Part shown: positions 1-64,000 of the stretch, piece by piece
Layout of the letters: every line of letters starts with the position of its first letter
How positions within the stretch are numbered: the first letter of the stretch is position 1
Assembly: GCA_002255955.1 (NCBI GenBank)
Contig: NKIM01000018.1
Span: 52,535-116,534 of the forward strand
DNA from: Burkholderiales bacterium PBB2
GTDB lineage: Bacteria > Pseudomonadota > Gammaproteobacteria > Burkholderiales > Burkholderiaceae_C
Direction: 5' to 3'
Length of the DNA: 64,000 bases
The notes under the pieces: generated by a model
Told to the model about the DNA's origin: nothing
The model's input: the letters and a program-made list of their open reading frames with translations, nothing else
Database searches by the model: none
Made by a program: the position numbers and the translations under genes

Positions 1-1679
1 CGGCCGTTCGGATGCTCGGGCGTGTCGCCATAGTCATTGACCGTGTGGGCGCCACGGCTCTCGGTGCGGGCTGCCGCCGACACGATGGTGGCTTGCGCCG
101 CCTCGATCAGGTTCTCGACTTCCAGCGCCTCAATGCGGGCGGTGTTGAAGACCTTGGACTTGTCCTTCAAGGTGATGTTCTTCACACGGGTGGCGATCTC
201 GGCGATCTTGCCCACGCCTGCGTTCAGCGACTCCTGGGTGCGGAACACGCCGGCGTGCAGCTGCATGGCGGCACGCAGGTCGTTGGCCACGTCCTGGGCG
301 TATTCGCCCGAGGTGCTGTTGTCCAGGCGATCCAGTCGCGCGACCGACTGCGCGGCCGCGTCGGCCGGCAGCGGCTTGTGCAGCTTTTGCTTCAGGCCCG
401 ACTCGACGATGTGGTTGCCGGCCGCGCGGCCGAAGACCAGCAGGTCCAGCAGCGAATTGGTGCCCAGACGGTTGGCGCCGTGCACGCTAACGCAAGCGCA
501 CTCGCCCACGGCGTAGAGGCCATTGACCACGGCATTCGGGTTGCCATCCTTGGGCGCCACGACCTGACCGTAGATATTGGTCGGGATGCCACCCATCTGG
601 TAGTGGATGGTCGGCACCACAGGGATCGGTTCCTTGGTGATGTCGACGTTGGCGAAGTTATGGCCGATCTCGAACACCGAGGGCAGGCGCTTCATGATGG
701 TCTCGGCGCCCAGGTGGGTCATGTCCAGCTGGATGTAGTCCTTGTTGGGACCGCAGCCGCGACCTTCCTTGATCTCCTGATCCATGCAGCGGGACACGAA
801 GTCGCGCGGGGCCAGATCCTTCAGCGTCGGCGCATAGCGCTCCATGAAACGCTCGCCATTGCAGTTGCGCAGGATCGCGCCTTCGCCACGGCAACCTTCG
901 GTCAGCAGCACGCCCGCGCCGGCCACGCCGGTCGGGTGGAACTGCCAAAACTCCATGTCTTCCAGCGGGATGCCGGCGCGCGCCGCCATGCCCAAGCCGT
1001 CACCGGTGTTGATGAAGGCATTGGTCGAGGCCGCGAAGATGCGACCCGCGCCGCCGGTGGCCAGCAGCACGGTCTTGGCTTCCAGGATGTGCAGCTCGCC
1101 GGTTTCCATTTCCAGCGCGGTCACACCGACCACATCGCCTTCGGCGTCCTTGATCAGGTCCAGGGCCATCCACTCGACGAAGAACTGGGTCTTGGCCTTG
1201 ACGTTCTGCTGGTACAGGGTATGCAGCATGGCGTGACCGGTACGGTCAGCCGCGGCACAGGCGCGTTGCACCGGCTTTTCGCCGTAGTTGGCGGTGTGGC
1301 CACCGAAGGGGCGCTGGTAGATGGTGCCGTCGGCATTGCGGTCGAAGGGCATGCCGAAGTGTTCCAACTCGTACACCACCTTGGGCGCTTCGCGGCACAT
1401 GAACTCGATGGCGTCCTGGTCACCCAGCCAGTCCGAACCCTTGACGGTGTCGAAGAAGTGATAGTGCCAGTTGTCCTCGCTCATATTGCCCAGCGAGGCG
1501 CTGACTCCGCCTTGAGCGGCCACGGTGTGCGAGCGAGTCGGGAAGACCTTGGACAGCACGGCCACATTCAAGCCGGCCAGAGAGAGCTGCAAGGATGCGC
1601 GCATGCCCGAGCCACCGGCTCCGACGATGACCACATCAAACTTGCGCTTAGGAATTGTCTTGTTGTTCGCCACCGTCAT
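1..1679 (-). CDS. sdhA: Succinate dehydrogenase flavoprotein subunit (3' end beyond window, partial)
   Basis: Minus-strand reading from cat at 1677-1679 gives [58 protein letters not shown]..., the SdhA FAD-binding signature; start overlaps the sdhD stop (TGATG). Missing from the ORF track because it runs off the window. Confidence 0.96.
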   Translation of the reverse strand, partial: [559 protein letters not shown]

Positions 1680-2038
1680 CACAGTCTCCACAGCACTTGG
1701 ATCGCCCAGCCGGCGCAACCCACCAACCACACCAGCGTGACCACCTGCAGAGTCAATCGCAGCGCGACCGACTTCACATAGTCCATCCAGATATCCCGAA
1801 CACCGACCCACGCGTGGTAGGCCAGCGAAATGATGACCACAAAGGTCAGGACTTTCATCCACTGCTGCGAGAAGATGCCCGCCCAGCGGTCATAGCCGAG
1901 TTCACCGGGCATCAGGAACTGAGCCAGCAGCACCACCGTGAACAAAGCCATCAAAACAGCCGTGACACGCTGCGCCAGCCAGTCACGCAAACCATAGTGC
2001 GCACCGACAACGATGCGTTTGGAGCCAAAAGTACTCAT
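1679..2038 (-). CDS. sdhD: Succinate dehydrogenase membrane anchor subunit
   Basis: 119 aa, three hydrophobic helices, HAWVGVRDIWMDYVK motif, between sdhC and sdhA. Confidence 0.93.
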   Translation of the reverse strand: MSTFGSKRIVVGAHYGLRDWLAQRVTAVLMALFTVVLLAQFLMPGELGYDRWAGIFSQQWMKVLTFVVIISLAYHAWVGVRDIWMDYVKSVALRLTLQVVTLVWLVGCAGWAIQVLWRL

Positions 2039-2066
2039 TGTTTGTCTCTTCTTTCTCGAGGGCCGA

Positions 2067-2513
2067 TCAGTACAGGCCGAACAGCTTGGCGCCCAGCAAC
2101 AGGGTCAGCAGCACGCTCAAGGCCAGGGTGATGACGGCCGAGCTGTGACCTTGCTCTTTGCTCACACTGTGGGTGGCGTCCATCCAGAGGTGACGCACGC
2201 CAGCGATGAAGTGGTGCAGATAGCCCCAGATCAGGCCCAGCACGGTCAGCTTGACGAACCAGGCAGGCACAAAGCCGATGCCGGCGACGAAGGCGTTGGT
2301 GAAGCTCTCGTAGGAGATTTCCGAGCTGACGCTGGTGTCAAACATCCAGATGATGAAAGGCAGCAGCAGGAACATCAGCAGGCCGCTGATGCGGTGCAGG
2401 ATGGACACGATGCCGGCAGGCGGCAGACGGTAGGAAATGATCTCGGTCACATGGATATTGCGATAGACCGGTCGATTTTTTGCTTTTGAATTGGTGGCGT
2501 CTGTCATACCCAA
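2067..2513 (-). CDS. sdhC: Succinate dehydrogenase cytochrome b556 subunit
   Basis: 148 aa; RPVYRNIHVTEIISYRLPPAGIVSILHRISGLLMFL and HHFIAGVRHLWMD motifs. Confidence 0.94.
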   Translation of the reverse strand: MGMTDATNSKAKNRPVYRNIHVTEIISYRLPPAGIVSILHRISGLLMFLLLPFIIWMFDTSVSSEISYESFTNAFVAGIGFVPAWFVKLTVLGLIWGYLHHFIAGVRHLWMDATHSVSKEQGHSSAVITLALSVLLTLLLGAKLFGLY

Positions 2514-2623
2514 CCTTTGTAATCAACGTGAAACCACGGGAGTTTATTGCAATGCAGCACAGAGGCCGGTGAAAGCCGTGCGCCGAACACAACGCAGCGA
2601 GTGGCTATTCGGTGCTGCAAGAC

Positions 2624-3547
2624 TCAGTTCAGCTCATTGCGGTAGAAGTGCGAAGCAGTGTTGTAGAGCCCGCGGCGCAACTCTACCGGTTTATCCCCAT
2701 AGGTGAATGACAGGCGCTCGACGCTGAGCAGCGGCGCCCCGACCTCCACCTGCAACAAGGCCGCCGTTTCAGCATCGGCCGCCACGGCTCGAATCTTCTC
2801 CTGAGCACGAATCATGTGAACCCCGAACTCCGCCTCGAAAAGCCCGTAAAACGGGCCTCGATGCTGATTCAGCAGCTCGGTGCTCAAGCCCTTGAACAAC
2901 TGCCCCGGCAGCCAGATGTCATCCAGCACCACGGGCTCGCCCTTGCTGTGCAGCAAGCGGCGCACCTCGACCATGGGATCACCGGTGCGAAGCTGCAGCT
3001 GCCGTGCGATCGCGGCGGGCGCACGCAGCCGCCGGCAGTCCAGCAACTGTCGGCCGAGCGACTCGCTGCCTTCGTCCGGCATCAGGCGCAGAAAACGGTA
3101 CTGCTGCTTCTGTTCGGCATGGGTGGCAACAAAAGTGCCCTTGCCCTGGCGACGCACGAGCAGGTTCTCGGCCGACATTTCATCGATCGCCTTGCGCACC
3201 GTACCCTGGCTCACGCCGAAGCGCGCTGCCAACTCCAGCTCGCTGGGAATGGACTCCCCGGCCTTCCACTCCCCCGCCTGCAAGCGGGCAATGATCAGCC
3301 CCTTGATCTGGCGATACAGCGGACTGAAGGACGGGCTCTCGGCGGACGAAGTGCTGGAGAGCAAGGAGGCCGACGCACCGGTCGCTGCAGCAGGCGCCGC
3401 CGACGTCGCAGGCAGCACCGCCCCCGAGCGCTCAGAGGCGACGGCAGGCGCTGTTCGCGGCAGCGACGAGGGTGGCAGGTTCGGCATGGCCGGCATTGCA
3501 GCACAAGCGCCACGGAAAAGTCCATCGCCAAGGCCATGACCCAGCAC
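2624..3547 (-). CDS. GntR-family (HutC/UTRA) transcriptional regulator
   Basis: wHTH PLYRQIKGLIIARLQAGEWKAGESIPSELELAARFGVSQGTVRKAIDEM followed by a UTRA-like domain; divergent from mdh and upstream of sdhC. True start may be internal. Confidence 0.9.
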   Translation of the reverse strand: MLGHGLGDGLFRGACAAMPAMPNLPPSSLPRTAPAVASERSGAVLPATSAAPAAATGASASLLSSTSSAESPSFSPLYRQIKGLIIARLQAGEWKAGESIPSELELAARFGVSQGTVRKAIDEMSAENLLVRRQGKGTFVATHAEQKQQYRFLRLMPDEGSESLGRQLLDCRRLRAPAAIARQLQLRTGDPMVEVRRLLHSKGEPVVLDDIWLPGQLFKGLSTELLNQHRGPFYGLFEAEFGVHMIRAQEKIRAVAADAETAALLQVEVGAPLLSVERLSFTYGDKPVELRRGLYNTASHFYRNELN

Positions 3548-3551
3548 TCCA

Positions 3552-3565
3552 GTCTTATATAAGAC
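3552..3565. promoter_or_regulatory. Perfect 14-bp palindrome GTCTTATATAAGAC, candidate GntR operator
   Basis: Read directly; lies 5 bp upstream of the gntR ORF start in the gntR/mdh divergent region. Confidence 0.5.
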
Positions 3566-3791
3566 AGAAGACTGTCAGATTTTCGCCATAATTGCACAAA
3601 TTCGCAGCAGCATTTGAACGGCAGGCGCCGCCGGGACTAGGGGATTGCCCGAGGACTGGCCTACACTTGCCGCGCACTTCTTGCGCCCTCCCCGTGCCTC
3701 GCAGCCCTGCGGCGTCCGGACCGGCCAAGCCGAACACGCTGTCGTACCGATCGATCGATTCCTTTCTCATTCAAACCTTCGGAGCCACTCC

Positions 3792-4778
3792 ATGAGCAAG
3801 ACCCCCGTTCGCGTTGCCGTCACCGGCGCTGCCGGCCAAATTGGCTATGCCCTGCTGTTCCGCATCGCCTCTGGCGAAATGCTGGGCAAGGACCAGCCCG
3901 TCATCCTGCAATTGCTGGAGATCCCTGACGAGAAGGCCCAGAACGCACTGAAGGGCGTGATCATGGAGCTGGAAGACTGCGCATTCCCGCTGCTGGCTGG
4001 CGTCGAGGCCCACAGCGACCCGCTGCAAGCCTTCAAGGACACCGACTACGCCCTGCTGGTCGGCGCCCGCCCCCGCGGCCCTGGCATGGAGCGCGCCGAC
4101 CTGCTGGCCGCCAACGCCCAGATCTTCACCGCCCAAGGCAAGGCCCTGAACGCTGTGGCTTCGCGCAACGTCAAGGTGCTGGTGGTCGGCAACCCGGCCA
4201 ACACCAACGCCTACATCGCCATGAAGTCGGCTCCGGACCTGCCGGCCAAGAACTTCACCGCCATGCTGCGCCTGGATCACAACCGTGCTGCCTCGCAACT
4301 GGCCGCCAAGACCGGCACCAAGGTCGGTGACATCAAGAAGCTGACCGTATGGGGCAACCACTCGCCCACGATGTACGCCGACTACCGCTTCGCCACCACC
4401 AACGGCAAGTCGATCAAGGATTTGGTCAACGACCAGGTCTGGAACGCTGACACCTTCCTGCCCACCGTGGGCAAGCGTGGCGCCGCCATCATTGCCGCTC
4501 GCGGCCTGTCCTCGGCCGCCTCGGCCGCCAACGCCGCCATCGACCACATGCGCGACTGGGCCCTGGGCTCGAACGGCGAATGGGTGACCATGGGCGTGCC
4601 TTCGAACGGCGAATACGGCATCCCCGCCGGCGTCGTGTTCGGCTTCCCGGTGACCACCGCCGGCGGCGAGTACAAGATCGTCGAAGGCCTGGAGATCGAC
4701 GCCTTCTCGCAAGAGCGCATCAACATCACCTTGGCTGAGCTGCAAGGCGAACAAGACGGCGTCAAGCACCTGCTGTGA
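3792..4778 (+). CDS. mdh: Malate dehydrogenase
   Basis: [82 protein letters not shown]. Confidence 0.97.
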
Positions 4779-4825
4779 TGCAGTCAGCGCCCGCGCCTCG
4801 GTGGCGGGCGCAGCAAACGCCTTGA

Positions 4826-4862
4826 AAATCGGGCCGGCATGGCATCCATGCCGGCCCGATTT
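4826..4862 (+). terminator. Rho-independent terminator after mdh
   Basis: AAATCGGGCCGGCATG-GCATC-CATGCCGGCCCGATTT perfect 16-bp stem followed by gttttc. Confidence 0.85.
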
Positions 4863-4915
4863 GTTTTCAGGTCCGCCCCGCCCGTGCCCCCAACCTTCTT
4901 CCGCCTGCCTGCACC

Positions 4916-5920
4916 ATGAGCTCCTTGCCCGCCCTGCACCCCAAACTGGCCTTGTTCGAAGACGGTGACGCCGCCACCGTACTGCCCGTGGTCGACCACT
5001 ACTGCGGCGTCGAAGCGCGCATGCGCAAGAGCCTGGAGTTGCAAGCCGAGATGGGTCCGGTGTTTGACATCACCCTGGACTGCGAAGACGGTGCGCCCAT
5101 CGGCGGCGAGGCCGAGCATGTGCAACTGGTCACGGAGCTGCTCCACAGCGCGCACAACCGGCACGGCCGCGTCGGCGCACGGGTCCATCCTTTCGATCAC
5201 CCGAGCTTCGAGGCCGATGTCGACGGCTTGATCGCCGGGGCCGGCGAGCGCCTGGCCTTTCTGATGATCCCCAAGCCGCGCAGCGCCGAGGAGCTGGCGC
5301 ACGCCTGCGCCTTCATCGACGAGCGCCTGCAACACCACGGCACGCAAAAGCCCCTGCCCTTGCACACCTTGATCGAGACGCACGGCGCCTTGCGCGATGT
5401 GATGCAGATCGCCGCCCACCCGCGCATCGAGTCCCTGTCTTTCGGTCTGATGGATTTCGTCTCCGCCCACCGCGGCGCCATCCCGCGCCATGCGCTGACG
5501 GCCGAGGGTCAGTTCAGCCACCCGCTGATCGCCCGCGCCAAACTCGAAATCTCAGCGGCAGCCCACGCCCATGCCAAGACGCCCTCGCACTGTGTGGTGA
5601 CCGAATTCAAGAACAGCGCCGCCCTGCAAGCGGCCGCCACCCGCGCGGCACGCGAGTTTGGCTACACCCGCATGTGGAGCATCCACCCCAATCAGATTCA
5701 ACCCATCCTGGACGCCTTCGCACCCAGCGCCGCCGAGGTGGATGAGGCACTGGAAATCATCCAGGCCGCACAAGCCGCCCAGTGGGCGCCGATCCAGCAT
5801 CGCGATGTGCTGCACGACCGCGCCAGCTACCGCTTCTTCTGGCACCTGCTGGAACGCGCCCACGCGACCGGCCAGCCCCTTCCTGCGGAAGCGCGCATGG
5901 CCTATTTCAGCGGCGACTGA
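4916..5920 (+). CDS. HpcH/HpaI aldolase / citrate lyase beta-like protein (CitE-like)
   Basis: 334 aa; DITLDCEDGAP, GARVHPFDHP, AFLMIPKPRSAEE, LETLIETHGAL-type motifs. Confidence 0.85.
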   Translation: MSSLPALHPKLALFEDGDAATVLPVVDHYCGVEARMRKSLELQAEMGPVFDITLDCEDGAPIGGEAEHVQLVTELLHSAHNRHGRVGARVHPFDHPSFEADVDGLIAGAGERLAFLMIPKPRSAEELAHACAFIDERLQHHGTQKPLPLHTLIETHGALRDVMQIAAHPRIESLSFGLMDFVSAHRGAIPRHALTAEGQFSHPLIARAKLEISAAAHAHAKTPSHCVVTEFKNSAALQAAATRAAREFGYTRMWSIHPNQIQPILDAFAPSAAEVDEALEIIQAAQAAQWAPIQHRDVLHDRASYRFFWHLLERAHATGQPLPAEARMAYFSGD

Positions 5921-6067
5921 TCCGTCATTCGCTGGAGTGCGCTGCGCGCAACGGCCGCTTGCAATTGCTGGCAAACGATTACCCTCGGGCACGAATCACG
6001 GAGCGACAATAGCTCCATTCAGATGCCAGCGCTGCGGCGCACATCCCTCCTGCTTGAGAGCCCCTCC

Positions 6068-6646
6068 ATGATTCACACCCCCTTGAAATCCACCGTGTTG
6101 GCCTGCGCCCTGGCCCTGCTCAGCAGCTCGGCCTGGTCCGCCGCTGTTGAAAGCGCCAAGCCGCGCAACCGCCTGGCCGCCAAGATCAAGCCGGCCGCGC
6201 CCGCGCCGGTGCCTGCTGTCGAGGACAACAGCCCGCTGAGCGAAGAGCAAATGGCCGTGGCCCCGCAGGTGCACGCCGGCGAAGCCAGCTGCGAGTTCAA
6301 GCACAAGGTCTCGGTGACACCGCATCCCGAGAAGCCCGGCCGCTTCCGCCTGCAGTTCGGCCAAGCCGTCTACAACATGGCGCCCGAGCCCACCACCACC
6401 GGCGCCGTGCGCCTGGAAGACAAGCAAGCCGGCGTGGTCTGGCTGCAAATCCCGGCCAAGTCCATGCTGATGAACACCCGCATCGGCCAGCGCCTGGTGG
6501 ACGGCTGCCAGCATGCCGAGCAAGTGGCCATGGCCCAGGTGAACGAGCCCCTGACCGAAGGCGGCATCGGCATCACCCCGAGCGAGCCGCAGACCCCGCC
6601 GCCCGCCCCGGTGGCCAAGGCCAGCGCCAAGAAGCGCGTCAAGTAA
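6068..6646 (+). CDS. Hypothetical periplasmic/secreted protein
   Basis: 192 aa with signal-like N-terminus MIHTPLKSTVLACALALLSSSAWSA. Confidence 0.75.
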   Translation: MIHTPLKSTVLACALALLSSSAWSAAVESAKPRNRLAAKIKPAAPAPVPAVEDNSPLSEEQMAVAPQVHAGEASCEFKHKVSVTPHPEKPGRFRLQFGQAVYNMAPEPTTTGAVRLEDKQAGVVWLQIPAKSMLMNTRIGQRLVDGCQHAEQVAMAQVNEPLTEGGIGITPSEPQTPPPAPVAKASAKKRVK

Positions 6647-6681
6647 GAATTGCTCACACGGCCTGTTCCGCAGGCCCCAAC

Positions 6682-6711
6682 AAAAAAGGAGACCTTGCAG
6701 TCTCCTTTTTT
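6682..6711. terminator. Bidirectional terminator between convergent genes
   Basis: AAAAAAGGAGA-CCTTGCAG-TCTCCTTTTTT; a second hairpin GGCCTG-TTCCG-CAGGCC precedes it at 6660-6676. Confidence 0.85.
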
Positions 6712-6764
6712 GTGGCCGGGCCGAAGCGAAAGGTCCTCGCCGCCCTCGCGCTCACTCGCCCACT

Positions 6765-7490
<726 letters not shown>

Positions 7491-7529
7491 GTGGGTGTCG
7501 CCTTGTTGCTGGTGATCCTGGGGCCGCGA

Positions 7530-8327
7530 TCAGTGGGCTGCATGCCCGGCGCCCAGATAGGCTTCGATCACTTTCTCGTTGCGCTGCACGTCGTACGGCG
7601 TGCCTTCGGCGATTTGCTTGCCGTAGTCCAGCACCGTGACGCGGTCGCACAGGCCCATCACCAGCTTCACATCGTGTTCGATCAGGAGGATGGTGCGGCC
7701 GTCCTTGCGGATGCGGTCGATCAGCTCGCGCAGCACCACCTTCTCGGTGGCGTTCATGCCGGCGGCGGGCTCGTCCAGGGCGATCAGCTTGGGGTCGGTG
7801 GCCAGGGCGCGCGCGATCTCCAGCCGGCGCTGGTCGCCGTAGCTGAGCGTGCGGGCCTTGTACTCGGCGTACTTGCCGATGCCCACGTAATCGAGCAGTT
7901 CCTGGGCACGCTTGGCAATCGCCGCCTCCTCGGCCTTGAAGCCGGGGGTGCGGAAGATGGCGCCGATCAGGCCCGAGCCGGAGCGCACATGGCGCCCCAC
8001 CATCACGTTCTCCAGCGCCGTCATCTCGGCAAACAGCCGGATGTTCTGGAAGGTGCGCGCGATGCCGGTCTTAGCCACTTCGTGCACGGCGGTCGGGGCA
8101 TAGGGCTTGCCGCCGAGCTCGAACGTGCCGCCGTCCGGGGTGTACAGGCCCGTGATGACGTTGAAGAAGGTGGTCTTGCCCGCGCCGTTGGGGCCGATCA
8201 GGCCGTAGACCTGGCCTTTGTTGATCTGGATGCCCACGTCGGAGAGGGCTTGCAGGCCGCCGAAGCGCTTGGACACACCGGCGACTTTGAGCACCACATC
8301 TGCGTTGCTGTTGTTGTTGCTTGTCAT
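7530..8327 (-). CDS. livG: Branched-chain amino acid ABC transporter ATP-binding protein
   Basis: 265 aa; GPNGAGKTTFFNVITG, YGDQRRLEIARALATDPKLIALDEPAAGMN. Confidence 0.93.
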   Translation of the reverse strand: MTSNNNSNADVVLKVAGVSKRFGGLQALSDVGIQINKGQVYGLIGPNGAGKTTFFNVITGLYTPDGGTFELGGKPYAPTAVHEVAKTGIARTFQNIRLFAEMTALENVMVGRHVRSGSGLIGAIFRTPGFKAEEAAIAKRAQELLDYVGIGKYAEYKARTLSYGDQRRLEIARALATDPKLIALDEPAAGMNATEKVVLRELIDRIRKDGRTILLIEHDVKLVMGLCDRVTVLDYGKQIAEGTPYDVQRNEKVIEAYLGAGHAAH

Positions 8328-8355
8328 GGCTTGTTTTCCTTTGCAGACCCGGTGT

Positions 8356-9441
<1,086 letters not shown>

Positions 9442-9462
9442 GGTCTGTGTCTCCTTGGGGCC

Positions 9463-10386
9463 TCAAGCCCGATCCGCCACGCGCTCGCCCAGCAGGCCCG
9501 AGGGCCGCAGCGTCAGCACCAGGATCAGCGCAATGAAGGCAAAGATGTCGGCATAGTGGCTGCCCAGCACGCCGCCGGTCAGGTCACCCAGATAGCCCGC
9601 ACCGATGGCCTCGATCAGGCCCAGCAGCACGCCGCCCACCATGGCCCCGGCCAGGTTGCCAATGCCACCCAGCACCGCCGCCGTGAAGGCCTTCAAGCCC
9701 GGCATGAAGCCCATGGTGTGCTGCACCGTGCCGTAGTTGGCCGCCCACATCAGGCCGGCCACCGCGGCCAGCGCCGCGCCGATCACAAAGGTGGTCGAGA
9801 TGATGAAGTCGGGCTTCACGCCCATCAGGCCCGCCACCTTGGGGTTCTCGGCCGTGGCCCGCATCGCACGGCCCAGCTTCGTGTGATTCACCAGCCACAT
9901 CAGCGTGGCCAGAATCATCACCGTGGCACCCAGGATCACACACTGCGTCACCGTGATCACCGGCCCGCCCAAATCGATCGGCGTGGTCGGCAGCAGCAGC
10001 GGGAAGGGCTTGGGATTGGGCTTCCAGATGATCATGGCCAGGGTCTGCAGCAGCAGCGACATGCCCATGGCCGTGATCAGCGGCGCCAGACGCGGCGCAT
10101 TGCGCAGCGGCCGGTAGGCAATCTTCTCCACCAAAAAGTTCAGCGTCGTGCACACCAGCACCGCACAGCCCAGCGCGATCAGCATCAGCGCCCAGCCCGG
10201 CAGGCCCGAGCCCGACAGCGCGCTGATCACCGTCCAGCTCACCAGCGCCCCCACCATCAAAATCTCACCGTGCGCAAAATTGATCAGGTTGATGATGCCG
10301 TACACCATCGTGTACCCCAGCGCCACCAGCGCATACATGCTCCCGAGCACCAGCCCGTTGATGATTTGCTGGAAAAAAGTTTCCAT
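9463..10386 (-). CDS. livH: Branched-chain amino acid ABC transporter permease
   Basis: METFFQQIINGLVLGSMYALVALGYTMVYGIINLINFAHGE; start placed at cat 10384-10386. Confidence 0.94.
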   Translation of the reverse strand: METFFQQIINGLVLGSMYALVALGYTMVYGIINLINFAHGEILMVGALVSWTVISALSGSGLPGWALMLIALGCAVLVCTTLNFLVEKIAYRPLRNAPRLAPLITAMGMSLLLQTLAMIIWKPNPKPFPLLLPTTPIDLGGPVITVTQCVILGATVMILATLMWLVNHTKLGRAMRATAENPKVAGLMGVKPDFIISTTFVIGAALAAVAGLMWAANYGTVQHTMGFMPGLKAFTAAVLGGIGNLAGAMVGGVLLGLIEAIGAGYLGDLTGGVLGSHYADIFAFIALILVLTLRPSGLLGERVADRA

Positions 10387-10695
10387 AGATGTCGTCCTTT
10401 TTTTGCGTCGACTGTGGCGTCGAACTGCGCAGGAGGTGTGCAAGCGACATGCCAAAAATCACGGTTTGCGGGTATTCACCGAGGGCCTCCCATGAAGCGG
10501 GAGGCGCCCGCAGACCGGGCGGCAGGCGCCCTCGGGCGGAATCCGACACCGGCCGCCGCCAGCCAGGGCGGAAATCCGCACAAGACCTGCTTGAACGCCG
10601 CGCGCCAGTGAGAACTCGGCGCCACAAGCCGCGGGCTTCGAGCTCCAAGTGGGCTCGCAAATTGGGCACACTACGCAGCCCGCAGGCTGCCACGC

Positions 10696-12663
10696 ATGAA
10701 TCCGCCCTCCTCGCTTCCCTTCCCCGCCTCCGCTGCCAGCACTGCAGCCAGCCCGGCCGCACGCCGCCGGCTGCAGCCCTGGGTGCTGGCCTGCGCCGGC
10801 CTGGCCCTGGCGGTGCTCGGTGCCGCCCTGGGCCAACGCTTGAGTGAACGCGCCGGTTTGGCACAGCTGGCGGCCGTGGCCAATGAGCGCCTGGAGCTCT
10901 ACGCCGCGGGCTTGGAGGCCGAGCTGGGCCGGCATGCCTATCTGCCGGGCCTGCTCAGTGTCGACACCGATGTGCAGGCCTTGCTGGCCCGCCCCGACAG
11001 CGAGGCCTTGCGGGCGCAGACCCGGATCAAGCTGGCCCGTGTGCGGGTGCGCTCGGGCCTGAGCCTGGCCTTCATCAGCGATGCTCAGGGCCGGGTGCTG
11101 GCCTCCAGCAACAACTACAACCCGCAGGGCTCGATCGCCGACACAGAGACGACCCAGGAGCCGGATGCCGAAGCGCGCCGCCTGGCGCTGCGCCTGGGCG
11201 AGCGCCTGCTCAGCGGGCCGGGCCAGTTCTTTGCCGCACATGAAGACAACGGCAGCAGCGATTATTTCCTCGTCCAGCCGCTGCGGCGCGCCGGCCAGCG
11301 CTGGGGTCAGATCGTGCTCAAGCTCAATCTCGCGCCGCTGGAGGCCACCTGGGTGGACCAAGGCCTGCGCTCGCAGGGCGAGAAGCTGCTGGTGGTCGAT
11401 GGCCAGGGCGTGGTCATCATGTCCTCGGTGCCGACCTGGAAGTACCACATGCTGGGAAGCTCCAGTGCCGAGCAGCGCGCCACCCTGCGCGCCAGCGGCC
11501 ATTACGCAGGCACGCTGGAAGACACGCTGGGCCTGGACATGGAGGCGCTGAGCCAGCAGCAGAACGCCTTGGTGCAGCTCCCATCCTGGGACCCGGCACG
11601 GCCGCAGCAGCGCCACCGCCTGCTGGCGCAGGAGCTGGCCGTCGTGCCCCTGGGCTTGCGCCTGGTCACCCTGTCGGACCCCGCCGAGGTCTGGCGCCAG
11701 GCCCGCTTCGTGGCCTGGGGCGGCGCGGCCCTGGGCGCGGCGCTCAGCCTGCTGGCGCTGTATCTGCTGGCGCGACGGCGCGCCCATGCCGAGCTGGAGC
11801 GTCAGGTGAGCGAGCGCACGGCCGAGCTGCAGCTCAGCAATGCCGAACTCAAACGCCAGATCGCCCAGCGCCTGCAGGCCGAGGACGAGCTGATGCAGGC
11901 GGCCAAGCTGGCCGTGCTGGGCCAGATGTCGGCCGGCATCTCGCATGAGATCAACCAGCCCTTGACTGCCCTGCGCGCGCTCTCGCGCAACAGCTTGCTG
12001 CTGCTCGACAAGGGCCGCTACACCACCGTGGGCGAAAACCTGGGCGCGATCGATGCCATGGTAGAGCGCATGAGCCAGATCACCCGGCAACTGAAGAGCT
12101 TTGCCCGCAAGGCGCAAAGCGCCAGCGCACCGGTTTCACTGGCAGCGGCCGTGGAAGGCGCGCGCGTGCTGCTGGGCCACCGCATCGAGGCCGAGCAGGT
12201 GCGCCTGGAGCTGGCCATCGCGCCCGAGCTGCGCGTCAACTGCGAAGCCAACCGCTTGGAGCAGGTGCTGATCAATCTGATGGCCAATGCCCTGGACGCC
12301 ATGGCCGAACTACCACTTGCCGCAGACGGCAGCCCGCGGCCTCGCCATCTGCGCCTGAGCACCGCGCCGTTCGAAGACGAGAGCAAGAGCCCGGGTGAAC
12401 GCCCGGGACGCATCTGGGTGCGCGTCTGCGACAGCGGTGCCGGCATGGCGCCCGAGCAGATGGCGCGTTTGTTCGAACCCTTTTTCACCACCAAGCCGCC
12501 GGGCCAAGGTCTGGGCCTGGGCCTGGTGATTTCGGCCAAGATCGTGCACGAGTTTGGCGGCACGCTGCGCGCGCGGCCGGCCGGCCGCAGCGATGATGTG
12601 GGCAGCCTGCCCGGCATGTGTTTCGAGTTCGACCTCGAGCTGGCGCCGGCCGACTACCGCTGA
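10696..12663 (+). CDS. dctB: Sensor histidine kinase, DctB type
   Basis: 655 aa; two TMs flanking a periplasmic sensor, GQMSAGISHEINQPLTALRALSRNS and GLGLGLVISAKIVHEFGG ATPase motifs. Confidence 0.85.
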   Translation: MNPPSSLPFPASAASTAASPAARRRLQPWVLACAGLALAVLGAALGQRLSERAGLAQLAAVANERLELYAAGLEAELGRHAYLPGLLSVDTDVQALLARPDSEALRAQTRIKLARVRVRSGLSLAFISDAQGRVLASSNNYNPQGSIADTETTQEPDAEARRLALRLGERLLSGPGQFFAAHEDNGSSDYFLVQPLRRAGQRWGQIVLKLNLAPLEATWVDQGLRSQGEKLLVVDGQGVVIMSSVPTWKYHMLGSSSAEQRATLRASGHYAGTLEDTLGLDMEALSQQQNALVQLPSWDPARPQQRHRLLAQELAVVPLGLRLVTLSDPAEVWRQARFVAWGGAALGAALSLLALYLLARRRAHAELERQVSERTAELQLSNAELKRQIAQRLQAEDELMQAAKLAVLGQMSAGISHEINQPLTALRALSRNSLLLLDKGRYTTVGENLGAIDAMVERMSQITRQLKSFARKAQSASAPVSLAAAVEGARVLLGHRIEAEQVRLELAIAPELRVNCEANRLEQVLINLMANALDAMAELPLAADGSPRPRHLRLSTAPFEDESKSPGERPGRIWVRVCDSGAGMAPEQMARLFEPFFTTKPPGQGLGLGLVISAKIVHEFGGTLRARPAGRSDDVGSLPGMCFEFDLELAPADYR

Positions 12664-12713
12664 CCCAGCCCTCCACCTGCCCCACCCGATTCCATCAAGA
12701 AAGCAGCTCATCC

Positions 12714-14060
<1,347 letters not shown>

Positions 14061-14077
14061 AACGCTGACGGGCAAAC

Positions 14078-15028
14078 TCAGCGGTACTGTGCGGGATCGG
14101 GCGAATCGCTGGGATGCTCGATCAGGCGCTGAAACGCCGGGCTCATGGGCAGGCGCAGATTGAGGCCCGAGCCTGGCAGCGGGCTCTCGAACCAGCGCTG
14201 GTAGATGCGGCGGATCTCGCCGCTGCGGAACAAGGCCCGCAGAACCTCATCGACCAGCTGCTTGAAGCCCGGATCGCCCTGCGCCAAACCCAGGGCATAG
14301 GGCTCGATCGAGAAAGACGCCTCGGAGATCAGGTAGTCCTGGGGCCGGCCGCTGCCGGCCAGCCAGGTGCGCAGCAGCACATCGTCCATGGCATAGGCGA
14401 CGGCGCGGCCGGTTTGCAGCAGGCGGAAGGCGTCCTTGTCGTCCTGGCCGACCAAGATCTTCATGTCCAGCTCGCGCGTCTGATTGACCTGGTGCAGGAA
14501 CTGGATGCTGGTGGTGGCGATGGTGGACGCCACCGGCTGGCCGCGCAGCTCGTCCAGGCTGCGAATCGGCTGCTGGCGCTTGGACAGCAGGCGGGTCTCG
14601 GCCACAAAAGTGGTCAGTGAAAAAGCCTGGATGCGCTGGCGCTCGGCCGTGTGGGTGGTGATGCCGCACTCCAGATCGACCGCACCATTGGCCACCATGG
14701 GCATGCGGGTGGCCGAGCTGACGCTGACCATCTTGGCTTCCAGCTCTGGCAGCTGCAGTCGCTCACGCACCGCCTGGACCACCCGCTCGCACAACTCGAT
14801 CGAGTAACCCACGGGCTTGAGATCGGCATCGAGGTAAGAAAACGGCGCCGAGGCCACGCGGTAGCCCAGCACGATCACGCCCGTGTCGCGGATTTTGCGC
14901 AGGGTGGGTGAGCTCAGGGGCTCGGCCGCCCGCGCCGTCAGCAGCGACAGGCCGATCAGCAGGAGCAGAGCGAAAGACCGGAAAGGGAAGTTGAACATGA
15001 GGCGAAGTCGGAACAGAGGCCGCGGCAA
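14078..15028 (-). CDS. Periplasmic amino-acid-type substrate-binding protein (SBP_bac_3, GltI-like)
   Basis: TLRKIRDTGVIVLGYRVASAPFSYLDADLKPVGYSIELCERVVQAV; signal peptide. Confidence 0.85.
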   Translation of the reverse strand: MPRPLFRLRLMFNFPFRSFALLLLIGLSLLTARAAEPLSSPTLRKIRDTGVIVLGYRVASAPFSYLDADLKPVGYSIELCERVVQAVRERLQLPELEAKMVSVSSATRMPMVANGAVDLECGITTHTAERQRIQAFSLTTFVAETRLLSKRQQPIRSLDELRGQPVASTIATTSIQFLHQVNQTRELDMKILVGQDDKDAFRLLQTGRAVAYAMDDVLLRTWLAGSGRPQDYLISEASFSIEPYALGLAQGDPGFKQLVDEVLRALFRSGEIRRIYQRWFESPLPGSGLNLRLPMSPAFQRLIEHPSDSPDPAQYR

Positions 15029-15091
15029 GCTGCTGCAGAAAAACTTCCGCGATTGTCACAGCAGCCGCGTGCGGCGCGAGCCTGTGGCAGG

Positions 15092-15808
15092 ATGACTGCC
15101 CTGATGAACCCTCACTCGCCTTCTCTCGACGCCGCCGCCCGTGATGCGGCATGGCGCGAAGTCCTGCCCCTGGAGCAGGCCCTGGCCGCCCTGCCCGTCC
15201 ACAGCAAAGACTTGCTGCAAGAAGCGCGCGCGGCGTGGTGCCGCGAACAAGGCCTGCTGCTCTTCGCCTACGGCTCGCTGATCTGGCGCCCGGGCTTTGA
15301 AGCGATCGAGCAATGGCCGGCGCAGGTCCAGGGCTACCACCGGGCGCTGCGCCTGCGCAGCCTGTCCAACCGGGGCAATCGCGAGCAACCCGGCCTGGTG
15401 CTGACCCTGCTGCCTGGCGGCAGCTGCCGCGGCCTGGTGTACCGGGTGGCGCCCGAGCACAGCGCGCGGGTCCTGGACGAGCTCTGGGTGCGCGAGATGG
15501 TGGTGGGCTCGTACACGCCGCGCTGGCTGCATTGCCACACAAAGGCCGGCCCCCGTTTGGCGCTGAGCTTCACGCTCAAGCGCAACAGCCCGGCCCGGGT
15601 CGGCCCGCTGGACGATGCCGACTTGCTCCACATCCTGCGCCATGCCCGCGGCCGCTACGGCAGCACCCTGGATTACTTGGAACGCTGCGTGCTGGGGCTG
15701 CGTGAGCATGGCATCCGTGACTCCGAACTTGAGCGGCAGCTGCGCCTGGCCGCCACCCACGGCCTGTGCGAAACCCTGGCGCCGATCAGGCGCCGACCTG
15801 GGCCTTGA
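15092..15808 (+). CDS. ChaC-like gamma-glutamylcyclotransferase
   Basis: [50 protein letters not shown] motif set. Confidence 0.9.
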
Positions 15809-16412
15809 CCCGCTGCAGATCGGCCACCGTGTCGACATCGAGCAGCACACCGGGGTCGTCCACATCCACCGCCTGCGAGGGGTAGCGCGCCATGATGCGG
15901 CGCGCGCCCTCGTCGCCATGCAGATCGACCAGCTCGGAGAACAGCTCGGCGCTGAAGCCCACCGGGTGGCCCTGGCGGCCGCGGTACTGGGCGTAGGCCA
16001 CGGGATAACTGCTCAGCGCAGCGGCCACCGCAGTCATGGTTTCGGGCCGCAGCAGCGGCATGTCGGCTGGCACGATCAACCAGCCTTCGGAATCGCCGCT
16101 GGCGCTGACGCCGGCCGCAATCGAGTGGCCCATGCCCACAGGGCTGGGGCGGCCCTGGCTGTCCAGCTCGGGCAGCACCACGACATCGCGCTCGGCCACC
16201 AGCTGCTCCAGGCTGCCGGCCAGGGCCGGTATGGTCACCACCACCACCCGCAGCTGGGTCGCCAAGGCATGCGCCACGGTGCGGGCCAGCACCGTATCCA
16301 GCAGCGGGTCGTGGCCGGCACCCAGGCGCTGCGCCAGCTTGTGCCCTTGGCCGGTGAATCTCATGCCGCGTCCTGCCGCGAGCACGACGACAGCCGGTCG
16401 CCGATGTGTCAT
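15786..16412 (-). CDS. MobA-like nucleotidyltransferase (molybdenum cofactor cytidylyl/guanylyltransferase family)
   Basis: [31 protein letters not shown]...[17 protein letters not shown]; 3' ends of this gene and the ChaC-like gene overlap by 23 bp. Confidence 0.85.
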
Positions 16413-16586
16413 CAGATCAAATCCTTCAAAAAGCCCCTCGGCTCGGGCGCTGCCCGATCGAGACGCCGGGCTGCACAGTGCCACAAGCATGCCGCCCGGG
16501 CCCGGCTGTGCGCAATGGGGCCATCACTTAAGGTGTTCTACCGTCAGAGCAAGTACCAGCGCCCGCTCTGGGCCGATACTGTGCGC

Positions 16587-17249
16587 ATGAACAGCAGCAA
16601 CCACAGCAAACCCGAATCCCTGGCCGACCTGCGCAAGAGCTACGAGCAAGGCGAGCTCGACGAGGCCATGGCCGCGAACGAGCCCCTGAGCCAGTTCAAG
16701 CAATGGCTGGATCACGCCCTGGCCAGCCAGGTGCCCGAACCCAATGCCATGACCGTGGCCACGGTGGGCGCCGATGGCCGCCCATCCACCCGCATCGTGC
16801 TCATCAAGAGTTATGACGAGCGCGGCATCGTCTGGTTCACCAACTACCAAAGCCGCAAAGGCCAGGAGCTGGCGACCCACCCCTTTGCCGCCCTGCAGTT
16901 CCACTGGGTCGAGCTGGAGCGGGTGGTGCGCATCGAGGGCCGGGTCGAAAAAGTCAGCGACGAGGAATCGGACGCCTACTTCCACTCCCGCCCGCTGGAC
17001 TCACGCCTGGGCGCCTGGGCCTCGCCGCAAAGCCAGGTGATCAGCTCGCGCGGCGTGCTGGTGGCCAATGCAGCCAAGGCCGCCGTGCAGCATGGCCTGA
17101 ACCCCGCCCGGCCTCCGCACTGGGGCGGTTACCGCCTGGTGCCCGAGCGCTGGGAGTTCTGGCAGGGGCGCAAGTCGCGCCTGCATGACCGCCTCAGCTA
17201 CCGCCTGCAGGCCGACGGCCAGTGGCTCAAGGAGCGCCTGGCCCCCTGA
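16587..17249 (+). CDS. pdxH: Pyridoxamine 5'-phosphate oxidase
   Basis: [36 protein letters not shown]...[21 protein letters not shown]. Confidence 0.96.
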
Positions 17250-17286
17250 GCCCCTGCCGCCATAACAAGCTCGAGGCGACGTTCGC

Positions 17287-19416
17287 TCAGAAGCGCAGCT
17301 GAAAGCCGGTGTGCAGGCTGCGGCCCGGCAGCGGGCTCAGCTCGCGGATGGTGGCCACCGAACTGGCGCTGTAGGCCAGTTGATTGCCCACATTGTCGAG
17401 CTTCAGATACCAGAGCGCCTCGTTGTTGCCGATGCGCAGCTGGCGTGACAGGCTCAGCTTGAGCAGACCGTAACCGGCCGTGGCATGGTCCAGGGCCGGC
17501 ACACGGGTCTGCCGCGCGCTCAAGCGCCATTCCACGCGGGCCGTCCACGGGCCCTGGTTGGCATCCAGCGCCAGGCTGGCACGCAGCGGCGCCAGGCGCG
17601 GCAAGGGCTCGCCGGTCTGGCGGTTGCTGCCGCGCACGCCGTCCAGCGTGGCGGTGAGGGCGAACTGCGTGCCCGGCAGCAGCTGGGCGGGCAGATGCCA
17701 GTGGCCTTCCAGCTCAAAGCCCGTCAGCACGGCCGGCACGGCCTTGAAGGCATAGACCGGGAAGGTCTCGCCCGCGTCATCGAACTGCTCGCCTGTGGCA
17801 TCGAGTGCGATATAGCTGGCGAAGCGGGTGCGGAACAGGTTCAAGCGCACAAAGTTTTCAGCCTGCCTCCACTCCAGGCCCAGGTCCACGCCCTTGGCGC
17901 GCTCCAGGCCCAGGCTGGCGTCGCCGCGCTCGTAAGCGCCACTGGCCACATGCACGCCCTGCGCATGCAGCTCGTAGAACATGGGGGCGCGCTGGCTGCT
18001 GTTGACCTGGGCATTGAGGCTGAAGGCTTCGCTCAGGCGATAGCTGCCGCTCAAGGTCAGGCTGCGTGGCTTGAAGCGCAGGCTGCTGGCGGCACCAAAG
18101 CGCGGCTCTTCGGCATCGGCCGCATCACCTGCGGAGTTGACACGCACCGATTCCGCACGCGCCCCGGCCTCCAGGGTCAGCGGGCCGACGGCGTACTGCT
18201 CCAGCAGAAAGACCGCACTGCTGCGCGTCTGCGAGCTGGGCACTAAGGCTTCAGCGCCGATGGCGGAGAAGTCGCTGCGCTCCATCTGCAGGCCCAGCAT
18301 GCCCTTGACGGCAGCACTCGCGCCCCAGGGCGCATGCTCCAGCTCCAAACGCAGGTCCTTGCCGCGGTTCTTGAACACCGTGCCCACCTCGCCCGAGCCT
18401 TCCACCTCCTGATGCTGGTAGCGGCTGCTGCTGGCATTCCAGCTCACCCGGCGCAGCAGTTCGGCCGCACCGCTGCCCGGGGCAAAACGCCATTCGCCGG
18501 CCGTGGCCGCGCGCTGGCGCTGCATCTGGATCTGCACATCGGGCTCAACGGTCACGCCGTAGTCGTTGTGATAGTCCTCCAGCGACAGCCCGGCATAGCC
18601 CTGGGCGAAGATGTAGGAACCGCCCACCGCGCCGCCGTGGCTGCGCGCCGCGGAGTTGCGCACCTCGGTGGCGCTTTCGCCCTCGGCGGTGAAGCGCGGG
18701 GCGCTTTGGTTGGAGGCCCGACGGCCGGCCAGATCGGCATGCCAGGCCCAGCCTTGGCTGCCCGAGCCGACGCCACCGTCCAGCACCACAGCGCCGTTGC
18801 GCTCTTGCGCCGGGCCGCCGAAGCGCACCTCCGCCGCACCGCTCAAGCCCGGCTGCATGGCCTTGGGAATGCGGTTGTCCAGGGTGTTGACCACACCACC
18901 GATGGCATTGCCGCCGTAGAGCAAGGCAGCCGCACCGCGCAGCACCTCGACCCGGTCGATGACCAAGGGGTCGGTCGGCACGGCATGGTCAAAACTCAGA
19001 CTGGAGGCATCGACCGAGGCGCCGGAATTGCTCAGCATGCGCACCCGGTCGCCATCCAGGCCGCGGATGGTGGGCCGGTTGCTGTTGGGGCCGAAGTAGC
19101 TGGCCGAGACACCGGGCAGACCGTCGAGGGTCTCGCCCAGCGAGGAGGCGCGGCGCAGGCTCAGCTCATCGCCGCTGAGCGCGCTGTTGGCTTGGGTCAG
19201 CTGCTGGCTGCGCAGCGGGTTGCCAGTCAGCTGGACGCGGCCCAGGTGCTCGGTGCTGCCAGCCGCGGCAGGCGCGGCGCTCAACACAGCGCCGGCATCC
19301 GCGGCAACCGGAGCCGCGACCGCAGGGCTGGTTTGAGCATGAAGCGACAGGCTCAGGCAGAAAAGGCTGGCACCCAAGGCCAGGGGCCGGGGGGCGAAAT
19401 GGAATGCATAGCTCAT
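17287..19416 (-). CDS. TonB-dependent outer membrane receptor, ZnuD-like
   Basis: 709 aa; plug motif GETLDGLPGVSASYFGPNSNRPTIRGLDGDRVRMLSNSGASVDASSLSFDHAVPTDPLVIDRVEVLRGAAALLYGGNAIGGVVN; C-terminal beta strand ending in aromatic (QLRF). Confidence 0.88.
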   Translation of the reverse strand: MSYAFHFAPRPLALGASLFCLSLSLHAQTSPAVAAPVAADAGAVLSAAPAAAGSTEHLGRVQLTGNPLRSQQLTQANSALSGDELSLRRASSLGETLDGLPGVSASYFGPNSNRPTIRGLDGDRVRMLSNSGASVDASSLSFDHAVPTDPLVIDRVEVLRGAAALLYGGNAIGGVVNTLDNRIPKAMQPGLSGAAEVRFGGPAQERNGAVVLDGGVGSGSQGWAWHADLAGRRASNQSAPRFTAEGESATEVRNSAARSHGGAVGGSYIFAQGYAGLSLEDYHNDYGVTVEPDVQIQMQRQRAATAGEWRFAPGSGAAELLRRVSWNASSSRYQHQEVEGSGEVGTVFKNRGKDLRLELEHAPWGASAAVKGMLGLQMERSDFSAIGAEALVPSSQTRSSAVFLLEQYAVGPLTLEAGARAESVRVNSAGDAADAEEPRFGAASSLRFKPRSLTLSGSYRLSEAFSLNAQVNSSQRAPMFYELHAQGVHVASGAYERGDASLGLERAKGVDLGLEWRQAENFVRLNLFRTRFASYIALDATGEQFDDAGETFPVYAFKAVPAVLTGFELEGHWHLPAQLLPGTQFALTATLDGVRGSNRQTGEPLPRLAPLRASLALDANQGPWTARVEWRLSARQTRVPALDHATAGYGLLKLSLSRQLRIGNNEALWYLKLDNVGNQLAYSASSVATIRELSPLPGRSLHTGFQLRF

Positions 19417-19695
19417 GATGAGGAAGAGAAGACTCTTTGGCGGTCGCGCACGGCCGCAAGCCCTTCATGGGGGAGGCGGCCGGCACTACGGAGGACGAGG
19501 GCTGCAGGCCCGGCCTGCTCCCGATGGGAGCGACGGACCTGCGTCGACCGACAACCCAGCTTGCCAACACGGCCGAACCCGAAGCAAGCGGGTGGTGTGT
19601 GACGCAGGACTGGCGGTCGAGGCGGAGGAAGAAGAGGGAGGGCGAGCGATGGAACGAGCAGCCTCGGACGGAGGCCGCAGGTGACTCAGGCCCGC

Positions 19696-20133
19696 TCAGG
19701 CGAGCTGAGGGGGGCCGCGCGCCGCGCGCTTCCAGCGCGCCGCCAAGTGCAGCGAGGCCGCACGGGCATCATCCGGCGCTGCGAAGCCAGCATCTTGCAG
19801 CACCAGCACTGGCAGGGCCAGGGGCGCATGGTCGTGGCTGAGTTGGTCCAGCAGCAAGCAGATCAGCTCGCCGCGGCTGTGGCCCCAGCTTTCGCTCGGG
19901 GCTTGCGCCACCGGTTTGGCCTCCGCGACCGAATTCAGGGGCGGCAGAGACGACAGAGACGCCAGCGGCACCAAGGCCCGCGCGAAGCCGGCGCTGTGCA
20001 GCACCCGGTGCGATTGCCCCAGGCCCTGGAAGGCCAGCATCAAGGCCAGCAGCGCCCAGACCCGCCAGGCCTGGGCCAGCGGCCAGCGCAGCGCCGAGGC
20101 GCTGCGGGCTGATGTCTGGGATCTGCGACTCAT
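19696..20133 (-). CDS. Small His-containing protein (DUF2946-like), putative metal-related
   Basis: 145 aa; N-terminal hydrophobic helix, QSHRVLHSAGFAR and CLLLDQLSHDHAPLALP segments; in operon order with flanking genes. Confidence 0.6.
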   Translation of the reverse strand: MSRRSQTSARSASALRWPLAQAWRVWALLALMLAFQGLGQSHRVLHSAGFARALVPLASLSSLPPLNSVAEAKPVAQAPSESWGHSRGELICLLLDQLSHDHAPLALPVLVLQDAGFAAPDDARAASLHLAARWKRAARGPPQLA

Positions 20134-20163
20134 GGATTCAGTCGATCAGGTTCGGGCTCGCGC

Positions 20164-20718
20164 TCAAGGCGCGCCCAGACCTTGGCCGCCGTTGATGCGG
20201 TAAAACAGACCGTAGGGGTCGTCGCTGAGCACGGCCAGCACCCCTTCGACCAGCACCGGCTCCAGGGTGTAGCGCACCGGCTGCTGGGTGAAGACTTCAA
20301 TCAAGCCCTCGGCACCGGCCGGCACACAAAACGAGCAGGAGGTAGGCACCGATGACAACAAAAAGTGGCGCTGCTTGTCGCCCGGCTCCAGCGGCATCAT
20401 GAAACCCTGAACCTTGACCTTCTTCTGGTTCAGCGCCTGCACCGGAGCGGGAAAGGTCGGCACCAGCCGGTTCTTCTCTGCCTTGGTACTCACCGAGGAC
20501 AGCAGGCTCCAGGACAGCACACCTTCGCGCTCCTGCAGTGGCTTGAAGGGGCTGCGCGGGTCGTGGTAGCCCGGGCCTTGCCCGATGGCTGGCACCTGAG
20601 CCGGCACCTGCGCCTGCACCCCAGCGCAGCACAAGGCCAGGCCCAGCATCAGCAGGTGGCGGCGTGCAGCAAACGCGGAGCGGGACAGAGAGTTCACAAG
20701 AAGCACAGTTCGGTTCAT
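20164..20718 (-). CDS. DUF3299 family exported protein
   Basis: Signal peptide; VKVQGFMMPLEPGDKQRHFLLSSVPTSCSFCVPAGAEGLIEV with conserved CxxC. Confidence 0.8.
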   Translation of the reverse strand: MNRTVLLVNSLSRSAFAARRHLLMLGLALCCAGVQAQVPAQVPAIGQGPGYHDPRSPFKPLQEREGVLSWSLLSSVSTKAEKNRLVPTFPAPVQALNQKKVKVQGFMMPLEPGDKQRHFLLSSVPTSCSFCVPAGAEGLIEVFTQQPVRYTLEPVLVEGVLAVLSDDPYGLFYRINGGQGLGAP

Positions 20719-20760
20719 GGCGATTCGGATCGAGTGCGGCATTGTGCCTGCAGCAGCGCT

Positions 20761-21978
20761 TCAGCGCGGCGCCTGCAGCAATTCACTGACATCCAGCCGG
20801 TAAGCGCGCCAGGCTGGCCAGGCCGAAGCCAGCAGAGCCAGCGCCGCGGCAAGCAGGGGCAGGCTCCACTCCCAGCTTGAAAACCAGGCGCCGGTCAGGC
20901 GCAGGCTCTGGCGCTCGGCCAGCACCCGACCCAGGATCTCGCAAAGACCATGCCCCAGGCCAAGGCCGATGACGCAGGCCAGTGCCGCCAGAATCGCCGC
21001 CTCCAGCCCCACCAGCACCGCCACCCGCCACGGTGGCGCGCCCAGCATGCGCATCATGGCCAGATCCGCCTGCCGTGCCCGGACGGCATTGAGCAAGGCC
21101 ACGAACACCGACAAGCCCGCCGCCAGCAGCAACACCCACGCAAAGCCGCGCAAGACCTCGGTGCCCGCGCCCACCATGCGCAGCAAGCGCGCGGTTTCCA
21201 GCGCCGGCGCTGCCGCCTGCAGGCCCGGCTGGGCATTGACCCAGCGCGGCAGACTGATGGCCGCGAGCGGGCTGCGGTAGCTGAGCAGGATCAAGGTGAC
21301 CTCGCGATGGGCCTCATCCCCGTCCTCCGCCTCATGCGCCTCATGCGCCTCACCATGGTGGGCCTCGTGAACCTGCCAGACGGAGGCCAGATCGGTCAGC
21401 ACCAGACGGTCGATCACGGTGCCCGTGGGTTTCAGGATGCCGGTGACGATGTAGCCGCTGCCCTCGTGCGCATCGCCCTGCTCGCCCAGGCCGTGGCTGC
21501 CGGCAAACGATGCGCCCAGGCCCAGGCCGGTGCGCTGTGCGACCTCGGCACCGAGCACGGCCTGCATCGGCCCGGTCCACGCCTGCCCCTGAGCCAGGTT
21601 GGCGCCGTACAACTCCAGATAGCTGCGCTCCGTGCCCACGATGCGAAAGCCACGCAGGCTGTCACCCAGCGACAGTGGCACGGCGCGTGCGACCAGGGGC
21701 TGCGCACGCAAGGTCTTGAGCGTGGCCAGCGGAATGTTGCCGGTCGGCACATCGAGATGGAACACGCCCGAGAGCATGATCTGCATGGGGCTGCCTTTGG
21801 CGCCGACCACCAGATCGATGCCGGCCAGATCACGGCGCACACCCGCCTCGATCTGCTCGCTGACCAGGAGCACAAAGCTGATCGCCGCCAGGCCCAGGCT
21901 CAGGAGCAAGAGGTTCAGGCCGGCCGTCAGCGGCTGCGCCCACAAATAACGCCAGGCCAGGCGAATCAGTGCGCTCAT
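20761..21978 (-). CDS. FtsX/MacB-type ABC transporter permease
   Basis: MSALIRLAWRYLWAQPLTAGLNLLLLSLGLAAISFVLLVSEQIE; 4 TMs; His-rich stretch HEAHHGEAHEAHEAEDGDEAH; start overlaps upstream ATPase stop. Confidence 0.88.
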   Translation of the reverse strand: MSALIRLAWRYLWAQPLTAGLNLLLLSLGLAAISFVLLVSEQIEAGVRRDLAGIDLVVGAKGSPMQIMLSGVFHLDVPTGNIPLATLKTLRAQPLVARAVPLSLGDSLRGFRIVGTERSYLELYGANLAQGQAWTGPMQAVLGAEVAQRTGLGLGASFAGSHGLGEQGDAHEGSGYIVTGILKPTGTVIDRLVLTDLASVWQVHEAHHGEAHEAHEAEDGDEAHREVTLILLSYRSPLAAISLPRWVNAQPGLQAAAPALETARLLRMVGAGTEVLRGFAWVLLLAAGLSVFVALLNAVRARQADLAMMRMLGAPPWRVAVLVGLEAAILAALACVIGLGLGHGLCEILGRVLAERQSLRLTGAWFSSWEWSLPLLAAALALLASAWPAWRAYRLDVSELLQAPR

Positions 21979-22652
21979 GCCGCCACCTCGCCCGCGCGGC
22001 CCGCCGCCAAATCCAGCAGTGACCAATCCGCCCTGCCCGCCAGCGGCTGGACCAAGCGGGCGTCGTGCGTGGCAAGGATCAAGCTGACGCCCTGCGCCGC
22101 GGCGACCTCGAGCAGCAAGTGCATGACCTGCTGCGCATGGGCATCGTCCAGACTGGCGCTGGGCTCATCGGCCAGCAAGAGCGACGGCTGCCGCATCAAG
22201 GCCCGCGCCAGGGCGACCCGCTGCGCCTGCCCCACGCTCAGCTGGTGCGGCAGGCGCGCGCCCAGGCCTTGCAAACCCAGCTGCTGCAACAAGGCCAAGG
22301 CCCGCTCGGGCTGGGGCGGCAAGCCAGCGCTGATGAAGGGCAGAGCCAGGTTGTCGAGCACGCTGAGGCTGGCGCTGAGGTGAAGGCGCTGCGGCACAAA
22401 GCCCAGCTGCGCGCCGCGCCAGGCATCGCGCTGGCGCGCGCTCAAGGTGCTCAGCTCGGTGCCGGCCATCTGGATGCAGCCCGCACCTGGCGTCAGCAGA
22501 CCGGCCAGCAGGGCCAGCAAGGTGGACTTGCCGCTGCCCGAGGGGCCTCGCAGCAGCAAATGCCGTCCGGTCGGCAGCGAAAAATCAGGAAAAACGACGG
22601 GGCTGCCGCCACCCGCGTAGTGGTGGCTGAGCCCGGACCATTGAATACTCAT
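21975..22652 (-). CDS. LolD/MacB-type ABC transporter ATP-binding protein
   Basis: GPSGSGKSTLLALLAG, SVGQAQRVALARALMRQPSLLLADEPSASLD. Confidence 0.92.
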   Translation of the reverse strand: MSIQWSGLSHHYAGGGSPVVFPDFSLPTGRHLLLRGPSGSGKSTLLALLAGLLTPGAGCIQMAGTELSTLSARQRDAWRGAQLGFVPQRLHLSASLSVLDNLALPFISAGLPPQPERALALLQQLGLQGLGARLPHQLSVGQAQRVALARALMRQPSLLLADEPSASLDDAHAQQVMHLLLEVAAAQGVSLILATHDARLVQPLAGRADWSLLDLAAGRAGEVAA

Positions 22653-22692
22653 CGACGCCAAGCGCTCCGCAGGTGTTTGTGCACGTGATGCG

Positions 22693-23247
22693 TCAATCGG
22701 CCAGGTGCAGCAGGCGCGCAAAGGTCTTGCGGAACTTCTCGACCTTGCCGGCCACGACAAAGGCGCAGTAACCCTGGTCGGGGTTACGGGCGTAGTAATG
22801 CTGGTGATAAGACTCGGCCGGCCAGTAGTTCTGCTCAGGCAGAAGTTCCGTCACCACCCGGCCCTGATGGGCGGCCTGGGCTTCATCCCAAACTTGCCGG
22901 GCTTGCGCCGCCTGCTCAGGTGAGTGGGTGTAGATGCCCGATCGGTACTGCGTGCCGACATCGGCGCCCTGGCGATTGAGCGAGGTCGGGTCGTGGATGA
23001 CAAAGAACACCTCCAGCAACTCGCGCAGGCTGACGACGGACGGATCGAAATCGACGCGCACCACCTCTGCATGGCCGGTCTGGCCCGAGCAGACCTGCTC
23101 GTAGGACGGGTTCTCGACCGGGCCGTTGCAATAGCCGGACTGCACCGCGTGCACACCGCGCACCTGTTCGAACACTGCCTCGGTGCACCAGAAACAGCCA
23201 CCGCCGAGAGTGATGCGTTGCAAAGATGGTGGGATGGGGCTGTTCAT
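22693..23247 (-). CDS. msrA: Peptide methionine sulfoxide reductase MsrA
   Basis: [52 protein letters not shown]. Confidence 0.96.
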
Positions 23248-23401
23248 GGTGTCGGGTCGCTTCAGAGCGAAAGTGAGGTGGCAGACAAAAGAGCCGGCGC
23301 GAGCATAGCCGAGCTGGCTGAGGCGCGCGAAAGACAAGACCATGCCCCCAAGCAGCGATGATGCGGATGCATAGGAACAGAAAAGTCCAAATGGAGCGAA
23401 C

Positions 23402-24223
23402 GTGGATTGGAGCTTGCTGACCCAAAACTTGAAGCCGCTGGCCATGAGCCTGGTGCAGGCACCCATGGTGTTCATGGCCCTGGCCATCGCAGGCGGATGG
23501 CAATTACAAAAAGGTTGCCGGCGTCGTGGCTGGCTGCTCCTGATCGCGACCGTGATCGCGGTCTGGCTGAGTGGTTGCGAAGGCTTCGGGCGTTTTTTGA
23601 GCCAGCAATGGCTGAACACCCCGCCCGCCCTGGATCGGGCGGAGATCGCCCGCCTGCGCACGCTGCAAGCCAAGGACGGCGGCGTGGCCGTGCTGGTGCT
23701 CGGGGGCGGTGCACGCCAGTGGGCGCCGGAGTACCAGGGCCCCTCGCTCAATGAACACAGCCAACCCCGGCTGCGCCTCGGCATCTGGCTATCTCGCCAG
23801 ATCCAGGCGCCGCTGGGCTTTTCGGGCGGCATCGGTTGGCAGGCGCGCGACCAGTTGCTCAGCGAAGGCCAAATCGCGCAACGCGTCGCCGCGGGCGAGT
23901 TCCAGCACCCGCTGGCCTGGATCGAAGACCGCTCGCGCGACACCCGCGAGAACGCCCGCTTCAGCCTCGACTATCTGCAGCAGCGCCAGATTCGCACCCT
24001 GGTGCTGGTCACGCACGAGCAGCATCTGCCGCGCGCGCTGCGCGCCTTCCGCGAAGCCATGAATGACAAGGGCGTTCCGAACTCCATCACCCTGATCCCC
24101 GCCCCTGCCGGCCTGCGTCCAGATGGCGCTTGGCGGCTGAGCACCTGGTTGCCGTCCAGCGAGGGCTATGCCCGGGTACGCTACGTCATCTACGAGGCGA
24201 TTGCCCTGGCGGCAGGCCACTGA
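23402..24223 (+). CDS. YdcF/ElyC (DUF218) family membrane protein
   Basis: 273 aa; [56 protein letters not shown]. Confidence 0.85.
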
Positions 24224-24264
24224 ACCGGCGACTCCGAGCGAAAAAGTCGAGACCACAAGTAGAA

Positions 24265-24398
24265 ACCCCTTCCAGGCCTGAACCGGGAAGGGGTGTGGAG
24301 GCTGACGCCACCGATGGGGCTCTCGGGGGATGTGCCCGAGGGCTCCTGGCGCGCAATGATTGCGCCAGAGGTTGTGCCTGAGACAGGCCTCCCAACAC
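24265..24398. other. Highly structured intergenic element (candidate structured RNA), strand uncertain
   Basis: Several nested or adjacent inverted repeats: ACCCCTTCC/GGAAGGGGT; closing GTGT+GGAGGC/GCCTCC+ACAC; GGGGCTCTCGGG/CCCGAGGGCTCC plus CGCCA/TGGCG; GCGCAA/TTGCGC; GCCTG/CAGGC. Confidence 0.5.
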
Positions 24399-24419
24399 TA
24401 GGTGAAGCCAGGCTTGCTT

Positions 24420-26006
24420 TCAAGCCATCAACCCCCCGGGCAAACCCGGGGCTGAGGATGCAAACAGGGTGTCAAACAGCTGATCGGCGCGCGCCTGCAC
24501 CTCGGGGGTCATGACGATGCCTCGGCCCCACTCACGGCTGGTCTCACCCGGCCATTTGTTGGTGGCATCCAGCCCCATCTTGCCGCCCAGTCCGCTGACC
24601 GGCGAGGCGAAGTCGAGGTAGTCGATCGGCGTGCTGTCCACCAGGGTGGTGTCACGCACTGGGTCCATGCGCGTGGTGATGGCCCAGACCACTTCCTTCC
24701 AGTCGCGGATGTTGATGTCCTCGTCCACCACGACGATGAACTTGGTGTACATGAACTGGCGCAGGAAGCTCCAGAGCCCGAACATCAGCCGTTTGGCATG
24801 GCCGGGATAGGCTTTGCGAATCGAGATCACCGCCATGCGGTAGCTGCAGCCTTCGGGCGGCAGATAGAAATCGACGATCTCGGTGAACTGCTTTTGCAGA
24901 ATCGGCACGAACACTTCGTTCAGCGCCACGCCCAGAATGGCCGGCTCATCGGGCGGCTTGCCGGTGTAGGTCGAGTGGTAGATTGGCTGCTCGCGCCTTG
25001 TGAGGCGGCTGACTTCAAACACCGGGAACCAATCCTGCTCGTTGTAGTAACCGGTGTGGTCGCCGTAAGGCCCCTCCAGCGCGTGCAGGTAGCCGCCCTT
25101 CTCTTTCAGCGGCACGCCGTCTTCGCTGATACCGGCGAAACCCGCAGCCGCCGGCGGGATGTGCCCCTCCAGCACGATCTCGGCGCTGGCCGGCACTTGA
25201 AGCATGCGGCCGGCTTCGCCCACGCCGCTGTCCACCAGCTCGGTGCGCGAGCCCCGCAGCAGGCCGGCGAACTGATATTCCGACAGACTGTCTGGCACCG
25301 GCGTGACGGCGCCCAGGATGGTGGCGGGATCGGCGCCCAACGCCACCGCAATCGGAAACGGCTGCCCCGGATTGGCCAGTGCAAACTCGCGGAAATCCAA
25401 GGCACCGCCGCGATGGGCGAGCCAGCGCATGATGAGCTGGCGCCGTCCGATCAGTTGCTGGCGGTAGATCCCTAAGTTCTGGCGCGCTCGCGGCTTGAGC
25501 ACCGACTGCGGCCCCCGGGTGATGACCAAGCCCCAAGTAATCAGGGGGCCGATATCGCCCGGCCAGCAAGTCTGGATCGGGATGTCCTTGAGGTTGATGT
25601 CGGCGCCCTGCAGCACCACCTCCTGGCACGCCGCGCGGCGCACCGTTTGAGGTTTCATGTCCCAGACCGATTTCATCATCTGCAGCAGACGGCCGACGTC
25701 CTTGACGCCTTTGGGCGGTTCGGGCTCTTTCAGATTGGCCAACACATGGCCAACCTGGCGCAGGTCATCCAGGCTGTCGGCCCCCATGCCCAGCGCCACA
25801 CGACGCGGCGTGCCGAATAAATTGCTGAGCACCGGCATGGTGTGACCAGTGGGCTGCTCGAACAAAAGTGCTGGTCCCTCGGCGCGCAAAACCCGGTCGC
25901 TGAGGGCCGTCATCTCCAAAATGGGGGAGACCGGCTGACTCACCCGCTTGAGCTCGCCCATGCCCTCCAAACCGCCAATAAAGTCGCGCAGGTCACGATA
26001 CTTCAT
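24420..26006 (-). CDS. ubiD: 4-hydroxy-3-polyprenylbenzoate decarboxylase
   Basis: 528 aa; [63 protein letters not shown]. Confidence 0.95.
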
Positions 26007-26042
26007 AATATCCAGTAATATAGAAACCAGTTAACAAGCTTG

Positions 26043-26099
26043 ACGGGTTATTTTTGACCCTTAAAATCCGCCTGCCCTGAACGTTCAGGGTTAACCCGT
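26043..26099. repeat. Nested inverted repeats in the ubiD / transglycosylase divergent intergenic region
   Basis: ACGGGTTA (26043-26050) pairs with TAACCCGT (26092-26099); inside is perfect 16-bp palindrome CCCTGAACGTTCAGGG (26075-26090). Confidence 0.75.
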
Positions 26100-26270
26100 G
26101 TCTTCGCCTTTGGGAGGGTGAAGACGCCCCGCTGCCGATGGACGTCGGCCCCGGCGAAGGCCTGCAAACCGCAAGCCCCGCCACCTGGGCCGGCCCATTA
26201 TCACTGCCACCTCTTGAGCCCCTGGCACCAGCCGGGATGCTTGATTCGTGGAAGAGAAGAAAGGAGTCGC

Positions 26271-27125
26271 ATGACAGCGCGTCGTGATCTTTTATCCCTG
26301 ACCCGCAGCACCGGAGCCGCTGCGTCCTTGTTCATCAAGGACATCGGCCAAGGCCTGCTGGTCGTCAGCCACAACACCCTGGCCCTGGTTGGCCTGGCCG
26401 TGGTGGCTGTGCTCCTGACCTTTGCCAGCCAGGCTGAACTGCGCCAGCAACTCGAAGGCCAGGCCCGTGGCTGGCTCCATGCCCGCCAAGAAGCCCGCAA
26501 TATCGCCGACGGCAACACGCTGATCGGCAACGAGGAACCAGACGCCATCGCCCGCGCCACGGCGGTCGACCCCAAGGACCTGCCCCGCCAGCAAGCCGCC
26601 ATCGCCCAATGGGTGGCGCGCCGCTACAAGGTGGCGCCCGAGCCCATCAGCCGCTTGGTGCAGGAAGCCTACGCCGTGGGTCAGCGTGCCCGGGTGGAAC
26701 CGACCCTGATCCTGGCCATCATGGCCATCGAGTCGGCTTTCAATCCTTTTGCGCAAAGCACGGTGGGCGCCCAGGGCCTGATGCAAGTCATGACCCAGGT
26801 GCACAACGACAAGTACGAAGCTTTTGGCGGCAATTTCGCCGCCTTTGACCCCATCACCAATATGCGGGTGGGCGTGCAAGTGTTGAAGGAGTGCATCCAG
26901 CGCGCGGGCACGGTCGAGGAAGGCCTGCGTTTTTACGTCGGCGCCGCCAACCTGCCCGACGAAGGCAACTACACCAGCCGTGTGTTGGCCATGCAGGAAC
27001 AGCTGAAAGCCGTGGCTTCCGGCCGCGCCCTGCCCGCCCGACCGTCCAGCACGCCGATGGCCGCACCCAAGCTGCCGAGCGGCACCGCCGTTGTCGAAGA
27101 CGAGCGCGTCGCCCAGCTGCGCTGA
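26271..27125 (+). CDS. Lytic transglycosylase (SLT domain), membrane-anchored
   Basis: RVEPTLILAIMAIESAFNPFAQSTVGAQGLMQVMTQVH; N-terminal TM. Confidence 0.92.
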   Translation: MTARRDLLSLTRSTGAAASLFIKDIGQGLLVVSHNTLALVGLAVVAVLLTFASQAELRQQLEGQARGWLHARQEARNIADGNTLIGNEEPDAIARATAVDPKDLPRQQAAIAQWVARRYKVAPEPISRLVQEAYAVGQRARVEPTLILAIMAIESAFNPFAQSTVGAQGLMQVMTQVHNDKYEAFGGNFAAFDPITNMRVGVQVLKECIQRAGTVEEGLRFYVGAANLPDEGNYTSRVLAMQEQLKAVASGRALPARPSSTPMAAPKLPSGTAVVEDERVAQLR

Positions 27126-27197
27126 GCGCAGCCAGCCCTGTGCTTTGACGAAGCCAGCTTCCTCGGGAGCCCCTGGCGCTGCAGCTACACTGCAGCC

Positions 27198-27332
27198 TTC
27201 GCGCGACTGGCGATCAAGGAGGGCCAGGTGACCGAGCGTCACCGGCAGCCTGAGGTGGTGGACCACCGGGAAGCGCGAACGTCGATGGGCTGAACCCCAC
27301 GCCGACTTCAGCCGTTCGCCTGGGCAGCTTGG
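27198..27332 (+). ncRNA. ZTP/ZMP riboswitch (pfl motif) upstream of glyA
   Basis: gcgcGACTGGCGatcaaggagg...ggtggACCACCGGGaAGCGcgaac...GCCGttCGCCTGGGCAgc match the conserved blocks of the pfl motif; located ~80 nt upstream of glyA, a known target. Confidence 0.92.
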
Positions 27333-27408
27333 TCTCGCTGATGCACCCATTTCTTCAAATCGGTGCCCAGCCGGACGGGCACTCCACCTCTAGAGCACTG
27401 CCACCCCT

Positions 27409-28659
27409 ATGTTTGACCGTAGCACTTCCACTCTCGCCCAAGTCGATCCGGATCTCTGGGCTGCCGTCCAGAACGAAAACCGTCGCCAGGAAGATCACAT
27501 CGAGCTGATCGCCTCGGAAAACTACACCTCGCCGGCCGTCATGCAGGCGCAGGGCAGCCAGCTGACCAACAAGTACGCCGAGGGCTATCCCGGCAAGCGC
27601 TACTACGGTGGCTGCGAGTACGTGGACGTGGTCGAACAGCTCGCCATCGACCGCCTGAAGGAACTCTTTGGCGCGAACTACGCCAATGTGCAGCCCAACT
27701 CTGGCTCGCAAGCCAACCAGGGCGTGTTCTTCGCCCTGCTGCAGCCGGGCGACACCATCATGGGCATGAGTCTGGCCGAAGGCGGTCACCTGACCCACGG
27801 CATGGCCCTGAACATGAGCGGCAAATGGTTCAACGTCATCTCCTACGGCCTGAACGCCAAGGAAGAGATCGATTACGACGCCATGGAAGCTCTCGCCCGG
27901 GAGAAGAAGCCCAAGCTGATCATCGCGGGCGCTTCTGCTTACAGCCTGCGCATCGATTTCGAGCGTTTCGGCAAGATCGCCAAAGAAATCGGCGCCTACT
28001 TCATGGTGGACATGGCCCACTACGCGGGCCTGATCGCCGCGGGCGTCTACCCCAACCCGGTACCGCACGCCGATGTGGTGACATCCACCACCCACAAGAG
28101 CCTGCGCGGCCCGCGTGGCGGCATCATCCTGTGCAATGACGAAGCGATCGCCAAGAAGATCAACTCGGCCATCTTCCCCGGCATCCAGGGCGGCCCCCTG
28201 ATGCACGTGATCGCCGGCAAGGCCGTGGCCTTCAAGGAAGCGCTGACGCCCGAGTTCAAGGCCTACCAGGCTCAGGTGGTCAAGAACGCCAAGGTCCTGG
28301 CCGACACCTTGATCGAGCGCGGCCTGCGCATCGTCTCGGGCGGCACCGAGAGCCACGTCATGCTGGTGGACCTGCGCCCCAAAAACCTGACCGGCAAGGA
28401 AGCCGAGGCCATCCTGGGCGCCGCCCACATGACCTGCAATAAGAACGGCATCCCCAACGATCCGCAAAAACCCATGGTCACCAGCGGCATCCGCCTGGGC
28501 ACGCCGGCCATGACCACGCGTGGATTCAAGGAAGATCAGGTGCGCGCCACCGCTCACCTGATCGCCGATGTGCTGGACAAGCCGCACGACGAAGCCAACC
28601 TCGCCGCCGTGCGCGAGAAGGTGGCGGCGCTGACGCGCGACTTCCCGGTCTACCGCTGA
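27409..28659 (+). CDS. glyA: Serine hydroxymethyltransferase
   Basis: [61 protein letters not shown]. Confidence 0.98.
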
Positions 28660-28683
28660 GCCTGATCCAGGCACGACACGCCG

Positions 28684-29127
28684 ATGCGCTGCCCCTTTTG
28701 CAATCATGGAGAAACCCAGGTCGCCGAGACCCGGGAATCGGATGAAGGCGATGTGGTGCGCCGTCGGCGTCGCTGCCTGGGTTGTGACAAGCGCTTCACC
28801 ACCTACGAGCGCGCCGAAATTGCCTTGCCAGTGGTGGTGAAGAAAGACGGCACGCGCGCGGACTTTGATTCCCGCAAGGTTCGCGCGTCCATGCAACTGG
28901 CGCTGCGCAAGCGCCCGGTCAGTATTGAACAAATCGACGCCGCCCTGCTGCGCATCGAAGAAGCCCTGCTGACCAGCGGCGCCCGCGAACTGCCCTCGAC
29001 CAAGCTGGGCGAGCTGGTCATGCGCGAACTCAAGCGCATCGACAAAGTGGCCTACGTCCGCTTTGCCTCCGTGTACCGCAGCTTCGAAGATGTGGACGAG
29101 TTCCGCCAGCTGATCCGCGAGATCTGA
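28684..29127 (+). CDS. nrdR: Transcriptional repressor NrdR
   Basis: [45 protein letters not shown]. Confidence 0.97.
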
Positions 29128-29263
29128 GCCGCTTCTAGCGCCACACGGTGTCGCAATACCATCCCCCACCAAAGAGGGGGTCCACTCCCACCTCGGAGTG
29201 ACAGAGTTTCAGACCTGCGCCTCCTAGATTGTGTTCATCGAGATGAATACCAGGAGTTGGATC

Positions 29264-29806
29264 ATGCAGGCACGCCGCAGCCAGACACAGCAAGCAGGCT
29301 TCACGCTGATCGAAGCCGGCCTCAGCCTTTTGATCTCGGCCATCGTGGCCTCGCAGGCCATGCCGGCTCTTGGCAAGCTCAAGCAGCGCCAAGCCCTGAA
29401 CGGCACCGCTCAGACGGTGATGACGGACCTCCAACAGGCCCGCAGCGAAGCTGTGGCCCAGGGCGACACCGTGCACATGAAATTCAGCAGCCACGCCGCG
29501 GGGTCCTGCTACGTGCTCCATGCAGGCCCCAGCGCCTCCTGCAGCTGCGACGAATCCGGGCTAGCGATGTGCTCTGGCAGCGGGCAAGTTGTGAAATCGG
29601 CCTGGTTCCCCTCCCGAGGCGAGCTCAGCGTCCGGGCCAATGTGAACAGCCTCAGCTTCAGCCCTCGCCAGGGCACAACCAGCAGCACCGGCAGCATCGA
29701 CATCAGCCACCGCAACGGCGAAGTCATTCGCCATGTGATCAGCATCGCCGGGCGGGTTCGGAGCTGCGCACCTGGCGCGGCGCACTCAGGCCTCCCGACC
29801 TGCTGA
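29264..29806 (+). CDS. GspH/FimT-type pseudopilin
   Basis: Class III signal peptide [29 protein letters not shown]; FimT-like C-terminal pattern. Alternative starts at 29231/29243. Confidence 0.82.
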
Positions 29807-29892
29807 TTACCCGCCCCCCCTTGAATAAGTGGAGGGCGACAAGCGGTGGGGCTTCGCCGACCGGCGGCATCAGAAGCGACAGGCGGGTGGCG

Positions 29893-30411
29893 ATGCATTT
29901 CGATAATCCAGCCATGTCATCCACCGCCATTTCATCTCTGGGCCCCGCCCGAACCCCGCGATCCGTGAAGGGCTTCACGCTGATCGAGTTGATGATCACG
30001 GTTGCCATCGTCGGCATCCTGATGGCCGTTGCCTTGCCCAGCTACCGCGATTACATGAATCGCAGCCGGCGCTCGGATGCCATCAACGCTTTGTCCCAAG
30101 TCACCCAGGCCCAGGAGCGTTGGCGTGCGAACCGCAGCGCCTATGCCAGCAGCTTTTCCGATTTGGGCCTCAACTTTCCCAGCAACCTGACCACCGCTGG
30201 CCACTACACACTCAGCCTGGTGGGCGTTGGGACCGCACCCAATGTGAACTTCGACAGCGGCTATACCGTCACCGCGACCACCGCGAGCGGCAGCCCGCAG
30301 AGCAATGACCTCAAATGCGCAACCCTGTCTGTCCAAGTCCGTGGCGGACAGCTTTACTACTTGGCGAGTGATTCGTCCGGTGTGAGCAATTCTCAATGCT
30401 GGCCCAAATGA
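29893..30411 (+). CDS. PilE-type minor pilin
   Basis: [60 protein letters not shown]. Confidence 0.9.
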
Positions 30412-31067
30412 CGCGCCACCCAAGCCTCTACCCGCGATTCATGGTCTCTTTCGACTCTTGTTTGCCACAGGGAGTGCGCCCATTGAGCCCTGTTTCGCGC
30501 GCACAGCACAGCCGTGGCTTTACCTTGGTCGAGTTGCTGGTCGGCGTGGCCATCTTGGGTGTCTTGCTGGCATTGGCCGCGCCGTCCTTGGCGGATTTCA
30601 TCAACCGGCGTCGTGTGGAGGCTGTGGCCGCCGAACTGGCCACCGATCTGGCCTATGCCCGCACCGAGGCAGCGATGCGCGCTGAAAACGTTCTGATACG
30701 GTTCAACAGCGACACCAACCTGACCTGCTACTCCATCACCTACCTGTCGGGAATCGGTACCTGCGACTGCCGCCGCGCAGCCGGCACCAGTTGCGGCGGC
30801 GGATTCTCGACCGCGTACGAACTCAAGCTCAACCAATTGCAACGGTCTTTGGGCGTGACGATGACACCCAGCCAGTCGGACAACCCCCTCAGCTTCATCG
30901 CGCCAAGACTGACGCCCTCAGACCCCAACTTTTTTGTCACCGTGGCAGGTTCGCGGGGCGCGACCCTGATGGTCAAGACCAATGCGGCCGGCCGCGTGAT
31001 CACCTGCTCTCCGAGCGGCAGCAGCAACATCCCTGGGTACCAAACATGTCCGGCAAGCAGCAACTGA
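30396..31067 (+). CDS. FimU/FimT-type pseudopilin
   Basis: [54 protein letters not shown]. Confidence 0.88.
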
Positions 31068-31795
31068 ATCGCCACAACCCCAGGCTGGGTGGCCGCCAGC
31101 AGCGCGGCCTGAGCTTGATCGAGCTCATGGTGGGCATCACGGTCGGCATGATCGTGGTGGCGGCAGCGAGCTTGATGATGACCACCCAGCTGAAGGAGCA
31201 CAAATTGCTGGTTCTGGAAACCCAGTTGCAGCAAGACTTGCGCGCCGCGGGCGACTTGATGCTCAAGGATATGCGGCGTGCCGGTTTCTGGGCCATGCCC
31301 CAAAACGGCGTCTGGGCTGAAGGAAGCTTTGCTGCACCGGCCTCAAATCCCTATGCCAACGTCAGCACCACAGGTGACGCTCAAAGCGGGAAGCTCGAGT
31401 ACCAGTATTCACGGCATTTTGACGAGCGCGACAACAGTTTTGCCTACACCAACCCTGAAGACAGCGCGGTCGACACCAACGAGCGCTTTGGCTTCAAGCT
31501 GGATGACGGTGTTCTGAAGATTCGCCTCGGAACGGCATGGCAGCCCTTGACAGACCCCGCCACCCTCACCGTGACGAGCTTTCAGGTCAACCTGCAAAGC
31601 CAGAACCTGGCACTCCAGGAGTTCTGCGATGCCCCCTGTCCGGCGGGCACCGTCTGCCCGAGCCTGCAGGTGCGCCAAGTGAACATCACCTTGGTCGGCC
31701 AAGCAGTGCATGACAGCAGCGTCGTTCGCAAAGTTCAACTCAGCGGCCGAATCAGAAATGACGGCGTCGTTGGCAGCTGCCCGGTTCCCGCATGA
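31046..31795 (+). CDS. pilW: PilW-type minor pilin
   Basis: QRGLSLIELMVGITVGMIVVAAASLMMTTQLKEHKLLVLETQLQQDLRAAGDLMLKDMRRAGFW. Confidence 0.88.
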   Translation: MSGKQQLNRHNPRLGGRQQRGLSLIELMVGITVGMIVVAAASLMMTTQLKEHKLLVLETQLQQDLRAAGDLMLKDMRRAGFWAMPQNGVWAEGSFAAPASNPYANVSTTGDAQSGKLEYQYSRHFDERDNSFAYTNPEDSAVDTNERFGFKLDDGVLKIRLGTAWQPLTDPATLTVTSFQVNLQSQNLALQEFCDAPCPAGTVCPSLQVRQVNITLVGQAVHDSSVVRKVQLSGRIRNDGVVGSCPVPA

Positions 31796-33132
31796 AGAAC
31801 CTCAGCATTCATCGCCCATTGCACCCGCTCCGATCACAGGCCGGTGCCGCCACCTTGGTCGTGGTCATGGTCTTGTTTCTGGTGATGGCCATGGTGGCCG
31901 CCTTTGCCAACCGAAATCTGATCTTCGAGCAACGCATCGCCAGCAACTACTACCGCGCCGGGATTGCCATGGAAGCAGCCGATGCCGGCGTGGAATGGAC
32001 CGAAGCCCAATTGAATGGGCTCAATATCGACAACGCCTGCCTGCCCGATGCAACGCCGGGAGCCAATCGCTTCCGCGACCGGTATCTGGGCACGGACGCA
32101 AGCACTCAAAAGCTTCGCGTCCTAGCCAGCACTACCAACACAGCCGACTGTTCTCTGGTGGCCGGCCAAGGTTGGCAGTGCCGCTGCCCTGCCTTGAGCA
32201 CATGGACCGTGAACGGTGGCGTGCCGGCAGCCACTGCGATGCAGCCCAATTTCCGGGTCAGGCTGATGCCGCAAACTCGTGCAGATGCGCGCCGGCCAGG
32301 TGTGATCCGCATGCGTGTCCAGGCGTGTTCGACAAGTTCAACCACCCTGAATGCGGACGGCACTCGGTCGCTGGACTGCGATGCGCTGAATGTGCGTCGC
32401 GAGAAGCAACTCGCTGACACCTGGATCGAGGCCGACTATGCCCTGCTCAGCGCCTTGAAGATGCCGCCTGCGGCACCGCTCACCTTGGCCGGCGGCGTGA
32501 TCGCCGGGGCTTCGGGGCTGGGGCTGCACAACAGCGCCCCCGGCAGCAACGGCATGCTGCTCGTCGCCGGAGGAACGGCGGCTGGGCTGGACAACAGCCG
32601 GCTCGACAGCATCCCCGGCACACCCGGCTCACTGGCGGTGATCAGCAATGACGCAACGCTGGCGGCCACCACCACCAGTCCGGGGCGTTTTTTCTCCATG
32701 CACTTTGGCATGTCGATGAACAGCTACATCAACCAGCCCGCCATGCGCAAAGTGAGCTGCCCGGATACAGACTGTGCGGCCACCTTGCTGGCTGAGTACA
32801 ACCGCGGCGTGCGCATGGCCTGGGTCGACGGGCCCATGGTGCTGGCCAGCAACATCACCCTGGGCTCAACAAGCAGCCCCATGGTGGTGGTGGTGAATGG
32901 CGCACTGGAGCTGGACGGCCCCATGCAATTGACAGGGCTCCTTTACGCCAAGGGCAATGTGTTGTGGGAAAACGGGCCTGGCGCGCTCTCTCTCCTCAAT
33001 GGCGCGCTGATGGCCGAGGGCAACCTGACCGTCGCCGGGAATGTCGACATCTGGTACCAACCCGGCATCATTGATGCTCTAAAGAACCGCACGGGCAGCT
33101 TTGTGCGCGTGCCGGGCAGCTGGTGGAACTGA
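31792..33132 (+). CDS. pilX: PilX-type minor pilin with long C-terminal domain
   Basis: QAGAATLVVVMVLFLVMAMVAAFANRNLIFEQRIASNYYRAGIAMEAADAGVEW; operon position after pilW. Confidence 0.82.
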   Translation: MKNLSIHRPLHPLRSQAGAATLVVVMVLFLVMAMVAAFANRNLIFEQRIASNYYRAGIAMEAADAGVEWTEAQLNGLNIDNACLPDATPGANRFRDRYLGTDASTQKLRVLASTTNTADCSLVAGQGWQCRCPALSTWTVNGGVPAATAMQPNFRVRLMPQTRADARRPGVIRMRVQACSTSSTTLNADGTRSLDCDALNVRREKQLADTWIEADYALLSALKMPPAAPLTLAGGVIAGASGLGLHNSAPGSNGMLLVAGGTAAGLDNSRLDSIPGTPGSLAVISNDATLAATTTSPGRFFSMHFGMSMNSYINQPAMRKVSCPDTDCAATLLAEYNRGVRMAWVDGPMVLASNITLGSTSSPMVVVVNGALELDGPMQLTGLLYAKGNVLWENGPGALSLLNGALMAEGNLTVAGNVDIWYQPGIIDALKNRTGSFVRVPGSWWN

Positions 33133-33136
33133 GGAC

Positions 33137-34399
33137 ATGAGCTCTCTCCAACGCACTCACCGCAGCCCAGCCGACCGCCGCACCGTCCGCGGCGTGACCT
33201 TGATCGAGGCCCTGGTAGCCATGCTCATCATGGCATTCGGGATGGTGGCCCTGGTGGGCATCCAAAGCACGATGCGGCGCGGCGCCGATCTGGCCAAGCA
33301 GCGCGGCGAAGCGCTGCGGATTGCGCAGCAGGAAATTGAACGCGCTCGGGGTTACTGGACACTTGCCGCCCCCGCCGGCGCACCTGCTGGCACAGTGGAT
33401 TACGCCGGACTCACGACACAAGCCGCCAACAGCGCGGCGGGCGATGCCGACAGCAATGCCACCTTCACGCTGACCCGCACTGTCACCGACTGGAGCGACG
33501 CAAGCGCTGAGCAACCTCAGGCACAGGCAGGACTGAAAGCACTCCGAGTGGAAGTGTCCTGGGTCGATCGCGCCAATGAAACACAGCGTGTGGAGCTGAA
33601 CACCTTCATCGCCAAGGCCGACCCCGCCTTGAGCGGTTCGATGATGGTGCCGCCGGTCTCTTCACCCACCCGCCGCCCCGGCGAGCGTGAAGCCAGCATC
33701 CCGGTCCAAGCCAAGGACCTCGGCAACAAGACCAGCGTGTTCGTGCCCGGCCCCACGGCCACGGTGGCTTGGGTGTTCAACAACCTGACCGGCGTGATCA
33801 CCGGGCGCTGCACGGTGGCCATGGGCACATCGTCGAGCAGCCTGACTTTGCAAGACGTTGAGGCTTGTTCGAACAACACGGTGGGCTATTTGCTGAGTGG
33901 CACCATTCGTTTCTCGAACAGCCTCCGCCCGGATCCGGCCAATCCGGAAGGCTTTGCCTTGCCGCTGGACATGGTGATCACCAACAGCCGGCTTGCCGGC
34001 GCGATTGCGGCACCGACCGTGCAGCAGTGCTTCGACGATGCACCGACCAGCCCCTCCTCGACCATGCCCTTCGTGAGCTACAACTGCTTCATCGAGCCCA
34101 ACAACGGCACGCCGAGAATCTGGTCCGGCCGGGCAGAACTCAGCGGCATCGAATTGACGGGAGCCAATGCCCGCAAGGTCTGCCGCTACAGCGCCGATTA
34201 CGACGGCAATGGCAGCATCAGCAATGCAGAACACCCGGAAAACTACAACGCCGTGAGCTCCTCGCTGGCGCGGCAGAACTTCCTGGTCATCAATGCCAGC
34301 GTGAACCGCTGTCCGAGTGGCGCGCCCATCGATCCAGCCAACGGCGTGTTCGTCAACAGCAACACCGAGCTCCAACAGGCGGCGCCCGCGCAACCCTGA
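33137..34399 (+). CDS. pilV: PilV-type minor pilin with long C-terminal domain
   Basis: RGVTLIEALVAMLIMAFGMVALVGIQSTMRRGADLAKQRGEALRIAQQEIERARG. Confidence 0.82.
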   Translation: MSSLQRTHRSPADRRTVRGVTLIEALVAMLIMAFGMVALVGIQSTMRRGADLAKQRGEALRIAQQEIERARGYWTLAAPAGAPAGTVDYAGLTTQAANSAAGDADSNATFTLTRTVTDWSDASAEQPQAQAGLKALRVEVSWVDRANETQRVELNTFIAKADPALSGSMMVPPVSSPTRRPGEREASIPVQAKDLGNKTSVFVPGPTATVAWVFNNLTGVITGRCTVAMGTSSSSLTLQDVEACSNNTVGYLLSGTIRFSNSLRPDPANPEGFALPLDMVITNSRLAGAIAAPTVQQCFDDAPTSPSSTMPFVSYNCFIEPNNGTPRIWSGRAELSGIELTGANARKVCRYSADYDGNGSISNAEHPENYNAVSSSLARQNFLVINASVNRCPSGAPIDPANGVFVNSNTELQQAAPAQP

Positions 34400-34511
34400 T
34401 CGAGAACCGCGCCCGTCTCTCGTCCTCGGCCATCGGCCTGAGTGACAATCACGTTTTGGTCGCTCGCCTGCAGGCAGCGGCCGCGCACGTGAGACAAGAG
34501 CAAGGACTGCA

Positions 34512-35516
34512 GTGTTCAAGAATTTGATGGTGTACCGCATCGGTGCGGATTGGCAGATCACGGTAGAGCAGATCGAGGACAGCCTGGCGAAGTCGGTTTT
34601 CGTCGAGTGTGGCGCCACCCAGGCACAGTCGCTGGGCTGGGCTTCGCCCCGCGGCATACCCCACGCCCCCCTGGTGGAAGACATTGGCGGCCACTGGCTG
34701 CTGAAGCTGGTGCTGGAGCAGCGTGTGCTGCCCGGCTCGGTGGTGCGCAAGCGCACCGATGAGCTGGCCGCCCGCGTCGAGCAGGAAACCGGCCGCAAGC
34801 CCGGCAAAAAGCAGACCAAGGACCTCAAGGAGCAGGCCACGCTGGAGCTGCTGCCCCAGGCCTTCACCAAACAATCCTCCATCCGGGTCTGGATCGCGCC
34901 GGCTCAGCAGTTGGTGATGATCGACGCCGGCAGTGCCAGCCGGGCCGAAGAGGTGGTCACTTTGCTGGTCAAGGCGCTCGACGGCCTGAACCTGCACCTG
35001 ATCCAGACCGCCGAATCGCCAGCCGTCTGCATGGCCGCCTGGTTGATGGACGGTGTGCCGCCCGAGGGCTTCACCATCGACCGCGAGTGCGAACTCAAGA
35101 GCGGCGACGAGATGAAATCTGTGGTGCGCTACGCTCGCCATGCGCTGGACATTGAAGAGGTGCGCCAGCATCTGCAAAGCGGCAAGGCACCCACCCGCCT
35201 GGCCATGAGCTGGAAGGACCGTGTGTCCTTCATGCTCACCGACACCTTGCAAATCAAGAAGATCAGCTTTCTGGATCTTGCCTTCGAGGGCCGCGACACG
35301 CCCGAGAAGGACGAGGCCTTTGATGCCGACGCCGCCCTGGCCACCGGCGAGCTGTGCAAGCTCATCCCCGAGCTGATCGACGGCCTCGGTGGCGAGCACG
35401 ACTTCTTTGCCGCGGGCGCGGCCTTGGCGGCCATGCCCGCGAGCGAAGCCACGGGCGCGAGCGCTGCCGGAGGCGCCGATGTCTCACAAAACCTCGAAAC
35501 CGCCCCCTGGGATTGA
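34512..35516 (+). CDS. rdgC: Recombination-associated protein RdgC
   Basis: MFKNLMVYRIGADWQITVEQIEDSLAKSVFVECGATQAQSLGWASPRG. Confidence 0.95.
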   Translation: MFKNLMVYRIGADWQITVEQIEDSLAKSVFVECGATQAQSLGWASPRGIPHAPLVEDIGGHWLLKLVLEQRVLPGSVVRKRTDELAARVEQETGRKPGKKQTKDLKEQATLELLPQAFTKQSSIRVWIAPAQQLVMIDAGSASRAEEVVTLLVKALDGLNLHLIQTAESPAVCMAAWLMDGVPPEGFTIDRECELKSGDEMKSVVRYARHALDIEEVRQHLQSGKAPTRLAMSWKDRVSFMLTDTLQIKKISFLDLAFEGRDTPEKDEAFDADAALATGELCKLIPELIDGLGGEHDFFAAGAALAAMPASEATGASAAGGADVSQNLETAPWD

Positions 35517-36681
35517 GCCTGTGAGCGACCGCGCGGCTCCTAGTCGTTCAACCCGCCCGACTCACCTGACCTCAGCGCAGGAGGCCATGGGCCATGCGCT
35601 CAGCTTGGCCGAGCATGCGATCGGCTTGACCGACCCCAACCCGCGGGTCGGCTGCGTCATCGTCGCGGCCGATGGACGGCTGCTTGGCCAAGGTCACACT
35701 CAGGCTGCCGGCCAGGCCCATGCCGAAGTGATGGCCCTGCGCGATGCGCAAGCACGCGGCGAATCGGTGCAGGGCGCGACCGCCTACGTCACGCTCGAGC
35801 CCTGCGCACACCACGGGCGCACGCCGCCCTGCTGTGATGCCTTGATCGCCGCCGGCCTGGGCCGCGTGGTCGCCGCCCTGGAAGACAGCAACCCGCAGGT
35901 GGCCGGCCAGGGCATGGCACGGTTGCGCGCCGCTGGCGTGCAGGCGGAGTGGGTGGAAGACCCCGCTCTCAGCACGGCAGCGCGCGAGCTGAACCTCGGT
36001 TTTCTCTCCCGCATGCAGCGCGGCCGGCCCTTTGTGCGCATGAAGATGGCCGCATCCCTGGACGGCCGCACGGCCCTGGAGAACGGCGTCAGCCAATGGA
36101 TCACCGGCCCGGCCGCCCGCCAGGACGGACATGCCTGGCGCAAGCGCGCGGGCGCCGTGCTCAGCGGCATCGGCACCGTGCGCGATGACGACCCGCGGCT
36201 CGATGTGCGCCTGGTCGACACCGTCTTGCAACCGATGCGCGTCATCGTTGACTCCCGGCTTGAAATATCGCCCGCGGCCCGGTTACTGGCGCCACCGGGT
36301 CAGGTCTTGCTCTGCCACGCGCTTGAGTCGCTAGAGGGGCATGCAATGGCTGCCTCACTGCGCGAAAAAGGCGCCGAGTTAATCAGCCTGCCGGGCCCGG
36401 GCGGCAAGGTCGATCTGCCTGCCTTGCTCGACGAACTGGGCCGGCGCGGCATCAACGAGCTCCATGTCGAAGCCGGGCACAAGCTCAACGGCTCCCTGCT
36501 GCGCGCTGGCTTGGTGGACGAACTCCTGGTCTACCTGGCCCCGCTGCTGCTGGGCCCGGGGCGCGAACTGGCTGCCCTGCCCGCCCTGAGCCAGCTCGAC
36601 CAGGCCCAGCCCTGGCAATGGCAAGAATGCACGCCGATCGGCGAGGATCTGCGCCTGCGGGCCCGACCGCTGCGCGATTGA
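35479..36681 (+). CDS. ribD: Bifunctional diaminohydroxyphosphoribosylaminopyrimidine deaminase / 5-amino-6-(5-phosphoribosylamino)uracil reductase
   Basis: [49 protein letters not shown]; start uncertain (35479 ATG overlaps rdgC, 35521 GTG alternative). Confidence 0.94.
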
Positions 36682-36729
36682 TGACCCCGCTCCAGTTGGA
36701 GCGGCCCTGCCCCGCCTACAATCGGGTTT

Positions 36730-37830
36730 ATGCCCATATCTCCCGTCCCCGAGTTGGTGGCCGAGCTTGCAGCCGGCCGTATGGTGATCCTGGTTGACGA
36801 AGAAGACCGCGAAAACGAGGGTGACCTCGTGCTGGCGGCCGACCATGTCACGCCAGAGGCGATCAACTTCATGGCCAAGTACGGCCGTGGCCTGATCTGC
36901 CTGACCCTCACCCGCGAGCGCTGCGAGCGCCTGCAGCTGCCGCCCATGGCCAGCCGCAATGGCACCAAGCACGCCACCGCCTTCACCGTCTCCATCGAGG
37001 CCGCCACCGGCGTCACCACCGGCATCTCGGCCGCCGACCGTGCGCGCACGGTTCAGGCCGCCGTGGCCCGCGGTGCCGAGGCGCGCGACCTGGTGCAGCC
37101 CGGCCACATCTTCCCGCTGCAAGCCCAGGATGGCGGCGTGCTGATGCGCGCCGGTCACACCGAAGCCGGCTGCGACTTTGCCCAGATGGCCGGCCTGACG
37201 CCCGCCGCGGTGATTTGCGAAATCATGAAGGACGACGGCACCATGGCCCGTCTGCCCGACCTGATCGAGTTCGCCAAGGAGCATGGGCTCAAGATCGGCA
37301 CCATTGCCGACCTGATCGAATACCGCAGCCGCAACGAAACCCTGATCAGCCGCGTGGCCCAGCGCAAGCTGCAGACCGCCCAGGGCGAGTTCGATTGCAG
37401 CGTCTATACCGACCGCACCGGAGCCACCCACCTGGCCCTGAGCAAGGGCCAGTGGTCAGCCAGCGACGAAGTGCTGGTGCGCGTGCACGAGCCCCTGTCA
37501 GTGCTCGACCTGCTGGACACCGGCTCCTGCGCCCACTCCTGGCCGCTTCCCGCTGCCCTGGCCGAGCTGCAAGCCGCCCCCTGCGGCGTGGCCGTGCTGC
37601 TGAACTGCGGCGAAGAAGCCGGCAGCCTGCTGGCACGCCTGCAAGCCAGCGAACCCGCCCAACCACCGCGTACGGTGATGGACCTGCGCACCTACGGCGT
37701 GGGCGCGCAAATCCTGCGTGAACTCGGCGTGCACAAGATGCGCCTGCTCGGCAGCCCGCGCCGCATGCCCAGCATGACCGGCTACGGCCTGGAAGTCACC
37801 GGCTTCAAAGCCGCCACCCCTAACTCCTGA
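36730..37830 (+). CDS. ribBA: 3,4-dihydroxy-2-butanone-4-phosphate synthase fused to a GTP cyclohydrolase II-like domain
   Basis: [41 protein letters not shown]-terminal RibA-like domain lacks canonical Zn-binding Cys motif. Confidence 0.93.
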
Positions 37831-37844
37831 GAAGAGCGCACACC

Positions 37845-38318
37845 ATGCAAGGATCGGACAAAGGCCACGCCGCGGCTCAAGCCTCGCTGAACGGGCAAGA
37901 CTTGCGCATCGGCATCGTGCAAGCCCGCTTCAACCACGCCATCACCAGCCGCCTGGCCAAGGCCTGCGTGGCCGAACTCAAGGCCCTGGGTGTGGACGAA
38001 AAGCACATCCGCCTCGTCACCGTGCCGGGCGCCCTGGAAGTGCCCATCGCCCTCAATGCCATGGCCGACAGCCAGGACTACAGCGCCCTGGTGGCCCTGG
38101 GCTGCATCATCCGTGGTGAGACCTACCACTTCGAGCTGGTCGCCAACGAGAGTGGCGCGGCCATCACGCGCGTGGGCCTGGACAACCAGATCGCCATCGC
38201 CAACGCGATCCTGACGGTCGAGAACGAAGAACAAGCCTGGGCACGCGCCGAGGAAAAAGGCCGCGACGCGGCCCGTGTGGCGGTCGAGATGGCCAATTTG
38301 ATGGAAGACCTGCAGTGA
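37845..38318 (+). CDS. ribH: 6,7-dimethyl-8-ribityllumazine synthase
   Basis: [48 protein letters not shown]. Confidence 0.96.
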
Positions 38319-38854
38319 ACACGATCAACAAGAGCGCGACAGCCGCCACGCCGAGCACCAGCAAGAGCGCCAGCGCCCCGCGCAAGCGCGTGCAGCCCAA
38401 GTCAGCCCGCCGCCGCTCGCGCGAAGCGGCGCTGCAAGGCCTGTATCAGTGGCTGATCACCGGCGATGACGTCGGCACCATCGACGCCCACATGCGCGAA
38501 CAGCAAGACTTCGACAAGGCCGACCGCGCCCATTTCGATGCCCTGCTGAACGGATGCATCCTGGAAGCGCCCGATCTCGATGGCGTGCTGGCGCGCCATG
38601 TGGACCGCAAGACCACCGAGCTCTCGCCCATCGAGCACGCCGTGCTGATGATTGGCGCCTACGAGCTCAAGCACTGCATCGACATCCCCTACAAGGTGGC
38701 CATCAACGAAGCGGTGGAGCTGGCCAAGGCCTTTGGCGGCACCGATGGTCACAAGTACGTCAACGGCGTGCTGGACCGCGCCGCAGGTGACCTGCGCCCG
38801 CTGGAAGTGAGCGCGCGTGGCAAGTCCGGCAGCGGGAGTTCCGCTTCGAAATGA
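38315..38854 (+). CDS. nusB: Transcription antitermination factor NusB
   Basis: [20 protein letters not shown]...[53 protein letters not shown]. Confidence 0.95.
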
Positions 38855-40062
38855 AGCTGGCCGGCCGACTCGACCACATCGAGCCTTTCTATGTGATGGA
38901 GTGCAGCAAGGCTGCGGCCGAGCTGGCGCGCGGCCCCATCTGCGACCCGGCTCAGGGCGGCCGCCCCATGGTCTTTCTGAACATCGGCGAGCCCGACTTT
39001 GGCGCGCCCGCGGCCGTGCAAGCGGCGGCGCAGGCCTGCATCAGCGCCGGCCGCACCCAATACACCCCGGCCACCGGCCTGCCCGCGCTGCGTCAGGCCC
39101 TGTCCGATTGGTATGGCCAGAGATGGGGTCTGACGATCGTGCCCGAGCGCATCGTCATCACCGCCGGCGCTTCGGCGGGCTTGCAGCTGGTCTGCCAGGC
39201 CTTGTTCGAAGCCGGCGATCAGGTGCTGATGCCCGACCCCTGCTACCCCTGCAACCGGCATTTCGTCGCTGCAGTGGACGCTGAGGCGGTGCTGCTGCCC
39301 GCCGGGCCCGAGCAGCGTTTTCAGCCCAGCCCGGCCCAGGTGCGAGACGCCTGGACCGCGCAGACCCGCGGCGTGCTGCTGGCCTCGCCCAGCAATCCGA
39401 CCGGCACCTCGATCGAACCCGAGGCCTTGCGCGAGATCGTGGCCACCGTGCGCGCGCGCGGCGGCGTGACCATCGTCGATGAGATCTATCTCGGCCTCAG
39501 CCAGGACGCTCGCTTTGAGCACAGCGCACTGGCGCTGGGCGAGGACGTGATCTCGGTCAACAGCTTCTCCAAATACTTCAGCATGACCGGCTGGCGCCTG
39601 GGCTGGCTGGTGTTGCCGCCCGCGCTGGTGGCGCCAATCGAGAAGCTGGCGCAAAACCTCTTCATCTGCCCCAGCAGCATTGCCCAACATGCCGCCCTGG
39701 CCTGCTTCGAGCCCGACAGCCTGGCCATCTACGAACAACGCCGTGCGGCCTTCCGTGAGCGGCGCGATTACATCGTGCCGGCGCTGCAAGCCCTGGGCCT
39801 GCGCGTGCCGGTGTTGCCGGACGGTGCTTTTTACGTCTGGATGGATGCCTCGGACTTCTGCTCCGAAAGCCGCAGCAGCTGGGAGCTGGCCTTTGATCTG
39901 ATGCGCAGCGCCCAGATCGCCCTGACGCCCGGCCGCGACTTCGGCCGCAGCGGCAGCGAACACTGGCTGCGCCTGTCCTACGCCAGCAGCATGGACGATC
40001 TGCGCGAGGCCGTGGCTCGGCTGGCCGAGCAACTGCCGTGTTACCGGATCGCATCCGCATGA
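38851..40062 (+). CDS. Class I/II PLP-dependent aminotransferase
   Basis: [47 protein letters not shown]. Confidence 0.92.
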
Positions 40063-40547
40063 GCTCGAAGGACATGAACCCTGACGCAAGCGCCGTTGCA
40101 CCCGTTTTTGAACATGGCCTGCGCGTGTACTGGGAGGACACCGACGCCGGTGGCGTGGTGTTCTATGCCAATTACCTGAAGTTTTTCGAACGCGCCCGCA
40201 CCGAATGGCTGCGCCGCCTCGGCTTTGGCCAGGAGGCCATGCGCCATGAATCGGGCGTGATGTTCGTGGTCGGCCAGACCTCGGTGCGTTATCTTCGCCC
40301 GGCACGGCTGGATGACTGGCTGTTCGTCACCGTCGAGCCACGCGAGCTCGGTCGTGCGAGCATGCTGGTCTTTCAGCAGGCCTTCATCGAAGGGCCACAG
40401 GGCCGGCGCCTGCTCGCCGAAGGCGAGATCCGCATTGGCTGCGTGTCCGCTCAGCTCGCGGGCAGCGATGCGATTGCCGAATTCAAACCCTGCCGTATTC
40501 CTGCCTCGGTGATCGAGGCGCTCCAAAAACCTGTTGTGGCTCTATGA
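40059..40547 (+). CDS. ybgC: YbgC-type acyl-CoA thioesterase (Tol-Pal associated)
   Basis: LRVYWEDTDAGGVVFYANYLKFFERARTEWLRRLG; directly upstream of tolQ. Confidence 0.93.
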   Translation: MSSKDMNPDASAVAPVFEHGLRVYWEDTDAGGVVFYANYLKFFERARTEWLRRLGFGQEAMRHESGVMFVVGQTSVRYLRPARLDDWLFVTVEPRELGRASMLVFQQAFIEGPQGRRLLAEGEIRIGCVSAQLAGSDAIAEFKPCRIPASVIEALQKPVVAL

Positions 40548-41242
40548 ACCAAGACCTTTCCATCGTCGCCCTGATCATGCACGCCAGCCTGGCAGTGCAG
40601 CTGGTGATTGCTGCCTTGCTGACCGTGTCGCTGGCCAGCTGGAGTGTGATTTTCAGCAAGCTGATCTCGCTCTCGCGCATCAAGAAGGGCAACGAGGATT
40701 TCGAGCAGGAGTTCTGGTCGGGCAAGAACCTCAACGAGCTCTACACCGCCGTCAACGGCAAGACCGGTGGCGCGCCGCTGGAGCGCATCTTCGCTTCGGG
40801 CATGCGCGAATTTCTGAAGCTGCGTGAGCGTCGCGTGGTCGAACCCACCGCCCTGCTCGACGGCTCGCGCCGCGCCATGCGCGCCAGCTTCCAGCGCGAG
40901 ATGGACACCATGGAGAGCAACCTCTCCTTCCTGGCCTCGGTCGGCTCGGTCTCGCCCTACGTCGGCCTGTTCGGCACCATCTGGGGCATCATGCATGCCT
41001 TCGTCGGCCTGTCGAATGTGCAGCAGGTGACCCTGGCCACCGTGGCACCCGGCATTGCCGAAGCCCTGGTGGCCACGGCCATCGGCCTGTTCGCTGCCAT
41101 CCCTGCCGTGCTGGCCTACAACCGCTTCGCGCGCCAGATCGACCGCAGCGCCATCACCCTGGAATCCTTCATCGAAGAGTTCTCGAACATCCTGCAGCGC
41201 AACGCCACCCTGCCCGCCCAGCCGGCCGGCCCGGCGCGCTGA
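40544..41242 (+). CDS. tolQ: Tol-Pal system protein TolQ
   Basis: 232 aa; SVSPYVGLFGTIWGIMHAFVGLSNVQQVTLATVAPGIAEALVATAIGLFAAIPAVLAYNRF. Confidence 0.95.
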   Translation: MNQDLSIVALIMHASLAVQLVIAALLTVSLASWSVIFSKLISLSRIKKGNEDFEQEFWSGKNLNELYTAVNGKTGGAPLERIFASGMREFLKLRERRVVEPTALLDGSRRAMRASFQREMDTMESNLSFLASVGSVSPYVGLFGTIWGIMHAFVGLSNVQQVTLATVAPGIAEALVATAIGLFAAIPAVLAYNRFARQIDRSAITLESFIEEFSNILQRNATLPAQPAGPAR

Positions 41243-41261
41243 GCACACGGAGCCCGCCACC

Positions 41262-41717
<456 letters not shown>

Positions 41718-41724
41718 TCCGGCC

Positions 41725-42651
41725 ATGAGCAGCCTGCCCCTGGGTGCCCGCCACCTGCATGATCCCCTGCGCCCGCCGGCCCCGCCCGGCATGGGCCGCG
41801 GTTTTGCCTTCGCCCTGATCGCCCACGCGGCCCTGCTGGCCGCGCTCAGCGCGGGCGTCAGCTGGCGCACGCAGGACCCGCCGGCCTTTGAGGCGGAGCT
41901 GTGGTCCGCCGTGCCGCAAGCCGCCGCGCCAAAGCTGGTCGAGCCGGAGCCGGAACCCGAGCCGCCCAAGCCTGAGCCCAAGCCCGAGCCCAAGGTCCAA
42001 CAGCCCAGCCCCGAAGAACTCCAGGCCGAGCGCGATGCCGAGATCGCCATCGCCAAGGCCAAGGAGAAAAAGAAGCTGGAGGCCGAACGGCAGCGCCTGG
42101 CCGAACTGGAAGCCGAGCGCAAAAAGCAGCTGGCCCTGAAGGAAAAGGAAAAGCTCGAACGCGAGCGCGAGAAGCAGCTGCAGGCCAAGCGCGAAGCCGA
42201 AGACAAGCTCAAGAAAGAGAAGCTCGACAAGCAGCTCAAAGACAAGCAAGCCAAGGCCGAAGAAGCCAAACGCGAAGCCAAGCTGGAGGCGCAGCGCCAG
42301 GAGAACCTGCGCCGTATCCAGGGCATGGCCGGCGCCAGCGGCGGCCCCAGCGCCACGGGCACCGCGCTCAAGAGCTCCGGCCCCTCAGCCAGTTATGGCG
42401 GCCGCATCAAGGCGCGCGTGCGCCCCAACATCATCTACACCGACGCCCCGAGCGGCAACCCAGTGGCCGAGGTGGAGGTGCGCACCGCCCCCGATGGCAC
42501 CATCATCGCCCGCAAGCTGCTCAAGCCCAGCGGCGATGCCGAGTGGGACAAAGCCGTGCTGCGCGCCATCGACAAGACCGAGACCCTGCCGCGCGACACC
42601 GACGGCCGCGTGCCGCCGGTGCTGGTGATCAGCTTCCAGCCGCGCGAGTGA
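41725..42651 (+). CDS. tolA: Tol-Pal system protein TolA
   Basis: TM, Pro/Glu then Lys/Glu/Ala coiled-coil region, C-terminal TonB-like domain (YGGRIKARVRPNIIYTDAPSGNPVAEVEVRTAPDGTIIARKLLKPSG). Confidence 0.93.
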   Translation: MSSLPLGARHLHDPLRPPAPPGMGRGFAFALIAHAALLAALSAGVSWRTQDPPAFEAELWSAVPQAAAPKLVEPEPEPEPPKPEPKPEPKVQQPSPEELQAERDAEIAIAKAKEKKKLEAERQRLAELEAERKKQLALKEKEKLEREREKQLQAKREAEDKLKKEKLDKQLKDKQAKAEEAKREAKLEAQRQENLRRIQGMAGASGGPSATGTALKSSGPSASYGGRIKARVRPNIIYTDAPSGNPVAEVEVRTAPDGTIIARKLLKPSGDAEWDKAVLRAIDKTETLPRDTDGRVPPVLVISFQPRE

Positions 42652-42667
42652 GGGAGTGGGTGATGGT

Positions 42668-43192
42668 TCAGGCGCGTGCCGCCCGGCGTGCGCCCCACCA
42701 GGCATCCAGCGACCAGGGGCCGGCGCCCCAAAGCGCCAGCATCAGCAGCAAGGCCCCCCAGAGCTGATGGCCCAGCAGCGCAGCCGGCGCGATCTCGCTG
42801 AGGCTGAGCACGGCCATCACATTGACCACGCTCAGGCCCAGGGCAGCGAAGCGGCCGCCCAAGCCCAGCACCAGCAACACGGGCAGCGCCAACTCTCCCG
42901 CGGTGCCCAGGTAGGCCGCCAGCTCCGGCGGCAAGAGCGGCACCTGATACTCGTCCTCGAACAAGGCCAAGGTGCTGGACCAATCGCGCAGCTTGCTCAG
43001 GCCTGAGAGCCAAAACACCTTGGCGACAAACAGGCGCGCCAACAGACTGGCCAGGCCCTGGGCCTGAAGCTCCACGGTTTGCAACCAGGCGGGCAGCGCT
43101 GCCACGCCGGGCGGCGGTGAACGGCGCGGACCGGCGTCTGCCATCAAGAAACCCAAGGCGGCCCGCAGGCCCTGCATCCAACGAGTCGCCAT
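42668..43192 (-). CDS. DoxX family membrane protein (bufferin-cluster associated)
   Basis: 174 aa; LLARLFVAKVFWLSGLSKLRDW...ELALPVLLVLGLGGRFAALGLSVVNVMAVLS. Confidence 0.87.
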   Translation of the reverse strand: MATRWMQGLRAALGFLMADAGPRRSPPPGVAALPAWLQTVELQAQGLASLLARLFVAKVFWLSGLSKLRDWSSTLALFEDEYQVPLLPPELAAYLGTAGELALPVLLVLGLGGRFAALGLSVVNVMAVLSLSEIAPAALLGHQLWGALLLMLALWGAGPWSLDAWWGARRAARA

Positions 43193-43293
43193 GGCGCCTC
43201 CTTTTCACATCAGCGAATTGAAATTTGAAAGTTCAAAGCTGGCCCAGGCGGACTTACCCGCCCGGAGCCGAGCCATGAAGGGCAATGGGCCGC

Positions 43294-44094
43294 TCAGCCC
43301 GAGATCAGCGAACGGGCAGCCACCAGCCAGCCCAGCTGCAAGGCTTTTTGCAACCAGGCGGCGAAATCCAAGGGCTCGGCCCCAGCAGTGCCCAACTCCG
43401 CGTCTTGCAGGGCCGCTTCCAGGCTCCGGCCTTGCAGGAGCGCCAACATGAAGGCCGCCTCTGCCGCTGGAAGCTGCATCAACTCGGCCTTCCACTGGGG
43501 GCGCCAGAGCAAGATGCTGAGTTGATCGGCCTCGTCTTCTTCGCTCGGGTCAGACCACAGAGGCGCCTGCCAGCGTTGCCAGGCGCCGGCATGCACCGAA
43601 AGCACACGCGAACCAGCGCGCAGACACAGGGTGAAATCCGCGGGCGGCGCTGCGGAAAGCAAACGCAGCGATGCAGCGTCAAAAACATCATCACGCGCAC
43701 GCTCAAGGCCGTGCGCCGCCCATTCCAAGCGAGCCAGATCCACCCACCAAGCCTCCACGCCCCGCTCGGCCAGGAACTCAGGCAAGACCTGACCCCATAC
43801 CCCCAAATCGCCGCGCGCCGGCGGGTGCTGGCGCCAGAAGCTGGCGGCCATGGCCGCAAACGAGTCCTCACCCAAGCCTGCGCGCAAGCGGGGAAAGGTC
43901 TGGGCGAGCACCTTGTCGGCCAAGACCTGGCTGTTGAGCCGGTAGGCCTGCACGCCACGAGCCACGCCACCCTCAATGCCGGCTTGCGCCTGCAGGCCAG
44001 CCGGTGGTGGGTGGCCAGCCCAAGCATCGGTAGGCCTGAGCAAGGTGCGCAGCAAATCCTCCTGCGCCTCCTTCAAGCGGGCCTGGGCATTCAT
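43294..44094 (-). CDS. DUF2063 family protein (BufC/HvfC-like partner of the MNIO enzyme)
   Basis: MNAQARLKEAQEDLLRTLL...RGVQAYRLNSQVLADKVLAQTFPRLRAGLGEDSFAAMAASFWRQHPPARGDLGVWGQVLPEFL; overlaps the DUF692 gene. Confidence 0.88.
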   Translation of the reverse strand: MNAQARLKEAQEDLLRTLLRPTDAWAGHPPPAGLQAQAGIEGGVARGVQAYRLNSQVLADKVLAQTFPRLRAGLGEDSFAAMAASFWRQHPPARGDLGVWGQVLPEFLAERGVEAWWVDLARLEWAAHGLERARDDVFDAASLRLLSAAPPADFTLCLRAGSRVLSVHAGAWQRWQAPLWSDPSEEDEADQLSILLWRPQWKAELMQLPAAEAAFMLALLQGRSLEAALQDAELGTAGAEPLDFAAWLQKALQLGWLVAARSLISG

Positions 44095-44978
44095 GCGGGG
44101 GGCCCTGCCATGCAGGCACGAGCTTGGGCCATTTCGCCGAGCAAGACCTCCAGTTCCGGCAGATCGTTGTCCCATTCGACCAGGCTGGGGACCGGGCCGA
44201 AGCGTTCGAGGGCGGCGCGGTAGACCTGCCAAACAGGCGCCGGCACTGGGCTGCCATGGTCGTCGATCACCAGACCTGGCAGATCCAGGTGACCGGCCAG
44301 ATGGATCTCGCCCACCGCGTCCGAGCGAATGGCCTGCAGCCAACGGATGGCCTGTTCGGCCGCTTCCTTGGGTGCATGTCCGGCATTGCGCGCGTTGACG
44401 ACCAAGTTGTTGACGTCCAGCAGCAAGCGGCAGCCGCTGCGACGGGTCAGCTCATTGAAAAACTCGGGCTCCGACATCGCCTCATGCTCAGGCGAAGCCC
44501 AGCTCAGATAGGCGCTGAGGTTCTCCACCAAGATGGGGCGGCGCAGCCGATCCTGCACCTGCTGGACATGGCCCAGCATCAATTCCAGGCTGGCGCGCTC
44601 GAAGGGGATGGGCAAGAGATCCGCCGCATGCATCAGCGAGGGCGGCTGTCCGGGCCCGGCCCCACGGGCAAACGCGGCATGGTCAGACACCAGCAGCGGA
44701 TCCACCCGCGCCACCAGATCGGCCAAGCGATCCAGATGCCAGGCATCCAGGCCGCAAGCCGAGCCCAGGCCCAGGCCCACACCGTGCAGACTGACGGGCA
44801 GGCGCTCCCGCCCGGCCATCAGCACCTGCAGGCTGGCGCCGCCTTCGGCAAAGAAATTCTCAGAGTGAACCTCCAGGAAATCCACGCCCAAAGCATCGCG
44901 GCTTCGACTCAGCAGGGCCTCGTAATGCGGCTGGCGCCAACCCATGCCCACCCTCGCCTCAGCCATGCTGAATTCCAT
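44091..44978 (-). CDS. DUF692 / MNIO family RiPP-modifying enzyme (BufB/HvfB-like)
   Basis: ARVGMGWRQPHYEALL...VDFLEVHSENFF...LPVSLHGVGLGLGS...LVSDHAAFARG...ILVENLSAYL...LLLDVNNLVVNARN. Confidence 0.93.
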   Translation of the reverse strand: MEFSMAEARVGMGWRQPHYEALLSRSRDALGVDFLEVHSENFFAEGGASLQVLMAGRERLPVSLHGVGLGLGSACGLDAWHLDRLADLVARVDPLLVSDHAAFARGAGPGQPPSLMHAADLLPIPFERASLELMLGHVQQVQDRLRRPILVENLSAYLSWASPEHEAMSEPEFFNELTRRSGCRLLLDVNNLVVNARNAGHAPKEAAEQAIRWLQAIRSDAVGEIHLAGHLDLPGLVIDDHGSPVPAPVWQVYRAALERFGPVPSLVEWDNDLPELEVLLGEMAQARACMAGPPA

Positions 44979-45017
44979 GGGACACCATGCGGCCGGGCTG
45001 AGGGTGTGCGCCCAGAT

Positions 45018-45296
45018 TTACTTCTTCACCTTGGCGCGGGCTTCTTCAGCGCTCAAGCCGCCCTCACTCTTGCAGGTGCCCTTGGCCACGTATTTCCACT
45101 CGGCCACGTCCTTGTCGATGGTGGACTGACCCGCGCAGCTGTGGCTGCCGGTCAAGTTGGCGCAGTCGTTTTGACCGGCCTTGGCAATGCCGTAGCACTT
45201 CTCTTTCGCGCCCTTGTCCTGGGCGGCCGCCTGATCGATCAGACCCATGGCACAAACGGCGGCCAGGGCCGCGGAAACCAGCTGTTTGCTTTGCAT
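45018..45296 (-). CDS. DUF2282 family putative RiPP precursor (BufA1-like), exported
   Basis: 92 aa; signal peptide ending AQAAA-type (IDQAAAQ), mature [15 protein letters not shown]...[26 protein letters not shown] with four Cys. Confidence 0.9.
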
Positions 45297-45479
45297 GATG
45301 GAAAACTCCTGAAGGGAATGTGGCTCGAAGCGTTGCTGCCGAGCGTCGGGCCTTCGATGGGATGAAGGCCGCGCTGCTGCGGCGGCCGGGGCATGATGCC
45401 GCCGACCGAACTCTGTCGCAAGCCAGGCGGCATAACTTACAGCTCGGCAGAAAAATTTCTCGACCGCATTCAGCCGCAT

Positions 45480-46142
45480 TCAGTTCAAGCTGCCCGCGCT
45501 CTGACGCAGGTCGGTTTGCACCTGCAGGGCCACTTGCAAGGCCAGGCGCAAGCCCTGGCACATGGTGGCCAGGCTCATGCTGGGCGCATGCGCATGACGC
45601 GCCGCTTGCTCGGGCAAGAGCGGGATGTGCATGAAGCCGCTGCGCACCGGGCTGTCGCGCAGCGCGTGCTGAAGGCCAAAAAAGACATGGTTGCAAACAA
45701 AGGTCCCGGCGGTCTGCGAGACGCCAGCCGGGATGCCCGCCTCGCGCAGCGCCGCCACCATGGCCTTGATCGGCAAGGTGCTGAAGTAGGCGGCAGGAGC
45801 CTCCGGCAACACGGGCTGGTCGATGGGCTGGGCTCCGGCGTTGTCCGGGATGCGCGCATCGTCCACATTGATGGCGACCCGCTCCAAGGACAAGTCGGTA
45901 CGGCCGCTGGCCTGACCCAGGGCCAGCACCAGGGCAGGCTGCAGGTCATGGAGGCCTTGGTGGAGCTGATCCAGCGCCTGACCAAACACACAGGGCAAAC
46001 GTCTGGCCACCACCCGATGACCCGCAATCTCCTGGCCATCGAGTGCCTGGGCCAGCAGCCAGGACGGATTCAAGGTTTCGCCGCCAAAGGGGTCGAAACC
46101 GGTCAGGAGCAAGGTCGGCAGGCGAGAAGGTGCGTGGGGCAT
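45480..46142 (-). CDS. pcp: Pyroglutamyl-peptidase I
   Basis: [28 protein letters not shown]...[21 protein letters not shown]. Confidence 0.92.
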
Positions 46143-46484
46143 GGCGAGGTGGGCGTGGCAGAGGTGGGCGTGGCAGAACCGAGCGTGTTCGGAGGCAAAG
46201 AGGTCAGGCCTGCCCCGGCATTCTCGGCGAGCCGACCCGTCCTGCCTGCTGCACCCGCAAATGGAAAACACAACACAATGCGAACTCGGGCCGCGCTTTT
46301 CCTGCCAATTCGGGGTTTGTGCGCGCAGGCGGGGCAGTAGCATTCGCCTGAGAGGTATCTGCCTCTGGCGACGCTGTGGGCAAGGCCTGACCCCAGGCAC
46401 AGAGCCAGCACGGCCGAACTTGATTTCTGGATGGCGCCAGCTTGCCGCTGCGCATGAATATTTGTTGTTGGAGACGCTTGCATC

Positions 46485-49067
46485 ATGACCGATCTGTCCA
46501 CCCCGTTGCCCTGGCCGCATGAGAAGGCCGGCTCCAGCGCGGGCGAGTCCGGGGGCAACCCGCGCACGCCGGGGGTGCAAGGCCAGCAAGCCGGGGCCGC
46601 GGGCCGCAGCGCCGACAACTTCGCCTGGCCCATGCCGCCCTATGCGGCCTATCCGCAAGCCCTGCCGCAAACCTCGGCAGAGCCTTGCGAAATCCTGGGG
46701 CTGAACAACAGTCGCACGGCCGGCCATGTGATCCTGATGGCGCCGCACGAGCGCCTGGCGCAAATCAATGTGCCGCCGGCGCGCAGCGCCATGCCGCTGA
46801 AGTTCAGTCAATTCCGGGCCATCAAGCTGCTGCGCCCTATCACCGTGCCGCCGCGCTCGCAGACGACCGACGATGTGCTGCGCCTGGACCACCGCCCTCG
46901 CAGCGAGTTCAAGCTGCACTTTGTCGGCGGCGGGGAGCTGCGCGGCGTCACCATCGGCCATGGTCATGACGACCTGGGGCTCTTCCTGTTCCCGCCCCTG
47001 AGCGACAGCGACGACTCGGTGCTGCGCGTCTTCATCCCACGCGAAGCGCTGGAGCATTTCGAGATCGGCGAGCGCATCGGCGACCTGCTGATCAAGGAAC
47101 AGCTGGCCACCTCCGACCAGGTGGAAGACGCCGTCAACGAGCAAAGTCATCTGCGCTCGCGCCGCGTCGGCGACATCCTCGTGGCCCAGCAAATCGTCAC
47201 CGCCGACCAGCTGATCCAGGCCATCGACCAGCAAGCCCGCATGCCCATGGTGCGCATCGGCGAAGCCTTGCTGGCCCTGGACCTGATCACGCAAGAGCAG
47301 TTGGAGCAAGCCTTGCTGCAGCAGCGCGATGACCGCTCGGTGCCGCTGGGCGAACTGCTGGTGCGCAAGGGCGTGGTCACACGGCAGGCCTTGCAGTCGG
47401 CACTGGCGCGCAAGATGGGTTACCCCTTGGTCGATGTGACCAACTTCGCGTTTGAACCCGAGGCCATCGTCAAGCTGCCCTATGCCGTGGCCAAGCGCCT
47501 GGAGGTGCTGCCCCTGCTGCTGCGCGACGGCCGCCTGATTGTGGCCATGGAAGACCCCACCCGGCGCGATGCGCTGGACGAGGTGGAGTTCATCTCCCAG
47601 CTCAAGGTCACGCCCACCCTGGCCAAGGTCGGATCGCTGAGCTTTGCCATCCACCAGGCCTACGAGCGGTTTGGCGCCGAATCCTTGGGCCGCGCCGCCG
47701 ATATGAGCCCGGGCGGTTTCCAGATCGACTTCAGCCTGGACAAGGCCGACAAGCTGATCGAGACGCTGGAACGCGAAGGCCAGGAGCGCAACGTCCGAGA
47801 GGACGAACAGCCGATCGAGCAAAGCGACAACTCCCTGGTGCGCCTGATCAACACCATGATCCTCGACGCCAGCAACCAGGGCGTGTCCGACATCCACATC
47901 GAAACCCACCCGGGCAGCGAGAAAGTCAAGATCCGCTTCCGCCGCGACGGTGTGCTGCACCCCTATCTGGAGCTGCCCCACACCTACCGCAACGCCATGA
48001 TCGCCCGCATCAAGATCATGTGCGAACTCGACATCTCCGAGCGCCGCAAGCCGCAAGATGGCAAGATCAATTTCAGCCGCTTCATGCCGCAGTCCAAGCT
48101 GGAGCTGCGCGTGGCCACCATCCCGACCAACAACAATCTGGAAGACGTGGTCATGCGGCTGCTCTCGTCTTCCAAACCCCTGCCCCTGGCCAAGCTGGGC
48201 TTGAGCGAGTCCAACCTCAAGAATCTGCAGGAGGCGGTGGCCCGCCCCTACGGCATGGTGCTGTGCGTGGGCCCGACCGGCTCCGGCAAGACCACCACCC
48301 TGCACTCAGCCCTGGCCCACATCAACACGCCCGACCGCAAGATCTGGACGGCCGAAGACCCGATCGAAATCACCCAGGCCGGCCTGCGCCAGGTGCAGGT
48401 CAACCCGCGCATCGACTGGACCTTTGCCAAGGCCTTGCGCGCCTTCCTGCGCGCCGATCCGGACGTGATCATGGTGGGCGAAATCCGCGACCAGGAAACC
48501 GCCGAGATCGCGGTCGAGGCTTCGCTGACCGGCCATATGGTCATGTCCACCCTGCACACCAACAGCGCGGCCGAGACCATCACCCGCCTGCTGGACATGG
48601 GCATGGATCCCTTCAACTTTGCCGACTCCCTGTTGGCCGTGTTGGCCCAGCGCCTGGTGCGGCGCCTGTGCCCGTCCTGCCGCGTCGGCGAGCCCCTGAG
48701 CGCGAGCGACCAGGACGAGTGGCTGGACGATTACCTCCATGTCTTCGCCCCCGAGCACCGGCCCGATCGAGCGGCCCTGCTGGCCGACTGGCAAGCCCGA
48801 TTCGGCATCAACGGCGAGCTGCTGCATTTCCACAGCCCCGGTTGCGAAAAGTGCGATTTCAGCGGCTTCAAGGGCCGCGCCGGCCTGCACGAGCTGCTGG
48901 TGGTGAGCAAGTCCATCCGGCGCCTGATCCAGACCGGTGCGCGCGCCGAAGAGCTGTTTCAGGCCGCTTTGAACGAGGGCCTGCGCTCGCTGCGCCAGGA
49001 TGGCATTCTGAAAGTGTTGCAAGGCACCACCACAATGGGCGAAGTGCGCGCAACCAGTAACGCCTGA
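46485..49067 (+). CDS. GspE/PilB-family secretion/pilus assembly ATPase with MshEN-like N-terminal repeats
   Basis: 860 aa; repeated [17 protein letters not shown] / [17 protein letters not shown] / [17 protein letters not shown] / [86 protein letters not shown]. Confidence 0.9.
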
Positions 49068-49194
49068 CATACGTTTTTCAAATATTGTTACTTCAAATTG
49101 GGGGGCTCCACCTGCTTACCCCGCCTTCCCCGCTTGCCAGTGCCTGACGCTTGCCCGATAGTGGGCCGTCAAATAATGCACACAGGGGAAGGTT

Positions 49195-50463
49195 TTGTTT
49201 TCATCCCAACTCGCGCGAGGCACCGCTTCCGCGCACAGCCAGGCTTTACACCACAGCACCATCCAGAGCTCGCATGAACGCTGCCAGATGTTCGGTCTGC
49301 AGCCCCAGCAAGCCCCCGACCTCCACCGCATCGAAGGCAGCCGATTGACCGAGCTGCTGCATCGCAATGCACGGCTCTGCGCCCAGGCCTTGCCGCTGAT
49401 GGAGATGCTTTACGAACAGCTCAGCCATGCCCAGAGCATGGTGCTGCTGACCGATGCCAGCGGCGTGGTGTTGCATTCGCTCGGCGACCCCGGTTTCCTG
49501 GCCCGCGCCCAACAAGTGGCACTGGCCCCCGGCGCGCAGTGGGCCGAGGCCACGCAGGGCACCAATGCGGTCGGCACCACCTTGATGACCGAGCGCCCCA
49601 CCCTGGTCAACGGCGCCGAGCATTACCTGCGCTCGCTGCAGTTCCTGACCTGCTCGGCCGCACCGATCTTTGACCACAAGGGCGCCCTGCTCGGTGTGAT
49701 CGACGTCTCCAGCGACCGCCGCAGCTACCACCCCCACACGCTGGCGCTGGCGCGCATCTCGGCGCGCATGATCGAGAACCAGTGGTTCAACGACAAATTC
49801 AGCCAGCACCTACGCTTGCACCTGCATGCCAGCCCGCAGCGGCTGGGCACCCTCAACGAAGGCGTGCTGGCCCTGGGCGAGGATGGCCAGCTGCTGGGCG
49901 CCAACCGGCGCGCGCTGGACCTGCTCAATCTGCCCTCCACGGCCCTGCGTCGCCTCGACCTGCAACAGCTCTTCGGCCTGAGCCTGGGCGAGCTGTTCGA
50001 GCTGAGCCAACGCCAGGCCGAACCCGCCATGAGCCTGATGCTGCACCCGGCGGCCGGCGCCAAGGACGGCAGCGCTCTGCTCTACGGCCGGCTCAGCCCT
50101 GGTGCCCACAGCGGGCAGCACATCGTCGTGCCCGGTTTCCGTGCGATGCCGGTGCCGAGCAGCCCAGCCGTGGCGCAGGTCGGAGCCGCTGAGTTGCAGA
50201 CTTCTGCAGCACTGCCCGCCGCCAGCGAGCACCACGCCGGCTTCGACAGCGACACCGCCTTCAGCCCCCTGCTCAGCGACGGCGCCGCAGGGCCTGCACA
50301 GGACGCACTGACACTGCGCGAATCCGAAATGCGCATGATTCTGCAGACGGTGCAGAACTGCCAGGGCAATATGGCACTGGCCGCGCGCCAGCTGGGCATC
50401 GGTCGCAGCACGCTCTACCGCAAGCTCAAGGGCGTGAGCACCGATTTGCGACCGGGGCTCTGA
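49195..50463 (+). CDS. AcoR-like GAF/Fis-HTH regulator lacking an AAA+ domain
   Basis: GAF-like GTNAVGTTLMTERPTLVNGAEHYLRSLQFLTCSAAPIFDHKGALLGVIDVS; C-terminal Fis-type HTH NMALAARQLGIGRSTLYRKLK. Confidence 0.85.
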   Translation: MFSSQLARGTASAHSQALHHSTIQSSHERCQMFGLQPQQAPDLHRIEGSRLTELLHRNARLCAQALPLMEMLYEQLSHAQSMVLLTDASGVVLHSLGDPGFLARAQQVALAPGAQWAEATQGTNAVGTTLMTERPTLVNGAEHYLRSLQFLTCSAAPIFDHKGALLGVIDVSSDRRSYHPHTLALARISARMIENQWFNDKFSQHLRLHLHASPQRLGTLNEGVLALGEDGQLLGANRRALDLLNLPSTALRRLDLQQLFGLSLGELFELSQRQAEPAMSLMLHPAAGAKDGSALLYGRLSPGAHSGQHIVVPGFRAMPVPSSPAVAQVGAAELQTSAALPAASEHHAGFDSDTAFSPLLSDGAAGPAQDALTLRESEMRMILQTVQNCQGNMALAARQLGIGRSTLYRKLKGVSTDLRPGL

Positions 50464-50508
50464 GCCACGGGGAGCCTGAGAGGCTGGCCGGGTGAGCGCC
50501 GGTGCCGA

Positions 50509-50949
50509 TCAGGCCCAATGCAGCCACAGCGCTGAAACGTAGAAAAGCAAGGCCAACAACAGGCCTTGCTGCGGCACGCGGAACCAGAACAGGCGCGCCA
50601 GCACACCCATGGCCAGCAGGTAGACCAGCCCCAGGGCCTGCAGCAGGGGCAGCTGCCAGAACGGCGCCGGCTCGGCCCAGACCAGTTGGGCATACACCAG
50701 CCCAAAAAGCATGGCGCCCAGGCTGTGGCTGGCATGAAAGCCCAGGCCAGCCCGCCACAGCGTGGTCTGGCGCGTGATGCGCGGCGACACCACCTTCATG
50801 CGGGCTTCCAGCTCGGCATCCCGGGGCGCAAAACTGGCGCTGCGAAACGTCAGCCACAAGTGCAGGGCGCCCAGCAGGCCCACGATGGCTGCGCTGGCGC
50901 TCACCAGCAAGGCTGGCAGCTGGAGTGCAGACAGGGGCAGCTCGGTCAT
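50509..50949 (-). CDS. Small integral membrane protein, hypothetical
   Basis: 146 aa, about four hydrophobic segments. Confidence 0.7.
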   Translation of the reverse strand: MTELPLSALQLPALLVSASAAIVGLLGALHLWLTFRSASFAPRDAELEARMKVVSPRITRQTTLWRAGLGFHASHSLGAMLFGLVYAQLVWAEPAPFWQLPLLQALGLVYLLAMGVLARLFWFRVPQQGLLLALLFYVSALWLHWA

Positions 50950-51010
50950 GGCCTTCCTCCGTGGACAAAGGTCTGGCTTGCGTGGCCTGAGGACCCCTCA
51001 GTGCCGCGAC

Positions 51011-51811
51011 TCACATGGCTTTGAACAAATGCACATAGGCCCGGCTCACCGGCAGCTCGCGCGCCTGACCCTTGATGCGAACGAACAGGCGGCTGACCTC
51101 GTCGCGGCGCGTGCCGGCCAGGTGACGCAGATTGATGATGGTGGAGCGGTGCACCTGCCAGAACTGCTCCGGGTCCAGCTGCTCGGCCAGTTCAACAATG
51201 GGCGTGCGGATCAGATGCTCGGCCTCGGCCGTCTGCACCACGGTGTACTTGTCGTCGGCATGGAAGTAGAGCACCTCATCGACCGGAACCTGGTGCATCA
51301 ACTCGCCTTGCCCAGCCCGCACATAACGCAATCGCGGGGCGGACACAGCGCCGGCTGAGCCCCCCTCGCTGCGGACCATCAACTGGCGCAGCACGCCGGC
51401 CAGACCGGCATCCATCAGTGGCTCGGCCGCAGCGGCAGCGGCTGCGTCTTGCGCCAAGCCCGCCCGCACGCGCTCCAGGGTGCGGGCCAGGCGCTCGGAC
51501 TTGAGGGGTTTGAGCAGGTAGTCGAGCGCGGCATGCTCAAACGCCTCGACTGCGTACTCGTCGTAAGCCGTGACAAACACCACCCGGGTCTTGCCCTCGA
51601 TGCCTTGCGCCACCTCCAGACCGGTCAAGCCCGGCATCTGAATGTCGAGAAACGCGAGCTCAGGCTGCAGGGTTTCGATCAGGCGGGCGGCCTCGCGTCC
51701 GGTGCGTGCCAGCGCCAGAACCTCCAGCTCCGGCCAGAGCCGGCTCAATTCGGACTTCAGGTGTTCGGCCAGATGAATTTCGTCGTCCGCGATGATGGCG
51801 CGCAGGCTCAT
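51011..51811 (-). CDS. LytTR-family response regulator
   Basis: Receiver AIIADDEIHLAEHLKSEL...AFLDIQMPGLTGLEVAQGI; LytTR VLYFHADDKYTVVQTAEAEHLIRTPIVELAEQLDPEQFWQVHRSTIINLRHL. Confidence 0.93.
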   Translation of the reverse strand: MSLRAIIADDEIHLAEHLKSELSRLWPELEVLALARTGREAARLIETLQPELAFLDIQMPGLTGLEVAQGIEGKTRVVFVTAYDEYAVEAFEHAALDYLLKPLKSERLARTLERVRAGLAQDAAAAAAAEPLMDAGLAGVLRQLMVRSEGGSAGAVSAPRLRYVRAGQGELMHQVPVDEVLYFHADDKYTVVQTAEAEHLIRTPIVELAEQLDPEQFWQVHRSTIINLRHLAGTRRDEVSRLFVRIKGQARELPVSRAYVHLFKAM

Positions 51812-52968
51812 GCTGCTGATCCTTGATCTTTAGGCTGGATGGGGAGGGAGAGCAAGGCGCGGCAGCCGGCCTCGTCGATATGCAGATCCAAACTTGCGCG
51901 CGCGCCATAACGGGCCGCCAGGCGTTCACGCACGTTCTTGAGGGCGATGCCATGCCCTTGCTGGCTGCGGCGGGGCTTGGCCAGCAGGCCGAGACCATCG
52001 TCCTGCACCAGCACCTTGAGGCTTGTGCCCTCGACCCAGGCACGGAGTCGCACCTCGCCGCCTTCATCCTTGGGTTCGATGCCGTGCACGATGGCATTCT
52101 CGACCAGGGGCTGAAGCAGCAGCGGCGGCAAGCGCAATTGCTCGGCCGCAGGTTCGGCCTCCACCACAAAGCGCAGACGGTCGCCCATGCGGATCTGCAT
52201 CAGGGCCAGATAGCTGCGCACGGCTTGCAACTCGGTACCCAGCTGGCAACTGTCCTCACGCAGGGCGGCAAGGCTGGCACGCAAATGGTCGGTGAAGTGT
52301 TCCAACATGGCCAGGGCCCGGTCTGGCGCGGGTTTGATCAGGCTCTGTACCGCCGCCAGGCTGTTGAACAAAAAATGTGGTTCGATCTGCGCTTGCAGGT
52401 GCAGCAGGCGGGCCTCGGTGGCCTGCAACTCCAGGGCTTGACGGCGGCGCGCCTGATGGTCAACCGCCCAACCGATCAAGACGCCCACCAGCGAGACGAA
52501 AAGAAACTGGCTCAGCCCACGAGTGCTTTCCAGCGGCGTCGAGACCTGCAACTGCATCCACCAGCCGAGGCCCTGGGCGAACAGCACCATGCCCAAGAGA
52601 ATACAGGCCACCGGGATCAGACTGAAGAACAGCCCCGCCCGCCAGCCCCCTTGTTGGATTGCATCGAGCCGGGCTTGCGGCTGCGTCAGTTCGATGAGCC
52701 GGTACACGCCGTGGATCAAAAAGGCGATGCACAAGCCATTGAGCCAGCTGAAAGCCAAGTTCAGCGCGGTGACTGTGGCGCTGCCAAACAGCACGGCCAG
52801 AGTGAGGAAGAGACTGGGGAAAGCAAGCCCTATGCCGATAGTGATCAAACCCCGCGCCCAGCCGGCTTCGTCACGCTGTTTGTGGAGCCGGAAGTAGCGA
52901 CGGGCGGCATAGCGCAGCTCTGCGCGAAAGGAAGTGGTTTTCATGGAGGGACGGTTCAGCTTGAACAT
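51808..52968 (-). CDS. LytS/YehU-type sensor histidine kinase
   Basis: LQAQIEPHFLFNSLAAVQSLI, LLLQPLVENAIVHGIEP; overlaps RR by 4 nt; start could be 52944. Confidence 0.92.
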   Translation of the reverse strand: MFKLNRPSMKTTSFRAELRYAARRYFRLHKQRDEAGWARGLITIGIGLAFPSLFLTLAVLFGSATVTALNLAFSWLNGLCIAFLIHGVYRLIELTQPQARLDAIQQGGWRAGLFFSLIPVACILLGMVLFAQGLGWWMQLQVSTPLESTRGLSQFLFVSLVGVLIGWAVDHQARRRQALELQATEARLLHLQAQIEPHFLFNSLAAVQSLIKPAPDRALAMLEHFTDHLRASLAALREDSCQLGTELQAVRSYLALMQIRMGDRLRFVVEAEPAAEQLRLPPLLLQPLVENAIVHGIEPKDEGGEVRLRAWVEGTSLKVLVQDDGLGLLAKPRRSQQGHGIALKNVRERLAARYGARASLDLHIDEAGCRALLSLPIQPKDQGSAA

Positions 52969-53199
52969 GCGCTGAAGCTTAGGGCGCGAGTGTCGCCCAA
53001 GAAGCAAGGCTGCGACGAACGGCAAGCTGCGCTGCCCAATGGCAAGCCGGGGCCGTCAATGACAGCGGCGAGGCATGAACTCATGGTTCAAGGCAGACCG
53101 TTTTGAAGCGCCCCCACGGCCCCAGGCTCATGGCCAGGGTTGAGCTGTTGCATGGCAACTCAGATTCGACCGCTTTCGCATGCACTGCTTGCCAAGGAT

Positions 53200-53853
53200 T
53201 CATGTCTGCCGACCTGCCCCGAGATTCAGCTCGATGGGTCCTGGTCTTTCAAACTCACGGGCTGCAGGCAAATGGCGCCGTATCAACCATTCGGCCACCA
53301 GCAAGTTGGGAACCCAACAGATCCAGGCCAAAACTGGATAGGCATCAAAGAACTTGATTCCCAGAACCACACTCACGCCCAGGTACAGCCTCAAAGTCAC
53401 GCCGGCCAAAGTGACGGCATAGCTTCGGAGCATCCAGTCCTGATGAGACTTCACATGTCCTTGGCGAATCAGACGGTATGCATTCAGCGTGGTGGCCAAC
53501 CAGAAAACCGCCATCAAGCCGAATCCTGATGCCACATACAAGCCCCCGATTGAGTTCACAGCCAAGATCAGCCCAGCAACACCAGCAAAGACGATCGAAA
53601 ACACATAGGCCCGCCCAAGCCAACGGTGCAAACCTCGGTATCTCAGACGCAATGAGACAGAGAACTGAAGCGCTCCCGCCACGATGGCCACCGCGCCCCC
53701 CATGAAGTGGATTGAGGTAGTGACCGGGAAGCGCGCAAACAGATTCTGAATGAACGCAGGCCTGATGCCCGGCATGAGCAGCAAGACCACGGCATACAGC
53801 GCCACCAGAATCGCCGACAGCAGCATCAGAACCCACGTAATTTTTCTGGCCAT
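53200..53853 (-). CDS. DUF2306-like integral membrane protein
   Basis: IHFMGGAVAIVAGALQFSVSLRLRYRGLHRWLGRAYVFSIVFAGVAG...WMLRSYAVTLAGVTLRLYLG. Confidence 0.8.
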   Translation of the reverse strand: MARKITWVLMLLSAILVALYAVVLLLMPGIRPAFIQNLFARFPVTTSIHFMGGAVAIVAGALQFSVSLRLRYRGLHRWLGRAYVFSIVFAGVAGLILAVNSIGGLYVASGFGLMAVFWLATTLNAYRLIRQGHVKSHQDWMLRSYAVTLAGVTLRLYLGVSVVLGIKFFDAYPVLAWICWVPNLLVAEWLIRRHLPAAREFERPGPIELNLGAGRQT

Positions 53854-53960
53854 GCATCCCCTCCGTACCCCAAAAAATGGCTCTATCGATGGAGCCTCAA
53901 AATCAAAGCAAGCCACACGCAACGCACGACAGGCGCAGACATCCAGGCCCCTGCTCGCGC

Positions 53961-54791
53961 CTACATCGCCTTGAACAGATGCACATAGGCCCGGCTCACC
54001 GGCAGCTCGCGCTCATGGCCGCGCATTCGCAGCAAAAGCCGCGCGTTGTCGTCACGGCGGCTGGACAGCAGGTGGTCCACATTGATCAGCGTGCCGCGAT
54101 GCACCTGCCAGAAACGCTGCGGGTCCAGTTGGCTGGCCAGTTCCAGGATGGAGCTGCGGATCAGGTACTCGTGCGCAGCGGTGCGAACCAGGGTGTATTT
54201 CTCGTCGGACTGCAGGTACAGGATGTCCTCGACCGGGATGATGTGCGTGCTGCTGCCGTGGCTGGCTCGCAGATGACGCAGCGTCGGCTGAACAGGGGTA
54301 GCGCTGGGCATCAGTTGAGCCAGCAGCTTGGCCAGCTGAGTGGCATCGGCTTGCAATGAATGCACTGGCACGCCACCTTCGTCGCCTGCAGGCCAAGGCG
54401 CGCCCGGACGGCTCGCCAAGGCACGGCGCAAGCGGTCCACCGTCAGCTGCAGCCGCTCAGCCCGGACCGGCTTGAGCACATAGTCCACCGCCTCATGCTC
54501 GAACGCGTTCAGCGCGTGTTCGTCATAGGCGGTCACGAACACGACGCGCGTCGCGCCTTCGATGCCCTGGGCCACCTCCAAACCGGTCAGCCCGGGCATC
54601 TGGATGTCCAGGAAGGCGATGTCGGGCTGCAGCCGTTCAATCTGCTCGGCCGCAGCAAGACCATGCTGGACCGTGGCCACAATCTCCAGCTCAGGCCACA
54701 GCTCATGCAGCCGGTCTTGCAGCACGCGCAGCAGATGAGGTTCGTCGTCGGCAAGCAGGGCGCGAGGGCGAGTCATGGCGTCAATGTTCAT
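53961..54791 (-). CDS. LytTR-family response regulator (paralog of 51011-51811)
   Basis: ALLADDEPHLLRVLQDRL...AFLDIQMPGLTGLEVAQGIEG; C-terminus identical to paralog (RELPVSRAYVHLFKAM). Confidence 0.93.
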   Translation of the reverse strand: MNIDAMTRPRALLADDEPHLLRVLQDRLHELWPELEIVATVQHGLAAAEQIERLQPDIAFLDIQMPGLTGLEVAQGIEGATRVVFVTAYDEHALNAFEHEAVDYVLKPVRAERLQLTVDRLRRALASRPGAPWPAGDEGGVPVHSLQADATQLAKLLAQLMPSATPVQPTLRHLRASHGSSTHIIPVEDILYLQSDEKYTLVRTAAHEYLIRSSILELASQLDPQRFWQVHRGTLINVDHLLSSRRDDNARLLLRMRGHERELPVSRAYVHLFKAM

Positions 54792-54816
54792 CGGATTCAG
54801 CTCAATCTCAGGGTCA

Positions 54817-55983
54817 TCAGATGGCGGGCGCCGTTTGAGGGTGCAGACGGGGCAAGTTCAGGCGCACGTGCGTACCATGTCCGTCCGTGCTCGCCTGCAA
54901 TTGCAAGCTGGCCTCTGGGCCGTAGGTGGCCCGCAGCCGCTCGCGGATGTTCTGCAAGGCCACGCCGCTGCCCCGGCGCTGACGCTGCTGCGCAGCAGCA
55001 AGGCCGATGCCATCGTCATCGATCTCGATGCACAAACCCGAACCCTCCATGCGAGCGCGCAAGCAAAGCTGTCCCCCATCAATCTGCGGTTCCAAGCCGT
55101 GGTGAATGGCGTTTTCGATCAAGGGCTGCAGGAGCAGAGGCGGGATGCGAGCGGTGCGCAGCTCGGCCGGAATGTCCAGCTGCCAACGCAGGCGTTGGCC
55201 CATGCGGCACTGCATCACGGTCAGATAACTTTGCACCAGGTCCAGCTCCTCGCCCAAGCTGACGTCTTCGGCACGCATCTGCAGCAGGCTGGCGCGCAGA
55301 TAGTCGGTAAACGCATCCAGCATGCGCTTGGCCAAGGCCGGCTCATAGTCGATCAAGCCCTGCACATTGGCCAAGGTATTGAATAGAAAGTGTGGCTCGA
55401 TCTGAGCCTGCAAAAGCCGCAGCTGCGCCTCGGTCATCTGCTGGCGAACCTTGTGAGCCTGCAGTTGGGCGCGCAATCGCCACCAACTCAGGCCGGACAG
55501 CAGGCCACCGCTGATCAGAAAGGTGATCAGCAGGCCGGAGTTGGGCCATCGGGGTCGGGCAAGGCTGCCCATGCTCACCGAACGCATCAAGACATCCAGC
55601 GTGATCAGACCCAGCACGCTGCAAAGGACCGGCACGCCGATGTAGGCCGACCAGCGCCAAGGCCCCACACCTTCACGCCATTGCAGGAGTCGCTCAGCCG
55701 GGATGACCCAACTCAGAACAAGGAAGCTGCCCTGCAAGAACAGCATGATGATGACGCCCGTGAGCATCGACCAGGCAAGATTGGGCGACCACCACCCCAT
55801 GCGCAGCAGATTGCCGCTGAACAAGGCTGCCAAAAGAACGATCAAGGCCCCCACGCTGGCGCCCGTGAGGGCGATCAGTGGCCAGTGGACGTACCCGGGC
55901 AAGCGGCGAGGTGCACCGATGTGCCAAAGGTCGTCAAAAGCGGTGCTGACCGTGTGCCGCCACGCATTGCTCAGTGGATTCAT
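54817..55983 (-). CDS. LytS/YehU-type sensor histidine kinase (paralog of 51808-52968)
   Basis: LLQAQIEPHFLFNTLANVQGLIDYEP, LLLQPLIENAIHHGLEP; start at cat 55981-55983. Confidence 0.92.
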   Translation of the reverse strand: MNPLSNAWRHTVSTAFDDLWHIGAPRRLPGYVHWPLIALTGASVGALIVLLAALFSGNLLRMGWWSPNLAWSMLTGVIIMLFLQGSFLVLSWVIPAERLLQWREGVGPWRWSAYIGVPVLCSVLGLITLDVLMRSVSMGSLARPRWPNSGLLITFLISGGLLSGLSWWRLRAQLQAHKVRQQMTEAQLRLLQAQIEPHFLFNTLANVQGLIDYEPALAKRMLDAFTDYLRASLLQMRAEDVSLGEELDLVQSYLTVMQCRMGQRLRWQLDIPAELRTARIPPLLLQPLIENAIHHGLEPQIDGGQLCLRARMEGSGLCIEIDDDGIGLAAAQQRQRRGSGVALQNIRERLRATYGPEASLQLQASTDGHGTHVRLNLPRLHPQTAPAI

Positions 55984-56244
55984 GCGCGGCAGTTTAGGCA
56001 AGAGGCGATCATGGGCGGGCCGGCGTGCGATCGGCGGTTTCAAACCGGCACGAATCGACGAGCCGGCGTCCCGAACGCATGCTCGCGTGCGGCGCGTTCT
56101 GTTGACGGAAGAGCCGACATCAAGCCTGCCTACAATCCACCCTCCACGCGACGCTTGGCGCCGCTGGCACCCACGCAATTCCGGCGTACCGCACTCAGCG
56201 CTCGCCCATTACCCGCCCGTCAACTTCAGGCAGAAGCACAACAC

Positions 56245-57633
56245 ATGCAAGTTCACGCATCCATCTTCAAGGCTTACGACATCCGCGGCGTCGTCGGCAC
56301 CTCCTTGAACGAAGACCTGGCCGAACATCTGGGCCGCGCCTTCGGCACCGAGGCGCGCAAGCTGGGAGAGAAGGCCGTGGCCGTGGGCCGTGACGGCCGC
56401 CTGTCCGGCCCCAGCCTGGTGGCCGCCTTGATCCGTGGCCTGCAGTCCACCGGTCTCGATGTGGTGGACCTGGGCGCCGTCACCACGCCCATGCTGTACT
56501 ACGTGGCAGCCACCCGCAGCAAGCATGGTTGCAGCTCCGGCATCATGGTCACCGGCAGCCACAACCCCAAGGATTACAACGGCTTCAAGATGGTGCTCAA
56601 GGGCGCCGCCGTCTACGGCGAGCAGATCCAGGGCCTGCGCCGCCGCATCGAGGCCGAGGACTACACCGTCGGCCAGGGCCGGGTCGGCCAGATGGACATC
56701 ATCCCCGAGTACAGCCACCGCATCGTGCGCGACGCCAAGCTCAAGCGCCCGATGAAAATCGTGGTGGATTCCGGCAACGGCATCCCCGGCGCCTCGGCCC
56801 CGGCCATCTTGCGCGCCCTGGGCTGCGAAGTGGTCGACATCTACTCCAAGGTCGATGGCGACTTCCCCAACCACCACCCCGATCCTTCGCGCCCGGAAAA
56901 CCTCGAAGACCTGAAGCGCATCGTCCACGCCACCGATGCCGAACTGGGCCTGGCCTTTGACGGCGACGGCGACCGCCTGGGCGTGGTCACCAAGGACGGC
57001 ACCATGATCATGCCGGACCGCCAGATCATGCTCTTCGCTGCCGAAATCCTCGGCCGCAAGCCCGGCTCCGAGATCATCTTCGACGTCAAGTGCACCCAGC
57101 GCCTGGCCCCCTGGATCCGCGAGCATGGCGGCCGCCCGCTGATGTGGATGACCGGCCACTCCCTGGCCAAGGCCAAGCTCAAGGAAACCGGTGCCCCCCT
57201 GGCCGGCGAGCTCTCGGGCCACATCTTCTTCAAGGACCGCTGGTACGGCTTTGACGACGCCATGTACACGGCCGCCCGCCTGCTGGAAATCCTGTCCAAG
57301 GTGGCCGACCCCAGCGCCGTGCTGAACGGCCTGCCCAACAGCTTCAACACCCCCGAAATCAATGTGCCCTGCGCCGAAGGCGAGCACCATGAGGTGGTCA
57401 AGAAGCTGCTGGAGGTGGCCGAATTCCCTGGCGCCAAGGAAATCGTCACCATCGACGGCCTGCGCGTCGAGTACGAAGACGGCTTCGGCCTGGTCCGCCC
57501 CAGCAACACCACGCCGGTGCTGGTGCTGCGCTTCGAAGGCCAGACTCCCGAAGCCCTGGCCCGCATCGAGCATGACGTGCTGGCCCAGCTCAAGCGCGTC
57601 AAGCCCGACGCCACCTTCGCCGCCGGCCATTGA
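56245..57633 (+). CDS. Phosphomannomutase/phosphoglucomutase (AlgC-like)
   Basis: FKAYDIRGVVGTSLNEDLAEHLGRAFGTEA, GIMVTGSHNPKDYNGFKM, GLAFDGDGDRLGVV, ELSGHIFFKDRWYGFDDAMY, VRPSNTTPVLVLRFE. Confidence 0.95.
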   Translation: MQVHASIFKAYDIRGVVGTSLNEDLAEHLGRAFGTEARKLGEKAVAVGRDGRLSGPSLVAALIRGLQSTGLDVVDLGAVTTPMLYYVAATRSKHGCSSGIMVTGSHNPKDYNGFKMVLKGAAVYGEQIQGLRRRIEAEDYTVGQGRVGQMDIIPEYSHRIVRDAKLKRPMKIVVDSGNGIPGASAPAILRALGCEVVDIYSKVDGDFPNHHPDPSRPENLEDLKRIVHATDAELGLAFDGDGDRLGVVTKDGTMIMPDRQIMLFAAEILGRKPGSEIIFDVKCTQRLAPWIREHGGRPLMWMTGHSLAKAKLKETGAPLAGELSGHIFFKDRWYGFDDAMYTAARLLEILSKVADPSAVLNGLPNSFNTPEINVPCAEGEHHEVVKKLLEVAEFPGAKEIVTIDGLRVEYEDGFGLVRPSNTTPVLVLRFEGQTPEALARIEHDVLAQLKRVKPDATFAAGH

Positions 57634-58982
57634 CCCAGGGTTTGCGTCCCGCCGAGGCTGCGCGCTTGCAATCAACCCTCGCCGCTCGCCTGGCGCTGTG
57701 GCTGTACGGCGGCGTGATGCGCCTGCTCACGCCGGCCTACCTGCTGCGCCTGTGGCTGCGTGGCCGGGCCGAGCCGCTGTACCGGCGCTTTCTGCGCCAG
57801 CGTCTGGGCATCTACCCGGCCCATGAGCATCCCCGACCCGGCTGGGTCTGGGTGCATGCTGTGTCGCTGGGCGAAACCCGCGCGGCCGCGGCACTGATCG
57901 ACGCCCTGCGGCGCGCCCAGCCGGGCCTGCGCCTGCTGCTCAGCCACAGCACGGCCACCGGCCGCGAAGCCGGTGTCGAGCTGCTGCGCAACAGCGACGC
58001 CCAGGTCTGGCTGCCTTTTGACACGCCGGGCTCGGTGCGCCGTTTCCTCCAGCATTGGCAGCCCGGCGTGGGCGTGCTGATGGAAACGGAAATCTGGCCT
58101 TGCTTGCAAGCCGAGGCGGCACGGCGCGGCCTGCCCATGGTGCTGGCCAATGCCCGGCTGTCGGCCCGCAGCCAGCGGCGCGGCGAGCGCCTGCGCGCCC
58201 TGCTCCACCCGGCCGCTCAGCGCCTGAGCCTGGCCCTGGCCCAGACCGAGGCCGATGCCGAGCGCCTGCGTGCCAGCGGCGCGCCGCGCGTGCAGGTGGC
58301 CGGCAATCTCAAGTTCGACATGACGGTGGACGCTGTGCTGCTGGCCCGCGGCCAAGCTTGGCACGAGGCACTGGGTCGGCCGGTGATTCTGGCCGCCGTC
58401 ACCCGCGAGGGGGAGGAAGCCCTGCTGCTGAAAGCCTGGCAGTCCCAGAGCGCCGCAGTGAAGGCGGCCGGCCGTCCCCTGCTGCTGATCGTGCCCCGCC
58501 ACCCGCAGCGTTTTGACGAGGTGGCCCAGGCCATCGGCAACGCTGGCCTGCGGCTGGCGCGGCGCAGCCAGTGGGCCGATGCGCCGGGCCCGGAGGCGCT
58601 GGCGGCGGATGCATGGCTGGGTGATTCCATGCGCGAGATGGCGCTCTACTACGGCCTGGCCGATGTGGCCTTGCTGGGCGGCAGCTTTGCGCCCCTGGGT
58701 GGCCAGAACCTGATCGAAGCCGCCGCCTGCGGCTGCCCCTTGCTGATGGGCCCGCACACCTTCAATTTCGCCCAGGCGGCCGAGCTGGCCGAAACGGCCG
58801 GTGCCGCGCAGCGCGTGAGCGATCTGGACCGCGCCCTGGAAGCCGCGCTGCGCCTGTGCCAGCAGCCCGCGCAGGCCGCTGACATGCGCGCACGCGCCCT
58901 GGCCTTCGCCCGCAGCCACCGTGGCGCTGCCGCCCGCATGGCGGCCGAGATCCTGTCGCTGGAACCAGCACCTCGGGCCTGA
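57630..58982 (+). CDS. waaA: 3-deoxy-D-manno-octulosonic acid transferase
   Basis: GWVWVHAVSLGETRAAAALIDALRRAQPGLRLLLSHSTATGREAG; VLMETEIWPCLQAEAARRGLPMVLANARLSARS; GGSFAPLGGQNLIEAAACG. Confidence 0.94.
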   Translation: MTQGLRPAEAARLQSTLAARLALWLYGGVMRLLTPAYLLRLWLRGRAEPLYRRFLRQRLGIYPAHEHPRPGWVWVHAVSLGETRAAAALIDALRRAQPGLRLLLSHSTATGREAGVELLRNSDAQVWLPFDTPGSVRRFLQHWQPGVGVLMETEIWPCLQAEAARRGLPMVLANARLSARSQRRGERLRALLHPAAQRLSLALAQTEADAERLRASGAPRVQVAGNLKFDMTVDAVLLARGQAWHEALGRPVILAAVTREGEEALLLKAWQSQSAAVKAAGRPLLLIVPRHPQRFDEVAQAIGNAGLRLARRSQWADAPGPEALAADAWLGDSMREMALYYGLADVALLGGSFAPLGGQNLIEAAACGCPLLMGPHTFNFAQAAELAETAGAAQRVSDLDRALEAALRLCQQPAQAADMRARALAFARSHRGAAARMAAEILSLEPAPRA

Positions 58983-59170
58983 GGCGCCGTGCGCCCGGCC
59001 CTGCCCGCAGGGCTCGGGTGGCAAGGGTTTAGGGCAGCATCTGTGCAAGCCTGCTCAGCCCCGGCAGGCCGCCTGCGTTTCGTCATGCCTGCGTCAGCCG
59101 CTTTGGCCTACATTTGGGGATCAGACCTGCCCTGGATCGGCAGTCTTGAAGCGGGCGGCAAGGGAGCACG

Positions 59171-64000
<4,830 letters not shown>

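Follow-up and report, generated by a model that had tools for sequence, protein, structure and literature searches.

What is encoded in the interval between a ydcF-like gene and ubiD of Burkholderiales bacterium PBB2? In the 64,000-nucleotide stretch of DNA analysed here (the window), the first-pass annotation had marked this interval as a candidate structured RNA with more elaborate pairing than a terminator would need, and the comparative structure data strongly supported this description. Judged from the sequence comparisons, the interval very probably harbours a minus-strand RNA gene, predicted to run from about 24388 to 24257 and to specify an uncatalogued sRNA. The complete proposal, that is, an uncatalogued sRNA gene whose invariant core also binds a protein, we consider evenly balanced. 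The features of the locus are the following:

24420–26006, minus strand: ubiD, the constant upstream neighbour, outside the RNA (found by tblastn in the homologous loci)
24418–24423, minus strand: predicted −35 box TTGAAA, overlapping the end of the ubiD stop codon (ubiD ends at 24420)
24395–24400, minus strand: predicted −10 box TAGTGT, 17 bp from the −35 box, conserved as TAnnnT
24257–24388, minus strand: predicted RNA of ~132 nt (covariance model match at 24254–24395 with 144 bits; promoter and terminator positions)
24376–24388, minus strand: P1, hairpin GCCUG-UCU-CAGGC at the RNA 5′-end (conserved GCCU...AGGC, little covariation)
24347–24367, minus strand: P2, hairpin UGGCGCAA-UCA-UUGCG-CG-CCA (pair 37–41 compensated on 8 branches)
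24316–24346, minus strand: P3, hairpin GGAGCCCUCGGG...CCCGAGAGCCCC (pair 58–74 compensated on 8 branches, 61–71 on 4)
24297–24312, minus strand: P4, hairpin GGUGGC-GUCA-GCC(U)CC (pair 88–99 compensated on 13 branches)
24265–24294, minus strand: P5, predicted intrinsic terminator stem (supported by covariation)
24257–24264, minus strand: U-rich tail TTCTACTT following P5 (TT at columns 140–141 in 87 of 89 sequences)

The folding of the element is stronger than that of its dinucleotide shuffles on both strands (z = −3.3 for plus and −2.9 for minus). In an alignment of 17 sequences, P1–P5 were paired in 91% of the cells, as opposed to 33–51% when the partners were slid. Covariation was examined in a tree-aware test that takes relatedness into account, using parsimony on the tree of the neighbouring UbiD proteins with 89 sequences and an RNA alignment made without reference to structure. 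Compensatory double changes occurred on 73 branches at the structural pairs compared with 2–21 for slid pairs, and at least four compensatory events were found in 8 of the 37 structural pairs versus 7 of 9833 background pairs, the best-compensated pairs being 88–99 in P4 followed by 37–41 in P2 and 58–74 in P3. G.U exceeded A.C in 19 pairs versus 4, which favours the minus strand and correspondingly disfavours an RNA read from the plus strand. Four hairpins had already been recognized from the single sequence, namely ACCCCTTCC/GGAAGGGGT at 24265–24294, a 12-bp helix at 24316–24346, GCGCAA-TGA-TTGCGC with a CCA/TGG extension at 24347–24367 and GCCTG/CAGGC at 24376–24388, and all of them are present where they were placed; P4, the promoter and the fixed strand are additions of the present analysis. 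The proposed outer closing stem, GTGT+GGAGGC with GCCTCC+ACAC, proved not to be conserved: its GTGT/ACAC part coincides partly with the conserved −10 box, four of the six GGAGGC/GCCTCC pairs form in just 31–44% of the homologues (the background for arbitrary column pairs is 39%), and the remaining two involve columns whose invariance has other causes. A coding role was rejected on the grounds that the lengths vary freely between 135 and 150 nt regardless of frame, that the RNA of 41 of 100 homologues contains no ATG and that the substitutions are compensatory in nature.

P2 can pair in two registers, either as UGGCGC/GCGCCA or as CGCAA/UUGCG with a CG bulge. The second register is the one backed by covariation, but the bulged C is near-invariant; it is possible that P2 is a two-state hairpin.

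About 121 of the 401 genomes sampled from the family of PBB2 each carry a single homologue, located immediately behind ubiD. Two covariance models were used, R1 built from 17 and R2 from 100 sequences. With R2 and an E-value limit of 0.001, matches were obtained in 131 of the 401 family genomes: about 121 scored more than 47 bits, the remaining ten only 24–37 bits. In a DNA search of 60 relatives, 18 genomes (its own included) carried the element, distributed over its own genus and three others of the family; 17 of these 18 loci had a detected ubiD next to the element, the exception (L017) being a contig end. Scanning named genomes for the pattern yielded 30 loci, including ones from Roseateles, Paucibacter, Pelomonas, Piscinibacter, Methylibium, Rubrivivax and Albitalea; Roseateles is a member of the Sphaerotilaceae according to the NCBI taxonomy. 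Outside the family nothing exceeded about 26 bits, either in 399 order-level genomes searched with R1 or in 274 class-level genomes searched with R2 (each set contained a few family members), and no ubiD adjoined the weak order-level matches. Rescanning 36 low- or no-match family genomes with laxer filters gave 37 bits at best, and in ten family members with a more diverged UbiD (64–69% identity) the ubiD locus contained no credible match. The weak matches of 20–30 bits, outside the family and mostly also inside it, were not beside ubiD and were treated as chance; one 26-bit match (L163) has ubiD as its neighbour and may represent a diverged copy of the RNA. From this distribution, the RNA seems to have arisen within one part of the family.

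Upstream of 99 copies, amid otherwise divergent sequence, only two blocks are strongly conserved: CTTGAA, kept in most homologues (T 94%, T 85%, G 92%), and, 17 bases on, TAnnnT (T 93% and A 90% upstream of the aligned 5′-end), whose final T is the first aligned base and was T in 80 of 89 sequences. At the other end, P5 is followed by TTTCTnnTTT, which is a Rho-independent terminator by form. A single-sequence consensus scanner run over the window called neither a promoter nor a terminator, thus the claim for both relies on conservation, by which nearly all copies are predicted to have their own sigma-70-type promoter (CTTGAA-N17-TAnnnT) and intrinsic terminator. Given the position of the −10 box, transcription is expected to start near 24388, at P1; this puts the probable 5′-end ~7 nt past the −10 box, and the 3′-end would lie within the U-rich tail.

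The near-invariant letters cluster in P2, comprising its loop UC (88–89 of 89 sequences), its stem and the bulged C46 (85 of 89), and in the base of P3 (AGGAGCCC/GAGCCCC), where a C.A mismatch is kept in 84 of 89 sequences, while the unpaired linker between P1 and P2 drifts. Since pairing within a hairpin does not by itself require the stem letters to be invariant, sequence-specific recognition by a protein is favoured. We propose that the sigma-70-type promoter at the 3′-end of ubiD would drive synthesis of a ~130-nt RNA on the ubiD strand, which would fold as five successive hairpins, end at the intrinsic terminator and act as a stable standalone regulator. P2 with its UCN loop and bulged C, together with the mismatched base of P3, would most likely be the protein-binding site, and the RNA would deliver or sequester the bound protein. 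P1 and P5 would protect the RNA ends, and P5 may double as the terminator of ubiD. No other convincing copy of the P2–P3 module was found in the own genome or in related ones, hence there is no direct sign of a protein site shared with mRNAs. In its most specific form, the proposal is that the UCN hairpin with its bulged C and the C.A-mismatched helix are bound by an unrecognised, putative RNA-binding protein serving as a regulator in Sphaerotilaceae-type bacteria, the two forming a lineage-specific regulatory RNP; this version is tentative and, in our estimate, rather unlikely.

Among the other explanations, a trans-acting base-pairing sRNA, dependent on Hfq or ProQ/FinO, survives best. Its P1–P2 linker and/or P3 loop would cover ribosome-binding sites of mRNAs, and the predicted promoter, intrinsic terminator and U-rich tail would all suit such a molecule, as would the composition of the linker, which is C-rich and G-poor (G 8%, C 44%, A 30%) compared with 29% G overall. 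The motif CAACCUC recurs in the linker of 9 of the 89 sequences, mostly of the same genus. However, the linker is unconserved across the family and it is the paired core that is conserved, and the U tail is interrupted (TTTCTACTT), which is weak for a classical Hfq sRNA. We regard base pairing as a possible but not the probable mode of action; the combination of an invariant core and a drifting linker appears to fit a protein-binding regulatory RNA somewhat better.

A reading of the element as merely the 3′-UTR of ubiD with its terminator, possibly released from the ubiD mRNA by processing, draws support from the position of the element within ~140 nt of the ubiD stop codon in nearly all genomes and from the lack of an obvious terminator between this stop codon and the element in the window. 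Yet a conserved promoter separates ubiD from the RNA, and a five-hairpin structure with an invariant core speaks against a simple trailer. One strong copy (L154; genome G094, C39:115148–115296), the only one without ubiD nearby (none in its 6 kb), has a serine/threonine-kinase-like protein encoded in its vicinity; promoter, structure and terminator are all retained in this copy, a point in favour of an independent gene. A mere 3′-UTR is accordingly improbable.

Still less credible is a cis-acting element, for instance a riboswitch, of a neighbouring gene. The complex conserved fold would be in keeping with it, but the RNA ends in a terminator, and ydcF, the one gene catalogued on its far side, is not a constant downstream gene on the same strand: in the window it is the next gene but convergent to the RNA, and it went undetected in many homologous loci (6 of the 18 from the DNA search: L008–L011, L014 and L018).

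The weakest reading is that of 6S RNA (RF00013, ssrS) or a second 6S paralogue binding RNA polymerase, which we dismiss almost entirely: the element resembles 6S RNA in being a standalone structured bacterial RNA of moderate length, and the first-pass annotation, which had picked the right strand in its 6S remark, gained that impression, but the 6S model does not match the element even at E up to 10, it shows neither a closing stem that is conserved nor a long rod interrupted by a central bubble, and one 6S RNA is encoded elsewhere in the same genome. The latter is the only 6S match of the genome (L002; genome G000, C17:95512–95692; 47.3 bits against a cut-off of 46.4) and sits between zapA-like and EVE-domain-like genes, named from inspection of their translations.

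The Rfam check suggested at the outset, with RF00013 included, gave no matching RNA family at the element: no family of Rfam 15 reached its gathering score for the RNA in the window and nine homologous loci. In the same window a ZMP/ZTP riboswitch (RF01750) was detected at 27193–27332 on the plus strand with 54.4 bits, ahead of glyA (27409–28659); being present in three of the nine homologous loci as well, it tends to belong to the gene neighbourhood of the RNA. No description of the RNA was found in the open-licence literature. A candidate motif of the same order, Burkholderiales-1, is listed without an Rfam accession (Weinberg 2010, PMC2864571), and the RNA may be this previously listed, unnamed candidate. 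Like the element, S17, one of the Betaproteobacteria toxic sRNAs (bdhR1, RF02278), is a conserved betaproteobacterial sRNA with an intrinsic terminator, and it also has its seat beside a ubiquinone gene, coq7 (PMC11722255). The 27-nt invariant segment of S17 includes single-stranded target-pairing sites (PMC11722255), whereas the invariant part of the element is paired; neither RF02278 nor any other Rfam model matches the element. With RNAs of the CsrB/RsmZ type the element shares the proposed mode, an RNA titrating a protein, but instead of repeated loop GGA motifs, none of which was seen, it has a single core module.

The analysis adds a well-supported, uncatalogued RNA gene family, which is single-copy and syntenic in ~120 sampled genomes and for which a covariance model, predicted ends and a defined invariant core are now available. 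Its carriers are environmental bacteria, a group for which no sRNA work was found in the literature searched. If the core binds a protein, the family would represent a regulatory RNP beyond the familiar set of 6S, CsrB and SRP.
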